This document shows, piece after piece, positions 1 to 64,000 of a DNA stretch of 64,000 nt. Position 1 is the stretch's first letter; every line of letters starts with the position of its first letter. The translations under genes and the position numbers were made by a program. Origin of the DNA: Umboniibacter marinipuniceus (GTDB lineage: Bacteria; Pseudomonadota; Gammaproteobacteria; Pseudomonadales; DSM-25080); the NCBI RefSeq assembly GCF_003688415.1, contig NZ_REFJ01000001.1:416645-480644 (forward strand). The letters are read 5' to 3'. The notes below the pieces were generated by a model. The model was not told where the DNA came from. It saw nothing but the letters and a program-made list of their open reading frames with translations, and did no database searches.

Positions 1-442
1 AGATGGGGTTGTGTTGCATGATTTCATTTGAAAAAAGCCCTATGCCATCACTGGTACTCATTTTCGAATCGCCTTGGTATAGCTTGACTCGCTCCATCCC
101 ACAGCTTGGCGACTTAGCGCAAAAAATATAGCCGCTAATCTTTTGGTCTAGCGCCACAGCCTGCTCTTTCCCGTAAGCAACGAGCGCTTCGGTGACATCG
201 TTACCTTTGGCCGATGTGGCGATGATCTGGTCGTCGTGTTGCTCCAGACGAATGGTTGGTCTAGGGACGCCTAGTCCGATTGCAGCCTCTGGGCAAAGCG
301 GTACGTATTCAACAAAATCACTGAGCGCATCGGTGCAGAAAGCGGAGCGCTTGTGACCACCATCGAAGCGAACGGGCTCGCCTAACAGGCAGGCGCTAAT
401 ACCGAGTCTAATTTTTGTTTTTGGAATGAAGTCGCGATACAT
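1..442 (-). CDS. DUF523 family protein (partial, C-terminus outside window)
   Basis: The minus strand from an ATG at 442 reads open to the window edge for about 147 residues, so the 3' end is missing. Near the N-terminus is LGISACLLGEPVRFDGGH, followed by a VPLCPE motif and later FCAKSPSCGM. This Cys-rich pattern is typical of DUF523. In many gammaproteobacteria the domain is joined to DUF1722 (YbgA-like) and encoded beside photolyase genes, but that half would lie outside the window. The start is 12 bases after the SDR stop and is preceded by AGGA, so it is the fourth gene of the 1955-to-1 minus-strand operon. Biochemical function is unknown. Confidence 0.85.
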   Translation of the reverse strand, partial: MYRDFIPKTKIRLGISACLLGEPVRFDGGHKRSAFCTDALSDFVEYVPLCPEAAIGLGVPRPTIRLEQHDDQIIATSAKGNDVTEALVAYGKEQAVALDQKISGYIFCAKSPSCGMERVKLYQGDSKMSTSDGIGLFSNEIMQHNPI

Positions 443-454
443 AATGTTCCTCGT

Positions 455-1150
455 TTACCAAGCAATGGCTTCATGTTGCCAATCTGTGAACAGGGCTCTG
501 TCCGCGGATACTGGCTGGCTACATAATGAATATAGGCGTGATGCGACAAATTGGGGAGAAAATAACCGTTCTGCGCTCACGTTCTTTTGAAATGGCTTCG
601 ATAATTCAGTGTCGGTGGTTCCGGGGTGAAATGCAATCACCGTGGTGCTCGGGCTACGGTGGCGTAACTCCGCAGCTAGGCATTGCAACATCTGGTTCAG
701 GGCACTTTTTGACGCCCGATAGCTGTACCAGCCGCCGAGGTGGTTGTCATCAATACTGCCAACTCTGGCACTGAGCACACTAATCAAGCCTCGAGTTTTC
801 GGCTTGAAAAGAGGCAGCAGGTACTTCAGAAACAACATGGGGACGATGGTATTACTGTGAATGAGGCGCTGAAAGTAGTCGCTATCAAAGGCCTTCAAGC
901 TCTTCTCGGGAAAACTCCCTTCGCTAACTAACTGCCCGTTGAAAATATGAACACTTAATTCGTCTGCCGTGCTGAGGTTCTGGCAAACCTCTCTAATACT
1001 GGTTTCGCTGTAATCACAGTGAATGGCGTCCGTAATGTCTTGCGACGAAATACGCGTGATGAGCGTTTCTGGCTCCAGCTCCAGTATCTGCTGGTAAAAG
1101 GCTTTGGCGATACCGCCGCCAGCACCGATTATGATCCGATGTACACTCAT
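455..1150 (-). CDS. Short-chain dehydrogenase/reductase
   Basis: A 231-residue SDR-fold protein. The N-terminus has a nucleotide-binding glycine motif (IIIGAGGGIAKAF), and the catalytic Tyr-x-x-x-Lys appears as YRASKSALNQ about two thirds along, preceded by a Ser-rich strand (LISVLSARVGS). It is close to the CsgA/C-factor-like SDRs. The ATG overlaps the stop of the DCC gene by 4 bases, so the two are translationally coupled. Substrate cannot be read from sequence. SDRs of this type recur in clusters with photolyase, DUF393 and DUF3429, which suggests a role in light or oxidative stress (inference). Confidence 0.85.
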   Translation of the reverse strand: MSVHRIIIGAGGGIAKAFYQQILELEPETLITRISSQDITDAIHCDYSETSIREVCQNLSTADELSVHIFNGQLVSEGSFPEKSLKAFDSDYFQRLIHSNTIVPMLFLKYLLPLFKPKTRGLISVLSARVGSIDDNHLGGWYSYRASKSALNQMLQCLAAELRHRSPSTTVIAFHPGTTDTELSKPFQKNVSAERLFSPQFVASRLYSLCSQPVSADRALFTDWQHEAIAW

Positions 1151-1542
1151 GACTTCGAACCGTTGGCCTCACAATGGCCGTCGCAACGTTTTTTACCCGT
1201 TAGTAAAAGGCTAAAATATTCTCGGTGTTTGGCGAAGATTCGATAGCCAAGGTTGGCGAAGCTTCGAATGATCGGCCAGCGTAAAACACGCAACCAGGGT
1301 TTCTTGCCTACCGTTTCCCAGAGTAGTACATTCGCGTCCACAGCGGTTCGCAGCTGTCCTTGAAAGTCGATGACATGCAGTGTTGCTACCGCATCAGAGT
1401 GTGTTATCCCCAATGGCAGAGACAGTTCGTCATTGAGATCCACGAAATGGATGCGTGAATGGATGTCGAATCGAGCGAGGGCATCCATCTCCCTAGCACA
1501 GAGCGGGCAGGAACCATCGAAAAAAACGGTTAGTCGAGTCAT
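1147..1542 (-). CDS. DCC-family thiol-disulfide oxidoreductase-like protein (DUF393)
   Basis: A 131-residue protein that opens with VFFDGSCPLCAREM, the DGxCxLC signature that names the DCC family (DUF393). The two cysteines are placed like a thioredoxin CxxC site, but activity in this family is mostly unproven. There is no signal peptide. It overlaps its upstream neighbour (DUF3429) and downstream neighbour (SDR) by 4 bases each, so it sits in a tightly coupled operon. A role in redox repair under light stress is inferred from neighbourhood only. Confidence 0.85.
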   Translation of the reverse strand: MTRLTVFFDGSCPLCAREMDALARFDIHSRIHFVDLNDELSLPLGITHSDAVATLHVIDFQGQLRTAVDANVLLWETVGKKPWLRVLRWPIIRSFANLGYRIFAKHREYFSLLLTGKKRCDGHCEANGSKS

Positions 1543-1955
1543 AGTAGTATCACCATAGTTAAGTGCATGAGTGCCACCAGAGTGGTCACAACGCGGCGTA
1601 GGCGCAGATAGCTGTCGTCGGTTTCCTGTTGAGCCTCTAGCCGGTAAAGCAGGATAAAGAGAAAGCTATTCACGATAAGCACGAACAGCACTGAGGACTG
1701 AAGCAGCGCGAACCAACTCGCTAAGGTCAGCAAATTCGTGGCTACAAACGGCGCTTTCATTTCCTGCGGCCGATACCGCGAAGCGCCCCATATAGAGCCA
1801 GCTAGAAAGCTTATGATGACCGTCCCATAGCTAGTAAAAATCTCTGCTGGCAAATATCCGAAAAGCGAGATGCCCACAAATTGCGCAATGGCGGCGCCAA
1901 TAAATGGCACCATGCCAAGGGTGGTAAGGAGACGAATGCGATGTTCATGCTTCAT
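1539..1955 (-). CDS. DUF3429 integral membrane protein
   Basis: A 138-residue protein with about four to five hydrophobic helices and few charged residues. The small size, four-helix layout and the internal FLAGSIWGASRY motif after helix 2 fit DUF3429. It is the first gene of the minus-strand operon that continues through DCC, SDR and DUF523. The ATG at 1955 has a GGAAG-like sequence just upstream. No enzymatic function is known. DUF3429 genes are often found with photolyase and ChrR-linked genes, which agrees with the ECF/ChrR module 20 kb away. Confidence 0.75.
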   Translation of the reverse strand: MKHEHRIRLLTTLGMVPFIGAAIAQFVGISLFGYLPAEIFTSYGTVIISFLAGSIWGASRYRPQEMKAPFVATNLLTLASWFALLQSSVLFVLIVNSFLFILLYRLEAQQETDDSYLRLRRVVTTLVALMHLTMVILL

Positions 1956-2035
1956 AGGAAGTGCCTAAAGTTGAGTGCCTCTAGACCTTTTTTCGACGTC
2001 GGAAGAGATTCGGTTTATCGGTAGTTTCCACGGAA

Positions 2036-2064
2036 TAAAAAAGGCCGCGTCGGAGCGCGGCCTT
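2036..2064 (-). terminator. Rho-independent terminator after the DUF885 gene
   Basis: AAGGCCGCG and CGCGGCCTT form a stem with a short loop at 2041-2064. On the minus strand it is followed by a run of Ts (the As at 2037-2042). It lies about 90 bases beyond the stop of the minus-strand DUF885 gene. Confidence 0.85.
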
Positions 2065-2079
2065 GGGACAACTAAGGTG

Positions 2080-2110
2080 TGAACCCTCAGCGCAATACGC
2101 TGAGGGTTCA
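2080..2110. repeat. Perfect 13-bp inverted repeat, 5-base loop
   Basis: TGAACCCTCAGCG at 2080-2092 and its exact reverse complement at 2098-2110 flank the loop CAATA. It lies between the DUF885 stop and the terminator at 2036-2064. There is no adjacent T-run in either direction, so it could be an mRNA 3'-end stabiliser or a REP-like element. Confidence 0.8.
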
Positions 2111-2154
2111 AGTAGCGAGTGCCCGTTGGGAACACGAGCTACTTGGACCGGTGG

Positions 2155-3993
2155 TCAACGCTGACTTTCAACCCAGGCGTTGACATTTTCTTCCAGGATA
2201 TCCAGTGGCACGGCTCCGCTTCCAAGCACAGTGTCATGGAATCCGCGGATGTCGAACTTATCACCCAGCTCAATTTTAGCGGCTTCACGAAGCTCAACAA
2301 TCTTGATCATGCCAATCTTGTAGGCAGTGGCCTGACCAGGCATTACGATGTAACGTTCAATGGCTTTCACAATATCGCCATCCGGGTTAGGCGTGTTGAC
2401 CTGAAGGTATTCAATGGCCTCTTCGCGAGTCCAACGCTTTTCGTGCATACCCGTATCAACAACCAGGCGACATGCGCGCCATAATTCCATTGCGAGGCGT
2501 CCGAAGTCAGAATACGGGTCTTGATAGTAGCCCATCTCCTTTGGCAGCAATTCGCTGTAGAGTCCCCAACCCTCAATATAAGCGGTGTAGCTACCGAAGC
2601 GACGGAATTTCGGCAGTTCATCAAGCTCTTGAGCGATGGCGAGCTGCATATGGTGACCGGGTACGCCCTCATGATAGGCCAACGCTTCCATTTGGTAGGT
2701 AGGCATGCTGTTCATATCATAAAGGTTGGCATAGTAAACACCCGGACGACTGCCGTCTGGAGCCGGACGACTGTAAAAAGCCTTACCGGCACTCTGTTCG
2801 CGAAACGCTTCGACAGCCTTCACTTCTAATGCGGCTTTAGGTTGGATGCCAAAATAGTCATCTAGCTGAGCGCGCATGGTATCGATAAGGGCAGTAGCTT
2901 CGTCCAGATAACGTTGCTTGCCTTCCGGCGATGTTGGGTAATAGAACTGAGGGTCGGTACGCATGAACTCGAAGAATTCCTGCAAGTCACCTTCAAAGCC
3001 TACTTGCGCCATGATGTCACGCATCTCACCGTGAATTCGAGCAACCTCCTCAAGACCAATATTGTGGATCTCGTCGGCGCTGAGATCCGTAGTAGTCATC
3101 ATCTGAAGCTGCGACGCATAGTACTCATCGCCCTGTGGCAGTTTCCACGCGCCGTCATCGGTTGTCGCGACAGCGGCCTGTGCTTCAAGTACCTCAATCA
3201 ATTGCTCATAGGCTGGGCCAACATGCTCCACCAAGGCGGTAGTAGCATTGGCGATCAATGTTTGTTTCTGGCTATCGTCAATATCCAGCGCATCAACCTT
3301 GCCAGTGAAATCGGCGAGTAGGGCACTTGCCTCACCGTCATCGAAAGGAGCGCCAACGATAATATTACGTGAGTCTTGAAGCACCATTGGGTAAACAAAC
3401 GCGGGTGGCATCACACCTAGCTCTTGGCGAGCCTTCATGTCAGCTTCGAGTTGTTCGAACAGCGTAGGCACACCATTTAAACGCTCAATGTAGGCTTCAG
3501 CATCGCTGACACTGGTCACGCGGTGCTGGTTAATGAGGAACGATGGAACCTTGCTATGTACTCCGTACATTTGGTTAACCGGGTAGCCGTGATTACGCCA
3601 GCGATTGCGCTCTAGTTGCTGCGTTAGCTGGGCGATGGCCATGCGCAAGCTCAACTGATTTTGCTCGTTGAGTAAACTAGGGTCTAGCGCTTCTAGCTGT
3701 TGCAGACTACTTTGCGTGAGTGCGAGCGCGCGAGCGTCTGCTGCTTCAGAAATCTCATCCCACTTCCCGTAGTTATCTTTAATCCCTAGCGAAGTTTGGA
3801 ACTCCGGGCTCAGTGCGACCATGGCCATGAACTGATCGTCGACCAGCTGCAAGAATGCCGCATCGGGAGTATTAATCATATCAGTGGCTTGCGCTTGGCC
3901 TGCCTCTGAATGGTTGCTTTGTTGGACAGTGGCATCATTACCGCAGCCTACTAGTGCGGCTGCGATGACGGCACTAAGAATGGTCTTCTTCAT
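2155..3993 (-). CDS. DUF885 family lipoprotein (putative metallopeptidase-like)
   Basis: A 612-residue protein with a lipoprotein signal (MKKTILSAVIAAALVGC, Cys about residue 17). The body matches DUF885: a long helical N-terminal half, then YHEGVPGHHMQ, a zincin-like HExxxHH motif, and further on YIEGWGLYSE. The C-terminus carries the family's MPGQATAYKIGM and DILEENV motifs. DUF885 proteins are generally assumed to be envelope-located peptidases, but few have been tested. It is transcribed alone and ends at the terminator at 2036-2064. A close paralogue is at 60113-61936. Confidence 0.9.
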   Translation of the reverse strand: MKKTILSAVIAAALVGCGNDATVQQSNHSEAGQAQATDMINTPDAAFLQLVDDQFMAMVALSPEFQTSLGIKDNYGKWDEISEAADARALALTQSSLQQLEALDPSLLNEQNQLSLRMAIAQLTQQLERNRWRNHGYPVNQMYGVHSKVPSFLINQHRVTSVSDAEAYIERLNGVPTLFEQLEADMKARQELGVMPPAFVYPMVLQDSRNIIVGAPFDDGEASALLADFTGKVDALDIDDSQKQTLIANATTALVEHVGPAYEQLIEVLEAQAAVATTDDGAWKLPQGDEYYASQLQMMTTTDLSADEIHNIGLEEVARIHGEMRDIMAQVGFEGDLQEFFEFMRTDPQFYYPTSPEGKQRYLDEATALIDTMRAQLDDYFGIQPKAALEVKAVEAFREQSAGKAFYSRPAPDGSRPGVYYANLYDMNSMPTYQMEALAYHEGVPGHHMQLAIAQELDELPKFRRFGSYTAYIEGWGLYSELLPKEMGYYQDPYSDFGRLAMELWRACRLVVDTGMHEKRWTREEAIEYLQVNTPNPDGDIVKAIERYIVMPGQATAYKIGMIKIVELREAAKIELGDKFDIRGFHDTVLGSGAVPLDILEENVNAWVESQR

Positions 3994-4193
3994 ACTGAAA
4001 CCCTTTGTTGGCGTCCATATTTATTGCCCCCTAGTTGATACGCCGGCACGTACTTAGGAACGGCGTCAGTAGCTACTAGGAGTATTGTGGACGGAAAGTT
4101 AATACTTAATTAAGCAGTGTCACAATAGTAACGCTTTTTCACCGGATCACAATGTTCGCAAAACGAAGTCTTGTGACAGAGTTGTCGCAGTCG

Positions 4194-6515
4194 CTAGCGT
4201 ACAGAGAAATTGATGGACTGGTGTCTACCTTGGGAATCAATGATGAGTAGTCGGTGTTCGCCAAGGAGTTGGTTGGAGAGGCTCAAGGATAGTGAAGCGG
4301 AGTCATTGGACAGCAGTGCGCCGTCCAGAATCCAATCAACCGGCGTGATGGCGTTGGGGATGTTGATGGCGAGCTTGATAGCTTCGCCATTGAGCAGGCG
4401 AAAGGTCTCGCCCGATTGGACCCCTTCCACGCGAAGGGCTGAGTGAGGGCTATTGTGAGCTTGCAGCGGTGAGGCGCAGTGCTGACTGAGCGCTGGAATG
4501 GGCGTGATGAATTCCGGAGGCAGCAGCCCCGCAGCGCTATCGGGCCAAATGGGGATTGAAAGGCGCTGCGCGCGATGGTTTAAACAGTGTGCAAGTAGCC
4601 GCCTTGTGCCGGCCGCATTGACCCACAGTGGGCGATTCGCAATGAGGAATTCGCCCGGTAGATCACTGTTCAACGTACGCGGCGTAACACCTTCAATCGT
4701 GAGTGCCTCGCGACGACTAACACAGTGCTCCGTTTGTTCAACGGCACGTCCGTCTGGCCAGCAGATATCGCGACTTAATACTGTGGCGGGTCTATCTGGA
4801 GCGTGTTCAGCGCTTGCGAGCTGGGCAAAGACTTGAGTCATCAACGGCCCCGCAGCTTGAGCTCCCATTAGGTTGGCGATGGGGCTGGAATCAGCTCTGC
4901 CGAGCCACACGGCAACGGTATAGTCCGCGTTAACGCCAATTGCCCACGCATCCCGATTCCCCCAGCTTGTCCCAGACTTCCAGGCAATGGGGTTGAGAGG
5001 ATCTTGTTGGCGCGGCCCATTCAGTGTGGGCAGCGGCTGAGCAGCCAAAACCGAATAGCTAATCCATGCTGCTTCGGGAGAAATAAGTCTGCGTGGGGCG
5101 ACAGCGGGGTCGAGTGCAGAGTAGCGTAAAGGCGTTACCAAACCGTTGTTGTTGATCGCCCCGTAAAGTGAGGCAAGCGAGGCTAATGACGTACCAGCGC
5201 CACCAAGGATGATGGACGGATTGGGGGACGCCGCATTGAAAACTAAAGGCGTCTGGACGTGAGCTAATTGGTCAGCAAAGCGCTGCGAACCGTAGGCTTC
5301 GATGAGCTGCACAAACGGGATATTGAGCGATAGTCGGAGTGCGCTTGCCGCGCTAACTGGCCCCATGTATCCGGTATTAAAATTTTCGGGCTGATAGTCG
5401 GTATTCAGACGCGGCGCATCAACAAACAGGCTTTCACTATGAATCAAGGTCTCGTCTAGCGCCAGCGCGAATAGTAGCGGCTTTAGGGTAGAGCCAGGAG
5501 AACGAATGGCGGGTACCATATCGACGAAGCCGGCACTATTAGGATCAGCATACTTAGCACTGCCCACATAGCTAATCACTTCGCTCTGATGATTACTAAC
5601 AATTAATACTGCCGCGTTAGTTTCGCGCCCCCAGCGGTTTGCGTGTCGTGAGGCTAAACTTTGTACGCGTTGCTGCAGTGGAGCATCAATAAAAGTGGGA
5701 ACGATTGTGTGCGGATGGCGTTGGGAGAGTCGGAGGCTCAACAACGGGGCAACGGTTTGGCGCGATAGGGGCCAGCTAATCACTCCCTCCTGCTTCGCGG
5801 TGGTTGCTTCGGTAGCACTCCAAACGCCAAAATTAACTAAGCGGTCAATCACTTTGTCTCTAGCGGCTCGTGCTACTTCAGGATGGCGATCGGGGCGGAA
5901 ACGCGTAGGTGATTGCGGAAGCACTGCAAGTAGCGCCGCCTCAGAATCTCTTAGCTCGCTACTCGATTTTCTTAGATATTGCTGACTTGCCGCTTCAATC
6001 CCTTCAAAATTTCCGCCGAAGGGCGCGTAGTTTAAATACAGGCTAAGGATCTCGTCTTTACTCAAGTGCCATTCCAACTGCAGGGCGCGAAGAATCTGTT
6101 GCGTCTTTCCTAGAAGGCTTCGAGGATGGGGGTGAAGTAGACGAGCCACTTGCATGGTGATGGTGGAACCGCCGGAAACGATTTCTCCCGCCGCTATCCA
6201 CTGTTGTGCAGCTCGAAGTAGACTAATCGGGTTTACACCGGGGTGAAGGTAAAAGTATTGATCCTCGTAGGTGAGCAGCGCCTCGAGGTAGCGTGGGCTG
6301 ACCTGTGCTAATTCAACTTCATGGCGCCAGATACCGTTTTCGTCCGGAAATGCCCGAAGTGGCAGCCCATTGCGATCAACTACCAGTCTACTATAAGAGC
6401 TTCGTTGCTCTGGCAGAGCAAGTGGAAACAGTTGGTCCGCCAACAGCGCCGTGACCATAAGCCCGGCGCAAAGACCTAAGATAAACTTAAGCCTTCGATT
6501 CCTTATGTTCTTCAC
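4194..6515 (-). CDS. pbpC: Penicillin-binding protein 1C
   Basis: A 773-residue bifunctional peptidoglycan synthase homologue. An N-terminal membrane anchor (about residues 10-30) is followed by a GT51 glycosyltransferase domain with the catalytic Glu84 in TYEDQYFYLHPG and the GGSTITMQVARLL motif. The transpeptidase domain has Ser342-x-x-Lys345 (SPGSTLKP), an SLN motif and KSGTS near residue 515. The C-terminus beyond about residue 690 fits the BiPBP_C domain of PBP1C. The start overlaps the stop of the alpha-2-macroglobulin gene by 4 bases. This pairing is conserved, and A2M is thought to protect the periplasm while PbpC repairs the wall after attack. Confidence 0.96.
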   Translation of the reverse strand: MKNIRNRRLKFILGLCAGLMVTALLADQLFPLALPEQRSSYSRLVVDRNGLPLRAFPDENGIWRHEVELAQVSPRYLEALLTYEDQYFYLHPGVNPISLLRAAQQWIAAGEIVSGGSTITMQVARLLHPHPRSLLGKTQQILRALQLEWHLSKDEILSLYLNYAPFGGNFEGIEAASQQYLRKSSSELRDSEAALLAVLPQSPTRFRPDRHPEVARAARDKVIDRLVNFGVWSATEATTAKQEGVISWPLSRQTVAPLLSLRLSQRHPHTIVPTFIDAPLQQRVQSLASRHANRWGRETNAAVLIVSNHQSEVISYVGSAKYADPNSAGFVDMVPAIRSPGSTLKPLLFALALDETLIHSESLFVDAPRLNTDYQPENFNTGYMGPVSAASALRLSLNIPFVQLIEAYGSQRFADQLAHVQTPLVFNAASPNPSIILGGAGTSLASLASLYGAINNNGLVTPLRYSALDPAVAPRRLISPEAAWISYSVLAAQPLPTLNGPRQQDPLNPIAWKSGTSWGNRDAWAIGVNADYTVAVWLGRADSSPIANLMGAQAAGPLMTQVFAQLASAEHAPDRPATVLSRDICWPDGRAVEQTEHCVSRREALTIEGVTPRTLNSDLPGEFLIANRPLWVNAAGTRRLLAHCLNHRAQRLSIPIWPDSAAGLLPPEFITPIPALSQHCASPLQAHNSPHSALRVEGVQSGETFRLLNGEAIKLAINIPNAITPVDWILDGALLSNDSASLSLSLSNQLLGEHRLLIIDSQGRHQSINFSVR

Positions 6516-9500
6516 TGAATAATTAGCCTATTCAGCGGCCTAGTCTGGCCGCGCACCTCAGGTTGATACATGGACTCAAGAAGTGTTATCGGTACCTGGA
6601 AGCTACCCGGTGTGGTGGCCCTGAGTAGATAGCCAGTTTGTATTTCCCTATCCGAGCGAAGATCGAAAGTACTGACGAAACGGTCATCACGATATGCTTC
6701 ATGCTCAGGGTATAAATTGTTGCCAGCGGAGAGTCCCGCTACGTTAAGCTCATCGAGTGTTGGTGAATTCGGCAAGCGTGGATTCACCAGTTCGAAGCCA
6801 GCAGGGAGCAGAGAAATTAGCATCGCGTCGTGGACTCTCTGCCCAGACCAAGCTTTAACTTGCGCGTAAACCAACGAGCCGCTCGCCACTTCATCGGCTT
6901 CTGTTAACCGGCGATACTGGCCATTTTCGATGAGATAGTAATCAAGCTGAACCCGCACAGGGTCCTTCGCAAGCGCCTCAGGCGTGGCAACCCCCGAGGC
7001 CGCAAAGCTAACAAATATGGGTTCCGAGCTAGGATTGCTAACCACAGTCTCTAGTGGGGTATTCGAGAGACGCCAGCGTTGACCGCGATCACCGCGTTGT
7101 AACCCTGAAAAATCGGTACCACTCACCTCGGCTTCCCAAGCTGTTGAGCCGCTGTTTTCTAAACTTAAGCTTAGTAACTGCGCGCGCTCTTGGGTGTTAA
7201 GCCATTGTTGATCACGGAACGTTTGGAATAGATCGTTAAAGCGTGCCGTGGCATCAACCGAAGCCAACAGATCATGCCGTTGTAGTAGTTGATACACAGC
7301 AGCTTGGTCTCGTAGCTTAGAGCCGTAGTCTCCCATATAGCTCTCCGGCCTCACGGTGTGCGGGAGTGTTTGTTGTAGTAACGCGTCGGCTGCCGCTGAG
7401 TCTCCGCTTAGCCGCAACGCTAGTGCTAGATGGACAACGCTGATGGGTGTTCGTAGCGAAAGTCCTTGTCGATCACGAAGGTCACGAATTGGTCCCAACG
7501 CTAGTAACCCCTCTCTGGCCAAGACATAGGCCGCGTAGCTCTTTACGCTGGCGTCTAAGGCATTGGGGTTCTGACTATAACCAAGGTCATCAAGCTGAGC
7601 TCTGTTCAGGGCGTAACTACGCAGCCTTTCTATCACTGGCTTAATGAGCGACTCGGGGACGTTTGTTCCGGCCGAACGTAAGGTTAGCAGTGCGTCGGCG
7701 GCATAAACGGTGAGCCACGGAGACTCGTTGCTGGAAGAGGGCCAAAGTTGGAAGCCACCACTTGGATGCTGGAGTTCGCGGTAGCGCAGCAAGCTCGCTT
7801 CGAACATGTCGCTGCGCTCAGATTCGCTAGCAGCTAAAGCGTTAAGTTGCGTTGACGAGGCGCTTAGCCAGGGGCGTAATCGGCTGGTTGTTTGCTCCAA
7901 GCAGGCATACTCGTAGTCAACAAGGTAAGTCCAATTCTCTAATTGCCCGAAGTCTGGCTGAGCGCTAATTTGCAGCCAGCTCCTTAGGTCCTCGGTCTGT
8001 AAGTCGGTCAACAAAGACCGCGGCAGTGCTACTGAGCCACCCGCCTCAACCAGCGCGTGAGCGAAATTGGCCCGCGGGTTTTGAATGCCGCGCAGGGAAA
8101 TAGGCCAGCGGCGTTCAATATTAAGGTCTTCACCCGTTAATGCGACAACGATAGTACCTTCAGTTCCCGCCTTAGCAGTACTGATAGGTAGGCGAAGCTG
8201 CGACGTCGCTCCGCGATCTAAGGAGATTGTTTGATTGATCTCCGTCATCGTCAGCGCACCTTCGGCGTGAATATTTAGCTGTAGATCACCACCTTCATGG
8301 CGAAGGTTGCGTAGATCGATAATTCCCTCTAACTGATCGCCATGGGCTAGAAATCGCGGCTGAGCGAAGTCGATTACAACGGGCGAAGAAACGGTTACAC
8401 GTTGCTGCACATAGCCCACCGCGCGTTCGCCAAAACCGTGTGCGGTGAGTAATAGCGCGCCATTAAAATCAGGTACTTCAACATCAATGGTGGCGCTTCC
8501 GTTGGTGACGTTAACGGGACCGCTAAACCAGGTGGCAATCGTGGGCGACGACTTGGCGCGTTCCGCGCCGCGCAAGCTTTCGTCATCCTGCATATCAACG
8601 CGGGCCGCTGACATCATGAGGTCTCCACCCCAATGAATGGGCGCGTTGACCAGAGTACTGGGCTCCAGTACCCAACCGTATATATCGGACACGCTGGTTG
8701 CAGCATACCGTTTAGGGCCGTATAGCGCAGCGAAGGGGTCTTCGATACGATAATCTGTCAGTGACAAGGCGCCAACATCCACGGCGCTAACAGTGACTTG
8801 AGCGGGACCGCTATAGGCTTCACCGCTGGCATTGATAACTTGCAAAGACAGTGAATTATTCTGATCGGGAAGCCAGTTTTCAGGCGTATCTATACGCAGG
8901 CCGAGCTGTTGGTTGTGACGATCTAGGGGAACGTGCTGAAGGCCGAAGGCGCGCTTCCTAACTCGCTCATAATCACCTTCTGGGGAGACCACAAAGGCAC
9001 TTAAATAAAGGTCATGGCGATCAACGCCCGAGGGAATAGTGACTCGGATTTCGCTGGTGGAATCCGTGATATCAAAATGTCCCTTCGCTAGGATTTGATC
9101 GGCTTCTAGGACCCACAAGCCAGCACCGCGAATCGGGCTGCTAATCTGCGCAATGAACTCTGTGCCAGCCTCGAAGCCATCACCGTTGAGGTTAATGGTA
9201 ATGGCTTCCGGGTCCTGTAAGCTGGCCTGATTCATCCAGCGGTTATACCAGTCGGAGCCCGCTTGAAAACGGATGCGGGTTAATCCTCCGCTTTCGTCAG
9301 TCACTTCAAGACGATACGTACCCCACTCAACGGGGAGCTGCAGCGTTGCGGTGTTGTCAAAGTCGTACTGGCCGTCAAACATGAGATACTCATTGTCCTG
9401 ACGAACATATTGCCAACCGCGTTGAGCACTGTGACGCCAGAATCCAGTTCGCTCTTCGCGAATTAACTGAATCTTTGCCAAACCCTCGGAAACTTGTTCA

Positions 9501-11410
9501 CCTCTGACGTCGAACCGACCTAATACAAACTCGGCAATACTGTTTTCAGGGACACGACCCGCGTCGAATTGAGGGTCGATACCAACGAAAAAAGGCTTAG
9601 GCCAAAGGATTACGTCATATTGACGGTCGATGCTTCGGCCGCTGCTTTCAAATAAACTGTAACTTAGACTCATCAATGCTGGGCTGGTTAGTGATGCAAC
9701 GTCGACCTTGGCGTTCTCCAGTGTGGCGAGACTCAGCTCCGTTGATGTTACCCCCGCAGCGTCTAAATTTTGTTCTGGAAGGTCCAAATAGAGTGAGCCA
9801 ACGTCATTGTTGCCGAAGTAGTAGTCAGGCCAGTTTTTGAGGGGGCGAACGCTAGGGCGTATTACCGCACTCGTTGTTAATCGATTGCCGCTGGCGGGAG
9901 CACCATACAGGAACTGCCCTAAAACCGGGATCTGCAGCGGCGAATCAATCGTTTCCGTTAGTGCCCACGCAGGCGCGTCTTGGCCGTTGTTCCAAGTTAT
10001 CTCAAGTGTTTCAGGCAAAAATTCTTCTACTTGGAAATTGATGTAGGCGGTGTTGGCACCACCATCAACACGGATACCCCAATAACCCGCTACCGCATCT
10101 TCTGGAAGCTCAATGGCTAGCTGAATGTAACCAAACTCATTAGGTCTTTTGGCCACGGTTGCAAACTCAGCACCACGCGCATCGAAGACTTCAAGCAGTT
10201 GCTTGCTAGTGAGAGTATGGCCGTCATGATCCTTTGCCAGTAGGGAGAAATGAACCGTCTCACCCGGGCGGTAGAGGTCCCTAGGGAAGTACGCATACTG
10301 AACCTGAGGCTGGTGGTACTCGAGGCCTTGAAGTTTATCGCTGAGATCATAACTGTTGCGGTAAAGTTGAATGACGCTGACGGCATTTTGATGACGGGCA
10401 ATGAAGAAGCTTCCGCGACCCTCGCTATGGGCGAAGCCTGCGTAACCGTGTTGGTCGGTCACCGCCGTAGATTGGCTCTCGTTGTTATAGTTTAGGCGAG
10501 TAATCTCCACGCCTTCGATCGCCTTGCCACCATCGATCTCTTGAGCAAAGATCTCCACCCGCTCATCGAAATTACGTAGTTGGAGACCAATGTGCGAAAC
10601 ACTGAGCCACATTGCACTCTGAAAATCTAAATCACCGGGACCTCTCGCGGTGAGTAGATAGATACCGGAGCGGTCGAAGTCAGCGAGCGTATTTAGCCCG
10701 ACGCCTACCTCATGGCGTGTATTGTTCCCTTGAGGTAGTTCAATTCGCTGACTGTTGAGATGCTCAATGGCGGCTTGTTTGTCTGCATTCCTTAGATAGC
10801 GGCTAGCGCCATCTAGGAAGCGATCCAAGTCTGAGAAAAAACTGCCCAAATGATCATCTTTTATTCGGTATACATTGAGGTCGGCAAATTCGAGATTAGT
10901 GCTGTGAAGGATCAAGCTGTCGACTGAGCGCAGATTAACAATGGCACCCTGGGCGTCAAAGCGAACTGAAGAAGGCATGGGTTGAGACTGAAATTCGCCC
11001 TTTTGCGTTGCCGCTAATGTGGTGCCATTTTCGGCCGTGAGGGAGGCCAAAATTCGGTACTGATAGTTGGTGTTGGGCGCTACATCGCGAAATTGCACAC
11101 GCATCCCATCAGCGCTTAACACCGCTTCGCCGGCGTTAGGACTCAGAATAATCTGTTCTCTTAAACGCTGATCGGCCAATGGTGTACTCAGCTTCAGTTC
11201 GATAACGTTGATGTTGCCTTGCTGGACTTCGGACATTGCGATCACTCTTAATGGGACATCGGCAAATAAGCTAGCTGAGTGATCAGACGCCAAGACCTCA
11301 GGGTTATCATTGCTTCCCTGGGCTGAGTGGGGTGGGGAGTCTGTAGTGTTGTCACAACCGAGCGAAGCAAGGAGTGCAAATAGGAGACTAAGCTGCATTA
11401 GGATCTTCAT
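6512..11410 (-). CDS. yfhM: Bacterial alpha-2-macroglobulin lipoprotein
   Basis: A protein of about 1632 residues with a lipoprotein signal (MKILMQLSLLFALLASLGC). Repeated beta-sandwich macroglobulin domains follow, then a helical thioester domain carrying YEYACLEQT at about residue 1165 (genome near 7900). CLEQ is the Cys-x-x-Gln thioester that traps attacking proteases covalently in this family. The length agrees with E. coli YfhM (about 1650). The ATG at 11410 is chosen over a GTG at 11425 because the lipoprotein signal starts there. It is coupled to pbpC by a 4-base overlap. The expected role is a periplasmic protease trap in the inner membrane. The symbol follows the E. coli homologue. 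Confidence 0.95.
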   Translation of the reverse strand: MKILMQLSLLFALLASLGCDNTTDSPPHSAQGSNDNPEVLASDHSASLFADVPLRVIAMSEVQQGNINVIELKLSTPLADQRLREQIILSPNAGEAVLSADGMRVQFRDVAPNTNYQYRILASLTAENGTTLAATQKGEFQSQPMPSSVRFDAQGAIVNLRSVDSLILHSTNLEFADLNVYRIKDDHLGSFFSDLDRFLDGASRYLRNADKQAAIEHLNSQRIELPQGNNTRHEVGVGLNTLADFDRSGIYLLTARGPGDLDFQSAMWLSVSHIGLQLRNFDERVEIFAQEIDGGKAIEGVEITRLNYNNESQSTAVTDQHGYAGFAHSEGRGSFFIARHQNAVSVIQLYRNSYDLSDKLQGLEYHQPQVQYAYFPRDLYRPGETVHFSLLAKDHDGHTLTSKQLLEVFDARGAEFATVAKRPNEFGYIQLAIELPEDAVAGYWGIRVDGGANTAYINFQVEEFLPETLEITWNNGQDAPAWALTETIDSPLQIPVLGQFLYGAPASGNRLTTSAVIRPSVRPLKNWPDYYFGNNDVGSLYLDLPEQNLDAAGVTSTELSLATLENAKVDVASLTSPALMSLSYSLFESSGRSIDRQYDVILWPKPFFVGIDPQFDAGRVPENSIAEFVLGRFDVRGEQVSEGLAKIQLIREERTGFWRHSAQRGWQYVRQDNEYLMFDGQYDFDNTATLQLPVEWGTYRLEVTDESGGLTRIRFQAGSDWYNRWMNQASLQDPEAITINLNGDGFEAGTEFIAQISSPIRGAGLWVLEADQILAKGHFDITDSTSEIRVTIPSGVDRHDLYLSAFVVSPEGDYERVRKRAFGLQHVPLDRHNQQLGLRIDTPENWLPDQNNSLSLQVINASGEAYSGPAQVTVSAVDVGALSLTDYRIEDPFAALYGPKRYAATSVSDIYGWVLEPSTLVNAPIHWGGDLMMSAARVDMQDDESLRGAERAKSSPTIATWFSGPVNVTNGSATIDVEVPDFNGALLLTAHGFGERAVGYVQQRVTVSSPVVIDFAQPRFLAHGDQLEGIIDLRNLRHEGGDLQLNIHAEGALTMTEINQTISLDRGATSQLRLPISTAKAGTEGTIVVALTGEDLNIERRWPISLRGIQNPRANFAHALVEAGGSVALPRSLLTDLQTEDLRSWLQISAQPDFGQLENWTYLVDYEYACLEQTTSRLRPWLSASSTQLNALAASESERSDMFEASLLRYRELQHPSGGFQLWPSSSNESPWLTVYAADALLTLRSAGTNVPESLIKPVIERLRSYALNRAQLDDLGYSQNPNALDASVKSYAAYVLAREGLLALGPIRDLRDRQGLSLRTPISVVHLALALRLSGDSAAADALLQQTLPHTVRPESYMGDYGSKLRDQAAVYQLLQRHDLLASVDATARFNDLFQTFRDQQWLNTQERAQLLSLSLENSGSTAWEAEVSGTDFSGLQRGDRGQRWRLSNTPLETVVSNPSSEPIFVSFAASGVATPEALAKDPVRVQLDYYLIENGQYRRLTEADEVASGSLVYAQVKAWSGQRVHDAMLISLLPAGFELVNPRLPNSPTLDELNVAGLSAGNNLYPEHEAYRDDRFVSTFDLRSDREIQTGYLLRATTPGSFQVPITLLESMYQPEVRGQTRPLNRLIIQ

Positions 11411-11544
11411 GGTATAGGCGCCCACTAAGTAATTGTCCTATCAAATATAGCATGGAGGTCAGCTATTGTGGTGGGATGAATTCTGAGGAATTATGACAAA
11501 GTGAGGCAGTAAAACTGTCTCCGCTAATCACTATTGAGGTTTTT

Positions 11545-12618
11545 ATGGCTGAGCTGAATACCCCGCTAACCATCGCGGGAAAAGTTTTATCCAATCGATT
11601 CTCGTTGGCGGCGCTGACGAATCTACAGAGTCATGTGGACGGAACGCTAACTGACGATGAATACAATTGGCTCGTACATCGCGCTGAAGGCGGTTTTGCA
11701 ATGGTTCATACTTGCGCTGCCCAGGTGTCCCAAACAGGAAAAGGCTTTGATGGCCAGTTGGGGCTCTACGATGATAGACATCTTGACGGGCTGAAACGTC
11801 TCGCTTCGGGGCTCAAAAAGGCGGGGGCAATGTCTATCGTGCAGTTGCACCATGCGGGAATGCGAACACCGCCTCAATTTGCGAAGGGGCAAGCGGTAGC
11901 CCCTTCGGACATAGAGAAATATCAGGCGAGAGCGCTGACGAATGCGGAGGTCTGGGACGAGATAGCGTGTTTCATTAGCGCGGCGGAACGTTGCCAGCGC
12001 GCTGGCTTCGACGGGGTTGAAGTACACGGTGCACACGGATATTTGATCGCCCAATTCCTCAGTGCCAGCATCAATAGTCGTACCGATGAGTTTGGTGGCA
12101 GTTTGACCGCGCGAAGTAAGATGCTTAATGAAGTCATTAAGGGGATACGCGAGCGTTGCGGTAAGGACTTTGTGGTTGGGGTGAGACTTTCCCCTGAGCG
12201 ATTTGGCGTGGAGTTAAGCGAAATGCAACAAGTCGCTCAACAAATCTGTGGTGACCACGAAATTGACTATCTCGATATGTCGTTATGGGACGTAAAGGCC
12301 ACCGTTGCGGACGGGGATAAAGCGGGTCAAAGACTTATTGATTGCTTCACTAAGCTCGATCTATCGGGTGTGCCGTTGGGCGTCGCAGGGAAGATTTACA
12401 GTGCCGAAGATGCTCAGTGGTGTTTGGATCAAGGTGCAGATTTTGTGCTACCCGGCCGAGCGGCCATCCTGCATCATGATTTCCCGCTGCGCTGTCAGGA
12501 TAAGCAATTTGTGAGTCAGTCATTGCCGGTTAGCAGAGCGTATTTGGCGGCTGAAAAGCTGGGGCCCGCATTTATTGACTATATGGCGACATGGGAAGGT
12601 TTTGTTGCCAACCCATGA
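11545..12618 (+). CDS. NADH:flavin oxidoreductase, Old Yellow Enzyme family
   Basis: A 357-residue (beta/alpha)8 FMN protein. It has SIVQLHHAGMRT early, then GFDGVEVHGAHGYLIAQFLS with the His-x-x-His substrate-binding pair (HGAH), NSRTDEFGGS, and a C-terminal FMN-phosphate region (GADFVLPGRAAI). Such enzymes reduce activated C=C bonds with NAD(P)H. Sequence does not distinguish an enoate reductase from a dienoyl-CoA-type enzyme, but there is no C-terminal FeS/FAD extension. GAGG lies 5 bases before the ATG. It is a single gene transcribed away from the A2M operon. Confidence 0.92.
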   Translation: MAELNTPLTIAGKVLSNRFSLAALTNLQSHVDGTLTDDEYNWLVHRAEGGFAMVHTCAAQVSQTGKGFDGQLGLYDDRHLDGLKRLASGLKKAGAMSIVQLHHAGMRTPPQFAKGQAVAPSDIEKYQARALTNAEVWDEIACFISAAERCQRAGFDGVEVHGAHGYLIAQFLSASINSRTDEFGGSLTARSKMLNEVIKGIRERCGKDFVVGVRLSPERFGVELSEMQQVAQQICGDHEIDYLDMSLWDVKATVADGDKAGQRLIDCFTKLDLSGVPLGVAGKIYSAEDAQWCLDQGADFVLPGRAAILHHDFPLRCQDKQFVSQSLPVSRAYLAAEKLGPAFIDYMATWEGFVANP

Positions 12619-12636
12619 GGCCCTAGGTGCTAAGTT

Positions 12637-14184
12637 TTACATCCAAGACTTGCCAGAAGACTCGGTAATGTAAAGTGAACCATCTACGAGATCTACCGCA
12701 TCAGCTACCGGTAAATAGGGTACGCTGATGCTTCCCGATGCTAATACAAACTGGATCTTACAGAGATTACGACGACGCATGAACCAACTTTGCGACTGAC
12801 TGATTTGCTGCAACTTGTGACGTTCGAAACATTTATAGCTCACCCCAATGAAGCCTTTTCGAATGTAAACGAATTGTTCGTCACCGCCGAACCCCCATCT
12901 ACGCCAACGTAAGTAGCTCACGAGCGCCCCAATGAAAACGATGGCGCCAAACACTTCAATGGCCTTTAACCAGTCACTATTAAGCCAAACAATCGCGCTC
13001 GCCAACAGGCTAATCGGTATCCACATAAAGAGCATTTTGCTGATAATGAAGCGGCGATGAATAGGTTTGAAGGCCGCGCGATTAAGTTGTGTGCCAGGCA
13101 TTGCATCATTGGCTAAGTCGAAGGCTTCCTCTGGAAAAACCGAGGGCACAATCAACTTGCTATTAGTTTCTACTCCCGGCTGTCCAGGGTTTCCGGTTTG
13201 ATTCTGTTTAAAGGTTAGGTTTACTCGCTTTAATAAAAGATCCAACCAATCCTGTTTGAATTCAATGGATTGTAATCTACGCAGCGGCAGGGCCACTTCA
13301 TGCTTAGTGAGCAATCCTGAGCGACGGATATAGCGTTGACCGGCGCGTGACAGCGTATAGCCATAGTAGGTGAGGATTGATCCGGCCACCGAGAATAACG
13401 CTAGAATCATCATGGCAATCATAGTGAAGCTAAGCGCGGCCAGCGCGACGACCGCATAGCCTTGAGCGTCAACATCGAAGAGTTGCTGCAAATCAATGCC
13501 AATGTAGCTGAAGGCGCTACCGATTGAATCGGCGAACTCATCGAATAAGGGAGCCGCCGCGCCGAGGAAGATCCAGATTCGGTTATTGGTTAAGCCGTGG
13601 ATAACGAGGTCCCCAACCGAACGACGGTTAAGTATAAGTTCTTGAGTTTGCGTTTCCGCTGGGTTGGCTTCAGTGCCGTCAGCGGTTGTTGGTACGTCAG
13701 CTGCAGCTCTAGCGCCTAAAATGGTCTCTTTGAGAGCAATAGCATGATCCATTTTAATAGCGATGAGCTTGGCTTCATTCTTGGCTGAACCTGCCGTATC
13801 TAGCTGCATGCAGCAGTAATCGGAAATACGATAATAAATGGGCTGCTCAAAGCGAATGTTTTGAATGCGTGTGAAGGGCAGGTGGGTTTGCGTCTTGTTG
13901 AAAATACCTGAACGAATTTCAATGGTATCGTTGGTGAGACGATAGCGATACACCAAGAAACTGGCTACGGCAAAACAAATTAATAGCAGTAATATCCCAA
14001 TGATACTCGGTATGGTCACTCCTGGATTTTCTTTGATGCTCTTTCCTAATATAAGGAAAGCCGGGATCAGATAGATAAACTGACCGCCCAGCTGCTTTAG
14101 GGTTTTCGCTAAGAAGAAGACTACCGCGATGGGTGATATTCGGTGCCACTCGCCATCGATACTCGGTGTTGACTCACTGCTCAT
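12637..14184 (-). CDS. PH-domain (YdbT-like, DUF304) membrane protein
   Basis: About 515 residues with several hydrophobic segments and three copies of the bPH2/DUF304 module, each with a strand pattern such as THLPFTRIQNIRFEQ, VALPLRRLQSIEFKQ and CFERHKLQQISQSQS. The ATG at 14184 follows AAGGAGG and overlaps the stop of the smaller PH gene (ATGAGCAGTGA), so I prefer it to a TTG 24 bases upstream. It matches the YdbT partner of the YdbS/YdbT pair, which contributes to resistance to membrane-active compounds in Bacillus. Function here is inferred from that family. Confidence 0.88.
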   Translation of the reverse strand: MSSESTPSIDGEWHRISPIAVVFFLAKTLKQLGGQFIYLIPAFLILGKSIKENPGVTIPSIIGILLLLICFAVASFLVYRYRLTNDTIEIRSGIFNKTQTHLPFTRIQNIRFEQPIYYRISDYCCMQLDTAGSAKNEAKLIAIKMDHAIALKETILGARAAADVPTTADGTEANPAETQTQELILNRRSVGDLVIHGLTNNRIWIFLGAAAPLFDEFADSIGSAFSYIGIDLQQLFDVDAQGYAVVALAALSFTMIAMMILALFSVAGSILTYYGYTLSRAGQRYIRRSGLLTKHEVALPLRRLQSIEFKQDWLDLLLKRVNLTFKQNQTGNPGQPGVETNSKLIVPSVFPEEAFDLANDAMPGTQLNRAAFKPIHRRFIISKMLFMWIPISLLASAIVWLNSDWLKAIEVFGAIVFIGALVSYLRWRRWGFGGDEQFVYIRKGFIGVSYKCFERHKLQQISQSQSWFMRRRNLCKIQFVLASGSISVPYLPVADAVDLVDGSLYITESSGKSWM

Positions 14185-14707
14185 CGCGAACAGCCTCCTT
14201 GTGTTCAAGAATAAAGGCTCGCATTTGCTTTGCTACTTCGAACCGCAATCCCAGAATCACGAAGGTGTGCATGTGCCCGCCGGCGCTATAAGCCAACAGG
14301 CAGGCTAGGTCGTATCGACGCTCGATAGGCCCCTGTTTTACTTCTACATGTTGTACTCGGGTAATAGGTTGAGTAACCGTCTTGCGTACAATTAATCCGG
14401 ACTGATAGCTCAGGTCATGTTCGCGCAAGGCGAAGCATTTTTTAGGGTCAGCTAACCAACAATAAACCGCGATGAGGGTGCTGATGAATGTTAATGCGCC
14501 GGTGATAATCTTCGCTGGAATTCCCGCCGCGGGGAGTAGGTCAGGAATGACCAACCATGCTACGGCCGTTAACACCAGGCAGACAATCACCACAACAGCG
14601 GTGATAAGGCGTCGAATCTTTATGTAGCTTCGTTCTACGGGCGTGAAGGAGAGTTGACTAATTTGTGGTAATGATTCTGGCGATAAAACGCCGTTATGAA
14701 ACTCCAT
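14174..14707 (-). CDS. PH-domain (YdbS-like, DUF304) membrane protein
   Basis: About 177 residues: two transmembrane helices (near residues 35-80) followed by one bPH2 domain (REHDLSYQSGLIVRKT, then PITRVQHVEVKQGPIERR). The ATG at 14707 is preceded by AAGGA at a good distance. The upstream in-frame ATG at 14788 would extend into the promoter region shared with the divergent amidohydrolase, so I rejected it. It is translationally coupled to the larger PH protein downstream. Confidence 0.85.
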   Translation of the reverse strand: MEFHNGVLSPESLPQISQLSFTPVERSYIKIRRLITAVVVIVCLVLTAVAWLVIPDLLPAAGIPAKIITGALTFISTLIAVYCWLADPKKCFALREHDLSYQSGLIVRKTVTQPITRVQHVEVKQGPIERRYDLACLLAYSAGGHMHTFVILGLRFEVAKQMRAFILEHKEAVRDEQ

Positions 14708-14803
14708 TTGATGACATCCTTGATTGCGGCTGAGCGCGAGTAGATTTATTTGCTTTAAATTAAGCGCTATAGTCGACCTATCAGTCAACCGTGGAGAATA
14801 ACA

Positions 14804-16093
14804 ATGTTAATGGCTCGATACGCCGCAGTGCTGCTAGCGCTGCTATCAACGTCCGTTGTGGCCAACACCAAGGTCATCTACGCCGGGGAATTACTCATGA
14901 TTCCAGGTCAGGAACCATTGCGGGCACAAACCGTGGTGGTGACAGATGATCGTGTTACTCAGGTTGCAAGTGGCTATCTGTCGCTCGCGGAGTTCACGGG
15001 AGAGGTTGAACTGGTTGACCTGCGTAACTATTTTGTCATGCCAGGTTTGATGGATATGCATGTTCATCTGCAGAGCGAACTCGGTCCGACGAACGATCGT
15101 GACGCGCTGCGGCTATCTGAGGCGTTAGCGGGGATGAAAGCCATTCTCTATGGAAGACGAACATTGGCAGCTGGTTTTACTACCGTCCGTGATGTCGGCT
15201 CCAACGAAGCAATGATGTATGCCTATCGCGACGCAGTAGCTCGCGGTTGGGTTGAAGGTCCACGAGTGATTGCGGCGGCTGGTGTTGCCACCACGGGGGG
15301 TCACAATGACGTTAGTGGTTTAAGCCCCGAATACATGCTTCACGCTTCGGCGGGAAGGCGAACCCTGTGTGATGGTCCCTACGATTGCCGTCGGGCAACA
15401 CGCGATGCGGTAAAGTATGGTGCGGATCTGATCAAAATTACCTCCACAGGTGGTGTGCTCACGGATCGTGCAACCGGCACCGGACAGCAGATGGAGATGG
15501 ATGAACTGCAGGAAATTGTTCGTTCAGCACATCGTCTGGGGCGCAAGGTGGCCTCCCACGCACATCAGGAAGACGGTATCATTGCGGCCCTAGAAGCTGG
15601 GGTAGATAGTATCGAGCATGGTTCCTATGCTGGACCCGAGTCATACGAATTGTTCAAATCTACCGGCGCCTACCTTGTCCCCACTTTGCTGGCAGGCGAT
15701 ACCGTTGTTCAGATGGCTGAGAATACAACGCTGTTGACACCTGCTCAGGCAGAAAAGGCCATTCGAGTGGGGGCTGATATGCAAGCGAATTTTGAGGGCG
15801 CCTATCAAGCCGGTGTAAAAATTGCTTTCGGTACCGACAGTGGCGTATCGCAACATGGTCTGAATGCCCAAGAGGCAGTGTTAATGCATCGTGCTGGCAT
15901 GACTCCTATGGATATCTTGGTGTCAGCGACTGTTAACGCCGCCGACCTCATTGATATGTCAGAGGATTTGGGGACCATTGAAGTAGGTAAACTAGCAGAC
16001 ATTATTGCGCTGGAAAGCTCGCCACTAGGGGATATTGAGGCGTTACTTGACGTTGATTTCGTCATGAAAAACGGAACCGTTGTGAAGCAGTAG
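14804..16093 (+). CDS. Secreted metal-dependent amidohydrolase
   Basis: 429 residues. An N-terminal signal peptide (about residues 1-20, ending VVAN) is followed by an amidohydrolase TIM barrel. Metal ligands are visible: His-x-His in LMDMHVHLQ, a Lys that may be carbamylated in DLIKITSTGG, His in VASHAHQEDG, His in SIEHGSY and Asp in AFGTDSG. The family includes imidazolonepropionase-like enzymes and Xaa-Pro/Xaa-Arg dipeptidases of marine bacteria. With a signal peptide, a periplasmic peptidase or amide hydrolase is more likely than histidine catabolism. GGAG precedes the ATG. The next gene starts 28 bases downstream. Confidence 0.9.
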   Translation: MLMARYAAVLLALLSTSVVANTKVIYAGELLMIPGQEPLRAQTVVVTDDRVTQVASGYLSLAEFTGEVELVDLRNYFVMPGLMDMHVHLQSELGPTNDRDALRLSEALAGMKAILYGRRTLAAGFTTVRDVGSNEAMMYAYRDAVARGWVEGPRVIAAAGVATTGGHNDVSGLSPEYMLHASAGRRTLCDGPYDCRRATRDAVKYGADLIKITSTGGVLTDRATGTGQQMEMDELQEIVRSAHRLGRKVASHAHQEDGIIAALEAGVDSIEHGSYAGPESYELFKSTGAYLVPTLLAGDTVVQMAENTTLLTPAQAEKAIRVGADMQANFEGAYQAGVKIAFGTDSGVSQHGLNAQEAVLMHRAGMTPMDILVSATVNAADLIDMSEDLGTIEVGKLADIIALESSPLGDIEALLDVDFVMKNGTVVKQ

Positions 16094-16121
16094 TGTACGC
16101 ATTTTATAAGGATAACAAGCA

Positions 16122-16982
16122 ATGCTAAGAGTAATGATTTTCGTGGTGGTTCTGCTGTGCTCAATGCAGTTGGCGGCCGCCCCAGTGTGGCAGGTAAAGC
16201 AGGGTGAAAACACCTTTTACTTAGGTGGAACTATCCATGTATTGTCGGCACAGGACTACCCGCTGCCTCCTAGTTTCGACTTCGCCTATGATGCCTCCGA
16301 TACGTTATTCTTTGAGACTGATATGAGTGCCCTCAACGACGTGGCAATTCAGCAGAAGTTGATGCAGCGAGTCAGTTTACCTAATGGCGAGACCCTACAA
16401 GACTATTTGGATTCGGTTCAGTATGAAGCGCTGGCTGGTTGGTTGCGACACGCGCAATTACCTAGCCAAGCTTTTGATCGCTATAAGGTCGGCTTTGTCA
16501 CCATTCAGATGCTAATGATCGAGTTACAGCGCATAGGTATTAGCGCCCCTGGCGTTGATCAACATTATTTCAATCGCGCCTTGATAGACGATAGAAACGT
16601 TGGCGAATTGGAGTCCATTGATAATCATCTTTCATTTTTTGCTAGTTACGGTGAAGGATTCGAAAATGAGTTGATGGAAATGACCTTAGACGAATTAGAA
16701 TCCATCGAACTGGAAATGGACTCGATGCGTGCGGCATGGCGAAAGGGTGAGCTAAGCTACTTGGAGGCGATGTATGTGCAGACGATGAAAGATGATTTTC
16801 CTGACCTGTATCAGTCGCTACTTGTTGAGCGTAATAAAGCGTGGATGCCAGCCTTGGTTGAGATGGGCGAGACGCCTGAAACGGAGTTTGTGCTGGTGGG
16901 CGTAGCCCATCTCTTGGGGTCAGATGGACTTATACAAAGTCTTGAGAAGCAGGGGTTTCAAGTAACGAAGGTAGAGCAGTAA
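16122..16982 (+). CDS. TraB/GumN family protein, secreted
   Basis: 286 residues with a signal peptide ending in QLAAA. The mature N-terminus WQVKQGENTFYLGGTIHVLS contains the GTxH motif of the TraB/PrgY/GumN family. A GVDQHYF segment follows in the middle and a C-terminal FVLVGVAHLLGSDGLI repeats the G-x-x-H pattern. These paired motifs are proposed to form a metallohydrolase site, but no substrate is established. It is probably co-transcribed with the amidohydrolase upstream. Confidence 0.88.
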   Translation: MLRVMIFVVVLLCSMQLAAAPVWQVKQGENTFYLGGTIHVLSAQDYPLPPSFDFAYDASDTLFFETDMSALNDVAIQQKLMQRVSLPNGETLQDYLDSVQYEALAGWLRHAQLPSQAFDRYKVGFVTIQMLMIELQRIGISAPGVDQHYFNRALIDDRNVGELESIDNHLSFFASYGEGFENELMEMTLDELESIELEMDSMRAAWRKGELSYLEAMYVQTMKDDFPDLYQSLLVERNKAWMPALVEMGETPETEFVLVGVAHLLGSDGLIQSLEKQGFQVTKVEQ

Positions 16983-17040
16983 AAAAGAAGTTCGCCTTGG
17001 TCAAGAACCCCGTTAAGGGCAGAGAGCGCGACCAAGGCGA
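16981..17040 (-). terminator. Terminator of the CFA-synthase operon
   Basis: An 11-bp perfect inverted repeat (TCGCCTTGGTC at 16992-17002 and its complement at 17030-17040) encloses a smaller CCC/GGG hairpin. Read on the minus strand it ends in a T-rich tract (16981-16990), so it fits the end of the operon that stops at 17109. It may also serve the convergent TraB gene. Confidence 0.7.
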
Positions 17041-17108
17041 TATGAGGCAAGATTACTAAGACCTCAAAGGGGTGGTATTGAGTAAACGGTAACGGTGTGT
17101 CTCTATAT

Positions 17109-18320
17109 TCAATTGGTGAACGTAAAATGGCCTACGCCAATCTTCTTCTCTCGGAACCCGCCCTCGCAGTAGCTGAAATAAAATCGCCACATATTGATAA
17201 AGGTGTCCGATAAACCTTGCGCTTTAATGACGGCGAGGTTTTCTTCGAATCGTTCTCGCCAGTTAGCCAGCGTCTGCGCATAACCCAAGCCAAAATCGTA
17301 GTAATGGCTAAGGTACAAGCCCTGGGCGCCAGCGTGAGTGGAGATGGCGGAAACTGATGGTAAAAAACCACCGGGGAAGATGTACTTTTGAATGAAATCT
17401 ACGTCGGTCTTGGCAGATTCGTATCGATCTTCAGGGATGGTAATGGCTTGAATGACGGCCTTGCCCCCAGGTTTCAATAGTCGCTTCAGGGTGCCAAAGT
17501 AGGTGTCAAGATACTGCCAACCCACGGCTTCGATCATCTCAATTGAAGCGAGTTTGTCAAATTTGCCTTGAAGTGCACGATAGTCATCTTTCAGAAGCGT
17601 GATTTTGCTTTCTAATCCTCTCGCTTTGATTTGAGCCTGCGTGTACGCGTATTGCTCTTCCGAAATGGTAGTTGTCGTGACATGACAGCCGATCTTCTCG
17701 GCCGCGTAGATGGCAAATCCGCCCCACCCAGTGCCAATTTCAACTAATGAATCCTCAGGCTTGAGCTCCAGTTGGTGTGCCATTGCGGCGAATTTCGCCA
17801 GTGAGGCCGCTTCCATGGTCGCCTCATCCTTTGCAAACACTGCGGCGGAGTAGGACATGGTTGGATCAAGGAATGTCTGGAAGAAGTCGTTGCCAAGATC
17901 GTAGTGACGAGCGATGTTATTTCTTGCTTGACGTTCGGTGTTTCGATTACGCCAGTGATAAAACTTGTTCAGTGGTTTAATGAGCTTAGCAAGTCCAGCA
18001 TCAAGTCTGGAGGTGATCCCTAAATTTCTGGCCATCACCTGAATAACAGCGGTGAGATCGGGCGTTTCCCAATCACCTGCCATATACGATTCGCCGGCAC
18101 CAATAGTACCCCCCAGAACTAAGTCTGTGTAAAAGCGAGGGTGGTTGACGTTAATTGTCGCCTTGAGGGTAGCCGATTCTTCCCCAAAACATCGTGTGTT
18201 GCCACGGTCGCAGAGCGTGAGATGTGCCCCCGCCAGTTGGTTGAGATTGGAGAAGACCAATCGCTGAGTCCAGCTTAACTTCGGGCTTGTGCTGTCGGCG
18301 TTTCGCGTGGCTGCTTTCAT
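17109..18320 (-). CDS. cfa: Cyclopropane-fatty-acyl-phospholipid synthase
   Basis: About 403 residues. The C-terminal half has the SAM-binding motif LVEIGTGWGGFAIYAAEKIG, then SIEMIEAVGWQYLDTYF and FIQKYIFPGGFLPS, all hallmarks of CFA synthases. The enzyme adds a methylene from SAM across cis double bonds of membrane lipids. The ATG at 18320 has AAAGGA upstream, whereas an alternative ATG at 18341 has no site. It is the last gene of the operon downstream of the ECF/ChrR locus. Lipid cyclopropanation or related methylation is a known output of ChrR-linked sigma regulons. Confidence 0.94.
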   Translation of the reverse strand: MKAATRNADSTSPKLSWTQRLVFSNLNQLAGAHLTLCDRGNTRCFGEESATLKATINVNHPRFYTDLVLGGTIGAGESYMAGDWETPDLTAVIQVMARNLGITSRLDAGLAKLIKPLNKFYHWRNRNTERQARNNIARHYDLGNDFFQTFLDPTMSYSAAVFAKDEATMEAASLAKFAAMAHQLELKPEDSLVEIGTGWGGFAIYAAEKIGCHVTTTTISEEQYAYTQAQIKARGLESKITLLKDDYRALQGKFDKLASIEMIEAVGWQYLDTYFGTLKRLLKPGGKAVIQAITIPEDRYESAKTDVDFIQKYIFPGGFLPSVSAISTHAGAQGLYLSHYYDFGLGYAQTLANWRERFEENLAVIKAQGLSDTFINMWRFYFSYCEGGFREKKIGVGHFTFTN

Positions 18321-18363
18321 CGTGTAATCCTTTGCAAACATTTGAGGGCAGGCAACCTGCCTA

Positions 18364-19122
18364 CTATTTTGTCTCGGGGTGACTATAAAAAGGCACCTTT
18401 TTCAACCAGAGCTTAAGCGCCTGACTGTATATTCTGATGATAGTTGTTACGGCACTCATTGGGTAGCGGATTAGTAGAGAGGGCATTCGGTTTACCGAAG
18501 TCCGACTCAGGCGCATCGCGGCAACGAAGTGTCGCGCTTCTTCCTGATGCCTTACTCGGGCGTCAATCACGACCTTTAAATGCTGGTCTGCGTGCGACAG
18601 CGTCCAGTGATAGTTGAGATTCATTGGATTGAACGGGGAAACATGAAAGTCTTTTTCGTGCTTATACTGCCATTCTTTGGTGCTTAAACAGGGGATGACA
18701 TAGCGATGACGTTGATTCCAAGGCGTGTTGTGAACTTCGCCAACAACGCAAATTAGTTGGTTATTCACATCGTAGCAATAGAACAAACTGAGCGGGTTAA
18801 AACTTACGCCGAAATATCTTGGTTGGGTTAAGAGGCAAACCCGAGTTATTTCACGCTCAGTAGTTACTCCCACCCCTAGGCTGTCTCTTGCCACAGTTTC
18901 TATGATGTCGGTTTTCAAGTCTTGGTGATAATCCTGAAGGTAATCACAGCGGTGAAAAGCAATCAGGTTGAAACGATTGATGCTAAAAACACCAATATCG
19001 TTGGCCAGTTGACCGAGTTCATCCAGGTCAAGGTAAAGCATGTGGGTATGGTATTTGAAACTGTGATACTGAGGGGCGTGGCGAGTGTGCACCACAAGCC
19101 CTCTATATATCGCGGAATACAT
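18364..19122 (-). CDS. DUF1365 family protein
   Basis: About 252 residues with the conserved DUF1365 features: SAIYRGLVVHTRHAPQYHSF at the N-terminus, then FGVSFNPLSLFYCYD, VGEVHNTPWNQRHRYV, and KDFHVSPFNPMNLNYHW. There is no known catalytic assignment. It is nearly always encoded between a flavin amine-oxidase-like gene and a CFA-type methyltransferase, exactly as here, and this trio takes part in fatty-acid modification in several proteobacteria. A TTG at 19128 is an alternative start. The ATG at 19122 follows the upstream stop directly. Confidence 0.88.
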   Translation of the reverse strand: MYSAIYRGLVVHTRHAPQYHSFKYHTHMLYLDLDELGQLANDIGVFSINRFNLIAFHRCDYLQDYHQDLKTDIIETVARDSLGVGVTTEREITRVCLLTQPRYFGVSFNPLSLFYCYDVNNQLICVVGEVHNTPWNQRHRYVIPCLSTKEWQYKHEKDFHVSPFNPMNLNYHWTLSHADQHLKVVIDARVRHQEEARHFVAAMRLSRTSVNRMPSLLIRYPMSAVTTIIRIYSQALKLWLKKVPFYSHPETK

Positions 19123-19124
19123 GC

Positions 19125-20387
19125 TCAAAGCTTAATCCCGAACTGTTCAGCAACACGGAGCGCACTGAATACGCCATCTTCGTGAAAACCGTTTCGCCAG
19201 TAAGCGCCGCAGAAGTGACTGCGATGGTGGCCGCTGATCTCGTGCCATCTTCCTTGAGCAATTTCGCCGTCACCGCTGAATACAGGGTGGGCGTAGGAGA
19301 ACGATTTGATGATTTTACTGGGGTCAATATCTTGGCTTCGATTGAGCGTCACCAAAAGCTCTTCAGGACAGTCAGCGAAGTTCTGCAGACGGTTCATGTG
19401 ATAGGTCACAGTGGCTTGCTCCGTGAGACGCTGGGGAATGTGGTAGTTCCATGACGCCCAGGCAGCTCGGCGCTTGGGCATTAGCCGCGTATCGGTGTGC
19501 AGGACAACGTCATTATGCTGATAGGGGATAGCGCCCAATATCTCTCTTTCCAGCTCGGTGCTGTTTTCAAGTAGAGCGAGAGCTTGGTCGCTATGGCAGG
19601 CGAAAACAACTTCATCAAAATGTGCCAGCTCACCATCGGCAAAATTTAGCCTCACTCCAGCTTCGGATCTGACAACAGAGTCTACGGGGCGGTTAGTGAT
19701 GGCACGCTGAGCAAAGCGTTGGCTTAATGGCGCCACATAGCTGCGTGACCCGCCGCTAATGACTCGCCACTGCGGCCGATGCTCAACGTTGAGAAGACCG
19801 TGATTATTGAAGAACTTTAAAAAGAATGGCAGCGGAAAGGACAACATCACTTCTTCCGAAGCCGACCAGATTGCGGCGCCCATCGGGATAATGTATTTAT
19901 CGCGGAACAACCTACCAAGCCCTTCGCTATCGATAAACTCGCCAAGTGTGACGTCGGGAACGGTGCCTTCTTCTAATAACGTCTTTGCTTGTTTATTGAA
20001 CTTGATGATATCCAGTAGCATCTTCCAATAGCTAGGCTTAAATAAATTTCGCTTTTGCGCAAAAAGCGTGGTGAGGTTGGTACCCGCGTATTCGAGGCCT
20101 GAGTTCTCGCAATGCACTGAGAAGCTCATATCGGAGTCCTCGGACTCAACACCTAAACTGTCCATGAGTTTGATGAAATTAGGGTAGGTCCAGTCATTGA
20201 AAACAATGAAACCCGTGTTCACCGCATAGTTTTTGCCGTTGATTTCAACATCTTCGGTGTTGGTGTGTCCGCCCAAATAATCACCCGCCTCAAACAGGCT
20301 TACGGTGTGCTTTTCGGATAGAAGGTGTGCAGCGGTCAAGCCGGAAATTCCACCGCCAATTACCGCGATTTTAAGCTTTTGATTCAT
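19125..20387 (-). CDS. FAD/NAD(P)-binding flavin oxidoreductase (amine-oxidase-like)
   Basis: About 420 residues. The Rossmann motif IAVIGGGISGLTAAHLL is followed by the acidic end of strand 2 (VSLFEAGDYLGGHT). The EVVFACHSDQAL segment and a C-terminal FCGAYWRNGFHEDGV motif are typical of the 'predicted NAD/FAD-binding protein' family found with DUF1365 and CFA synthase. The ATG at 20387 has AAGAG 6 bases upstream, and an ATG at 20393 is an alternative. Its role is probably oxidation or desaturation of a fatty-acyl chain with its two downstream partners (inference). Confidence 0.88.
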   Translation of the reverse strand: MNQKLKIAVIGGGISGLTAAHLLSEKHTVSLFEAGDYLGGHTNTEDVEINGKNYAVNTGFIVFNDWTYPNFIKLMDSLGVESEDSDMSFSVHCENSGLEYAGTNLTTLFAQKRNLFKPSYWKMLLDIIKFNKQAKTLLEEGTVPDVTLGEFIDSEGLGRLFRDKYIIPMGAAIWSASEEVMLSFPLPFFLKFFNNHGLLNVEHRPQWRVISGGSRSYVAPLSQRFAQRAITNRPVDSVVRSEAGVRLNFADGELAHFDEVVFACHSDQALALLENSTELEREILGAIPYQHNDVVLHTDTRLMPKRRAAWASWNYHIPQRLTEQATVTYHMNRLQNFADCPEELLVTLNRSQDIDPSKIIKSFSYAHPVFSGDGEIAQGRWHEISGHHRSHFCGAYWRNGFHEDGVFSALRVAEQFGIKL

Positions 20388-21168
20388 GGTCATCTCTTTT
20401 TAAATTTTTTATCGGTGACATCTTGCGTAACAGCCAACTCTTAATGGATGCCGGCAAACTATCGATGGCTACTAACCAGAAGGTAAAGCGTTTTGGGAAC
20501 TGCAGATTAGCTTTGCCTTGGTCTAGGCCTTTGACGATTCTCTCTGCGGCTTCCCCGCTAGAAATCTTGAACGGCATGTCAAAGTCATTTTGATCTGTTA
20601 GCGGCGTGGCGACAAAGCCAGGAAAAACGAGCTGGAGGTCTATGCCTTCGTTTGCGAGATCGTAGCGCAGCGCTTCGCAAAACTGAGTTAATGCTGCCTT
20701 TGAGGCCGCGTAGGCCGCAGAGCGCGGCAACGGAAGAAAAACGATGCTACTCGAAATAACACTGATTTTCGGTTTTTTGCCAGCTCGCACAGCAGCACGA
20801 AGCAGCGGCAGCGCCGCTTCAATGAGTTGAACCGAAGCAGTGTAGTTAACGTGCATGACTCGCTCCGCAATCTCGCTTGAAAGACTGTGGGAGTCGAAGT
20901 ATTCGCAAATGCCGGCATTAACCACGAGTAGATCAATGAAATCGGCTTGCTGCGCCACTCGTCGTTGCGCAGCAATAATTGACTGCTGATCGTTCGCGTC
21001 AAACGGTATCGCATGAATCGAATTGCTTTGGGTAGCGTCTTGGAGTGCAGTTGATTGACGCGCGGAAACGAATATCTGTTCGCTTCGAGGCGCTAGCACC
21101 TCAACAAGTGAGCGGCCAATCCCCTTTGATCCCCCGGTAATCCAAACGCTTGAATAACTGTTACTCAT
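20371..21168 (-). CDS. Short-chain dehydrogenase/reductase in ChrR-linked operon
   Basis: 265 residues with TGGSKGIGRSLVE at the N-terminus, LVVNAGICEYF in the middle, and the SDR active site ISVISSSIVFLPLPRSAAYAASKAAL (Ser, then YxxxK). The C-terminus carries basic hydrophobic residues that could contact membrane. The ATG overlaps the preceding NTF2-like stop by 4 bases, and its end overlaps the flavoprotein start. The substrate is unknown. A lipid-derived alcohol or ketone is a reasonable guess from the operon. Confidence 0.9.
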   Translation of the reverse strand: MSNSYSSVWITGGSKGIGRSLVEVLAPRSEQIFVSARQSTALQDATQSNSIHAIPFDANDQQSIIAAQRRVAQQADFIDLLVVNAGICEYFDSHSLSSEIAERVMHVNYTASVQLIEAALPLLRAAVRAGKKPKISVISSSIVFLPLPRSAAYAASKAALTQFCEALRYDLANEGIDLQLVFPGFVATPLTDQNDFDMPFKISSGEAAERIVKGLDQGKANLQFPKRFTFWLVAIDSLPASIKSWLLRKMSPIKNLKRDDHESKA

Positions 21169-21674
21169 TTGAGCCTTGCCTTAAGCCAGCGAATCACCTG
21201 CTTTAGGAGCGGAAGCTGCTCATAGAGCATTGCGCCAGCGTCAAAGTAATCACGGTGGTAGTAGATGCGTTCTTCAAATAGTACGTGAGTGACACCCGGA
21301 ACGATGACTAGCTTGCCGCCGTTGAGCTTGGGGTGTACCAAGTGCATTTGCCATATTAGAGTTGCTTCACCGTCACGCTCGAGGATTCGTTCGAATTCGA
21401 AATGGCAGCTCTGTACATTGCTGTAGAGGCTTGCGCTATAGCTCAACAAATTGTCTAGGCCGTTAATAACGTGTAGCGGATCAGTGAAGACGATGTCGTC
21501 GCGGTAAGCCTTAGCAAAGTTCTCTCGAGTTACCTGTTGAGCATTGAGATTAGCGAAAAGCTCGCACACAGCTTTAATCGGCGCCGAGCAACTCGTTAAG
21601 TCACGTGCGAAGCAGCTATCCCCGAGCAACTCCGAGGGACTTGAAGGACGAGTTTCTTCGATGGTCTGGTCCAT
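21165..21674 (-). CDS. NTF2/SnoaL-like protein, first gene of ChrR-linked operon
   Basis: 169 residues. After a Ser/Thr-rich start, the segment LFANLNAQQVTRENFAKAYRDDIVFTDPLHVINGLDNLLSY is a typical NTF2-like alpha+beta cone opening, and LVIVPGVTHVLFEERIYYHRDYFDAGAM closes it. The family includes SnoaL-type isomerases and non-catalytic binding proteins. AAGGA lies 10 bases before the ATG. It is encoded first, facing away from the sigma factor, which fits the conserved layout of singlet-oxygen regulons. Confidence 0.88.
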   Translation of the reverse strand: MDQTIEETRPSSPSELLGDSCFARDLTSCSAPIKAVCELFANLNAQQVTRENFAKAYRDDIVFTDPLHVINGLDNLLSYSASLYSNVQSCHFEFERILERDGEATLIWQMHLVHPKLNGGKLVIVPGVTHVLFEERIYYHRDYFDAGAMLYEQLPLLKQVIRWLKARLK

Positions 21675-21704
21675 ATTATGGCAATCCTTAACTTTGGCTT
21701 AGAC

Positions 21705-21734
21705 GCATTACGAGTGTTGCTTAAGTGTGGATCA
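21705..21734 (-). promoter_or_regulatory. Candidate ECF sigma (RpoE/ChrR-type) promoter
   Basis: On the minus strand TGATCC (21734-21729) is followed after 18 bases by TAATGC (21710-21705). TGATCC is the -35 element I know for RpoE-ChrR-type promoters, and an 18-base spacer to a TAA-rich -10 is the usual layout. The implied start lies about 25 bases before the NTF2-like gene. No equally good copy was seen on the plus strand toward the sigma gene. Confidence 0.55.
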
Positions 21735-21825
21735 CAAAACAATTGTTCGCGCTTAGGTAATTGTCGAGCTTTACCCTCTAATGGGAATACTTTACGGTAA
21801 AGGCTTGATAACTCTGGTACTTCCA

Positions 21826-22365
21826 ATGGATCCGAATCTAAACGAGCTGATGACCCGTATTGCCAACGACCGAGATCGGCAGGCCTTTTCGCAATTGTTC
21901 AACAATATCGCGCCAAAACTCAAGGCATTCTTGAGGAAGGGTGGCCTGTCTTCCGAAAATGCGGAAGAGATTATCCAGGAAGCACTATTTACTGTCTGGG
22001 ACAGAGCTGCGCAGTTCAATAGCTCCAAGGCCTCGGCGACTACTTGGATCTATACCATCGCCCGTAATAAAAAAATTGACTGGCTACGCAAGCAAGGTCG
22101 ACAGCCAATGACCAGCAGTGAGCTATGGCCAGACCTACCTGATGAAAGTGCGGAAATTGATCCGGATAGTGATCTAAATTTAGCCACTGTGCGTAAGCTG
22201 CTTGACAATTTGACGATCGAACAGCGCCAAGTTGTCTACAAAACTTTCTTTGAAGCAAAATCACAAAGTGAGATTGCACTCGATCTAGATGTTCCCCTGG
22301 GAACAGTCAAAAGCCGGTTGCGGTTGGCGATGAAAAAGTTCGAGAACTTTATGAGCGTGAATTAG
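21826..22365 (+). CDS. ECF RNA polymerase sigma factor (RpoE/ChrR group)
   Basis: About 179 residues. Sigma region 2 spans the QAFSQLFNNIAPKLKAF to TTWIYTIARNKKIDWLRK segment, with the core-binding and -10 recognition helices. Region 4 has the helix-turn-helix QSEIALDLDVPLGTVKSRLRL. The MDPNLNELM start at 21826 aligns with related sigma factors. An upstream ATG at 21781 would add 15 unlikely residues and neither has a strong ribosome site. The gene is followed after one base by ChrR, so the pair is a sigma/anti-sigma unit expected to respond to singlet oxygen or lipid peroxides. Confidence 0.93.
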   Translation: MDPNLNELMTRIANDRDRQAFSQLFNNIAPKLKAFLRKGGLSSENAEEIIQEALFTVWDRAAQFNSSKASATTWIYTIARNKKIDWLRKQGRQPMTSSELWPDLPDESAEIDPDSDLNLATVRKLLDNLTIEQRQVVYKTFFEAKSQSEIALDLDVPLGTVKSRLRLAMKKFENFMSVN

Positions 22366-22366
22366 T

Positions 22367-23002
22367 ATGAATCATCATCCGTCAAACGAAGTGCTTTTGA
22401 AGCACGCAAGTGGGCTACTCACCGATTCTCTCGGGCTGATTGTGGCGTGTCACATCGACATGTGCGACAGCTGTTGCGACAGCTACAAGAGATACGAGGC
22501 GCTTGCCGCGGAGTTGGTGGTAGAGAGTGCAGGCGAGCAAGTCAGCCCAGAGCTTTTCGATCGTATGATGGCATCGCTAGGTCAACATCGTGAAGCACAA
22601 GCCGAGCCTACGGTGGTCCCTGGCTTACCAAAGCCGCTTTGGCGTCTCGTCCCGCAAGGACTAGATGGCTTGGAATGGAAGGGCATGTTTAAATCCGTCC
22701 AAACGTTCGATGTAGAGACAGGTGATCCGCGCTATGTAGGCCGTTTCTACAAGATTCTAGCTGGGTCGAAGCTACCGCAACACTCTCACCGTGGCAACGA
22801 AATCACCTTAGTTTTGAAGGGCTCATTCTCCGATGAGATGGGTCGTTACAACCAGGGCGACTTTATCGTCGCCAATGAAACCACTGAACATCAGCCTATT
22901 GCTGGAATGGAAGAAGATTGTATTTGTTTTGCAGTGCTTGATGCACCTATTCGTTTTTCCGGGTTGCAGGGTCTAATCCTGAATCCATTTATGGCAAAAT
23001 AA
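22367..23002 (+). CDS. chrR: ChrR-type zinc anti-sigma factor with cupin domain
   Basis: 211 residues. The N-terminal zinc anti-sigma domain has His4, His29, Cys33 and Cys36 (ACHIDMCDSCC), in the same spacing as the zinc ligands of Rhodobacter ChrR. The C-terminal half is a cupin-like domain with HSHRGNEITLVLKGSF, matching the H-x-H-x4-E metal site that senses the signal in that family. It is expected to hold the sigma factor inactive until the cupin domain reacts to singlet oxygen or organic hydroperoxide. It starts one base after the sigma stop. Confidence 0.93.
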   Translation: MNHHPSNEVLLKHASGLLTDSLGLIVACHIDMCDSCCDSYKRYEALAAELVVESAGEQVSPELFDRMMASLGQHREAQAEPTVVPGLPKPLWRLVPQGLDGLEWKGMFKSVQTFDVETGDPRYVGRFYKILAGSKLPQHSHRGNEITLVLKGSFSDEMGRYNQGDFIVANETTEHQPIAGMEEDCICFAVLDAPIRFSGLQGLILNPFMAK

Positions 23003-23020
23003 AATATTAACGATAACTAT

Positions 23021-23205
23021 TTGGCATTCATAGAAGACTGGTGTATAGTGGTCGCTGTTGAACATTGTAAGTTTCATTGTACCTCCGAGAAGACCCCTCT
23101 TAGCGAAAGCCTAGATGTGAAATCCCCGAAGATATGAATGAATCGGCAACACTCAGCGATTCGTCCCCAAAGGGGAAAACATTTTTACATTTAGGAAATA
23201 TTATT
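23021..23205 (+). promoter_or_regulatory. Promoter and long 5' leader of the cold-shock gene
   Basis: TTGGCA (23021-23026), a 17-base spacer and TATAGT (23044-23049) form a good sigma-70 promoter, with a start near 23056. The leader is then about 150 bases, as in cspA-type genes where a long folded leader gives cold-dependent stability and translation. A TCCCC/GGGGA hairpin lies near 23163-23176 and AGGA is just upstream of the start codon. Confidence 0.65.
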
Positions 23206-23409
23206 ATGTCTACAACTGGCGTAGTTAAGTGGTTCGACGAAACTAAAGGTTTCGGTTTCATTCAGCAAGAGTCTGGTCCTGACGTTTTCGTCCACCACTC
23301 TGCAATCAACGGCACAGGTTTCAAAACCCTAGCTGAAGGCCAAGCGGTAACTTTTGATGTTACAACTGGTCAGAAAGGTCCACAAGCTGAGAACGTAACT
23401 GCAGCTTAA
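23206..23409 (+). CDS. Cold-shock protein, CspA family
   Basis: 67 residues starting [18 protein letters not shown], with RNP1-like KGFGFI and RNP2-like VFVHHSAI motifs on the OB fold, and ending in [10 protein letters not shown]. It binds single-stranded RNA/DNA and melts mRNA structure. An in-frame ATG at 23134 would give a 24-residue extension not found in the family, and AGGA precedes the chosen ATG. The gene is followed by its own terminator. Confidence 0.95.
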
Positions 23410-23429
23410 TCGACCTTTGTTGATAAAAG

Positions 23430-23454
23430 AGCACGCACTTAGCGTGCTTTTTTT
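23430..23454 (+). terminator. Terminator of the cold-shock gene
   Basis: AGCACGC (23430-23436) and GCGTGCT (23442-23448) form a 7-bp stem with an ACTTA loop, followed by a run of Ts to 23454. Confidence 0.9.
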
Positions 23455-23624
23455 ATGTCTGTTTTTTTTGCATCCCTCCAGCTTCGCATCCTGTTAGCGC
23501 CGAGCTAGTGCCGTAAAACCCTGCCGTTTTTTCTTGTGACGCTAGTTTCTAAGTGTTGATCATCCCTCTATTGTTTGATTCTCTGTTATCGTGATTGCAT
23601 GAGGCCCTAGCTCTAGCTTAATTT

Positions 23625-23774
23625 TGGCTGTGGCTGTGGCTGTGGCTGTGGCTGTGGCTGTGGCTGTGGCTGTGGCTCTGACGGTGGTTGTGGTTGTGGC
23701 TGTGGCTCTGACGGTGGCTCTGACGGTGGTTGTGACTGTGACGGTGGTTGTGACTATGACGATAGCGGTGGCGA
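23625..23774. repeat. Hexanucleotide tandem repeat, TGGCTG-type
   Basis: Eight perfect TGGCTG units (23625-23672) are followed by about 17 degenerate hexamers (TGACGG, TGGTTG, TGGCTC, TGACTG), all in the same 6-base register. Purity falls from left to right. It lies in the 485-base gene-free stretch between the cold-shock terminator and the EF-G terminator. Frames through it read as simple dipeptides (for example Ser-His on the minus strand, Gly-Cys on the plus strand). I saw no start codon and ribosome site that would make it a convincing gene. Confidence 0.9.
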
Positions 23775-23818
23775 GACAGGGTGCTTAATCTTGAGTGTTT
23801 CGCAGCCAATAGAATAGG

Positions 23819-23857
23819 CAAAAAAAAGCCGCGATATCGTGAGATATTGCGGCTTTT
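23819..23857 (-). terminator. Terminator of the EF-G gene
   Basis: AAAAGCCGCGATAT and ATATTGCGGCTTTT form a long stem with one G-T pair and a short loop. On the minus strand the Ts at the end come from the A-run at 23819-23827. It lies about 40 bases after the EF-G stop. Confidence 0.88.
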
Positions 23858-23894
23858 GTTGTAGCAAGTAAGCTTGCTACGAAGTATCTAACGC

Positions 23895-25979
23895 TTACTT
23901 AGCAGCTTTGCGCTCTTTAACTTCAGCAATTACCTTGTCAGCAACCTGCTGAGGGCAAGGTAGGTAGTGAGAGAACTCCATAGAGAACTGACCACGGCCT
24001 GAAGTGATAGTACGTAGGTGTCCGATGTAGCCGAACATTTCCGAAAGTGGAACGTCTGCTTTAATACGAACGCCTGTTGCACCTGGCTCCTGATCTTTGA
24101 TCATGCCACGACGACGGTTCAAGTCACCAATTACATCACCAACGTGATCTTCAGGTGTGAATACATCAACCTTCATGATCGGCTCAATTAGCTGAGCGCC
24201 GGCTTTAGGAATTGACTGACGGAATGCGCCTTTCGCTGCGATTTCAAAGGCAATTGCCGATGAATCGACCGCGTGGAACGAGCCGTCGTAAAGTTCAACT
24301 TCAACGTCAAGAACTGGGAATCCTGCAAGAACACCCTCGTTCATCATAGACTTGAAGCCTTTCTCAACTGCTGGCCAGAATTCCTTAGGAACGTTACCGC
24401 CAACAACCGATGAAGAGAACGTGAAGCCTGAACCTGGCTCACCAGGTTTGATGCGGTAGTCAATCTTACCGTATTGGCCAGAACCACCAGACTGCTTCTT
24501 GTGCGTGTAAGAATCTTCAGTTGGGATGGTGATAGTCTCACGGTAAGCAACCTGTGGCTGACCTACTTCAAGTTCAACACCGAAGGTACGCTTAAGGATA
24601 TCAACCTTAATGTCTAGGTGAAGCTCACCCATTCCCTTAAGGATAGTCTCGCCACTGTCTTCGTCAGTTTCAACGCGGAATGATGGATCTTCTGCGATCA
24701 TCTTACCCAGTGCAACACCTAGCTTTTCAGTACCGGCTTTGTCCTTCGGAGAAACAGCAATCGAGATTACTGGCTCAGGGAAGATCATAGGCTCAAGTGT
24801 ACAAGGGTGCTTAGGATCACAAAGTGTGTGACCAGTTTGTACGTTCTTCATACCAACGATTGCAATAATATCGCCAGCTTGTGCTGATTCTAGCTCGTTA
24901 CGCTCATCTGCGTGCATCTCTACCATACGGCCGATACGCTCAGTCTTGCCGGTGAACGAGTTAAGAATAGTCATACCTTTCTCAAGCTTACCTGAGTAGA
25001 TACGTACGAAGGTTAGGGCGCCGAAACGGTCATCCATAATCTTAAACGCTAGTGCGCGAAGTGGCTCGTCAACAGAAACCAAAGCGCGTTCGCCAGTGTC
25101 GTTACCTTCTTCGTCGGTCAACGGCTGAGCGTCAACTTCAGTAGGGCTTGGTAGGTAGTCAACAACCGCATCAAGAACCAACTGAACACCTTTGTTCTTA
25201 AACGCAGAACCACAGTAAGTTGGGAAGAAGTCTAGCTTGCGAGTACCTTCACGGATACAACGCTTGATATCTTCCATAGATGGCTCTTCGCCTTCCATGT
25301 AAGCCATCATTAGGTCGTCGTCCTGCTCAACAGCTGTTTCGATAAGCTGCTCGCGGTACATATCAACGTCATCAACCATATCAGCTGGGATGTCGATGAT
25401 TTCAAAGTTCTCTGGAAGACCTGAATCATCCCACTTGTATGCAGTGCGAGATAGTAAATCAACAATACCAACGAAGTCATCTTCGCGACCAATTGGAAGT
25501 GTCATGACGAGTGGGTTAGCGCCTAGTACGTTACGAACTTGGTCAACAACACGTAGGAAGTCAGCACCAACACGGTCAAGCTTGTTGACGAAAATGATAC
25601 GTGCAACTTCTGACTCGTTAGCGTAACGCCAGTTAGTTTCAGACTGTGGCTCTACACCACCTGATCCACAGAATACACCAACACCACCATCGAGAACCTT
25701 TAGTGAGCGGTATACTTCAACGGTGAAGTCAACGTGCCCTGGGGTGTCAATGATGTTTAAGCGGTGATCCTTCCAGTAACATGTTGTAGCAGCAGACTGA
25801 ATGGTAATACCACGCTCTTGCTCCTGGTCCATGAAATCGGTTGTAGCTGCGCCGTCGTGTACTTCACCTGTTTTGTGAATCTTACCAGTGAGCTTCAGGA
25901 TACGTTCAGTCGTTGTGGTCTTACCCGCATCGACGTGCGCGAAAATACCAATGTTTCTGTAATGTGATAGATCTGCCAT
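23895..25979 (-). CDS. Elongation factor G (solitary, second-type)
   Basis: 694 residues. All GTPase motifs are present: [12 protein letters not shown] (G1), RGITI (G2), DTPGHVDF (G3) and NKLD (G4). Domains II-V follow, with [20 protein letters not shown] in domain V. The G-domain sequence [19 protein letters not shown] differs from the str-operon EF-G and resembles the second EF-G (often called fusA2 or fusB) of Vibrio and Pseudomonas. The gene is alone, without rpsL, rpsG or tuf beside it, which supports that. The start MADLSHYRN at 25979 matches the family. An upstream in-frame start at 26048 adds 23 unrelated residues. Confidence 0.93.
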
Positions 25980-26104
25980 GTCGTTACTCTGCTTCAAGTT
26001 AAAGTGCTCTAGCCTACGAAACCCGTGCGCCTTTGCGGGGGATGGCATCGAGAGCTAATTTCTCCGAATCACAAGTGTAGCTCGGATAGTATTCAAGGGG
26101 CGGC

Positions 26105-26110
26105 ATTATA
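26105..26110 (-). promoter_or_regulatory. Candidate -10 element for the EF-G gene
   Basis: A perfect TATAAT on the minus strand about 125 bases upstream of the EF-G start. The best -35 match (TTTCAT, 18 bases further up) is poor, so only the -10 box is claimed. Confidence 0.4.
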
Positions 26111-26214
26111 CTTGTCTTTAGTGTAAAAATGAAACGTAATTGTATAAAAAATAGTACTTATACGGGGCTGCGGTAGGATTAACGATCACAAACGGACAGG
26201 AAAGGCGTGTTTGT

Positions 26215-26277
26215 GCAGCCTGAGAATGGCTGCGAGTATGGTGCTCGTACTCAATATGGCGTTGATACCCGCGGTAT
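26215..26277. other. Three adjacent small hairpins in a 400-base gene-free stretch
   Basis: GCAGCC/GGCTGC (26215-26233, loop 7), GAGTA/TACTC (26234-26252, loop 9) and ATACC/GGTAT (26265-26277, loop 3) occur side by side between the divergent EF-G and acetolactate-synthase-like genes (26000-26382). None has a T-run, so they do not look like terminators. The rest of this stretch holds only the promoter elements listed. Confidence 0.5.
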
Positions 26278-26325
26278 TCACCTAGGCGATAGACAAAAGC
26301 TATACCTTAGCTAAAAAATAGATAT

Positions 26326-26334
26326 TGGTATCAT
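26326..26334 (+). promoter_or_regulatory. Extended -10 promoter for the ALS-like gene
   Basis: TGGTATCAT at 26326-26334 is an extended -10 element (TG, one base, TATCAT). There is no clear -35 box. The implied start lies about 40 bases before the ATG at 26383, which has GAGGGG upstream. Confidence 0.5.
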
Positions 26335-26382
26335 TTGCGGACAGGGTTTAAGGTCTAACTAATCACTTTTGAGGGGTAGGGC

Positions 26383-28023
26383 ATGAAAGCATCTGATTTG
26401 TTTGTCAAAGCGTTAGAGGCCGAAGGTGTTGAGTACATCTTCGGTATTCCGGGCGAAGAGAACCTCGATTTATTAGAGTCCCTCCGAACGTCCTCCATTA
26501 AACTCATTTTGACCCGACACGAGCAAGGCGCGGGATTTATGGCTGCCACATACGGTCGCCTCACTGGTAAGACGGGTGTCTGCCTTTCTACCCTTGGGCC
26601 TGGCGCTACTAACCTCGTAACCCCAGCAGCCTATGCTCAGCTCGGCGCTATGCCGATATTAATGATCACCGGCCAGAAGCCCATAAAAACGAGTAAACAG
26701 GGAAGGTTTCAGGTCATTGATGTGTGCGGGATGATGCGTCCTATTACCAAATATACCAGCCAGATTGTCAGTGGTGACCGGATTCCTTCGGTGGTGCGAG
26801 AAGCATTTCGACTAGCATCGGACGAGCGGCCTGGGGCAGTGCATATTGAACTCCCTGAGGATATTGCCGCCGAAGAAACGGATGCGGTAGTGATTCCGGC
26901 GAGTGTGAAGCGCCGCCCTATTGCCGAAAACAAGGCCATTGATATGGCTACCACTATGATCCAAAAATCACAGCGGCCGTTAATTTTAATCGGTGCCGGC
27001 GCGAACCGTAAGTTGACGTCCAAAATGTTGGGACAGTTTGTGGAGAAGACGGGCATTCCCTTTATCACCACGCAGATGGGGAAGGGCGTGCTCGATGAGA
27101 CTCACCCGCTGTTCATGGGTAATACGGCGCTGTCCGATAACGACTTTGTTCACCGAGTGATTGCACAGGCGGATCTGATTATAAACGTGGGCCATGATGT
27201 GGTGGAGAAGCCGCCGTTCTTCATGAAGCCTGATGGGGCGAAAGTTATTCATGTTAACTTTGACCCTGCCGCTATCGACCCCGTTTACTTTCCTCAAGTG
27301 GAAGTGATTGGTGATATCGCCAACAGCATCTGGCAGATTAAGGAAGTTATCGAGGTATCAGCCCATTGGAATTTTGACGAATTCCACCGAATACAAGCCG
27401 CGTGCCGCGCGCACTCTGCCGAATCTGCGGACGATGATCGCTTTCCAATCCTACCTGAGCGCTTCGTGAAAGATGTCCGTGCGGTGATGCCAAAAGACGG
27501 TATTGTGACGCTTGATAATGGCGTCTACAAAATCTGGTTCGCACGAAATTACTACGCCGCTGAGCGCAATACGCTCTTACTTGATAATGCGCTGGCGACC
27601 ATGGGAGCCGGACTTCCGTCCGCGATGGCGGCCAAAATGGTTTACCCGGAGCGCTCTGTCATCACGGTCTGTGGAGACGGTGGTTTCATGATGAATAGCC
27701 AGGAGCTAGAAACCGCAGTTCGACTTAATTTACACATTGTTGTGCTAATCCTCCGCGATGATGCCTACGGAATGATTAAGTGGAAGCAATCTAATATGGC
27801 GTTTGATAATTTTGGCTTAGACTATGGCAATCCAGATTTCGTTAGGTATGCCGAGAGTTATGGCGCGCAGGGATGGCGTATTAGCAGCGCCAATCAGCTG
27901 CAGGAACAGCTGCAGCATTGCTTGAGTGAGCCAGGAGTCCACCTTATTGATGTGCCTGTAGATTATACCCTTAACGACAAAACCTTAAATTACGATATAA
28001 AGGCTTTGAGTGCCGCGCTTTAG
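26383..28023 (+). CDS. Thiamine-diphosphate enzyme, acetolactate-synthase-like large subunit
   Basis: 546 residues. The N-terminal PYR domain has the catalytic Glu in TRHEQGAGFMAATYGR. The C-terminal domain carries the ThDP/Mg motif GDGGFMMNSQELETA. Length and end-to-end similarity fit AlsS-type catabolic acetolactate synthases or related ThDP enzymes (family annotated IlvB-like). No regulatory IlvN/IlvH subunit gene is adjacent and there is no ilvC, so a biosynthetic branched-chain role is less likely. Acetoin-type metabolism is an alternative, but no AlsD is seen. Confidence 0.85.
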   Translation: MKASDLFVKALEAEGVEYIFGIPGEENLDLLESLRTSSIKLILTRHEQGAGFMAATYGRLTGKTGVCLSTLGPGATNLVTPAAYAQLGAMPILMITGQKPIKTSKQGRFQVIDVCGMMRPITKYTSQIVSGDRIPSVVREAFRLASDERPGAVHIELPEDIAAEETDAVVIPASVKRRPIAENKAIDMATTMIQKSQRPLILIGAGANRKLTSKMLGQFVEKTGIPFITTQMGKGVLDETHPLFMGNTALSDNDFVHRVIAQADLIINVGHDVVEKPPFFMKPDGAKVIHVNFDPAAIDPVYFPQVEVIGDIANSIWQIKEVIEVSAHWNFDEFHRIQAACRAHSAESADDDRFPILPERFVKDVRAVMPKDGIVTLDNGVYKIWFARNYYAAERNTLLLDNALATMGAGLPSAMAAKMVYPERSVITVCGDGGFMMNSQELETAVRLNLHIVVLILRDDAYGMIKWKQSNMAFDNFGLDYGNPDFVRYAESYGAQGWRISSANQLQEQLQHCLSEPGVHLIDVPVDYTLNDKTLNYDIKALSAAL

Positions 28024-28028
28024 CGGCA

Positions 28029-28487
28029 CTACTCGCGGTTAATCATGACGAAGGAGATCGCGCCGTCATTAAGCCGTTGTACTGCAAAGTCACAGGGCTC
28101 TATGCTGCGCATTTCTGCGTTGTTTAGCCACTGATCAAGATAGGCTCGCACTTCCTCGTCCGAAGACTCCTCAGAGATCTGGGTAACAGTGCTGTAACGA
28201 AATAAATTGTCTATTTTCTCGCATTGGTCAGCCGTAGCAATACGGCTCTCACAAAACGTGCTTAGTTGCCTAAGCTCCTGCTCTGTCAATACGCTTAGAC
28301 GAACCTCGATCCGGATTATAGTGGTATCAGTCGCTGCTTGGAGTTTTGGGGCTATCACAATGATCAGACTCAATCCAACTACGAGCAAGCTTAGCCAATA
28401 CCTAGTTCGTAAAAATGCTGCTAACTTAGTGACGGTGAGAAGTTGGCTTGAAGGTCTGATCGAATAACTAGGCTTCTCAATGTTCAT
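28029..28487 (-). CDS. Hypothetical single-pass membrane protein
   Basis: 152 residues, not recognised. One strong transmembrane helix lies at about residues 31-51 (YWLSLLVVGLSLIIVIA). It is followed by a mostly hydrophilic domain, rich in Glu and Ser, with two Cys (FCESRIATADQC) that could be oxidised outside the cytoplasm. The convergent ALS-like gene ends 5 bases away. There is no strong ribosome site, so the start is uncertain. Confidence 0.6.
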   Translation of the reverse strand: MNIEKPSYSIRPSSQLLTVTKLAAFLRTRYWLSLLVVGLSLIIVIAPKLQAATDTTIIRIEVRLSVLTEQELRQLSTFCESRIATADQCEKIDNLFRYSTVTQISEESSDEEVRAYLDQWLNNAEMRSIEPCDFAVQRLNDGAISFVMINRE

Positions 28488-28552
28488 TTATTGCGTCCGT
28501 TTCAACTTATTTTAGCTAATTTTAAACCTAGCCGAATTTAGTGAGCTTTGCC

Positions 28553-28584
28553 AATCCAGCAATCCAGCAACCAAGCGATCAAGC
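28553..28584. repeat. Degenerate 8-base tandem repeat
   Basis: Four units: AATCCAGC twice, then AACCAAGC and GATCAAGC. The array lies between the hypothetical membrane protein and the RDD gene. Confidence 0.7.
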
Positions 28585-28619
28585 AATCATTGATAGTTCT
28601 TTGCGTTAGGAGTGAGGAT

Positions 28620-29714
28620 TCAGTCATCGTCCTCGTGGATGGGACGACCTCTAATCACCACGGTGCCGCTAATCTTGTCATGGATAGCCTGCCTGTTGGG
28701 GTCCCAGTAAACTTGAAAGAAGCCTAATAAACCGGTGGCGAATCCCGCTCCGTAACCGCCGTAGCGCCCGAATGAGTCCCAAATATTAAGGTAGTTACCA
28801 CTGAGCGCTAAAACGCGGATTCCCAGTAAGCGCTTACCGGGAGTTTGCCCCTTCCACAACACCGGGAACAGAGTGAAATAGACCGCCGCCCAGCCGAAGC
28901 CTAACCCGAGGTCTTCAAGAAAGCCTTGGGCCCACTTCAGAAGGCTATAGCTCTCGTCGTCATTGGCTGCAGAGGAGCTAGGAGGTTCTTCTTCGGTGTT
29001 TTCACCTTCGTCTTCTGGTGCTGGATTATTATCCGTCTCAATGATGATTTCAGCGGGGCTTGTCAACTCATTAGCCAATTGAAGTTCTGCGTTCATGAGG
29101 TGATATACCCCGCTTAGTAGTGTCACTTCGTCATCGCTAAGTTCTGAAATCTCTTTGGAATCTTCATTGGTTCGAAGTGTTTCGTGCAAAGTAGCTAGCT
29201 GAGCGCGAATACAACTCGGGCTGCAAGCGGAGCTATCAGTCGCATTAACATAAGACTGAAGAGCGATACGCTCTTCATCAGATAGTCCCGATCCATCTAC
29301 ACCCACGGCCTCAATAAAACGCTGATCGCTTAAGTTAATGAGCATGGCGATGAAAGTAGCGATAATCGCAATAACTGAGAGCGTTTTGAGAAGTATTCGT
29401 AGCCAGCGTTGCTGCGTAGGAAAATATTTCTCCGAGACACTGAAGAATGCTGCAATGGCCGCTATCATGGCGATAAAAAGGCTTCCCAGCTGTGCCGTAA
29501 AGCCAACGATGAGCGCATCAATGGCAATGGCTATACCGCGCCGGAAGGGTGTCGCAAGGGGAATGCCTACCAACGAGGGCTCCATTGCAAACGCAAATGG
29601 GGTGATAATCTCCCGAGTTTCACGGTCAGCAGGCTTGATTTCATTAACATCATGACTTCGGGGGGAATGTTGAGTTTTCCCTGAAACCTTGGGTGTTGTA
29701 TCGCCTTCACTCAT
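28620..29714 (-). CDS. RDD family membrane protein
   Basis: 364 residues. The first half of an RDD domain is visible (FRRGIAIAIDALIVGFTAQLGS, with the Arg and Asp that name the family). A long, mostly soluble insertion rich in Glu/Ser/Asn (about residues 140-250) follows, then the second half (GLGFGWAAVYFTLFPVLWKGQTPGKRLLGIRVL). The insertion between helices is unusual, since typical RDD proteins are about 150-200 residues. RDD proteins have been linked to transport and Na+/H+ exchange, but no substrate can be given. GGAGG precedes the ATG. Confidence 0.85.
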   Translation of the reverse strand: MSEGDTTPKVSGKTQHSPRSHDVNEIKPADRETREIITPFAFAMEPSLVGIPLATPFRRGIAIAIDALIVGFTAQLGSLFIAMIAAIAAFFSVSEKYFPTQQRWLRILLKTLSVIAIIATFIAMLINLSDQRFIEAVGVDGSGLSDEERIALQSYVNATDSSACSPSCIRAQLATLHETLRTNEDSKEISELSDDEVTLLSGVYHLMNAELQLANELTSPAEIIIETDNNPAPEDEGENTEEEPPSSSAANDDESYSLLKWAQGFLEDLGLGFGWAAVYFTLFPVLWKGQTPGKRLLGIRVLALSGNYLNIWDSFGRYGGYGAGFATGLLGFFQVYWDPNRQAIHDKISGTVVIRGRPIHEDDD

Positions 29715-29904
29715 CTTTTTCCACCTCCGTGTTTAAATCTAGGCTATCAGTTCTGCGGATTGGTGCAAGTTCAGTGCTAATAGCTGCTACGCTAAGCAGG
29801 TGTTAGTAGTGGTGAAATTAATTTTGACTTCGAAGTACATTTTGCATGTTTAGGTGATAAACTGACGCTATTCAGGAAAGCAAATTTAATGAAAAGGCAG
29901 ACCC

Positions 29905-30915
29905 ATGACGGTTCATCAAGATAACAAAGCAGTCGTAAAAGCTTATTTTAAAGCGATGTCCAAAGCGGACGCTACAAGTGTTTCTAGCGTTATGAAAGAG
30001 TATATTTCCGATGACTATACTTTTTACGGGGTTCACCCATACAACCAACAAAGCAGTCGAGACAAGGTCGCTGAGATTGTTTGGCAGCCCTTACTAGAAG
30101 CCGTTACTGCAATGCAGCGAAGAGAAGATGTCTTTATGGCTGGCGAGAGTGAAATCGCGGGCGATAACTGGGTAATGAGTATGGGGCACTTTACGGGGTT
30201 GCTAGATGGAGAGTGGATGGGTATCCGCCCTACCCGCAAGATGATTAATATTCGTTATGCTGAGTTTAACTGTGTCGAAGATGGCAAGATTACTCAGACC
30301 GGATTGTGGATCGACATCATTGGGGTAATGCACCAATGTGGAATCAACCCTCTACCGCCACAAACGGCTGCGTCGTTTGTCTATCCAGGACCGCAAACGC
30401 ACGACGGAATCATTAACGATGTTCAACCGTCAGAGGAGGCCGTTAAGACGCTTGCGGTGCTCAATCAGATGATTGACGACCTCTCTTCCTTGAATATTTC
30501 TGGTAATGATCGCTGCCCTCCCGAAGTGCTAGCGCGAACTTGGCATCAGGATATGACCTGGTATGGTCCGGCTGGTATTGGCGCAAGCTATACCATTGAA
30601 CGCTATCAAGAACAGCATCAATACCCGTTCCGCGAGGGGCTTAGCGGTAAGGTATTCAACGGCCACGTAAGCCGCTTTGCCGAGGGTAATTACGCCTGTT
30701 TCTTTGGCTGGCCAAACCTGAGTAATCAGCCAACTGGCGGTTTTATGGGTCTTCCGGGTGGTAACGTCAGTGCTGACATGCGCGTTGTTGATGTATATCG
30801 CCGAGAAGGTGATAAATTAAAGGAAAACTGGGTGTTGATTGATATCCCGTATTGGTTGTTACAGCAGGGCGTTGACATCATTGAACGAACTCGGTCAATC
30901 GTGAATCCAAGCTAA
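29905..30915 (+). CDS. Double SnoaL/NTF2-like protein
   Basis: 336 residues in two SnoaL-like halves. The first spans about residues 5-145 (KAVVKAYFKAMSKADATSVSSVMKEYISDDYTFYG to TGLWIDIIGVMHQCG) and the second about 175-325 (RTWHQDMTWYGPAGIGASYTIERYQEQHQYPF to WVLIDIPYWLLQQG). Such tandem proteins are annotated as ester cyclase or polyketide-cyclase-like, and no reaction is known for this version. No signal peptide is seen. AAGG lies 7 bases before the ATG. Confidence 0.85.
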   Translation: MTVHQDNKAVVKAYFKAMSKADATSVSSVMKEYISDDYTFYGVHPYNQQSSRDKVAEIVWQPLLEAVTAMQRREDVFMAGESEIAGDNWVMSMGHFTGLLDGEWMGIRPTRKMINIRYAEFNCVEDGKITQTGLWIDIIGVMHQCGINPLPPQTAASFVYPGPQTHDGIINDVQPSEEAVKTLAVLNQMIDDLSSLNISGNDRCPPEVLARTWHQDMTWYGPAGIGASYTIERYQEQHQYPFREGLSGKVFNGHVSRFAEGNYACFFGWPNLSNQPTGGFMGLPGGNVSADMRVVDVYRREGDKLKENWVLIDIPYWLLQQGVDIIERTRSIVNPS

Positions 30916-30985
30916 GTCATCCAAGACTGCGCTTTAATTTAGGGTCTGCTATGCTGTGATGAATGACAGCAACAGGCCCTTTTTT

Positions 30986-31570
30986 ATGTTTAATCGAATC
31001 GTATTTATCTTCGTCCTACTTGCCACGAGCTTGCTGGGATGTGCCGCCACTAATCAGACTCAACAGGTTACTACTAGCCCCGCCGATAGCTTTTGGCAGC
31101 AGTTGTCGCTTCACTGTGGGATGCAGTATCAGGGGGTGATGGTGTCGAATGATGCGGTGGACGCTGATTTTGCCAAGGCAACAATGCTAGCGCGCTTCGA
31201 GCGCTGTAGCGCAGATGAAATCAGAGTGCCATTTTGGGTAGGTAACGATAAATCGAGAACTTGGGTGTTCACTCGCGAGGGTGACACGATTGAATTCCGT
31301 CATGAACATCGCCACTCGGACGGCTCCTTTGATGAGGTTACTGGCTACGGTGGCTTTGGCGAAGCCACTGGTGTTGATGGGCAACTGAATTTTCCCGCCG
31401 ATGCGCAAACGAAAGCCGTGTTTAATGCGACGGGTTTAACCGTTTCGCTGGTCAATGTTTGGACGGTTGAGAGTTCAGCGGAGCAATTTGTCTATCAGCT
31501 CGCCAGGCCCAACCGTTTCTTTCGCGTGGAGTTTGATAGCAATAGCGGTACCCCACTACCTTCTGAATAG
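30986..31570 (+). CDS. Hypothetical lipoprotein
   Basis: About 194 residues, beginning MFNRIVFIFVLLATSLLGC, a textbook lipoprotein signal with LLGC as lipobox. The mature part contains several beta-type segments and ends with RPNRFFRVEFDSNSG; I do not recognise the family. An in-frame ATG at 30959 and a GTG at 30956 are possible starts, but a TATGCT -10-like box overlaps them (30950-30955), which suggests transcription begins after them. It converges on and overlaps the hydrolase by 15 bases. Confidence 0.65.
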   Translation: MFNRIVFIFVLLATSLLGCAATNQTQQVTTSPADSFWQQLSLHCGMQYQGVMVSNDAVDADFAKATMLARFERCSADEIRVPFWVGNDKSRTWVFTREGDTIEFRHEHRHSDGSFDEVTGYGGFGEATGVDGQLNFPADAQTKAVFNATGLTVSLVNVWTVESSAEQFVYQLARPNRFFRVEFDSNSGTPLPSE

Positions 31571-32914
31571 GGCGATATCGGCCGCCAAGGCGGTCGAAAC
31601 GGCTGACTTGGTCCCCTCAGGCGAAAACCAGGTATGCTCGCTGACTCCCAGTCCGTGAGTGGTTCCCGTATAGATATTCACTTTGGCATCGCCGCCCGCG
31701 TCATTAATACGATCTGTCAGCGCCAGATTCCATGCTGGTAAGCTATAGTAGTCGCGGTCCGAGATGTTAAAAGTAATGGGTGTTGAAAGGCGCCTCGCCT
31801 GATGGAATCCGCCAATCTCCAGGAGACGTTCAGCCACGCGAGGATGATGCGTAGCGTTAATCTTGCCATCGCTATTGGAACTCAATTGATAGCTAACGTC
31901 TTCTAAGTCGGCAAAATGGTCCCTCAAGGTTTGATACATAGTTTCGTAGCGGTCCTTGAATGATGCCAACATGGATAGCTTCCAGGTGTCATCTTGCCAG
32001 CTCCATGCGTCGCTATCTACTTCCAGTGTTCCAATCCAATCGGCGGGCCAAGCAAATACAAAGTTAGGGTTAATCTCGCCGCGCTCACCTACCGCGCTTC
32101 CCGTCCAGGTGCCGTCTCCTGATAAGAAGGCTTCGCGACTGTTGGACATCGGCCCATAGGTTTCGGCTTGTGTGAATCTGTCGGCAATGCAGCCTGACCA
32201 AATAGATGATGCATTGAAGGAGGTACGTACTAGGCGATTATTATTTGCGATGGCTAGAGCGGTTAATGCAACGTCGCCGCCCTGAGAGTGGGCTACCAAA
32301 TTAACCGAACTTGGATCTAATAGCGGTGAACGAGGTGAGGGGTTGAGCTGATGGATGCCGTTGATTGAGGGGATGGCTTGTACGCTACCGAGTAGGTCAA
32401 TGGCGTAGAAAGTAGGAGACAGATAGCTGCTGTTGTCGAAGTGCTCAAGAAATTCCAACCCTTCAGCGGGTTGCCCAGCTACCGTACCGTGGCCGCGAAA
32501 GCCCGGGATTAGGACTGCGAACCCCGCCGCAAGGTAACTATCCATCATTTCTCGATATAGACCCTGCTCGGCAAATTCAAAGTTTGGCGCGCCATTAATG
32601 CCAACCCAGCCATGGGCGAACACCACTACCGGGAATCCCTGCTCAGGTCGGTCAGTTCGCGGAATAGCAAGGCGAGCATATTGGCTTATATCATCAATAT
32701 CGAAACCTAGCATGGCACCAGGAAATTCGCCCAAGCTCCGCTGTGAGAGCAGCTTGAAGTTGGCGCTGTACTGGCGCTCTCTAAGGGCTCCTATGGAAAG
32801 TTCGGCTATAGAATCAAAGCATAGCTGTGATCCGCGGTGGCAAAGCGGCTCTTCCTCGGCGAAGAGCGGCGCGGAGGCAAGAAAAAAAACGAGGCCTAGT
32901 AACAGCGAACGCAT
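31556..32914 (-). CDS. Secreted alpha/beta hydrolase
   Basis: 452 residues with a signal peptide (MRSLLLGLVFFLASAPLFA). The fold is shown by FPVVVFAHGWVGING (oxyanion loop HGW), the nucleophile elbow VNLVAHSQGGDVAL (Ser in HSQGG), and a late IYTGTTHGLGV that likely supplies the His. It is near the acylpeptidase/lipase group without a clear subfamily. It probably acts in the periplasm or outside on an ester or amide. The next gene upstream is an AbgT-type transporter, but it is on the other strand. Confidence 0.85.
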   Translation of the reverse strand: MRSLLLGLVFFLASAPLFAEEEPLCHRGSQLCFDSIAELSIGALRERQYSANFKLLSQRSLGEFPGAMLGFDIDDISQYARLAIPRTDRPEQGFPVVVFAHGWVGINGAPNFEFAEQGLYREMMDSYLAAGFAVLIPGFRGHGTVAGQPAEGLEFLEHFDNSSYLSPTFYAIDLLGSVQAIPSINGIHQLNPSPRSPLLDPSSVNLVAHSQGGDVALTALAIANNNRLVRTSFNASSIWSGCIADRFTQAETYGPMSNSREAFLSGDGTWTGSAVGERGEINPNFVFAWPADWIGTLEVDSDAWSWQDDTWKLSMLASFKDRYETMYQTLRDHFADLEDVSYQLSSNSDGKINATHHPRVAERLLEIGGFHQARRLSTPITFNISDRDYYSLPAWNLALTDRINDAGGDAKVNIYTGTTHGLGVSEHTWFSPEGTKSAVSTALAADIALFRR

Positions 32915-33127
32915 GGAGATTCCTATCAGTTAAATGATCTGATGAGCGTAATTGAATTGGCAGTCAAAATAAAGCGCGGGCGGTTTCGCAGGGCTGGGCC
33001 AGGACCCAAGTTCAGTAATTGTCATTACGCTAATTGCTGCGCGGCCATTGCGGTTAGATGGTCAACTGGGAACTCATTTCCAAAATACGTTAGACTATTG
33101 CCTAAATAAGAACTTTTAGGGCTTTCC

Positions 33128-34711
33128 ATGGTGCATCCTAGTAAAAAAACGATATTCACCCGCTTTCTTGACTCGGTCGAGTTTCTTGGTAATTTGCTGC
33201 CGCATCCGGTCACGCTGTTTGCCTTTTTCTGCATGGCAGTCATCGTCGCAAGTGGTGTGGCGGGGCACTTCGAATTCTCAGTGATTGACCCTCGTCCAGC
33301 GGGGTCACCTAATGTTGCCGAAGACGGTATGATTCGGGTGGTAAGCCTGATGAATGCCGAAGGCCTGCAGCGAATCTTGACTGGCTTAGTCACCAATTTC
33401 ACCAGTTTTACACCACTCGGTACGGTATTGGTAGCCATCCTAGGGGTTGGTATCGCTGAGCATTCAGGGCTGATCTCGGCGGTAATGAGAAAGATGGTTT
33501 ATGGCGCGCCGGCACGGCTAGTAACCTTCGTGATTGTCTTCGCTGGTATCCTCTCTAATACCGCTTCCGAGTTAGGTTACGTAGTACTGATTCCACTTGC
33601 TGCCATGATCTTTCACTCATTAGGACGTCATCCTTTGGCTGGCTTGGCCGCGGCGTTCGCGGGGGTATCCGGGGGGTATTCGGCGAACTTGCTACTGGGT
33701 ACGGTTGATCCGCTCTTGAGCGGCATCACGCAGGAAGCGGCGCAAATGATCGACAGTGGCTACACCGTGGGTGCTGAGGCCAATTGGTGGTTTATGGCAG
33801 CGTCCACGTTCCTTGTTACCGCCATGGGCACTTGGGTAACGGAGAAAGTGGTTGAGCCAAAGCTAGGGACCTACGACCCGGCAATGGGTGATCCCGAGGC
33901 GTTAGCTAACACTAATATCGAAGGCGGTGCTGCACTGACCGATATCGAACGCCGAGGTTTGCGTTTTGCTGGATTGGCTGCGGTACTTGTAGGCTTAGTT
34001 ATCGCCGCTACAACGGTCGATTCGCTGGGTGGTGTGCTGCTCAATCCGGAGACTGGTGAACTGGCGGGATCGCCATTCCTAAAGAGTATTGTTGCCTTCA
34101 TCTTTATCTTCTTTGCCGTGCCCGGATTTGTCTATGGCAAAGTTGTTGGGACCATGAGCAACGATGTCGATGCCATCAACGCGATGTCTAAAGCCATGAG
34201 TTCGATGGGCGGCTATATGGTGTTGGTATTCTTTGCCGCGCAGTTCGTTGCCTACTTCAAGTGGACAAATTTCGGCGCTGTATTGGCGGTAATGGGGGCT
34301 ACGGCATTGGAGTCAGCGGGACTCACAGGGCCAAGCTTATTCTTCCTGTTTATTCTGGTGTGTGGCTTGATCAATCTTAGTTTGGGCTCGGCCTCCGCAC
34401 AGTGGGCGGTTACCGCGCCAATCTTCGTGCCGATGTTAATGCTGGTAGGTTATTCCCCTGAAACTATTCAGGCGGCTTACCGAATTGGAGATTCGACCAC
34501 CAACTTGATCACGCCGATGATGAGTTATTTTGGTTTGATTCTTGCCATCGCCTCGCGCTATTACAAGAATATTGGCATTGGTACACTGATTTCCATTATG
34601 TTGCCGTACACCATGGTGTTCGTAGTGATTTGGAGCTCCTTCTTTTACCTTTGGGTATTTGTTGCGGGTATTCCAGTGGGGCCGGGCTCGCCAATATTTT
34701 ATACCCCATAA
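33128..34711 (+). CDS. AbgT family transporter
   Basis: 527 residues, about 11-13 hydrophobic helices, starting in the N-terminal pattern FLDSVEFLGNLLPHPVTLFAFFC. It contains the conserved stretches GILSNTASELGYVVLIPL and LGSASAQWAVTAPIFVPMLM, plus RIGDSTTNLITPMMSYFG near the end. AbgT members import p-aminobenzoyl-glutamate, and some export sulfonamides using the ion gradient. Sequence alone does not say which applies here. An abgA/abgB hydrolase pair is absent. AGGG lies just upstream of the ATG and a terminator follows. Confidence 0.93.
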   Translation: MVHPSKKTIFTRFLDSVEFLGNLLPHPVTLFAFFCMAVIVASGVAGHFEFSVIDPRPAGSPNVAEDGMIRVVSLMNAEGLQRILTGLVTNFTSFTPLGTVLVAILGVGIAEHSGLISAVMRKMVYGAPARLVTFVIVFAGILSNTASELGYVVLIPLAAMIFHSLGRHPLAGLAAAFAGVSGGYSANLLLGTVDPLLSGITQEAAQMIDSGYTVGAEANWWFMAASTFLVTAMGTWVTEKVVEPKLGTYDPAMGDPEALANTNIEGGAALTDIERRGLRFAGLAAVLVGLVIAATTVDSLGGVLLNPETGELAGSPFLKSIVAFIFIFFAVPGFVYGKVVGTMSNDVDAINAMSKAMSSMGGYMVLVFFAAQFVAYFKWTNFGAVLAVMGATALESAGLTGPSLFFLFILVCGLINLSLGSASAQWAVTAPIFVPMLMLVGYSPETIQAAYRIGDSTTNLITPMMSYFGLILAIASRYYKNIGIGTLISIMLPYTMVFVVIWSSFFYLWVFVAGIPVGPGSPIFYTP

Positions 34712-34713
34712 TG

Positions 34714-34745
34714 AAAAAGGCCGTTAAACTGAACGGCCTTTTTTC
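34714..34745. terminator. Bidirectional terminator between AbgT and JmjC genes
   Basis: AAGGCCGTT (34717-34725) and AACGGCCTT (34732-34740) form a 9-bp stem with T-runs on both strands (Ts at 34739-34744, As at 34714-34718). It serves the AbgT gene on the plus strand and the oxygenase gene ending at 34793 on the minus strand. Confidence 0.88.
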
Positions 34746-34792
34746 TGTGTCTAAGTACTGCCAGGAGCAATTCAGGCGACTGTTCGCAACGG

Positions 34793-35992
34793 CTACCCGT
34801 GGCTGTCAGCTTGAATAATACCAAAGGCGAGTAGTTTATTAATGATGTCGCAACTATCGTCTGATAGTCCGGTTAAGTATTGCGCATTAAATCGTTGTCC
34901 AGCTAGGATATCGTCGATTTTATCTTCGGCATCGGAATTGAACCGGATGTCCCCGCCAGGGCAAACCAAAACCAGCTCGCCAGTTGGTTCGTCCACGAAG
35001 GTACGAGCCAAGGAGTTGGGTCTAACGAGATAGTATTGTTCTGCCGAGCTTTGATTCGCCGCAAGACTCAGCGCACCGCTTACCAAAGCGGGTTGAGAGC
35101 GAATGAAATTTCCGACAAAGGCATTAAAAGCACCCTCTAATTGAGCTGAATTAGCGAAGGCTTTCACCAATTGGTCGAAATGCGCCTGAGCCTGCGAACG
35201 GTCGAAGTCGATTTTAGCGAATCCGGGTGGTAAGGATCTGCGGAAGCCAGGATCGTGAAGCGCAACCTCTGACATGGCTTCAAGCATTAAGTCTGCCCAA
35301 GACTTTACGATGATGCCTACGGTGATATGGAGCGAAGGTTCGCTGCCGCTAGCCACCGCATCATGCATTAGGCCACGGGGTACGTATAGGCACTCGCCCG
35401 CCTTGAGGGTAAATTTGTCTGCGATCTCGCCAGCGGGGTGTTTGCTTGATTGGAAGCGTTCGCCGCGATACGGGTTGTCGACAGGTCGCTCGTATAGCGT
35501 CCAATCCTTTTGACCGCTTACTTGAATAACAAACACATCGTGATCGTCGAAGTGAGTTCGAAAGCCCTGGAAACCGGGTGGTGTGAAATAGATGTTGGTT
35601 TGCACATAGGCACTGAATTCGTACTCAAGCGCTCTGCAGAGCTCCGCAAGCTTCGGGTCAGCCAGCTGTAGTTGGGTAAGAATTAAGGTGGCACCCTGTT
35701 GGAAGTGGCGTATTACCGCCCCGCGATCAATTTCGCCATTGTTAAAGGTGAACTGATCACGTGATAACGGGGGATTTGTGCGAGCCATTTCCAGAGACTC
35801 GGGCGGTAGCTCAGTCTCCGCAATGATGGTATCTAAGCGATGTTCATTGAGTAAGTCTTCAAAGTGCTTTGAAGAACCAGGCTTGCAGCGTAACGCTTTT
35901 TGTTCGTGATAATGATTGAAGAATTCACTGGGCGACATATCGCCCAGTAAGTATTCCAGCGGGTTGCTCACCCAAGGAGGTAACGATGTCAT
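34793..35992 (-). CDS. JmjC/cupin 2-oxoglutarate oxygenase beside repeat-protein gene
   Basis: About 399 residues. The JmjC core has the iron triad His147-x-Asp149 (RTHFDDHDVFVIQVSG) and His210 (LYVPRGLMHDA). The wider pattern (FxTHxDxxDVFVIQ, then WxLYER, then GECLYVPRG) matches the Cupin_4 group that includes YcfD/RoxA, which hydroxylates an Arg of ribosomal protein L16, and the eukaryotic MINA53/NO66 enzymes. The C-terminal third would be the helical dimerisation and winged-helix region. The ATG at 35992 is preferred to a TTG at 35998. The gene starts 15 bases after the stop of the 13-repeat protein on the same strand, so the two are almost certainly one transcript. Confidence 0.88.
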   Translation of the reverse strand: MTSLPPWVSNPLEYLLGDMSPSEFFNHYHEQKALRCKPGSSKHFEDLLNEHRLDTIIAETELPPESLEMARTNPPLSRDQFTFNNGEIDRGAVIRHFQQGATLILTQLQLADPKLAELCRALEYEFSAYVQTNIYFTPPGFQGFRTHFDDHDVFVIQVSGQKDWTLYERPVDNPYRGERFQSSKHPAGEIADKFTLKAGECLYVPRGLMHDAVASGSEPSLHITVGIIVKSWADLMLEAMSEVALHDPGFRRSLPPGFAKIDFDRSQAQAHFDQLVKAFANSAQLEGAFNAFVGNFIRSQPALVSGALSLAANQSSAEQYYLVRPNSLARTFVDEPTGELVLVCPGGDIRFNSDAEDKIDDILAGQRFNAQYLTGLSDDSCDIINKLLAFGIIQADSHG

Positions 35993-36007
35993 GGACAAAC
36001 CACTTGC

Positions 36008-36847
36008 TTATTTGTTTTTGTAGCCGCGATTACCACGCCCACGACCTGACTCATCGTTCGGATCGGAGTCAGTAATACCGCTGCCACCACGTCCGCGCCC
36101 AGATTCATCGTTCGGATCGGAGTCCGTAATGCCGCTGCCACCGCGTCCGCGTCCTGATTCATCATTTGGGTCGGAATCGGTGACGCCGTTGCTACCACGC
36201 CCGCGACCAGATTGATCATTGGGGTCAGAGTCGGTAACGCCGCTGCCGCCACGCCCACGACCTGATTGGTCATTGGGGTCAGAGTCAGTGACGCCGTTGC
36301 TGCCGCGCCCACGGCCTGATTGGTCATTGGGGTCAGAGTCAGTGACGCCGTTGCTACCACGCCCACGACCTGATTGATCATTGGGGTCAGAGTCAGTGAC
36401 GCCGTTGCTACCGCGCCCACGGCCAGACTCGTCATTGGGGTCTGAGTCGGTGACGCCGTTGCTACCACGCCCACGGCCAGACTCGTCATTGGGATCTGAA
36501 TCGGTTGTGCCGCTGCCTCCACGCCCGCGCCCTGACTGGTCATTCGGGTCTGAATCAGTGACGCCACTACCGCCGCGTCCTCGTCCTGATTGATCGTTAG
36601 GGTCAGAATCGGTTGTGCCGCTGCCTCCACGCCCGCGCCCTGACTCGTCATTGGGGTCAGAATCAGTAACGCCACTACCGCCACGTCCGCGTCCAGCTTC
36701 ATCATTCGGATCAGAATCGGTGACAACCTCAGCCTGCGCAGACTTGGAGACGACTGACATGCCGAAGCCAGCGAAGGTTCCCGAGACAACGCCAAGGAAT
36801 GATCGACGAGTTAAATTTGCCTTTTTCTTTGACATAGCAAGCACCAT
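36008..36847 (-). CDS. Tat-exported protein of 13 x 18-residue TDSDPND-GRGRG repeats
   Basis: 279 residues in three parts. The N-terminus is basic with a twin-arginine signal (TRRSFLGVV at 13-21) and a signal-peptidase site after SAQA near residue 39. Residues 42-275 are 13 units of 18 residues with an invariant T-D-S-D-P-N-D-x-x-G-R-G-R-G core. Variation is limited to the first residue (V/T/I), position 8 (E/Q), position 9 (S, A once) and the last three residues (GSG, SNG or NRG). A YKNK tail ends it. There are no Cys and almost no hydrophobic residues after the signal, so the repeat should be disordered or fold only with metal or after modification. The Asp/Asn spacing recalls calcium loops. 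It is not recognised. ATG 36835 is an alternative start. Confidence 0.85.
   Translation of the reverse strand: MVLAMSKKKANLTRRSFLGVVSGTFAGFGMSVVSKSAQAEVVTDSDPNDEAGRGRGGSGVTDSDPNDESGRGRGGSGTTDSDPNDQSGRGRGGSGVTDSDPNDQSGRGRGGSGTTDSDPNDESGRGRGSNGVTDSDPNDESGRGRGSNGVTDSDPNDQSGRGRGSNGVTDSDPNDQSGRGRGSNGVTDSDPNDQSGRGRGGSGVTDSDPNDQSGRGRGSNGVTDSDPNDESGRGRGGSGITDSDPNDESGRGRGGSGITDSDPNDESGRGRGNRGYKNK
36023..36724. repeat. 54-bp tandem repeat, 13 copies
   Basis: Thirteen in-frame 54-bp units (702 bp) encode the repeat domain above. Many differences between units are synonymous. There are no unique spacers, so it is not a CRISPR array. Confidence 0.95.
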
Positions 36848-36975
36848 TTTCTGATAGGATAATTATGGTATAGCCTAAATAATGAGCAAATTACGCTGCT
36901 GAGTCAAATGGACTAGCGGTAAACTGTCACGCTCTATGGCGCGCTAACAAACGCGCAGGCATTAAGGAGTTAGTT

Positions 36976-37395
36976 ATGTTGTCACCTTTTCATCTTGCGG
37001 TCACGGTGAATTCGCTTGCTGATGCCCGGTCGTTCTACGGTGGGCTGTTGGGTTGCTCTGAAGGGCGTAGCAGTGAACGCTGGGTGGACTTTAACTTCTT
37101 TGGGCACCAGTTTGTTGTGCATTTGGACGAGAACAAAAGACCAGCTGAAGCGTCTAATTTGGTTGATGGACACGGTATACCTGTGCCGCATTTCGGCGTG
37201 GTGCTAGCCATGGAGGCATGGCATGAGTTACATCAAAGTCTTGAGAGAGAGGGTGTTGAATTTGTGGTGGCGCCTCATATCCGTTTCCCGGGGGGAGCCG
37301 GTGAGCAGGGAACCTTGTTTATTCGCGACCCTAGCGGTAATACGTTGGAATTCAAAGGCTTTGCAGACATTGAGGCGCAGCTCTTTGCAACATGA
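36976..37395 (+). CDS. VOC-superfamily (glyoxalase/dioxygenase fold) protein
   Basis: 139 residues in the betaalphabetabetabeta pattern of vicinal-oxygen-chelate proteins. FHLAVTVNSLADARSFYGGLLGC opens the first module, and IRDPSGNTLEFKGF gives the C-terminal metal-ligand Glu. Possible metal ligands are His6, a His in the second module (PHFGVVL) and the Glu of NTLEFKG. It is close to proteins annotated as dioxygenase or bleomycin-resistance-like. AAGGAG precedes the ATG. No partner gene suggests a substrate. Confidence 0.88.
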   Translation: MLSPFHLAVTVNSLADARSFYGGLLGCSEGRSSERWVDFNFFGHQFVVHLDENKRPAEASNLVDGHGIPVPHFGVVLAMEAWHELHQSLEREGVEFVVAPHIRFPGGAGEQGTLFIRDPSGNTLEFKGFADIEAQLFAT

Positions 37396-37450
37396 AGGCC
37401 ATTGCAGCGGATTGGCAAAGCCATACTCAAAGCTGGGTAAATCCGTAGCT

Positions 37451-37513
37451 GAGTACCGAGTACCGAGTGCCGAGTGCCGAGTGCCGAGTGCCGAGTGCCG
37501 AGTGCCGAGTGCC
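37451..37513. repeat. Heptanucleotide tandem repeat, GAGTGCC
   Basis: Nine 7-base units: GAGTACC twice, then GAGTGCC seven times, with a decayed tenth copy (GAATGCT) at 37514-37520. It lies between the VOC gene and the 3' end of the phosphopantetheinyl transferase gene, and the decayed copy touches the transferase stop codon. Confidence 0.95.
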
Positions 37514-37518
37514 GAATG

Positions 37519-38112
37519 CTAGGCGGTGGCAATGCCGAGTTGAGTGGTAATCTCATGTGAGAGTGCTTCAAGCTGCTTAGGCTTGGAGTACTGCGCATCA
37601 ACTACCATACAGAAGTTGTAGCTAGCCTGTTGAAGGTTAATGAAATGCCAGTGAGTGCCTGGGATGTCAGGAGAGGTAATCGTTGAGTCCGAGATATGGA
37701 TTCGTCGGCTTTGTGAGTGGATGCCTATTCCCCGGAGCTTACCCCAAGCCTCCATAACGCCAAAGCGGAAATAGAATTCCTCGATACTCTTTGGTGTTTC
37801 GCGCCAAAGGAATTTGCCGATCTTGCGCCAATCACGACGTGGCGAAATGGCTTCAATATCTATCCCAATAGCATGATGAGAGATTGCCGAAGCCACTAAG
37901 TTCTGAGTGTAGGACACTGAGCAATAGAATTGTTCGTCAACTGGATGAAGGCCGTTGTCGTCGCGAATAACTCTATCACTGCTAGCGCCTGCTTGTGATA
38001 ATAGGCCGGCGAGTCTGCGCCGTGAGGCTGAGCGCAAGCCCTGGCGTTTCGCTTGGCGAGTTTGTTGCGGATCATTAGGAACATGGTGAAAGTCGAATAG
38101 CGTGGTTATCAT
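37519..38112 (-). CDS. 4'-phosphopantetheinyl transferase (APE cluster)
   Basis: 197 residues. The Sfp-type motifs are IGIDIEAISPRRDW (Mg-binding Asp/Glu) and VMEAWGKLRGIGI, a variant of the W-x-x-K-E-A-x-x-K motif. The protein is on the short side for the family. It is expected to load phosphopantetheine on the two ACPs of the adjacent cluster. It is divergent from the first plus-strand APE gene, with 58 bases between them. By position it corresponds to the PPTase of the E. coli ape cluster (ApeB, as I recall the naming). Confidence 0.88.
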   Translation of the reverse strand: MITTLFDFHHVPNDPQQTRQAKRQGLRSASRRRLAGLLSQAGASSDRVIRDDNGLHPVDEQFYCSVSYTQNLVASAISHHAIGIDIEAISPRRDWRKIGKFLWRETPKSIEEFYFRFGVMEAWGKLRGIGIHSQSRRIHISDSTITSPDIPGTHWHFINLQQASYNFCMVVDAQYSKPKQLEALSHEITTQLGIATA

Positions 38113-38170
38113 GTTTAATAGCTAAGTTAATTCGGCCATAATGAAAGTAAGTAGCTGAGAAAGTAGCACA

Positions 38171-38818
38171 ATGACTATCGATACACTAATGATAACGGCT
38201 GTAGCCATTGATATTGACGCTGAGCATAAAGCCGAGCGAATAGCAGACGGCTTTCCCGAGGCGGTTTTTAGCGGGGGAATCAAATTACCAGCGATGCTAA
38301 ATCGGCGCTTGAGTCCGGCAGGTAAGCGTGCCTCGGCACTTGCCAACGAACTGCTCAACGGTGATGGGCTTAGTATCGTTTGGTGCTCGCAATATGGCGA
38401 TCTTGCTAGAACTCAGCGGTTGATGGAGTCCATCGTTAACGAAGAGCCTATGTCTCCTACTGATTTTTCGCTGTCGGTACAAAATGCTGAGCCCGGAATA
38501 CTGTCTATGGCCACCAAGAATCATCAGCATATCGTCGCCATTAGTGCGGCGAAAAATCGTTTCTACAACGCACTACTCGAAGGTGAGTTATTGCGCAGAG
38601 AGCAGGGGGCTGACGTCTTGCTCATTATGACGGACCAAACAGTTCCTCAAGTCTACCAGCGAGTCGCCTCGGCAAATATTGCTACCACAGCGTTAGTGCT
38701 GCGAATCTCTGATCACGGTCAAACCTTAGGTCTTGAGGAAGTCAAAAAGCTAGATGACAGTGCGGGCTATGATGGATTTTTGAACTTGTTAGCGAAGGCA
38801 TTCGATTGGCATGACTAA
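38171..38818 (+). CDS. apeC: Ketosynthase chain-length-factor-like protein (ApeC)
   Basis: 215 residues resembling a shortened N-terminal ketoacyl-synthase domain (Ketoacyl-synt_2). It has a KLPAMLNRRLSPAGKRAS motif and SVQNAEPGILSMATKNHQ where a true ketosynthase would have its nucleophile Cys region; no active-site Cys is present. In E. coli ApeC is the chain-length-factor partner of the ketosynthase ApeO. The gene starts the plus-strand operon and overlaps the acyltransferase by 8 bases. Confidence 0.85.
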   Translation: MTIDTLMITAVAIDIDAEHKAERIADGFPEAVFSGGIKLPAMLNRRLSPAGKRASALANELLNGDGLSIVWCSQYGDLARTQRLMESIVNEEPMSPTDFSLSVQNAEPGILSMATKNHQHIVAISAAKNRFYNALLEGELLRREQGADVLLIMTDQTVPQVYQRVASANIATTALVLRISDHGQTLGLEEVKKLDDSAGYDGFLNLLAKAFDWHD

Positions 38819-39611
38819 GGCACTGAATGGTCCTTCAACTTTCCGCTATCAAGTGTTCTTCGTTGTCGCGACAGCGCTAGGCTTTGTGAGTTTCGGCTTG
38901 GGCGCCATACTACTTTCTCTCTGGGTGCTCCTGTTACGTGTAGTAATTCGTAATCCGGATAGGCGTGTCCGCTGGAGTCGTTATGCCATCAGCCGAGGAT
39001 TCGCTGTGTTAGTTCGCTATATGCAGCTAGCGGGTAGCGTTGATATCCGGTGGAAGAATTGGTCCTCAATGGAGGCCGATATAACGCAAGGTGGTGTTTT
39101 AATTGCCAATCATCCCAGCCTGATTGATGTGGTGATGATGATTGCGCGGATACCCAACGCTAATTGTATTGTTAAGAAGAAACTTTGGAATAATCCTTTC
39201 GTGGGGCTGTTAGTCAGAGCCTGTGGCTTTATTCCGAATGACGGGCGCCCTGAGATGTTGGATGAGTGTCGACAGGCCATTGCACGAGGCGAGGTGATTA
39301 TTATCTACCCCGAAGGGTCAAGAACCTCTAGCATGAAAGCCATGACCTTGTCGCGTGGCGCTGCTAACATAGCTATTCTAGCAGGCGTTCCAGTCCTAAT
39401 GCTGACCATTCAGCGAACGACTCCCTTTCTAACCAAGGAAGTTCATTGGAATAATTTGCCTACGGTAGCGCCGGGTTTTTTGCTATCGTATGAAGGAAGG
39501 TGGGAGCTAGCGCCGTATGATGATTTGCCACGCGCCAAGGCAGCTCGGCAACTCACCGCCGATTGGCTTAAATTTTATACAGACCGAGGTGACAAATGGG
39601 ACAGGAATTAG
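38811..39611 (+). CDS. PlsC-family lysophospholipid acyltransferase (APE cluster)
   Basis: 266 residues. An N-terminal hydrophobic segment is followed by the acyltransferase motif ANHPSLIDV (His-x4-Asp), then FIPNDGRPEML and IIIYPEGSRTSS. It is expected to transfer an acyl chain to a lipid-type acceptor at the membrane, which fits attachment of the aryl polyene to its lipid anchor. It overlaps the next gene by 16 bases. Confidence 0.88.
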   Translation: MTKALNGPSTFRYQVFFVVATALGFVSFGLGAILLSLWVLLLRVVIRNPDRRVRWSRYAISRGFAVLVRYMQLAGSVDIRWKNWSSMEADITQGGVLIANHPSLIDVVMMIARIPNANCIVKKKLWNNPFVGLLVRACGFIPNDGRPEMLDECRQAIARGEVIIIYPEGSRTSSMKAMTLSRGAANIAILAGVPVLMLTIQRTTPFLTKEVHWNNLPTVAPGFLLSYEGRWELAPYDDLPRAKAARQLTADWLKFYTDRGDKWDRN

Positions 39612-39862
39612 AACAGGAAATTAAGGTATTAATTATCGACGCATTAGACCTTGAAGACATGTCTCCCGATGAAATTGAATCGGGTGAGCCGCTATTTGTT
39701 GAAGGGCTGGGCTTAGACTCTATTGATGCATTGGAGCTTGGTTTGGCGCTGCAGAAAAAGTACGGCGTAAAAATTGATCCTGAGGCTAACCCCGAAGAAA
39801 CTCGACAGCATTTCTCAAGCGTTACGGCGTTGGCAGCGTTTGTTGCCGCGGCAAAAGCTTGA
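39596..39862 (+). CDS. apeE: Acyl carrier protein 1 (ApeE-like)
   Basis: 88 residues, acidic, with the phosphopantetheine site Ser42 in LGLDSIDALELGL. In the APE pathway one of two ACPs carries the growing polyene. Which is ApeE or ApeF is assigned by order only. Translation is coupled to the acyltransferase by overlap. Confidence 0.88.
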   Translation: MGQELEQEIKVLIIDALDLEDMSPDEIESGEPLFVEGLGLDSIDALELGLALQKKYGVKIDPEANPEETRQHFSSVTALAAFVAAAKA

Positions 39863-39880
39863 TACGTGGAGAAGGTAGTA

Positions 39881-40126
39881 ATGACTGATCAGCACACCCT
39901 AAATGAACTGAAAGAAATTTTTGAAGAAATGTTTGATGTGGATCCGGATGATGTCACCCTAGAGGCAGCGTTATACGATGACCTCGACATTGATTCGATT
40001 GATGCTGTGGATTTGATTGTTCGCATTCGCGAAATGACCGGTAAGAAAGTTGCGCCCGAGGAATTTAAATCGGTCCGGACTGTTGGCGAAGTGGTAGAGG
40101 CTATTAATACTCTACGAAACAGTTGA
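39881..40126 (+). CDS. apeF: Acyl carrier protein 2 (ApeF-like)
   Basis: 81 residues with Ser39 in LDIDSIDAVDLIV, the attachment site. A GTG at 39866 could extend it by 5 residues, but the ATG at 39881 has GAAGG upstream. Its stop overlaps the TTG start of the membrane protein (TTGA). Confidence 0.88.
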   Translation: MTDQHTLNELKEIFEEMFDVDPDDVTLEAALYDDLDIDSIDAVDLIVRIREMTGKKVAPEEFKSVRTVGEVVEAINTLRNS

Positions 40127-40665
40127 ACGCGCTAATATTCTTGCTCTCTATACTTTATCCCATCAGCCTCTGGTTATTATGGGATTCAGTGCCAAGAGCC
40201 TTATTCGTTGTGCCGGTAATCCTGCTCTTGGTGCTAAGGAATCTTGAATTTATTCGTGCGGGGCTCTCCCCATCAAAAAAACTACTGGCGTTGAGCTTGC
40301 TGGTATTGGTTGTCGCCGCCTTCGTTTTATTTCCGACTATATCGGCACTCTCGTATCCAGTGGTCATCAACCTGATGATGCTGGTTTGGTTTGCGCAGAG
40401 TTTGCGAGCAGGGCAAGTCCCTCTGGTAGAGCGGATAGCACGAATAAAGGAACCAGAGCTTGAGGAAAAAGGCGTGCACTATACTCGCCAAGTGACCAAG
40501 CTATGGTGCATCGTCTTTGCACTCACCGCGGCAGTAAGTGCTTATACGGTAGTGCTCGGAGATCGCGATATTTGGTTGCTGTTCAATGGCCTGATCATCT
40601 ACTTATTCGTTGCAGGGACATTTGTACTGGAGTTCCTATTTCGAACTTGGTATCGCAGGACTTAG
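40123..40665 (+). CDS. APE-cluster membrane protein (COG4648-like)
   Basis: 180 residues with about five to six hydrophobic helices. The internal GQVPLVERIARIKEPELEEKG loop is characteristic of the small membrane protein always found after the ACPs in APE clusters (ApeG by position). It probably helps place the pathway at the membrane. The start is TTG, overlapping the ACP stop. Confidence 0.78.
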   Translation: MNALIFLLSILYPISLWLLWDSVPRALFVVPVILLLVLRNLEFIRAGLSPSKKLLALSLLVLVVAAFVLFPTISALSYPVVINLMMLVWFAQSLRAGQVPLVERIARIKEPELEEKGVHYTRQVTKLWCIVFALTAAVSAYTVVLGDRDIWLLFNGLIIYLFVAGTFVLEFLFRTWYRRT

Positions 40666-40671
40666 TGAGTT

Positions 40672-42243
40672 ATGAGTAGATTTGTATCGCAACTGAAAAA
40701 GTTTGTATTGCAACGTAGCGACTTGGCACTGCAAAGCTACCAAGCCATTCAAGCGCATGCCACCACGGCTGAAGTGGGCTTGTATTGCCAGCGCTTGGAT
40801 GAGTGCTGTGGTGTCCTTTTGGGGTTGTTAGAGAGTGGCGCTACACCTATTCTCTTGAATCAGGTGAGTGAGTCTGCGCTAGAGCAATTCTTGGCGGGAG
40901 GGAGAGATGCCTATGTCGACGGTGTGTTCCATGAATCTAAGTCGGCCGATCGAATCATTGAAAGTCCAGGTGAGCTGGCGTTTCTAACCTCGGGTTCGAG
41001 TGGCGAAGCCAAACTGGTTTTTAAGACGCTCGCGCAGTTAGAGAGCGAGTCCCTTGTGCTGGAGGAGTTCTACCAAGGGGTGAAGTGCGTTGGCGGAACC
41101 GTTTCGCATCAACATATCTACGGCTTCCTGTTCCGTCTGATGGTCCCTATTAACTTAGCTTTAGAGCTAGTGCCTGAAACTTGGGTGTACCCAAGTGATC
41201 TCGCCCAGGCGTTGAATGAGAGCGATGACTTAGCTGTAATTTCGTCGCCCTCTCAACTGGCTAGGCTAGCATCAACAATGGCGCCTAAGCGCGCCGCCGC
41301 GTTAGTCGTTAGCTCGGGTGGCCCGTTATCTTGTAATGATGCCGTAGCGGCTGCTAATTGGCTTCAGACGCCTATTTTGGAGCTTTATGGGAGTACCGAA
41401 ACGGGCGGTATTGCCACGCGATCGCAGTCGGCGGGGCAGCTTAGCTGGCAGCCCTTGGCGGGTGTGGCGATAGATTTCGTTAGCAACGAAGTTTCTTCAC
41501 CATGGTGCCAGGCCCGTCAATTAGACGATACCTTAACTGCTACGGGTTCGGGGCAGGCCTTTGAGCTGACCGGCCGAGTAGATCGAATTGTTAAGGTCAA
41601 TGAAAAGCGAATATCCTTAACGGCCATAGAGCAGGCGCTACAGGGGCACGAAGTCGTTAAGTCAATTCGGGTGGTGCCCTACAGTCATTCGCGGCTAGCG
41701 GCGTTTGTGGTAGTCGATGAATCTATTCTTGCGCGGAACGCCTCGTGGCAGGCATTGAAGGCGGAATTACGTCTCTTCTGTACCTCGTTTCTCGAACCCA
41801 GTACCATACCGCGTAAATGGCGATTCCTTCGGAGTCTGCCAACTACGGAGAGATCGAAAGTGACAGACCCGTTGTGCCACAAATTACTTACTACCGACAA
41901 GCGCATACCGTCACCTATTAGTGCGGATTGGCTGTCTGCCCATGAGCTCGCTTTAGGGGTTGCTATTGTGCCGAAATTGCCGTGGTTCCAAGGTCATTTC
42001 CCAGGACAGCCAGTGTTGCCGGGTGTGGCGATGATTTGGATGGCGGAGCAATATATTCGCGGCTGGTTTGATGAAGAACGTACAATTAGAACCCTGTCCA
42101 CAGTAAAGTTTCAATCCGTGATCGCGCCTGAAACTGAGGTCCAAATACGGTTAAAGTATGTTGCCGAGAAAGCGCAATATCACCTCAAAATTTTGAATGA
42201 CGAAACGGTTTTTGCTCAGGCAAAACTATTGGTGGAAGATTAA
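40672..42243 (+). CDS. apeH: Acyl-ACP/CoA ligase fused to hot-dog dehydratase (ApeH-ApeI)
   Basis: 523 residues in two domains. Residues about 1-400 are an adenylate-forming ligase with the phosphate loop LTSGSSGEAKLVFKT, ELYGSTETGG and a hinge region LTGRVDRIVKVNEKRISL. From about residue 415 a FabA/FabZ-type hot-dog domain begins, with LPWFQGHFPGQPVLPGV containing the catalytic His. In the E. coli cluster these are separate proteins, the ligase ApeH and dehydratase ApeI. The ligase should load the aryl starter acid on the ACP. Confidence 0.88.
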   Translation: MSRFVSQLKKFVLQRSDLALQSYQAIQAHATTAEVGLYCQRLDECCGVLLGLLESGATPILLNQVSESALEQFLAGGRDAYVDGVFHESKSADRIIESPGELAFLTSGSSGEAKLVFKTLAQLESESLVLEEFYQGVKCVGGTVSHQHIYGFLFRLMVPINLALELVPETWVYPSDLAQALNESDDLAVISSPSQLARLASTMAPKRAAALVVSSGGPLSCNDAVAAANWLQTPILELYGSTETGGIATRSQSAGQLSWQPLAGVAIDFVSNEVSSPWCQARQLDDTLTATGSGQAFELTGRVDRIVKVNEKRISLTAIEQALQGHEVVKSIRVVPYSHSRLAAFVVVDESILARNASWQALKAELRLFCTSFLEPSTIPRKWRFLRSLPTTERSKVTDPLCHKLLTTDKRIPSPISADWLSAHELALGVAIVPKLPWFQGHFPGQPVLPGVAMIWMAEQYIRGWFDEERTIRTLSTVKFQSVIAPETEVQIRLKYVAEKAQYHLKILNDETVFAQAKLLVED

Positions 42244-42247
42244 CCCT

Positions 42248-42976
42248 GTGAAAATAGCTGTACTAATTCCCTACTATAATCATCCAAACGCCATCGGCGC
42301 AGTGGTTGAGCAAATAATTAGCCATGGGCTACCAGTATTAATTGTTAATGATGGCTCAAGTGCTGATTCTGACAAGGTTCTTGCTAGGTTGGCTGAGCTA
42401 GCATTGGTTGAGGTGCTACACCGTGAAGAGAACGGCGGTAAGGGCGCAGCGGTAGTTTCAGGATTGCGCTGGGCCGAGCAGCTAGGCTTTAGCCATGTTA
42501 TCCAGGTAGACGCTGATGGTCAGCATGACTTAGACGCCTTGCCGATACTTCTAGGTACCGCTACAGAGAACCCCGAGGCGCTTATTGCTGGGCAACCACA
42601 ATTTGATGAATCTATTCCTCGGCGAAGGCTTTATGGACGCTATATCACCCACTTTTTGGTGTGGTTGAATAGCCTATCCTTCGCTATCAAGGACTCAATG
42701 TGTGGTTTTCGAGTGTATCCACTGACCGCAACACTTCGCGCCGTTGACCAAGGCGAAATGCACTGGCGAATGGGCTTCGATATTGAAATCTTAGTTCGAT
42801 TGCATTGGCAGGGAGTTGCCATGCTTTGGGTTCCAGTGAAGGTATCCTACCCGGATGATGGCGTGAGTCACTTTCGGGCGGTACAAGATAATCTCGAAAT
42901 TGCCTCCACACACTGGAGACTGTTTTTGGGGATGTTGGTACGCAGTCCCAAGCTCGTGTCTCGGTGGTTTAAGTAA
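42248..42976 (+). CDS. Family-2 glycosyltransferase (APE cluster)
   Basis: About 242 residues from a GTG at 42248, 4 bases after the ligase stop. It begins VKIAVLIPYYNHPNAIG. GT2 features are VLIVNDGSS and QVDADGQHD (the DxD-like site), followed by FGIKDSMCGFRVYP-like sequence. It likely adds a sugar to the lipid anchor or head group. A longer version from 42197 would overlap the ligase and is less likely. In E. coli this function is joined with the next acyltransferase in one protein. Confidence 0.88.
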   Translation: MKIAVLIPYYNHPNAIGAVVEQIISHGLPVLIVNDGSSADSDKVLARLAELALVEVLHREENGGKGAAVVSGLRWAEQLGFSHVIQVDADGQHDLDALPILLGTATENPEALIAGQPQFDESIPRRRLYGRYITHFLVWLNSLSFAIKDSMCGFRVYPLTATLRAVDQGEMHWRMGFDIEILVRLHWQGVAMLWVPVKVSYPDDGVSHFRAVQDNLEIASTHWRLFLGMLVRSPKLVSRWFK

Positions 42977-43884
42977 TGGCAACACACTGGACAGATAATA
43001 AAGACTTTGGCTGGGTTCGCGGTATCCACTTCATGCTGTGGCTGCATCGTCACTTCGGTATTTGGCCGTTTCGAATAGTATTGTTTCCCGTTGTGCTGGT
43101 ATCTATTTTGGTCAACCCTTTGGCGCGACGCGGCGCTGTGGATTACTGGCGGCGGTTAAAGCCTGGTATCTCGCGCTGGCGCTTGGCAATGGGTGTGTTC
43201 AAACAGTTCTGGGCTTTTGCGAACAGTATGTTATTTCGTCTGTTGATCTTGAGCCGGCAGTACGACTTATCAACCACGGACATCCACGGGAGAAAAGCCT
43301 TTCGTGAAGTTATTGATAGCGGTCAGGGCGCCCTGCTCATCGGTTCTCATCACGGCAACGTAGAAGCTTGCAAAGCCATGGCGGGGAAGGCAAATCGAAA
43401 AGTGTGCGCGCTGGTTCATACTGAGCATGCAGAAACCTTCAATCGCGCGGTCGCGGCCTACACCAAGGATTCCATTGAGCTTATTCAGGTGACTGACGTA
43501 GGTGTTGAGACCGCCTTTATTTTAAGCGAGAAGATTGCCCAAGGTTACCTTGTGGTGATCACAGCGGATCGTGTGCCAATTCATGGCGGTAGGACACTAT
43601 CCATGCCGTTTATGGGTGACTTGGCGGAGTTTCCGCAGGGGCCATTCATGTTGGCTGCACTGTTAAAGTGCCCAGTGTTTTTTATGTTTTGCTATCGTCA
43701 AGGCGATCATTTCCGCATTAATTTCGAGTACGCCTACTCAAGATTAGTATTGGAGCGTGGTAACAGAGAACAAGGTTTACTTGAAGCTTGCCGCCAATAC
43801 TCGCTAAGCTTAGAGAAACATGTGCGAAGCGCGCCTGAACAATGGTTTAATTTTTATCCCTTTTGGGGATCTAGCAAGGACTAA
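42976..43884 (+). CDS. LpxL/HtrB-family lauroyl-type acyltransferase (APE cluster)
   Basis: 302 residues with the lipid-A acyltransferase pattern: hydrophobic N-terminus, GALLIGSHHGNVEACKAM (catalytic His region with His-x4-Glu), then HTEHAETFNRAV, and ADRVPIHGGRTLSMPFMG. It is expected to transfer an acyl or polyenoyl chain to a sugar-lipid acceptor. It starts at the last base of the glycosyltransferase stop codon. Confidence 0.88.
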   Translation: MATHWTDNKDFGWVRGIHFMLWLHRHFGIWPFRIVLFPVVLVSILVNPLARRGAVDYWRRLKPGISRWRLAMGVFKQFWAFANSMLFRLLILSRQYDLSTTDIHGRKAFREVIDSGQGALLIGSHHGNVEACKAMAGKANRKVCALVHTEHAETFNRAVAAYTKDSIELIQVTDVGVETAFILSEKIAQGYLVVITADRVPIHGGRTLSMPFMGDLAEFPQGPFMLAALLKCPVFFMFCYRQGDHFRINFEYAYSRLVLERGNREQGLLEACRQYSLSLEKHVRSAPEQWFNFYPFWGSSKD

Positions 43885-43885
43885 T

Positions 43886-45430
43886 ATGTATTCAAAGTAT
43901 CTTGATCAAGCTGCTGAAAAGTCAACAATAGTTGTAGGACGAACAGCGCTGACCGCGGAGGATATTGTTGCCATTGCACACAATCAAGTGCGGGTTGAAT
44001 TAGATACGTCTGTGGAATATCGAGAATGGATTGACCGTGGCACAGCATTATTAGATCAACTGTTAGAGAAAGAGGGCGTCATTTACGGCGTGACAACGGG
44101 ATATGGCGATAGCTGTACCGTTACGGTGAGTAAGTCGCTTGCCTATGAGCTACCTCGTCAAATCTACACCTTTCACGGCTGTGGAATGGGTGCTGTTTTT
44201 TCGGAAGTTGAAAGTCGAGCTATCCTCGCTGCTAGGCTGGTTTCTTTAGCACGTGGCTACTCCGGCGTAAGTTGGGACTTGCTAGCTCAGCTCGTTGCTT
44301 TTCTTAATAACGGGATATCGCCCCGTATACCTGAAGAGGGTTCGGTAGGCGCTTCCGGCGACCTCACTCCGCTCTCATACGTAGCCGCTTCGCTTTGTGG
44401 TGAGCGTGAGGTCTTTTTTGAGGGGCAGTTGATGGCGGCAAGTGAAGCGCTCTCCGCGTGTAATTTGACGCCTCTTAGTCTTCGCCCCAAAGAGGGGTTG
44501 GCGCTTATGAATGGTACCGCGGTGATGACCGCTCTAGCGTGCCTGAATTTAGAGCGCGCGCGCTACGCGCAATTTCTTGCCACACGAATCACCGCGCTTA
44601 ATACGATTGCCTTAGACGGTAATGACTTCCACTACGATGAACGCCTGTTTAACGTTAAGGCGCATCTCGGTCAAAATGCGGTGGCGCGTCAATTGCGCGA
44701 AGACCTGGAGGCCAAATCGGCGCCTACCCACTCGAGTAGATTACAGGATCGCTATTCGCTGCGCTGCGCGCCGCACGTTATCGGTGTATTAGCGGATGCG
44801 CTAAGTCATTACGAACAGCTGATTGAGACCGAATTAAACAGCTCGAATGACAACCCTATTATTGACCCTGAAACCCAGTCTGTCCTTCACGGAGGACATT
44901 TCTACGGCGGCCATATTGCCCACGCAATGGATTCCTTGAAGACCAATCTGGCAAATATTGCCGACCTTCTTGATCGACAGCTGGCACAGGCGGTGGATGT
45001 GAAGTTCAATCATGGTTTACCCAGTAATCTATCAGGCGCTGAGGGAGATCGCGCGGTCATTAATCATGGTTTGAAAGCCGTGCAAATAGGTGTGTCGAGC
45101 TGGACGGCCGAAGCGCTTAAGCTGACGATGCCTGCAAGTGTTTTCAGTCGCTCCACGGAGTGCCACAATCAGGATAAAGTCAGTATGGGAACCATCGCGG
45201 CGCGTGACTGTCGTCGAGTGCTGCAACTTCTGGATCAAGTGTGTGCGGCGGTTTTATTCGGCGCGGCGCAGGGCGTGTCACTCCGTAATCGAGCCAAGGA
45301 TCTTCCCGCGGCTGTAGCGCGAACTTTAGATCAAGTTTTCGCTATCGCGCCGCCATTGAGTGACGATCGAGCGCTAGAGCTCGATTTGCGTAACTTGGTA
45401 GATGCCATTGTGCAGAGTCGTTTTCACTGA
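43886..45430 (+). CDS. MIO aromatic amino-acid ammonia-lyase (HAL/TAL family)
   Basis: 514 residues. The MIO cofactor triad is Ala156-Ser157-Gly158 in GSVGASGDLTPLSY. YGVTTGYGDS carries the catalytic Tyr loop, and SRLQDRYSLRCAPHVIG and NSSNDNP are also conserved. The substrate-selectivity pair, aligned to Ser82-His83 of Pseudomonas HutH, is Phe96-His97, which is neither typical HAL (Ser-His) nor TAL (His-Leu) nor PAL (Phe-Leu). A cinnamate or coumarate starter for the polyene is the logical product. The ATG at 43886 has AAGGA, and an earlier frame start at 43820 is inside the preceding gene. Confidence 0.9.
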   Translation: MYSKYLDQAAEKSTIVVGRTALTAEDIVAIAHNQVRVELDTSVEYREWIDRGTALLDQLLEKEGVIYGVTTGYGDSCTVTVSKSLAYELPRQIYTFHGCGMGAVFSEVESRAILAARLVSLARGYSGVSWDLLAQLVAFLNNGISPRIPEEGSVGASGDLTPLSYVAASLCGEREVFFEGQLMAASEALSACNLTPLSLRPKEGLALMNGTAVMTALACLNLERARYAQFLATRITALNTIALDGNDFHYDERLFNVKAHLGQNAVARQLREDLEAKSAPTHSSRLQDRYSLRCAPHVIGVLADALSHYEQLIETELNSSNDNPIIDPETQSVLHGGHFYGGHIAHAMDSLKTNLANIADLLDRQLAQAVDVKFNHGLPSNLSGAEGDRAVINHGLKAVQIGVSSWTAEALKLTMPASVFSRSTECHNQDKVSMGTIAARDCRRVLQLLDQVCAAVLFGAAQGVSLRNRAKDLPAAVARTLDQVFAIAPPLSDDRALELDLRNLVDAIVQSRFH

Positions 45431-45864
45431 TGGCTAAAGTGGTGTTGATTGCCCATGAGACTTCAGTAGAGGTCCCATTTCATGATGTGGATATCATGCG
45501 GATTGCTTGGCATGGACACTATGTTAAGTACCTTGAAATTGCGCGAACCGAGCTGATACGCAGGATTAACTACGATATTAATGAAATGGAAGCAGATGGC
45601 TACGGTTGGCCAATTGTCGATTTGAAATTGCGCTACGTGCGTCCCGCTCGCTACGGCTCCAAACTTACTATCTTGGCGGAGTTGATGGAGTGGGAGTGCC
45701 GTTTAGTGATTCGCTATACCATCCGCGACGCGAACACGGGGGAAAAGCTAACGAAAGCCTCAACTACTCAAGTGCCGGTTGATATCAATACGGGTGAAAT
45801 GGCTTTCGGGAGCCCTGTTGGCTTGCGTGACAGATTAGTGGCGGCGGGGTGTCAACTTGATTAA
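45430..45864 (+). CDS. Hot-dog acyl thioesterase (APE cluster)
   Basis: 144 residues of the 4-hydroxybenzoyl-CoA thioesterase type, with VPFHDVDIMRIAWHGHYVKYLEIARTEL containing the Asp and His of the active-site helix. It could release or proofread the acyl-ACP. The ATG overlaps the lyase stop (TGATG). It corresponds by position to the thioesterase of the E. coli cluster. Confidence 0.88.
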   Translation: MAKVVLIAHETSVEVPFHDVDIMRIAWHGHYVKYLEIARTELIRRINYDINEMEADGYGWPIVDLKLRYVRPARYGSKLTILAELMEWECRLVIRYTIRDANTGEKLTKASTTQVPVDINTGEMAFGSPVGLRDRLVAAGCQLD

Positions 45865-46402
45865 GTGGCTGGCAAGTGTTGTTGGCCCTCTCCTGCTTTT
45901 GCTGCCGAGTGCCCACGCCGACGAAGCGCTGGAGCGGGTTAAGGATACCCTGGCAAGTACCGCAGAGAGCTACGGGGTATTTGAACAAAGCAAAACTATC
46001 GCATCGTTATCTCGTCCGCTTAACGCTTCGGGAAAGTTCCTTTTCGAACAACATCGAGGTGTGGTTTGGCTAACGGAAGAGCCCTTTTTATCTCAGCAAT
46101 GTTGGACCGCGGATAGTACGTCTAGTAGCTCCGCAAGTTACTGGGTGAGCGCTATTTTTGCGGGCGATTTTGCCAAGCTTTCGAGGTTCTTTGAGGTCAC
46201 CGCACAATGGCAGGACGAAGCTTGGAAAATCAGACTAGTGCCATTAAACGAAGCGGTTGCAGCAGTAATCAGCGCCGTGGAGGTTTCTGGGAGTCAACAT
46301 TTGGAACGCATTGTGTACCGAGAGGTCGGTGGACACAGCACCGAGATTAAGCTTCGGGTTCTGGCTGAACGTCCCGATATCAACTGGACTAGCTGCCCAT
46401 GA
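45857..46402 (+). CDS. LolA-like outer-membrane lipid carrier protein (APE cluster)
   Basis: 181 residues starting at a TTG (MIKWLASVVGPLLLLLPSAHADEAL...) with GGGG upstream. A signal peptide ends in AHA. The mature part has FEQSKTIASLSRPLNASGKFLFEQHRGVVWLTEEPF, a clear LolA half-barrel pattern. It is expected to carry the lipid-linked pigment through the periplasm with the MMPL protein that follows. It overlaps both neighbours. Confidence 0.85.
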   Translation: MIKWLASVVGPLLLLLPSAHADEALERVKDTLASTAESYGVFEQSKTIASLSRPLNASGKFLFEQHRGVVWLTEEPFLSQQCWTADSTSSSSASYWVSAIFAGDFAKLSRFFEVTAQWQDEAWKIRLVPLNEAVAAVISAVEVSGSQHLERIVYREVGGHSTEIKLRVLAERPDINWTSCP

Positions 46403-48657
46403 AGACGGTGGTAGAGTTGTTCAAGTGGAGCGTTCTGCCACTACTCATCTTGGCAGCTCTGTGGACTTTCCCCCCTAAGATTAACACCGATGTTTTAGCG
46501 TTGGTCCCAGACGATTCGATGAGCGAACCGGTCCGTGCTTTATTGTCTGGGCCGAGCGAGAAGCTGTCATCAACGGTTTATGTATTGATCGCCGGCGTAA
46601 CGCGCGAGCACGTTGGAGAGCAGGCTAATAATTTGTTAGTGCGTGCTCAGCGGAGTCAGTTATTTCAGGAAATTATTTGGCAGCGAGACGCCACAGCGCT
46701 AGCTACTCAATATCAGCAACTCCAAGCTATTGCGCTGAACTTTTCGCCTGCTGAGCAATTTATCGAAGGGGAGTACGGTAACTGGCTCCTGTCGCGATGG
46801 TTCGGTTTTGAGACGCCCGTTGGTGTCCTGCAGCAAGATCCGCTGCAGATCGATGCCGGCATCAATCATTTTTTTGCTAAGCAATTGGGCGACGCGCAGA
46901 TGGTCAATAACGCCCCCTATTTTCAACGTGCGGGAGAATGGGCAACGCTGTTGCAACTTGATGCTGGCAGACTTGCTGGCTCTATACCGTGGCAACAGGA
47001 CTTCAATGCTTGGCTGGAAGCTGAACAGTCCCTGGCTGAAGTCGGCGCCTATCAGCTGCTGGCAGTAGGGTCACCGCGCTATGCGTTTGCGGCCATGCAG
47101 CAGGCGAAGGGGGAAGTTAGTACGATAGGGGTGGCTTCCCTGTTGGCGATAGTAAGTCTTTTACTGCTCGTCTTTCGTCGTCCGTACTTAATCGCCGTAG
47201 TTTTCTATCCTCTCGCATTGGGAACCGGGGTGGCATTGCTCGTAACGCAGTTTATCTTCGGCCAGATTCATCTGCTCACCACGGTTTTTGGTGCCTGTTT
47301 ACTTGGGGTCAGTGTTGACTATTCATTTCATTGGCTCTTTGCCAAGTCTAAGCAGCGTGAACAGCGTATTAGCGGGTTACTAGCACTTAGCGCAGCGAGT
47401 TCTATTTTAGTCTTCCTCGCTCAGGCGCTCTCGCCCTACGAAGCGTTAGCGCAAATGGGAGTATTCTCAGCAGTTGGGCTAGCGGTTGCTGGTTTAGTGG
47501 TCATAGTGATGTTCCCGCGTGTTGTGACGAGTACCTCATCGCACTTCCCGCGAGTGAATTGGCAACGGTTCCCTTCTCTTAGTCCGAAGACAGCGCTGGT
47601 GGCCGCCATAACTGCTATTCTTCTACTATTAGTCATCATTATTAGCGCCCCAGCCGATGACGATGTTAGAAAGCTGCAACCGCTAAATAAAGCGCTCCAG
47701 CAGGAACAGCTCGCCTTGGGTGAGTGGCTGTCCATTGACATGTCTCCAAGGGCTATCATCGTGTCGGCACCGTCGGAAGATGAGTTGTTGACGTTGCTTC
47801 AGGCAACGCAAAGTCGGGCCGAGCAGTTAACGCTAGACGAGGACTTTGCCGTGGTCAGTAACCTTGCGAATGTTGTTCTCCCGCGGCGCGAACAGCAGCG
47901 GCGTATTGACGCGCTGCGTAATTGGTTAGCCCATGAGGAAAATCTAACGGCTGTTGAGTCAGCGGTGGGTATAGACCTCAACATTTTAGCGCTCAACGAA
48001 CGGGTTAACGCTCTCGAAGTACTAAGTCTGGATGATTTATCGAGTTACCCGCTGCTCGAACCTTGGGCGCTAAGCTATTACCATAGGCTCACGGACGACG
48101 GAGCGTTACCATCCCATTATGGGGCGATTTTCGTTACGGCCAGCGCCACTGCTTGGGAGCGGCTCGTTTCGGCAGATTGGCACCAAGATGTGCTATTGAT
48201 TGATCGAGCTGACGCCATTTCCGCCTCGTTGAAGCTTGGGCGAGAGTTTGCGAGTTATCTCTTCGCCGTTGCCTTAATTCTTCTCGCTGCGTTATTAATC
48301 TGGAAGCAGGGCTGGCGCTCAGGAATACTTCGCCTAGGGGCCGCCGCAACAGGGGCAGTAGCCGGATTGTTAGCGTTGTATGCCGCGGATTTGGCGCTGA
48401 ACGTGTTTAGCGTGTTATCGTTATTACTCGTACTGGGGCTTGGGGTGGATTTTGCCCTGTTTGTGGCAGCAAGAGCCACCTATGCAGTCAATGCCGTAGT
48501 GTGTTCGGCAGTCACGTCAATCCTGGCGTTTGGGCTATTGGCGCTCAGCGCAGTACCGGTGTTATCGAGTATTGGTTTAATCATTGCAGTGGGAATATCG
48601 GTGGCGTTCTTAGCGGCGCTAATGTTGAGTGAGCAGGGAGCGAACAATGGAAGCTGA
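46399..48657 (+). CDS. MMPL/RND-family transporter (APE cluster)
   Basis: 752 residues. It has an N-terminal helix, a large periplasmic domain, helices 2-6 with FGACLLGVSVDYSFHWLFAKS, a second periplasmic domain, and a second helix bundle with LLLVLGLGVDFALFVAARATYAV. The repeated GVDxxxF motif and two-half layout are typical of MMPL lipid exporters. It likely extracts the pigment lipid from the inner membrane. ATG overlaps the LolA stop (ATGA). Confidence 0.9.
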   Translation: MKTVVELFKWSVLPLLILAALWTFPPKINTDVLALVPDDSMSEPVRALLSGPSEKLSSTVYVLIAGVTREHVGEQANNLLVRAQRSQLFQEIIWQRDATALATQYQQLQAIALNFSPAEQFIEGEYGNWLLSRWFGFETPVGVLQQDPLQIDAGINHFFAKQLGDAQMVNNAPYFQRAGEWATLLQLDAGRLAGSIPWQQDFNAWLEAEQSLAEVGAYQLLAVGSPRYAFAAMQQAKGEVSTIGVASLLAIVSLLLLVFRRPYLIAVVFYPLALGTGVALLVTQFIFGQIHLLTTVFGACLLGVSVDYSFHWLFAKSKQREQRISGLLALSAASSILVFLAQALSPYEALAQMGVFSAVGLAVAGLVVIVMFPRVVTSTSSHFPRVNWQRFPSLSPKTALVAAITAILLLLVIIISAPADDDVRKLQPLNKALQQEQLALGEWLSIDMSPRAIIVSAPSEDELLTLLQATQSRAEQLTLDEDFAVVSNLANVVLPRREQQRRIDALRNWLAHEENLTAVESAVGIDLNILALNERVNALEVLSLDDLSSYPLLEPWALSYYHRLTDDGALPSHYGAIFVTASATAWERLVSADWHQDVLLIDRADAISASLKLGREFASYLFAVALILLAALLIWKQGWRSGILRLGAAATGAVAGLLALYAADLALNVFSVLSLLLVLGLGVDFALFVAARATYAVNAVVCSAVTSILAFGLLALSAVPVLSSIGLIIAVGISVAFLAALMLSEQGANNGS

Positions 48658-49897
48658 CGTACTAGATGTTGTGGTAATCGGCGCCGGGCCTTCGGGAACG
48701 GTGGCAGCAAAGTTACTTCATGATCAGGGCCTCAGGGTTGAGATCGTGGAGGCGGCAATTTTTCCGCGATTCGTCATTGGTGAATCGCTTCTACCCCAAT
48801 GTAATATGATTCTTCGCGAAGCAGGACTCTATGAAACGGTAGCGGAGAATGCTGAGGCGCTGGGTTTCCAGCGTAAGAACGGTGCCGCCTTCGAGTGGGC
48901 TGGCAAGTACAGTGAAATCGACTTTCGAGAAAAGTTTAGCGATGGCGATGGAGAGACCTGGCAGGTCCGTCGCGGGGACTTCGATAAGTGCCTCGCCGAT
49001 GAAGTTGAGCGCAGTGGCGTTGTCATCCGCTATGGTCACCGTGTAACGGGCTATCAGCGAACGGACTCACTTACCCACCTAAACTTAGTTGATGTGCAGG
49101 GTTGTGAGCGCTCACTAACTGCTAGATTTGTGGTGGATGGGTCGGGATACGGGCGCGTATTGCCTCGCTTACTCTCTCTGGACGAACCAAGCGACTTACC
49201 AAGCCGGAAAGCCTGTTTCACTCACATCGAGGATCACATCTCGGCCTCGCATTTTGACCGTGAAAAAATCTTGGTCACCATTCACCCAGATAATCGCGAC
49301 GTTTGGTTTTGGTTAATACCCTTCGCCGATGGCAGAGCCTCTATAGGTGTAGTAGGGGAGGCCCACTTACTCGGAGAGGGCACGCCGGCGGAAATACTTC
49401 GTCGCCAAGTAAGCCAGGTTGAAAACCTTAGCGGTTTGCTAGAAAAGGCTGACTGGGATAGCGACACGCGAACATTGGAATCCTATTCCACTAATATATC
49501 ATCGCTCTATGGCGATGGTTATTGCGTGTTAGGTAACGCGGGCGAATTTTTGGATCCCGTCTTTTCCTCCGGAGTGACCATCGCAATGAAGTCTGCGTCG
49601 CTAGCGGCCAAGGCCATAAAGCGAGAACTAGCGGGAGAGACCGTTGATTGGTCGAATGATTTTGAAACCAGCTTGCTGCAGGGTGTAAGAGCGTTCAAAA
49701 CCTATGTGATGGGTTGGTACGATGGGCGTTTCCAAGATGTCATTTTTTATCGTAACGATCATGTCCACGCGCAGAAAATTACCACTATGATTTCATCGGT
49801 ACTTGCTGGCTATGCTTGGGATCTAAATAATCCTTTTGTGAAGCATTCCGAGCGCAAGCTCAATACAACGGCTGAGATTGTTCGTGAAGCCACTTAG
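48647..49897 (+). CDS. Flavin-dependent oxidoreductase with halogenase motifs (APE cluster)
   Basis: About 416 residues. Gly12-x-Gly14-x-x-Gly17 (VIGAGPSG) binds FAD. FPRFVIGESLLPQ and WFWLIP (a W-x-W-x-I-P motif near residue 221) are the two signatures of flavin-dependent halogenases. Lys77 in GFQRKNGAAF lies where that family keeps its catalytic Lys. It could halogenate the aryl head (xanthomonadins are brominated) or be a monooxygenase of the same fold. ATG 48647 with GGGAG is preferred to a GTG at 48629. It overlaps the MMPL stop. Confidence 0.82.
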   Translation: MEADVLDVVVIGAGPSGTVAAKLLHDQGLRVEIVEAAIFPRFVIGESLLPQCNMILREAGLYETVAENAEALGFQRKNGAAFEWAGKYSEIDFREKFSDGDGETWQVRRGDFDKCLADEVERSGVVIRYGHRVTGYQRTDSLTHLNLVDVQGCERSLTARFVVDGSGYGRVLPRLLSLDEPSDLPSRKACFTHIEDHISASHFDREKILVTIHPDNRDVWFWLIPFADGRASIGVVGEAHLLGEGTPAEILRRQVSQVENLSGLLEKADWDSDTRTLESYSTNISSLYGDGYCVLGNAGEFLDPVFSSGVTIAMKSASLAAKAIKRELAGETVDWSNDFETSLLQGVRAFKTYVMGWYDGRFQDVIFYRNDHVHAQKITTMISSVLAGYAWDLNNPFVKHSERKLNTTAEIVREAT

Positions 49898-50402
49898 TAC
49901 ACTGATAGTTATCTTACTACTATCCGCTTGCTCGCTAGCGCCCGCCTCCATGGGGCCGGTGCCGGGCGGGATGCTTCTTGAGGGCGCCGGAGAACGAATC
50001 GACCACGTAGATGTCATGGTTGAAACAACGCAGACCCGCCTAATGGTGGCCACCTCTTGGCGCAAAGGCGAGCAGCATGTGGTGTTTATGGACCCCTTAG
50101 CAAAGGTGATTGCAGAGGCCAGCTGGTATGGCGAACAGTGGCGCTTCAGCGGCTTGGCAAAAAAAGAATTACCGATGCATGCTATCATCAATTTAATAAG
50201 CTGGACGAGAGGGTCAAGTTCGGCCGTGAAACGGCAAGTCGAAGCCCTAGGGGGGACCTACCAAGAGTCACCTGAGGCACGATTAATACGCTTCACTCAA
50301 CCGCAACAGCGTATCGATATTCGCTACACGGATGAGGACTCTGTAACGGTTCAAGCTTCGATTGGCTCAACGAAAACGGTGCTTAGCATTCGCCAGCTTT
50401 AG
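49884..50402 (+). CDS. DUF3261 lipoprotein (APE cluster)
   Basis: About 172 residues with a lipoprotein signal (KPLSTLIVILLLSAC). The DUF3261 pattern includes VEALGGTYQESPEARLIRF. It is expected to be outer-membrane-anchored, possibly docking the LolA-like carrier. The start is ambiguous: GTG at 49884 is chosen, a TTG at 49878 is the alternative. It overlaps the flavoenzyme end. Confidence 0.8.
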   Translation: MKPLSTLIVILLLSACSLAPASMGPVPGGMLLEGAGERIDHVDVMVETTQTRLMVATSWRKGEQHVVFMDPLAKVIAEASWYGEQWRFSGLAKKELPMHAIINLISWTRGSSSAVKRQVEALGGTYQESPEARLIRFTQPQQRIDIRYTDEDSVTVQASIGSTKTVLSIRQL

Positions 50403-50466
50403 CGTAATCAGAGTGAAGTAAACGGCGTGTCGAACACCCATTCAAATAATGATAAATAGGAATCAA

Positions 50467-51636
50467 ATGTCTGAATGTCGAATAGTGGCTGCCGCAGCGC
50501 TATCTTCTGCTGGCACTACGTTGGCGGAGTGCTATGCCAGCGTAGTCGGCTCACAACTGTGTTTACGGCCGAAAACCCGAGCAGGAATTAGTAGTTTTTT
50601 TGGCGAGGTCTCGCTTAATGCTCAGCTACCAGAAGATTGGCCAGCGAATCATTACTCTCGCAACAATACAATGCTCTGGCAGCTATTTTGCCAGATCGCG
50701 GATGAGTTTCAGGCATTAATAGCGGAAGTCCCAGCCCACCGTATTGGGGTTGTGATTGGTACTTCAACCTCGGGAATTGCCGAGAGTGAACCGTATTTCC
50801 AAGCCCTGGCAGCCGGTGATGGTAGTGAGAAAGACACTCTGTTTCATCTGGATCAACAGGATATTTCTTCGCCGTCAGTGAGCTTGGCAACCTATCTCGG
50901 TTTAACCGGCCCCTGCCTCTCTATTTCAACGGCCTGTTCATCGGGCGCCAATGCGCTAGGTACGGCCAAGCGCTGGTTAGAAAATGATATCTGTGACCTT
51001 GTGATTGCGGGAGGTGTTGACACCCTATGCGACTTAACGATTCAAGGGTTTGACTCGCTTGGCGCAATGAGCCATCAGCGTTGCCTACCGTTTTCATCGC
51101 AGCGTGCAGGGATCAATTTGGGTGAAGGTGGGGCATTATTCCTACTGACTGCAGATAGCAAGGGCATCCAAGTTGCTGGGGTGGGCTCAGCGTCGGATGC
51201 GCATCACTTTTCAGCACCACACCCGGAAGCATTGGGCGCAAAGAATGCCATGAAAATGGCGCTTGAACAGGCTCAACTTGGCCCCGCAGATATCGGTTAT
51301 CTGAACTTGCATGGCACGGCGACTGAGCAAAATGACACCATGGAATCAAAAGCCGTACGAAGTGTTTTTGGTCAGGTTGATTGCAGCTCAACGAAGGGCG
51401 TTATGGGTCATACACTGGGCGCGGCGGGAGCAATCGAATGCGCGCTGTGTTTTAGCTGCCTAGAGCTTAACCAACTTCCAGCTAATACAACGGATGTGCT
51501 GGCTGAAGAGTTTGCAGATATTGGTCTACTAAGAGAAACTAAAATAAAATCAGACCTCGGTGCCGTGATGTCTAATTCCTTCGCGTTTGGTGGTTCAAAC
51601 GTGTCGGTGGTACTAACGAAGAGAGAAAGCAACTGA
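50467..51636 (+). CDS. apeO: Beta-ketoacyl synthase (ApeO)
   Basis: 389 residues with a full ketosynthase active site: Cys157 in STACSSGAN, a His in LNLHGTATEQND, and KGVMGHTLGAAG for the second His and Lys. It should extend the polyene by two carbons per round with malonyl-ACP, together with the chain-length partner at 38171-38818. ATG 50467 has TAGGA. An ATG at 50449 lies 18 bases upstream. The 64 bases before it are the only notable gap in the operon. Confidence 0.9.
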   Translation: MSECRIVAAAALSSAGTTLAECYASVVGSQLCLRPKTRAGISSFFGEVSLNAQLPEDWPANHYSRNNTMLWQLFCQIADEFQALIAEVPAHRIGVVIGTSTSGIAESEPYFQALAAGDGSEKDTLFHLDQQDISSPSVSLATYLGLTGPCLSISTACSSGANALGTAKRWLENDICDLVIAGGVDTLCDLTIQGFDSLGAMSHQRCLPFSSQRAGINLGEGGALFLLTADSKGIQVAGVGSASDAHHFSAPHPEALGAKNAMKMALEQAQLGPADIGYLNLHGTATEQNDTMESKAVRSVFGQVDCSSTKGVMGHTLGAAGAIECALCFSCLELNQLPANTTDVLAEEFADIGLLRETKIKSDLGAVMSNSFAFGGSNVSVVLTKRESN

Positions 51637-52070
51637 TGTTAAGTAAAGCGCAAACGGCCCAATTGCTCCCCCATGAAGCGCCAATGATCTTTATTGATCA
51701 AGGGGTGGAAATGGGTGCCGACTTTGCTGTGAGTGTGACCACGCTGGACGAAACGCATTTTGCCGCCGTAAACGGTGAAATTCCTGCCTATATTGGCATG
51801 GAAATGATGGCGCAAACTGTCGCCCTCTGGGGTGGATACCGAGATCAACTCGCCGGTGTAAAACCAACAGGGGGGTTCCTTTTGGGAACGCGACGTTATC
51901 AGACAGAGGTAGATCATCTGCCTACAAATAGGCCGCTCTACACCCGAGTGAAGGAAGATTTAGTCGGGCATAATGGGCTGTCCAGCTTTTGCTGTGAAAT
52001 TCGTGCTGAAGATCAACTGATCTGCAGTGCGCGCATAAATGTATTCAAGCCAACGGATGAAGACGAATAA
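51636..52070 (+). CDS. apeP: Hot-dog 3-hydroxyacyl-ACP dehydratase (ApeP)
   Basis: 144 residues in the ApeP/FabZ-like pattern: LLPHEAPMIFID at the N-terminus and AYIGMEMMAQTVALWGGYRD for the central helix. In the E. coli system ApeP works with ApeI as a dehydratase pair; here ApeI is the C-terminal domain of the ligase. ATG overlaps the ketosynthase stop (TGATG). Confidence 0.86.
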   Translation: MLSKAQTAQLLPHEAPMIFIDQGVEMGADFAVSVTTLDETHFAAVNGEIPAYIGMEMMAQTVALWGGYRDQLAGVKPTGGFLLGTRRYQTEVDHLPTNRPLYTRVKEDLVGHNGLSSFCCEIRAEDQLICSARINVFKPTDEDE

Positions 52071-52071
52071 A

Positions 52072-52797
52072 ATGACTAAAACGGTTTTAGTGACGGGATC
52101 AAGTCGAGGAATTGGCAAGGGCATCGCATTGAGGCTCGCCAAGGCGGGCTACGATGTCGTGGTGCACTATGTGGCAAGCGCCTCTTCAGCGGAGGCAGTG
52201 GTCGAGGAGATACGTCAGTTAGGTGCCACGGCTCGCCTACTGCGCTTTGATGTGTCGGACCGGTCGGCAACGCAGGCAGTGCTTGAAGCCGATATGGAGG
52301 AGCATGGTGCTTACTATGGCGTTGTGGCGAACGCGGGAATCGCTAGAGATAATGCCTTTCCAGCGATGAGTGACGAAGACTGGGATGCGGTCATGGAGAC
52401 TAACTTAGATGGTTTTTACAATGTGGTTAAGCCGTGCATCATGCCCATGGTGAGAACCCGTCAGCCGGCACGAATCATCACAATGTCTTCCGTCTCAGGC
52501 CTAATTGGTAACCGCGGACAGGTGAATTACTCAGCCGCTAAAGCGGGAATTATTGGCGCCACTAAAGCACTTGCAGTGGAATTGGCGAAACGAAAAATTA
52601 CCGTGAACTGTGTTGCCCCGGGAATGATCGATACCGATATGGTCGAAGACATTCCCAAAGAGGTGGTTAAACAGATGATTCCTGCTCAGCGCGTTGGCCA
52701 AGTTCATGAAGTTGCCGCGGCGGTAGAGTTCCTGCTCAGCGATGACGCTAGTTATATTACTCGTCAGGTGATATCGGTAAATGGAGGGCTCTGTTAA
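52072..52797 (+). CDS. apeQ: 3-ketoacyl-ACP reductase (ApeQ, FabG-like)
   Basis: 241 residues. TGSSRGIGKGIALRLAKAG binds NADPH. The catalytic Ser140, Tyr153 and Lys157 (SSVSG and NYSAAK) keep FabG spacing. It reduces the beta-keto group each cycle. The start at 52072 is one base after the ApeP stop. The longer frame from 52039 is inside ApeP. Confidence 0.9.
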   Translation: MTKTVLVTGSSRGIGKGIALRLAKAGYDVVVHYVASASSAEAVVEEIRQLGATARLLRFDVSDRSATQAVLEADMEEHGAYYGVVANAGIARDNAFPAMSDEDWDAVMETNLDGFYNVVKPCIMPMVRTRQPARIITMSSVSGLIGNRGQVNYSAAKAGIIGATKALAVELAKRKITVNCVAPGMIDTDMVEDIPKEVVKQMIPAQRVGQVHEVAAAVEFLLSDDASYITRQVISVNGGLC

Positions 52798-54026
52798 TGG
52801 CTCATCGTGTGGTGATTACAGGCATGTCGAGTGTTTCGCCGCTCGGTGAAGATTGGCTTGATATCAGCAAGAAGCTCAAAACAGTGGAAAATGCGATTCA
52901 ACATTTCCCGAGTTGGAGTGAATACGAAGGTTTATACACCCAGCTAGGCGCTCCAGCCATCTTTAGCGATCCAGGATTCAGCCGCAAGCAGATGCGAGGA
53001 ATGGGCCGCGTAGCGTTACTATCGGTGGCCGCAACGCAAAGAGCATTGGAAGATGCAGGCTTAGCAGAGAGCGAAGCGATCCAAGATGGCTCGATGGGTG
53101 TGTCCTTTGGATCTTCAGCAGGTGCTGAACAGGGGCTCATGGACTTCGGCAATATGTTGGTCACTAAGTCTACCGGCACGCTCAATGCCAGCTCCTATAT
53201 TCGTATGATGGCGCACACTGCGCCCGTTAATATCGGCGTATTCTTCAAGCTAAAGGGGCGCGTAATTACCACGAGCTCAGCCTGTACTTCCGGTAGTCAG
53301 GGAATCGGCTATGCCTACGAAGCGGTGCGTGAAGGCAAACAGCGCTGGATGGTCGCTGGTGGCGCAGAGGAAATTTCGCCCAGTTACGCAGCGGTATTTG
53401 ATACTCTCTATGCGGCAAGTACACTGAATGAAGCACCATCGGAGACACCAAAACCCTTCGATGCGCATCGGGATGGTTTAGTTACTGGCGAAGGCGCGGG
53501 TTCACTTATTCTAGAAAGTTTAGAATCGGCACAGGCCCGAGGGGCGAAAATTTATGCTGAAATTGTTGGTTTTGGCACCAATTCCGATGGTTCTCACATT
53601 ACGCAGCCCAACCAAGAGACCATGCAAATTGCAATGGAAATGGCGCTAAAAGACGCTCAACTCAAAGCTGGCGATATCGGCTATGTTAACGCTCATGGCA
53701 CCGCTACAGATCGCGGCGATATTGCTGAAAGTCACGCCACCTTTAATGTGTTCGGTGACTCAGTACCCATTTCATCACTCAAAAGTTATATGGGGCACAC
53801 ACTTGGTGCCTGTGGCGCGCTTGAGGCAATTTTTTCTATCAATATGATGAACGAGGGCTGGTTCTGCCCCACCGTTAACTTAAGTGAAGTTGACCCTAAG
53901 TGTGCGCCGCTAGACTTTATTCGCGATGAAATTCGCTGGCTCAACACAAATTATATTATGAGTAATAATTTTGCCTTTGGCGGCATCAATACCTCGCTGA
54001 TATTTAAGCGGTATGAAGACGCTTAG
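52797..54026 (+). CDS. apeR: Beta-ketoacyl synthase (ApeR, FabF-like)
   Basis: 409 residues with Cys163 in SSACTSGSQG, HGTATDRGD and KSYMGHTLGACGALE. It is the second complete ketosynthase of the cluster, as in E. coli where ApeR probably makes the first condensation. The start overlaps the ApeQ stop (TTAATGG) and its end overlaps the PagL-like gene. Confidence 0.9.
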   Translation: MAHRVVITGMSSVSPLGEDWLDISKKLKTVENAIQHFPSWSEYEGLYTQLGAPAIFSDPGFSRKQMRGMGRVALLSVAATQRALEDAGLAESEAIQDGSMGVSFGSSAGAEQGLMDFGNMLVTKSTGTLNASSYIRMMAHTAPVNIGVFFKLKGRVITTSSACTSGSQGIGYAYEAVREGKQRWMVAGGAEEISPSYAAVFDTLYAASTLNEAPSETPKPFDAHRDGLVTGEGAGSLILESLESAQARGAKIYAEIVGFGTNSDGSHITQPNQETMQIAMEMALKDAQLKAGDIGYVNAHGTATDRGDIAESHATFNVFGDSVPISSLKSYMGHTLGACGALEAIFSINMMNEGWFCPTVNLSEVDPKCAPLDFIRDEIRWLNTNYIMSNNFAFGGINTSLIFKRYEDA

Positions 54027-54570
54027 GCGCTTTACGTTCATTCTGACACTACCTCTCTGGGTAGCGTCAGCGCTCGTTCACGCCAATAACTTCGATGTTC
54101 ACTCTCTGGTGTTGAACGTGGGCGGTGGAAAGCAATTCGATGCGTCTCAAGATAACCAACTCGTTGCGTTCGATGTGGAGTGGTGGGCTTGGAATCGTTC
54201 ACCCAGACAAACGCTTTCTATTGGCTCGTCGGTGGCGCAATGGCGTACCAACGCGAATATGGGCGCGAAGGTGGTGAATGTTGTGTCAATCTATCCGCAG
54301 CTAACACTCTACTACCCTCAGGATTTTCCGGTAGGGAAAGTCTTCTTTCAGGTACGGGCACTCGGCCCAAGTTGGCTCTCAGAAAACGCTTTGGGTGATC
54401 GTCATCAAAGCCGCAATTTCGCGTTTAATGCACGTTTAGCAGCTGGGATAGTCACGCCTAATGACTGGATTATTTCGCTTAGCTATCAACATATCTCAAA
54501 TGCAGGTTGGTCCCGAACGAACGATGGATGGGATTCGCCTATTAACTTGGCAATAGGGAGGCGCTTCTAG
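54013..54570 (+). CDS. PagL-like outer-membrane lipid A deacylase-family protein
   Basis: 185 residues with a signal peptide ending LVHA. The segment YQHISNAGWSRTNDGWDSPINL near the C-terminus matches the PagL/acyloxyacyl-hydrolase active-site region (H-x-S-N-A-G), with the catalytic His and Ser visible, and the protein ends in Phe like an outer-membrane beta-barrel. It could remove or position an acyl chain in the pigment lipid or in lipid A. It is coupled to apeR by a 14-base overlap. Confidence 0.82.
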   Translation: MKTLRRFTFILTLPLWVASALVHANNFDVHSLVLNVGGGKQFDASQDNQLVAFDVEWWAWNRSPRQTLSIGSSVAQWRTNANMGAKVVNVVSIYPQLTLYYPQDFPVGKVFFQVRALGPSWLSENALGDRHQSRNFAFNARLAAGIVTPNDWIISLSYQHISNAGWSRTNDGWDSPINLAIGRRF

Positions 54571-54571
54571 G

Positions 54572-55672
54572 ATGACGACGATGACAGGGAAAGCTAACGA
54601 CCACTTATTAATGTTAAAAAAATATGCCTACTTGTTGGTGTTGCTCACGCCGCTATCAATGCTTGCTAGCTATGCGCTGTGGCGAACCACTCAAGATGAT
54701 TTTTGGCTGTGGCTAACCCCTGCGATCGTATTTATTCTCGTTCCCGTTTTAGAGCAACTTATTGGCCGAGACAGCGACAATATCAATGAGGAAACCCAGT
54801 TTGAGGACCTTTCTAAGCAGCGCTACTATCGTTGGTTAATTATCCTCTGCGCACCGCTATACCTGCTCACTTTAGCGGCTGGAGCCTGGGCCTTTAGTAC
54901 TCAAATTGAGGGTTGGCTGGCGCAGCTAGCATGGGTGTTTTCAATGGGTACAACTGGTGCGGTGATTGCCATCAATGTTGGCCATGAGCTTATTCACAAA
55001 AATACCAAACTTGAGCGCTTTGCCGGAGGTTGCCTGCTTGCGATGGTTTGCTATGCGGGCTTCAAGGTGGAGCATGTCCGAGGGCATCACGTCTGGGTTT
55101 CCACACCCAATGATCCGTCATCTTCGCGTTTTGGACAGTCGTTATATCACTTTTGGCCACGTGCGGTTTGGCACAATACCATGAATGCATGGCGACTAGA
55201 GCATCAACGCCTTCGTCGTCGGCAATTACCTTTCTGGCGAAATGAATTGATTGGTTGGTATAGTCTCAGTGCGGTGCTTGGCGGGATCATGCTAATGATA
55301 TGGGGGGTTGATGGGCTACTATTTTTCCTTGTGCAGAGCTTAATCGCTTTCGGCTTTTTGGAGGTGATTAACTACATTGAACATTATGGTCTCGCTCGTA
55401 GAGAGCAAGACAACGGCCGCTATGAGAAGACCAACGTCACGCACTCATGGAATAGTAATTTTCTTTTGACTAACGTGCTCTTGTTTCAGCTACAACGTCA
55501 TTCGGATCATCATGCCTTTCCCCAGCGCCGGTATCAGGTACTTAGGCATCATGATGAGAGCCCGCAGTTACCTGCAGGTTATGCCACCATGATCTTAATT
55601 GCCCTAATACCACCGCTGTGGTTTCGAATTATGAACCCGCGTGTTGAACGCTATTATGATCAAGCTAGCTAA
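54572..55672 (+). CDS. AlkB-like alkane/fatty-acid monooxygenase (di-iron membrane enzyme)
   Basis: 366 residues with six hydrophobic helices and the AlkB histidine boxes: INVGHELIHKNTKLERF, KVEHVRGHHVWVSTPNDPSSSR, INYIEHYGLAR and LQRHSDHHAFPQRRYQVLR. These bind the di-iron centre. As the last gene of the APE operon, it may hydroxylate the polyene or an aliphatic part of the pigment lipid, but an unrelated alkane hydroxylase is possible. GGAGG is 9 bases before the ATG. No rubredoxin gene is adjacent. A bidirectional terminator follows. Confidence 0.85.
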   Translation: MTTMTGKANDHLLMLKKYAYLLVLLTPLSMLASYALWRTTQDDFWLWLTPAIVFILVPVLEQLIGRDSDNINEETQFEDLSKQRYYRWLIILCAPLYLLTLAAGAWAFSTQIEGWLAQLAWVFSMGTTGAVIAINVGHELIHKNTKLERFAGGCLLAMVCYAGFKVEHVRGHHVWVSTPNDPSSSRFGQSLYHFWPRAVWHNTMNAWRLEHQRLRRRQLPFWRNELIGWYSLSAVLGGIMLMIWGVDGLLFFLVQSLIAFGFLEVINYIEHYGLARREQDNGRYEKTNVTHSWNSNFLLTNVLLFQLQRHSDHHAFPQRRYQVLRHHDESPQLPAGYATMILIALIPPLWFRIMNPRVERYYDQAS

Positions 55673-55707
55673 TCATCTAACGGCTAGCTTTGCTTAACGA
55701 GTAAGAC

Positions 55708-55744
55708 TAAAAAAAGCCGCGGCAGCTGAGGGCCTGCGGCTTTT
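55708..55744. terminator. Terminator after the APE operon
   Basis: AAAAGCCGC and GCGGCTTTT form the stem (55712-55744) with a 15-base loop. A T-run follows on each strand, so it can serve both the APE operon and the minus-strand PuuB-like gene that ends at 55769. Confidence 0.8.
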
Positions 55745-55768
55745 CGATGAAGCGATTCGCCATTGAGC

Positions 55769-57070
55769 CTAGAGTTCGTCGAGTAGTTTGAACCAAAGCA
55801 TACCGAGAGCCATACCCGGTCTTCGCAGGAGTTTTCCGCCGGGCCAGTTCCAATGGTGAATTTTGGCGAACACGTCAAAACGCTCAGCCTGCTGAGCAAT
55901 CATATCTGCGGTGACCCTCGCGGTGAGATGAGTTGGTGCTACGCCATGGCCCGAATAGGCCTGAATATAAAAAACATTGTGGCTGAGTCTGCCTAGCTGC
56001 GGCATTCGGTTGATACCAATCCCCATATTCCCAGACCAGCCAAAATCAACCGTGGACGATGCTAGCTCCGGGAAGACTTTAAGCATTTTTGCCTGCATCG
56101 TGCCGATAAGATTTTTCGGTTCGAGCCCCGTGTAATTGGATAGTCCGCCAAACAGCAATCGGCCATCCGCCGACAGACGGAAATAGTCAAGTGCGGTATT
56201 GGGGTCACACACGGCAAGGTTGCCAGGCATAATATCTTTAGCCAGGTCGCCAAGGGGTTCCGTAGCAATTACACAGCTTGTAGCCGGTAATATCTTCTTG
56301 GCGAGTTTGGGCTGTAAGTCACCCATATAGGCATTACCACAATGCACCACAAACTTGGCAGTCACCGCACCGTTCTCGGTAATAACCCTTGGTTTATCAC
56401 CCTCAATAACGCGAACTACTTTGCTTTGTTCAAAGATTTGCGTGCCCAGTGATGCAGCCGCAGCGGCCTCGCCGCGGCAGAGGTTAAGGGGGTGGACATG
56501 ACCGTAGCCGTCTTTGTTAACCAATGCGCCAAGATAACTTTTGGAATTGACGTGATGCTCACGCATTTGTTCAGCCTCTACCCATTCGAGTTTGTAGGGG
56601 TAGCCGGCGGCTTGCTGTTCCGCTTGAAACGCTTTGAGTTCGTCAATATGCCGCGGCTTGATGGCAACATCGGCATAACCCCAGCTAAGATCGCAATCGA
56701 TATGGTATTTCGCCACGCGCTCGCGGATGATCTCGCAGCACTCCCAACCGGCTTGTTGGATAGTCTTTATGCCATCGTCACCGATACGACGCTTGAATTG
56801 CTGTAGTTTATGGCCAATACCGCCAATGATTTGACCGCCGTTTCGGCCAGTTGCCCCCCAGCCAATGCGGTTCGCCTCGAGTAGCACTACGCTAAAGCCG
56901 CGTTCAGCCAATTCTAGCGCGGTATTTACGCCGCTAAAGCCGCCGCCAATCACACAGACGTCTGTCGTAATTTCGCCCTCAAGGCTGGGATAATTGCTAG
57001 GATTGTTGATGGTTGCAGCGTAGTAACTATTGGTGTGCTCACGCACGTCTTTTGTTGCTTTTAGAAACAT
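55769..57070 (-). CDS. FAD-dependent amine oxidase (PuuB-like, DAO family)
   Basis: 433 residues. An N-terminal lead NSYYAATINNPSNYPSLEGEI precedes DVCVIGGGFSGVNTALELAERG, then LEANRIGWGATGRNGGQIIGGIG. This is the gamma-glutamylputrescine oxidase/DAO pattern. The C-terminal part has FGWSGNMGIGINRMPQLGRL and YSGHGVAPTHLTARV. It probably oxidises a secondary or primary amine outside a complete puu operon (no puuA, puuC or puuD is seen). GAAGG precedes the ATG. Confidence 0.9.
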   Translation of the reverse strand: MFLKATKDVREHTNSYYAATINNPSNYPSLEGEITTDVCVIGGGFSGVNTALELAERGFSVVLLEANRIGWGATGRNGGQIIGGIGHKLQQFKRRIGDDGIKTIQQAGWECCEIIRERVAKYHIDCDLSWGYADVAIKPRHIDELKAFQAEQQAAGYPYKLEWVEAEQMREHHVNSKSYLGALVNKDGYGHVHPLNLCRGEAAAAASLGTQIFEQSKVVRVIEGDKPRVITENGAVTAKFVVHCGNAYMGDLQPKLAKKILPATSCVIATEPLGDLAKDIMPGNLAVCDPNTALDYFRLSADGRLLFGGLSNYTGLEPKNLIGTMQAKMLKVFPELASSTVDFGWSGNMGIGINRMPQLGRLSHNVFYIQAYSGHGVAPTHLTARVTADMIAQQAERFDVFAKIHHWNWPGGKLLRRPGMALGMLWFKLLDEL

Positions 57071-57127
57071 AAAGGTACCTTCGTAATATTTGAATGAATA
57101 ACAGCGCCCGCAGGCGTTTAAAACAAA

Positions 57128-57235
57128 TTAACGAAGGTCAGGGTCGGGCTCGTCGCCGCTGCTGATGTCTTGCCAGGCGGCTGAGGTACTACAGAAATGA
57201 TCCCAAAGGATTAGATTGATCACTAGGTTCAACAT
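57128..57235 (-). CDS. Possible 35-residue small ORF upstream of the PuuB-like gene
   Basis: An ATG at 57235 opens 35 codons ending in TAA at 57128, 57 bases before the PuuB-like start. It begins MLNLVINLILWDHF, with a hydrophobic N-terminus and an acidic C-terminus (SSGDEPDPDLR). It has no good ribosome site and no recognised family. It may be a leader peptide or a chance frame. Confidence 0.3.
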   Translation of the reverse strand: MLNLVINLILWDHFCSTSAAWQDISSGDEPDPDLR

Positions 57236-57306
57236 GGTTTTATTATGCGACCACGGAGACCTAAATTTCAAGTCCCCGAGGGCATCAGATTAAAGGCTAA
57301 GCTCGG

Positions 57307-57837
57307 TCATAATTGCTCAATTACACTGGTTGTGAAGACGTCAAAGCGCTGGAAGTGCTCGTCGGTAACCAGTTTAAAAGCTTCTGCGGAGAATGAGGTA
57401 TAAAAACTCGGGAGCGAAAAGCTAGCGAGTACACTCGCACCGAAAAACGGCATCGAAGCCTCGGCTTGTTTGAGTACGTTTTGAGCGCCACCCGGTCCGG
57501 GCGATGTCGCTAGCAAAACGACTCGCTTCTCACTAAAGACCTTTTGCTGATGGCGAGACATCCAGTCAAATAGGTTTTTGTAGGCTGCCGTGTAGCTCCC
57601 ATTATGTTCAGCGAAGCTAATGATAAGCAGATCCGCTTCATTGATTAGACCTAGAAATTGCAGGGCGTTCTCGGGGATGCCGTTAGCCGCTTCCTCGTCG
57701 GCGCTATATAGTGGGCAGTCGAAGTCTTTCAGCGAAACCGCGGTAAACGAATCGGCGATAGCACTAGCGGTGAAGCAGGCGAATTGCTGGTTAATTGATG
57801 TGGAGCTTGAACTGGCTCCAAAAGCGAGGATCTTCAT
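57307..57837 (-). CDS. NADPH-dependent FMN reductase
   Basis: 176 residues with the flavodoxin-like FMN site KILAFGASSSSTSINQQFA at the N-terminus, then ADLLIISFAEHNGSYTAAYKNLFDWMS and LLATSPGPGGAQNVL. The family supplies reduced FMN or reduces quinones and azo compounds. AGGAAG lies just upstream of the ATG. It stands alone, 230 bases from the PuuB-like gene. Confidence 0.9.
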   Translation of the reverse strand: MKILAFGASSSSTSINQQFACFTASAIADSFTAVSLKDFDCPLYSADEEAANGIPENALQFLGLINEADLLIISFAEHNGSYTAAYKNLFDWMSRHQQKVFSEKRVVLLATSPGPGGAQNVLKQAEASMPFFGASVLASFSLPSFYTSFSAEAFKLVTDEHFQRFDVFTTSVIEQL

Positions 57838-58081
57838 GGCTTCTTCCTTTGGCTTAACGTCATCTTAATATTAAAGCTGCTATCCGCGCCTATACCAAGC
57901 GTTAATCAATCTTAAAGTGGTCACGTAGATGACATGGGCGCGGCCAATGCTGCAGTAAAAACGCCTGATTAGATTCGAAAAATAAGCAATATTCGCTAAA
58001 AAAGCCGACTTTTGACTAGTCTAGAGAGGTTTTTTTGGCGTAAACTGGTGTTACAAACCATAAAAACAAAAAAGGGATGTC

Positions 58082-59989
58082 ATGAAAAAATCACTAATCG
58101 CTACTAGTATTGCGCTTGGGCTAATGTCCGGTGCTGCCTTTGCAGATTCTCCTTACTCTAAGTTATATGTCTTTGGTGACAGTTTGAGTGACACGGGAAT
58201 GTTCGGCGGTAAAGCCACTAACCGTGTTGGTCCAGATTACACCATGGGTGAGTTCGAATATCTTGGCGTCGAGCTCTTCGCAATGTCACTTAAATTAGAC
58301 GCGCCAAAGCCCGCGACTATGGGCGGCACTAACTATGCCGTTGGTGGATTCCGTTCTGACCAAGTCCTCGCGTCGGTTGCATCGCCAGTTGGTCAACCAC
58401 ACCCTATCCTAGGGCCGCTTTCTTCCTATGCGCAGGACTCTATGGGGCAAGCAGATTCAAATGCCATTTACTACGTGAGTGCAGGTGGTAATGATTTTCT
58501 TCAGCAGCCGGACTACGACGGTGATGGTTCCTTTGGTCCTGGTGACATCTCTATAGCGGCTGGTAATGTCTTCACCGCTGCAGCAGCCTTAGACATGATG
58601 GGCGCTAATTATATTGTCCTTCCTAACCTAGTGGCGCTGGACCTTTCTCCCGCAATTAACTTCTCGGAAGCGGTAGCGCCAGGTACTAAAGCGCTAACCA
58701 AAGCTGGTGTAGATGGTTTTAATACGGCCCTAACGTTGTTAGTAGGCGGTAGCAATGCAAACATCATCATGCCAGATGTGAACACAGCAATGGTTGAATT
58801 GTTTGACAATCCGGGTGCATATGGCTTCGCACTTCCGGGCTCAGCGCTGGGCGTAACCTGCTTCGATGGCAGCTGTTCGGCGGCCTCGGGCTACTGGAGT
58901 GGCTTCGAAGCTATTCTTCCAGATGGTTCGGTCAACCCGAACGCAAACCCAGACTTTTTCGCATTTAATGACTTTGTACACCCAACGGGTGCTGGTCATG
59001 CAATCTTCGGTGTTGGCTTAGAGGCAATTTTCACGGCTCCTGATGTCTACTCTTCAATGCCAGCATTGGCATTGGCGAGCTCGGGCGATCAAATGGCCAG
59101 CTTCCGCACGCAAATGTCTCGTTTCCGTTTTGGTAATGAAGGGGCAAGTGTTCTTCTAAACGTGTCGAACAACACCACGGATTGGAATACTGATTTCATG
59201 ACCAATAGCGAGCGAAGCACCGAACAGCTCCAGGTGGGTTACCAAGCGCCAATGGGTGAGTCTATGCGTGTGGGTATTGCGTTCACTGGCTCGAGTTCAG
59301 AGTTGAGCTTTGGTCAGTCAGTTGGCAGCACCATGCGTGGCGGCGTTGAGAGTGCATCGGTTGACGCGGATAGCTTCGGTTTAGCGCTATCGCTTAACTT
59401 CATTTCTGGCGGCTTGTATGGTGAGGTTGCTCCTGAGTTCAGTTATGGTTCTATGGACACATCGCGTCACCTACGCATTCTATCTTTGGATCGTATCCAG
59501 ACCGCTAGCGCAGATTACACCACTGCCGGCGTGACCTTAGAGGCGGGTTATAACTTCTTCGCGGATTCAGGCTTTGAGCTTGGCCCATTTGTTGTATCGA
59601 GCTTCAAGAAGGCAAGTGTCGATAACTTCGAAGAGAAGCAGTTGAATGCCAATGCTATGTTTGTTGACAGTCAGAGCTGGAGTGAAACAACAGCGGGCTA
59701 CGGTTTATTCGCCGGATATAATGGTGAGAACTGGTTCTTTGATGTTCGTGCTAGCCAACTTGAGTCGGATAACGAAGGTCGCGAGGAAACTCGTATGGGC
59801 GTTAGCACTATCAAGGAAAACAGCTTCTGGCTTCCGTCTATCGAACGAGCGGGCTCAGCCACTGAGCTTGACGCTACCGTAGGTTTCGAGATCGATGGTT
59901 TCACGGTTTCGGGTCAGTATCGCTACCAAGATATTGATAACCAAGGCAAGGGCGACATGTACACCTTAGGCTTAAGCTTCGCGCTCTAA
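58082..59989 (+). CDS. estA: GDSL-esterase autotransporter (EstA-like)
   Basis: 635 residues. A signal peptide (to about residue 21) is followed by an SGNH/GDSL esterase: Ser34 in FGDSLSDTG, an Asn in GGNDFLQ, and Asp/His in FNDFVHPTGAGH. Residues about 350-635 are an autotransporter beta-barrel that ends in GDMYTLGLSFAL with a terminal-type aromatic pattern. The esterase would be displayed on the cell surface, as for Pseudomonas EstA. AGGG is just upstream of the ATG. The symbol is by analogy. Confidence 0.93.
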   Translation: MKKSLIATSIALGLMSGAAFADSPYSKLYVFGDSLSDTGMFGGKATNRVGPDYTMGEFEYLGVELFAMSLKLDAPKPATMGGTNYAVGGFRSDQVLASVASPVGQPHPILGPLSSYAQDSMGQADSNAIYYVSAGGNDFLQQPDYDGDGSFGPGDISIAAGNVFTAAAALDMMGANYIVLPNLVALDLSPAINFSEAVAPGTKALTKAGVDGFNTALTLLVGGSNANIIMPDVNTAMVELFDNPGAYGFALPGSALGVTCFDGSCSAASGYWSGFEAILPDGSVNPNANPDFFAFNDFVHPTGAGHAIFGVGLEAIFTAPDVYSSMPALALASSGDQMASFRTQMSRFRFGNEGASVLLNVSNNTTDWNTDFMTNSERSTEQLQVGYQAPMGESMRVGIAFTGSSSELSFGQSVGSTMRGGVESASVDADSFGLALSLNFISGGLYGEVAPEFSYGSMDTSRHLRILSLDRIQTASADYTTAGVTLEAGYNFFADSGFELGPFVVSSFKKASVDNFEEKQLNANAMFVDSQSWSETTAGYGLFAGYNGENWFFDVRASQLESDNEGREETRMGVSTIKENSFWLPSIERAGSATELDATVGFEIDGFTVSGQYRYQDIDNQGKGDMYTLGLSFAL

Positions 59990-60035
59990 GATGTATCAAC
60001 GAGCGCTGGCATTCGCAGCGCTCGGTTCAAAACAT

Positions 60036-60069
60036 TAAAAAGGCGACTCATTGCTGAGTCGCCTTTTTT
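60036..60069. terminator. Bidirectional terminator between EstA and DUF885 genes
   Basis: AAAGGCGACTCA (60039-60050) and TGAGTCGCCTTT (60055-60066) form a 12-bp stem with a TTGC loop, and A/T runs on both sides. It ends both the EstA gene and the convergent DUF885 gene. A second hairpin (GAGCGCT/AGCGCTC, 60001-60023) stands just before it. Confidence 0.9.
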
Positions 60070-60112
60070 GTGGTCAGTCGCGACAGCGTGAAGCCGCCGC
60101 TTAAGTCTGTCC

Positions 60113-61936
60113 TTATTGCGCGTTACGTTCAGCAATATACTGATCAACGAGCTCTTCTAAGATGGCGAGTGGAACGGCGCCATTTTTCAGTACTACGTCA
60201 TGGAAGTCGCGAATATCGAAGCGATCACCCAAGGCATTTTGTGCTTTGCTACGAAGCTCAAGAATCTTCATCATGCCAATCTTATAGGCTGTGGCCTGCC
60301 CCGGCATAACAATATAACGCTCGATTTCTGAGACGACATCGCTTTCCGCCATCCCAGTATTCGACAGCATATAGTCAATGGCTTCTTCGCGGGTCCAGCG
60401 CTGATGGTGAATACCAGTATCCACTACCAAGCGCACGGCACGGAAGAGCTCAGCCACTAGGCGGCCGATATTATCGTAAGGGTCATTTTGGAATCCCTGC
60501 TCCCAAGCGACTTGCTCTGCGTAGAGTGCCCAGCCTTCTGTATAGGCTGTAAACGGTGACATGCGGCGAATCAGCGGCATGCCCTCAAGTTCCATAGCTA
60601 TCGCGATTTGGAAGTGATGACCGGGGATGCCTTCATGATAGGCTAATGTGCGCATGCCGAACTTTGGTGTTGCCTTGATATCATATAAATTGGCGAAGAA
60701 ACGACCAGGTCGTGAGCCATCAATGGCTGGTTGCTGATAATAAGCGCCCGGTGAAGTCTTCTCCTTGAACTCTGGAATTCTAACTACTTCCATGCCGGCG
60801 ATGGGTCGGATGTTGAAGGCGCTATCTATCCCTGCATCAATTTCATCCAGGATGATTTGATAGTCCTCAAGGATTTGTGCTCGGCCCGCATCACTGTCTT
60901 CGTAGTAGAAGTCAGGGTTGGCGCTCAGAACTTCCATTGCCGCCGTGAATCCAACTGAAGTGTCATAGCCTTCGGCGGCTAAGATAGCCAGAATTTCAGC
61001 TTGGATGCGGTCAACTTCACGTAAGCCGATCTCGTGGATTTCATCCGCCGTATAATCGGTAGTAGTAAAGAACTGCAGCGCTAGCGCATAGACTTCGTCG
61101 CCCTGCGGAAGGTGCCATATACCGTCATCCGAATTAGTTTTATCGATAACACGATTGAAATAGTCGATGAAGGTATCGTACGCTGGGTAAACATCTGTCT
61201 CGATAAGATCCACTGCCCGTGCGAGTAAATCACTCTTTTGTTCGTCGCTAATGTCCGAGGCTGAAGATAGTTTTTCTTCCAATGCGGTGTATAGAATGTT
61301 TTCAGTTGGCGGTGTTGCGACAAAGGCGTTCATCTCATCCAAGACACGCTGAACAACGAACCTAGGAGGGAGTATGTTTCGCTCTTCTCGAAGTGTTAAG
61401 CCTTCCATGTACTGATTGAACTTACGCGGTAATTCGGTCATTCGATGTAAATAGTTTTCTGCATCTTCGAGATCATGAACCTGATGCTGAGCTTGCATAA
61501 AACTTGGGAAAGCACTTTGAATACCAAATAATTGGTTAGCAGGGTAATTATGGTATTGGTAGGGCGCGGCGGCCTCAAGGTAGTCTAATAGATAAAGTGC
61601 GATACGCTTGGAAAGCAAGTCGTTTTCACTGAGCTCGCTATCGGAATAGGCTTCAATAAGCGCCTTAATCTCCATAGCTTTTGCCATCAGCCGCTGGTCA
61701 TGGGCCAGGCTTGCATCGCTAAGGTGCGCGTTATGATCCTTTATGCCCAGGCCCTCTAGAAACCCAAGTGAAGTGAGTGTTTCGGGGTCTTCGAAGGCTA
61801 GCTTAACAACTTCTCGGTCCAGTAAAGATCTGAACCTGAACGGTTTGTCTGCATTCCATTCGTACGCGGCAAAGGTGCCTCCGCCTGCGATAACTATGAT
61901 CAGCAGGAGGCCAATATACTTTGCGAATCTCTTCAT
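60113..61936 (-). CDS. DUF885 family protein, second copy
   Basis: About 607 residues. A single N-terminal helix (FAKYIGLLLIIVIAGGGTFAAY) without a lipobox Cys suggests anchoring in the inner membrane or export. The zincin-like YHEGIPGHHFQ and YTEGWALYAEQ motifs and the C-terminal MPGQATAYKIGMMKILELR match the other copy at 2155-3993, with clear overall similarity along the full length. It probably acts on peptides in the envelope. The ATG at 61936 follows AAGGA; a frame start at 61978 adds 14 residues. Confidence 0.9.
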   Translation of the reverse strand: MKRFAKYIGLLLIIVIAGGGTFAAYEWNADKPFRFRSLLDREVVKLAFEDPETLTSLGFLEGLGIKDHNAHLSDASLAHDQRLMAKAMEIKALIEAYSDSELSENDLLSKRIALYLLDYLEAAAPYQYHNYPANQLFGIQSAFPSFMQAQHQVHDLEDAENYLHRMTELPRKFNQYMEGLTLREERNILPPRFVVQRVLDEMNAFVATPPTENILYTALEEKLSSASDISDEQKSDLLARAVDLIETDVYPAYDTFIDYFNRVIDKTNSDDGIWHLPQGDEVYALALQFFTTTDYTADEIHEIGLREVDRIQAEILAILAAEGYDTSVGFTAAMEVLSANPDFYYEDSDAGRAQILEDYQIILDEIDAGIDSAFNIRPIAGMEVVRIPEFKEKTSPGAYYQQPAIDGSRPGRFFANLYDIKATPKFGMRTLAYHEGIPGHHFQIAIAMELEGMPLIRRMSPFTAYTEGWALYAEQVAWEQGFQNDPYDNIGRLVAELFRAVRLVVDTGIHHQRWTREEAIDYMLSNTGMAESDVVSEIERYIVMPGQATAYKIGMMKILELRSKAQNALGDRFDIRDFHDVVLKNGAVPLAILEELVDQYIAERNAQ

Positions 61937-62014
61937 GATTAGATTCCTTCTATGAGTATTATTGTTGTTAATCAACACTGATCTTATCGCGTTTCGCTAA
62001 TTACCCCTAGTTTA

Positions 62015-62042
62015 TTTACACGGCAACGAATATGGGTATACT
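62015..62042 (+). promoter_or_regulatory. Sigma-70 promoter before the structured leader
   Basis: TTTACA (62015-62020), a 16-base spacer and TATACT (62037-62042). The expected start is 62049-62050, the first base of the leader's closing stem. Confidence 0.65.
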
Positions 62043-62049
62043 GGACGGA

Positions 62050-62173
62050 GCATCAAGAGAGGGCATGCCCTCGCCAACCTGCTTACCTGAGCAAGGTGGT
62101 TACTCCTAACTGGGAGGATGTGACGCAATAGCGTAACCAAACAGGTTTCCTTGTAGCTCACTTTACTTGATGC
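62050..62173 (+). ncRNA. Structured multi-branched leader RNA (candidate riboregulator)
   Basis: The first 8 bases (GCATCAAG, 62050-62057) pair exactly with 62166-62173 (CTTGATGC). Inside lie GAGGG/CCCTC (62059-62072), a 9-bp helix with two bulges (62074-62099), a GGTTAC/GTAACC helix (62098-62103 with 62133-62138) enclosing CTCC/GGAG and CGC-AATA-GCG hairpins, and a small AAAC/GTTT stem. It ends 27 bases before the ATG of the next gene, which has an AGGAG site. No known riboswitch class was matched by eye. Confidence 0.55.
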
Positions 62174-62200
62174 GTTCTTATTAACTTTAGGAGCGTATAA

Positions 62201-62551
62201 ATGTCAGTCACTAATCCTTCTCGAACTACCTTAGATAAGCCAATATCTAAGACTTTTCAGCCATATCTCTATTGGTCTGAGTGCATAGATGCTACGGTGT
62301 CCGAGACGCCCTGGCGGCGTGGCGTGGTGCTATTTGAAAGTCAGCTTCGTCAGCCCCTTGGCAAGGATTTTCTCCACTTAAATAATGAACAACAGCGCCA
62401 ACGTATCGCGAGAACACTTACAAAAATGCTGCCATGCGGTGAAGCAAAACGCTGGGGTAGGAACCGACTTATCGCCGTGATATCTCAGCAACACTATTGG
62501 GCTCTGGACGTTTTTGGTGAGCGAAAGCTAGGTGAATATGAAGCGCAGTGA
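62201..62551 (+). CDS. Conserved-looking 116-residue protein of unknown function
   Basis: Not recognised. A Ser/Thr-rich N-terminus is followed by YLYWSECIDATVSETPWRRGVVL, a mixed alpha/beta pattern with many Arg, and an end rich in Trp and Tyr (HYWALDVFGERKLGEYEAQ). It has two Cys, no signal peptide and no membrane helix. AGGAG lies 8 bases before the ATG. It is expressed from the promoter at 62015-62042 through the structured leader. Confidence 0.7.
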   Translation: MSVTNPSRTTLDKPISKTFQPYLYWSECIDATVSETPWRRGVVLFESQLRQPLGKDFLHLNNEQQRQRIARTLTKMLPCGEAKRWGRNRLIAVISQQHYWALDVFGERKLGEYEAQ

Positions 62552-62704
62552 ACATGCCGCTGAAACGAAGTTTATGTGGTCCTATAGCAATCTCTGAGCC
62601 CTAGCGAGAATGCGAGCCGCTGTTGCTAGGTTTCTTGAGGAGGCTGGGCTAGCTATGATAGTGTGACCAAGATAAGGAATATAGTTTTAGTATGGAGTTA
62701 GATA

Positions 62705-63946
62705 ATGACAAGTATGATCGTGTTTGCAGCGATTCCAATCTTCTTTATTCTGATTGGCGTAGAATGGTGGTTAGACCATCGTAGTGGCAAACACTATATG
62801 CCCTTTGCTGACGCCTTTGGCTCGCTGGCCCTTGGTGTTTGGAGTATCTCTACCAAAGTGATCTTAATCAGTATTGGCGGTTGGATATACTTGGATCTGC
62901 TCAGTGGCGTAACCCTATTTTCGAGCATAGCGATGACACCACTGATGTGGCTGGTTGCCTTTGTGCTTTACGACTTCTGCTACTACTGGTTCCATCGTAT
63001 TAGTCATGAATGTAACTTCTTTTGGGCGAGTCATGTTGTTCATCATCAAAGCGAGGAGTACAACCTGACAACCGCCCTACGGCAGACAAGTAGCGGTCTA
63101 TTTGGTTTTCTCTTCTATTTCCCACTGTATATCATCGGCTTCAGTCCTAGTGTCATTGCTACGGTTGGCGCAATTAATCTCGTCTACCAATTCTGGGTTC
63201 ACACTCGCTATATTGATCGTTTGGGTTGGTTGGACCGCGTGTTTGTAACCCCGTCCAATCATCGGGTACATCATGGTCAGAATGATGTGTACATTGATAA
63301 GAATCATGGCGGAGTGTTGGTGGTTTGGGATAGGTTGTTTGGGACCTTCCAAGACGAAATACCTGGCTTGAAAATTGCGTATGGCGTTACGGTTCCTGTA
63401 AGGAGTCTCTCTCCGCTGGCGGCGAACCTACAGGTTTGGAAGCAGATGCTTCGTGACATCCCTAGGGCCGCAAACTGGCGAGAGGCATTTCGCCTGGTTT
63501 TTGGCAGGACTGGTTGGCGTTCTGAGTCAATGCAGGAAGACTTCCCACTAGCGAAAACGATGGCTCGCGGTGGAACGCTTTCTCGCTATCAGCCGTCAGT
63601 GGAAATGCCAATGATTGCCTATGCGGCCTTCCAACTTACGGTGTGTAGTCTTTTAGCAACCTTCTTCGCGCTGAATTCGGCCAGCTATAATGAGCCTACT
63701 CTTTGGTTGACCTGGTTGTTGATTAGCACTCCGCTGGTAACGTGCGCAAGACTGATGGAGAGACGAATCAATAGCTATCGCTGGGAGTGTTTGCGACTAC
63801 TAGTGTCTGTGATGGTAGTGCTGGCGTTACCACTCAGTCTCCACATTCACTTGCTCCTAAGCTATCTCATAATAAATTGTCTGGCATTGGCACTACTCGG
63901 CCACACAATGCGTGGTTCCGAGCAGTACCCATCTAGCTCTAGCTAA
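62705..63946 (+). CDS. Sterol-desaturase-family membrane hydroxylase
   Basis: 413 residues. Four to five N-terminal helices carry the three histidine boxes HRISHE, HVVHH and HRVHH, which bind the di-iron site, then GGVLVVWDRLFGTFQ. A second set of hydrophobic helices fills the C-terminal 120 residues. The family hydroxylates or desaturates membrane lipids or alkyl chains. Substrate unknown. The C-terminal extension is longer than in minimal members. Confidence 0.9.
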   Translation: MTSMIVFAAIPIFFILIGVEWWLDHRSGKHYMPFADAFGSLALGVWSISTKVILISIGGWIYLDLLSGVTLFSSIAMTPLMWLVAFVLYDFCYYWFHRISHECNFFWASHVVHHQSEEYNLTTALRQTSSGLFGFLFYFPLYIIGFSPSVIATVGAINLVYQFWVHTRYIDRLGWLDRVFVTPSNHRVHHGQNDVYIDKNHGGVLVVWDRLFGTFQDEIPGLKIAYGVTVPVRSLSPLAANLQVWKQMLRDIPRAANWREAFRLVFGRTGWRSESMQEDFPLAKTMARGGTLSRYQPSVEMPMIAYAAFQLTVCSLLATFFALNSASYNEPTLWLTWLLISTPLVTCARLMERRINSYRWECLRLLVSVMVVLALPLSLHIHLLLSYLIINCLALALLGHTMRGSEQYPSSSS

Positions 63947-64000
63947 TCACTAGGAAACCAAGCGCGGAAATACCTGCCGCAATTAACGCGTAAGGAAGCT
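63939..64000 (-). CDS. Possible C-terminus of a membrane protein (partial)
   Basis: The minus-strand frame entering from the right edge reads about 20 residues, LPYALIAAGISALGFLVIS and a stop at 63939, which looks like a transmembrane C-terminus. It overlaps the plus-strand stop by 8 bases. Too short to classify. Confidence 0.35.
   Translation of the reverse strand, partial: LPYALIAAGISALGFLVIS

Follow-up and report, generated by a model that had tools for sequence, protein, structure and literature searches.

A NO66-like JmjC_2 oxygenase gene linked to genes of tandem-repeat proteins with predicted Tat export signals: a candidate substrate-plus-modifier module

In the 64,000-nucleotide stretch of Umboniibacter marinipuniceus DNA analysed here (the window), a gene encoding a repeat protein with a putative Tat signal lies directly upstream of a gene encoding a JmjC oxygenase. 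The question raised by this locus is whether the second protein acts on the first. The initial annotation had proposed that the two form a RiPP-like system, in which the repeats are modified in the cytoplasm before export. Our preferred reading, to which we give a probability of roughly 0.7, is a dedicated substrate-plus-modifier module, in which the repeat units would be hydroxylated in the cytoplasm, most likely on Asp, before the protein is exported by Tat.

Both ORFs were found on the minus strand where they had been annotated (Table 1), and 15 bases separate the stop codon of the repeat-protein gene from the ATG of the oxygenase gene. An alternative ATG of the repeat protein occurs at 36835. 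The pair is flanked by an AbgT-type transporter gene and a glyoxalase-family gene. Sigma-70 promoter-like and terminator-like sites were no more frequent than in shuffled sequence.

Table 1. Location of the gene pair and of its features within the window.
Feature	Position	Strand	Remarks
Repeat protein with Tat signal, proposed substrate	36008..36847	-	279 aa; homologues found with repeat profile A2
Twin-arginine signal region NLTRRSFLG...SAQA, residues 1-39	36731..36847	-	read from the sequence; putative cleavage site
13 tandem 18-residue units, mostly TDSDPND[EQ]SGRGRG[GS][SN]G[VTI]	36020..36721	-	TRF and unit count
JmjC_2 Fe(II)/2-oxoglutarate oxygenase, 399 aa, NO66-like	34793..35992	-	profile, fold and sequence match
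JmjC_2 domain, residues 112-235	35288..35659	-	PF08007 match
Iron ligand H147	35552..35554	-	53/53 clade rows
Iron ligand D149	35546..35548	-	53/53 clade rows
Iron ligand H210 (PxGxxH)	35363..35365	-	53/53 clade rows; aligns to NO66 PRGFIH histidine

The signal sequence of the repeat protein is NLTRRSFLGVVSGTFAGFGMSVVSKSAQA. Its export by Tat is predicted from the TRRSFLG motif, the h-region and the presence of a Tat system in the genome (TatC, E 7.7e-71); NCBIfam Tat-type models score the protein below their cut-off. R-R-S-F of the signal is invariant in 19 aligned repeat proteins. The 13 units, described earlier as sharing an invariant core, are spaced by exactly 18 codons throughout (TRF reports a 54-bp array of 12.8 copies), and no residue differs between units at 13 of the 18 positions, which comprise TDSDPND, GRGRG and the Gly in position 17. 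Codons vary at each of these 13 invariant positions, and pairwise comparison of the units gave 626 synonymous against 196 non-synonymous codon differences, so the unit is conserved as a protein sequence and not only as DNA. Pfam matched none of the 19 repeat-protein members. NCBIfam Tat-signal models matched up to 8 of the 19, and staphylococcal SD-repeat adhesin models matched one or two; the latter were taken as low-complexity matches, and assignment of the repeats to a known family was rejected. A PDB sequence search with the repeat protein returned only two matches (E 0.22 and 0.46), and its AF2 model (pLDDT 45) predicts a disordered chain.

The oxygenase scores 91.9 bits with the JmjC_2 profile (PF08007), whose curated cut-off is 22. 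Its HxD...H triad, earlier described as intact, proved to be so: H147, D149 and H210, together with the 2-oxoglutarate (2OG) lysine K162, are invariant in the 53 aligned rows of its clade, two of which are duplicates. H210 is assigned as the third ligand of the iron from the spacing given for relatives in the available text of PMC6006756. The predicted model (pLDDT 91.5) has the three-domain fold of the NO66/MINA53 type. Its best fold match is human NO66 (Z 31.0 to 4ccm, 389 aligned residues, rmsd 4.5), which also ranks first in Foldseek (E 8.5e-27), followed by MINA53 (Z 28.9) and, farther away, YcfD (Z about 20). Profile E-values run in the same direction: about 1e-46 for NO66, 1.5e-43 for MINA53, 6e-21 for YxbC, 4e-7 for the YcfD of R. 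marinus and 1e-4 to 3e-4 for that of E. coli. The enzyme had at first been likened to YcfD/RoxA, a comparison that has to be replaced by one with NO66 and MINA53. A RoxA identity was rejected on sequence, fold and tree, and on the presence of a separate RoxA-like gene in the same genome. This gene adjoins adenylosuccinate lyase and also matches a ROXA-like winged-helix family; it is one of four JmjC_2 matches in the genome, along with the window enzyme, one weak match and a further enzyme at locus L010.

In a tree from a quick LG+G4 search, with two duplicate rows and some long branches outside the group of interest, the repeat-linked enzymes formed one group of 54 rows (SH-aLRT 93). It consists of 51 rows labelled as repeat-linked, L030 among them, and three others (L021, L037 and L129). 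A neighbouring group contains enzymes with no detected repeats, and RoxA-like rows lie farther out.

What is known of the NO66/MINA53 branch of hydroxylases concerns mainly the modification of ribosomes. Since the closest solved relatives are ribosomal histidyl hydroxylases, the enzyme might itself be a ribosomal oxygenase acting on uL2, uL15 or another ribosomal protein, its repeat neighbourhood being incidental. The substrate contacts of NO66 given in the available text of PMC6006756 (R297, Y328 and S421) align to I104, Y135 and G226 of the window enzyme, so that the Tyr is kept but the other two are replaced by Ile and Gly, which argues against a ribosomal substrate, as does the separate RoxA-like gene. 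The Gly is present in 53 of 53 clade rows and also in 12 of 12 RoxA-like rows. A further argument against a ribosomal role comes from the genomic distribution described below.

The gene pair recurs. In the same genome, the L010 enzyme is 44% identical to the window enzyme and is directly preceded by another NLTRRSFLG protein with TDSDTGSNSDDAGNGRNC-type units, forming a second, diverged pair; the repeat profile detected these two paired repeat proteins in the genome and no others. A scan of species genomes gave 39 named loci encoding enzyme relatives of 40-50% identity, which by their titles belong mostly to Maricaulis, Brevundimonas and other Caulobacterales or Hyphomonadaceae. A [TS]DxD-repeat gene adjoins the enzyme gene on the same strand in 36 of the 39, upstream in 34 and downstream in two (L041 and L046), and the linkage thus survives a change of gene order. 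The pairing proposed in the initial annotation is therefore recurrent. These 36 loci have a candidate precursor gene beside that of its putative modifier, and the term RiPP-like seems fair by analogy. Among the remaining three, L030 starts at a contig end and a repeat gene is found at the end of another contig of the same genome, while the genome of L037 has its repeat proteins on other contigs. In L021, a gammaproteobacterial MAG, the enzyme is present and no repeat protein was detected either nearby or genome-wide, which counts against our preferred reading.

The neighbouring genes common to at least four loci vary between locus groups. One group shares ruvA, ruvB, ruvC, transketolase and phosphoglucose isomerase, and others share fructose-bisphosphate aldolase or enoyl-CoA hydratase. 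A strictosidine-synthase/SMP-30-like gene lies downstream of the enzyme gene in nine loci, so further genes may belong to the module in certain species. No linked protease, transporter or immunity gene was recognised among the neighbour clusters present in at least four of 40 loci; these clusters were judged by eye, and of ten proteins checked nine were neighbours of clade enzymes. A mobile origin was rejected as far as plasmid records go: the 23 that matched, 17 of them from Streptomyces, were all below 60% identity (25-31% among the ten matches listed).

The co-occurrence of the two genes was then considered genome by genome, in a sample of 385 alphaproteobacterial genomes searched with an enzyme profile and with repeat profile A2, which had been built from repeat proteins found beside enzymes. 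At most seven repeat-profile and four enzyme-profile first-look candidates were scored per genome, so these counts may include misses. The repeat profile matched 12 genomes, of which 11 were true; G233 (E 6.5e-4) was dropped as an unrelated protein matching through its Tat signal only. Clade-level enzymes were also found in 12 genomes, with E 5e-87 or better and the next match at 1.4e-49, a gap that was spotted afterwards, used to define clade membership and checked on the tree. Both were present in 11 genomes, none had true repeats alone, and one (G400) initially appeared to have the enzyme alone (Fisher p 2e-20). The two genes are adjacent in all 11 genomes having both. By comparison, a further 40 genomes had JmjC_2 matches (E 1e-20 or better) outside the clade only, and the repeat profile matched none of them. 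The initial annotation had asked whether homologous repeat proteins usually lack the oxygenase neighbour; in this sample they do not, the linkage being nearly obligate. In four genomes (G201, G429, G436 and G346), one clade enzyme is accompanied by repeat proteins on at least two contigs, a pattern that would suit a modifier acting in trans on several substrates.

Among 369 gammaproteobacterial genomes, the repeat profile matched only that of U. marinipuniceus (E limit 1e-8). Within its order, clade-level enzymes were found in 3 of 194 genomes, all of the same genus, and all three encode repeat proteins. This distribution fits an alphaproteobacterial origin of the module and its acquisition by one gammaproteobacterial genus. 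It also bears on the ribosomal alternative, since every genome encodes ribosomal proteins, yet only 12 of the 385 have the clade enzyme, whose occurrence follows that of the repeat proteins. We regard a ribosomal oxygenase beside incidental repeat genes as very improbable.

A second alternative is suggested by the N-terminus of some repeat proteins. An LxDxxI-x7-RR leader is present, in a gap-free alignment, in 10 of 10 repeat proteins associated with the enzyme subclade L124, L127, L128 and L130, and in 0 of 85 other repeat proteins; it was first noticed in proteins of four genomes and counted afterwards. Two more repeat proteins of G429 bear the leader variants LTDADV and IKEDEI. With a profile of the leader region, in a scan of those four genomes in which 150 of 187 to 375 candidates were scored per genome, repeat proteins match from positions 1 to 3 and other Tat proteins only from position 12 or later. 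The association of the leader with one enzyme subclade also speaks for the preferred module. Dedicated chaperones are known for some Tat substrates, and the leader resembles, as far as can be judged from its sequence, a binding site. The JmjC protein might thus be a non-catalytic chaperone or quality-control partner for the Tat export of an ordinary acidic low-complexity protein. Its three iron ligands and 2OG lysine, needless for a pure chaperone, are nevertheless invariant in all 53 clade rows, and we consider this role unlikely.

The leader profile also bears on the genome that seemed to have the enzyme alone. In G400 it matched a 142-residue frame (L158; E 9.7e-5) on a contig other than that of the enzyme. 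Besides the leader, this frame has a Tat signal and units of the DSD-x5-D type, with no GR. The DSD-x5-D motif occurs in it twice in exact form, a count reached by 417 of 100000 shuffles. The twelfth clade genome may therefore also have a plausible substrate, one in which the Asp part of the unit is retained. The gene could be decaying, and the argument is drawn from one genome.

Which residue would be modified can be approached from the conservation of the units. Over 99 repeat proteins that the counting script treated as distinct, 687 of 695 units fit [TSN]DxD followed by a spacer of 2, 5 or (in two cases) 6 residues and then D. The sequence xxGxGR mostly comes next after this core D, with R in 620 of the 687 fitting units. 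When units were anchored on [DN]xx[GNS]xG, the counts were 673 for D2, 684 for D4, 674 for the core D and 613 for R out of 694, in a procedure that chooses the upstream part according to how well it fits xDxD, thus favouring Asp, and omits 61 anchors. With an anchor in which neither Asp nor Arg is specified, the counts at 622 anchors, many of which were out of register, were 466 for D4, 467 for the core D and 449 for R, which makes Asp only slightly more constant than Arg. His accounts for 0.7% of repeat residues.

These counts give some room to an alternative in which the module is unchanged but hydroxylation falls on the Arg of GxGR. Arg is present in 613 of the 694 units and is nearly as constant as Asp in those with the full Gly pattern. 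The Gly at the position of NO66 S421, shared by the clade and all 12 RoxA-like rows, implies that the pocket is not necessarily one for His. On the other hand, Arg is absent from some unit types, such as TDSDPNDYANHG, the G400 protein combines DSD-x5-D with no GR, and NO66 is a closer relative of the enzyme than RoxA is. According to the available text of PMC9994133, moreover, Arg-substituted peptides are neither substrates nor inhibitors of NO66 and MINA53. We therefore hold an Arg target to be possible but doubtful. The repeated Arg and the Asp/Asn of the unit had both been named initially as natural targets; the case for Arg is weakened by the G400 protein and by the slightly greater constancy of Asp, and Arg stands as the next candidate.

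Taken together, the favoured module would operate as follows. The repeat protein would be synthesised with its Tat signal, and the JmjC_2 oxygenase would hydroxylate a residue of the repeat unit in the cytoplasm, which supplies iron, 2-oxoglutarate and O2. The beta carbon (C3) of one of the conserved Asp residues in the core TDSD-(2 or 5)-D would be the most likely target, although the residues of the pocket are no proof of side-chain preference. The finished protein would then be exported by Tat. Tat transport occurs after translation, which leaves time for the modification, and we infer that modification precedes export. A difficulty for this reading is that Tat is said, in the available text of PMC5936819, to be sensitive to whether its substrates are folded, whereas the repeat protein is predicted to be disordered. 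The exported chain may stay in the envelope as a polyvalent, acidic polymer that is soluble, lipid-anchored or wall-bound. A lipobox-like motif follows the signal in 20 of the 67 proteins listed, and one repeat protein has a PG_binding_1 domain (67 bits), which would place such members in the envelope. From its acidic polyvalent composition alone, the chain probably binds metal. The complete picture, in which tandem-repeat polymers are beta-hydroxylated on Asp by a NO66-like JmjC enzyme and exported by Tat so that hydroxy-aspartate serves as a metal ligand on the envelope, is offered as a tentative proposal.

Each part of this module is of a known kind, and the combination appears to be new: no account of the gene pair was found among the literature matches listed, with subscription papers and bioRxiv preprints thinly covered. 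If the proposal is true, the repeat protein would be, to our knowledge, both the first RiPP-like product exported by Tat and the first substrate of the NO66-like enzyme branch to be secreted. A bacterial NO66 relative is here genetically tied to exported repeat proteins, and with 13 identical-core units in one protein the locus offers a ready candidate enzyme-substrate pair, by which the role of bacterial NO66-like enzymes becomes directly testable. The short units could yield simple peptide substrates as well as a polyvalent oxidised biopolymer.

Among known systems, NO66 (RIOX1) and MINA53 (RIOX2) share with the window enzyme the predicted whole-length fold (JmjC, dimerisation and winged-helix domains), the iron triad and the 2OG lysine. 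NO66 is its best match in both sequence and fold, and Y135 occupies the position of NO66 Y328. The window enzyme differs in having G226 and I104 in place of S421 and R297, and its clade is linked to exported proteins. Furthermore, NO66 and MINA53 hydroxylate His, whereas window-type repeats are nearly His-free. YcfD/RoxA, the L16 arginine hydroxylase, has in common the Pfam JmjC_2 domain, the overall fold and the nature of a bacterial protein hydroxylase, but it lies farther from the window enzyme, with profile E-values of 4e-7 to 3e-4 and a Z of about 20 compared with 31 for NO66, and the 12 RoxA-like rows have Arg where the window clade has the 2OG Lys. YxbC of B. subtilis is a bacterial JmjC structure of the same fold branch (7zcc and 1vrb; profile E 6e-21, Z about 20) whose match stops near residue 300; we know of no substrate for it.

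Precedents also come from more distant systems. FIH, a JmjC enzyme, is described in the available texts as C3-hydroxylating Asn, Asp and His (PMC9994133) and as acting also on ankyrin-repeat proteins (PMC3569879, PMC9189129), from which it follows that JmjC enzymes can hydroxylate Asp and can hydroxylate repeat proteins. It differs from the window enzyme in being a human enzyme with a weaker fold match (Z about 13) and substrates of ankyrin fold. Bufferins and other RiPPs modified by MNIO enzymes, as far as the available text of PMC12452194 describes them, also have a protein-size precursor with an export signal encoded beside an iron-dependent oxidative modifier, tandem precursor genes and some lipoprotein forms, and they show that an iron enzyme can act on exported proteins that bear a signal. 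In the present system the modifier is a JmjC_2 2OG oxygenase and not an MNIO, and a Tat signal with Asp/Gly/Arg repeats takes the place of the Sec signal and Cys cores of bufferins. Premature export of the signal-bearing precursor is named as a problem by the bufferin authors in the same text (PMC12452194), and the Tat route would be a natural answer to it.

The genome of Umboniibacter marinipuniceus carries a second pair of a repeat protein and a JmjC oxygenase (locus L010). Its repeat protein, which is Cys-rich, is the second Tat repeat protein of this genome, and its oxygenase is 44% identical to the window oxygenase. In nine loci, including L018, a strictosidine-synthase/SMP-30-like gene lies 3' of the oxygenase.

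Features of the pair's surroundings and of related loci
Feature	Location	Basis or remark
Second pair, Tat repeat protein and JmjC oxygenase	L010:228-2370 (U. marinipuniceus, C1)	
Inverted repeat	window 34717-34740	read from sequence
Possible aryl-polyene-type cluster	window 38171-42243	domain matches
Leader-bearing DSD-type protein	L158:171-539 (G400)	
Repeat protein with C-terminal PG_binding_1 domain	L097:1312-2151	67 bits
Strictosidine-synthase/SMP-30-like gene	L018:3362-4579	downstream of oxygenase
Clade oxygenase, gammaproteobacterial MAG	L021:3947-5068	
Three JmjC_2 matches in a row	L057 (G013:C143:3184-6156)	

In the window, the transporter and oxygenase genes converge, and the inverted repeat AAGGCCGTT-AAACTG-AACGGCCTT lies in the gap that separates them, with runs of A and of T on its flanks. 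It looks like a terminator common to both genes; it was not among the matches listed by a scan for terminator-like sites. The beta-ketoacyl synthase N-terminal, acyltransferase, AMP-binding and ApeI-like dehydratase domains suggest that an aryl-polyene-type cluster adjoins the pair. Directly 3' of the glyoxalase-family gene lies a 7-bp tandem repeat, GAGTGCC (37451-37519, 9.9 copies, 96% match).

No repeat protein was found near the L021 clade oxygenase or across its MAG genome. In G013, a genome of the Pseudomonadales, the three JmjC_2 matches adjoin one another, and the repeat profile gave no match in that genome. The G400 clade enzyme was an apparent orphan until the L158 protein came to light, which bears the LxDxxI-x7-RR leader and DSD-x5-D units without GxGRG. 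The L097 repeat protein is fused in one chain to PG_binding_1, and some members may therefore be tied to peptidoglycan.
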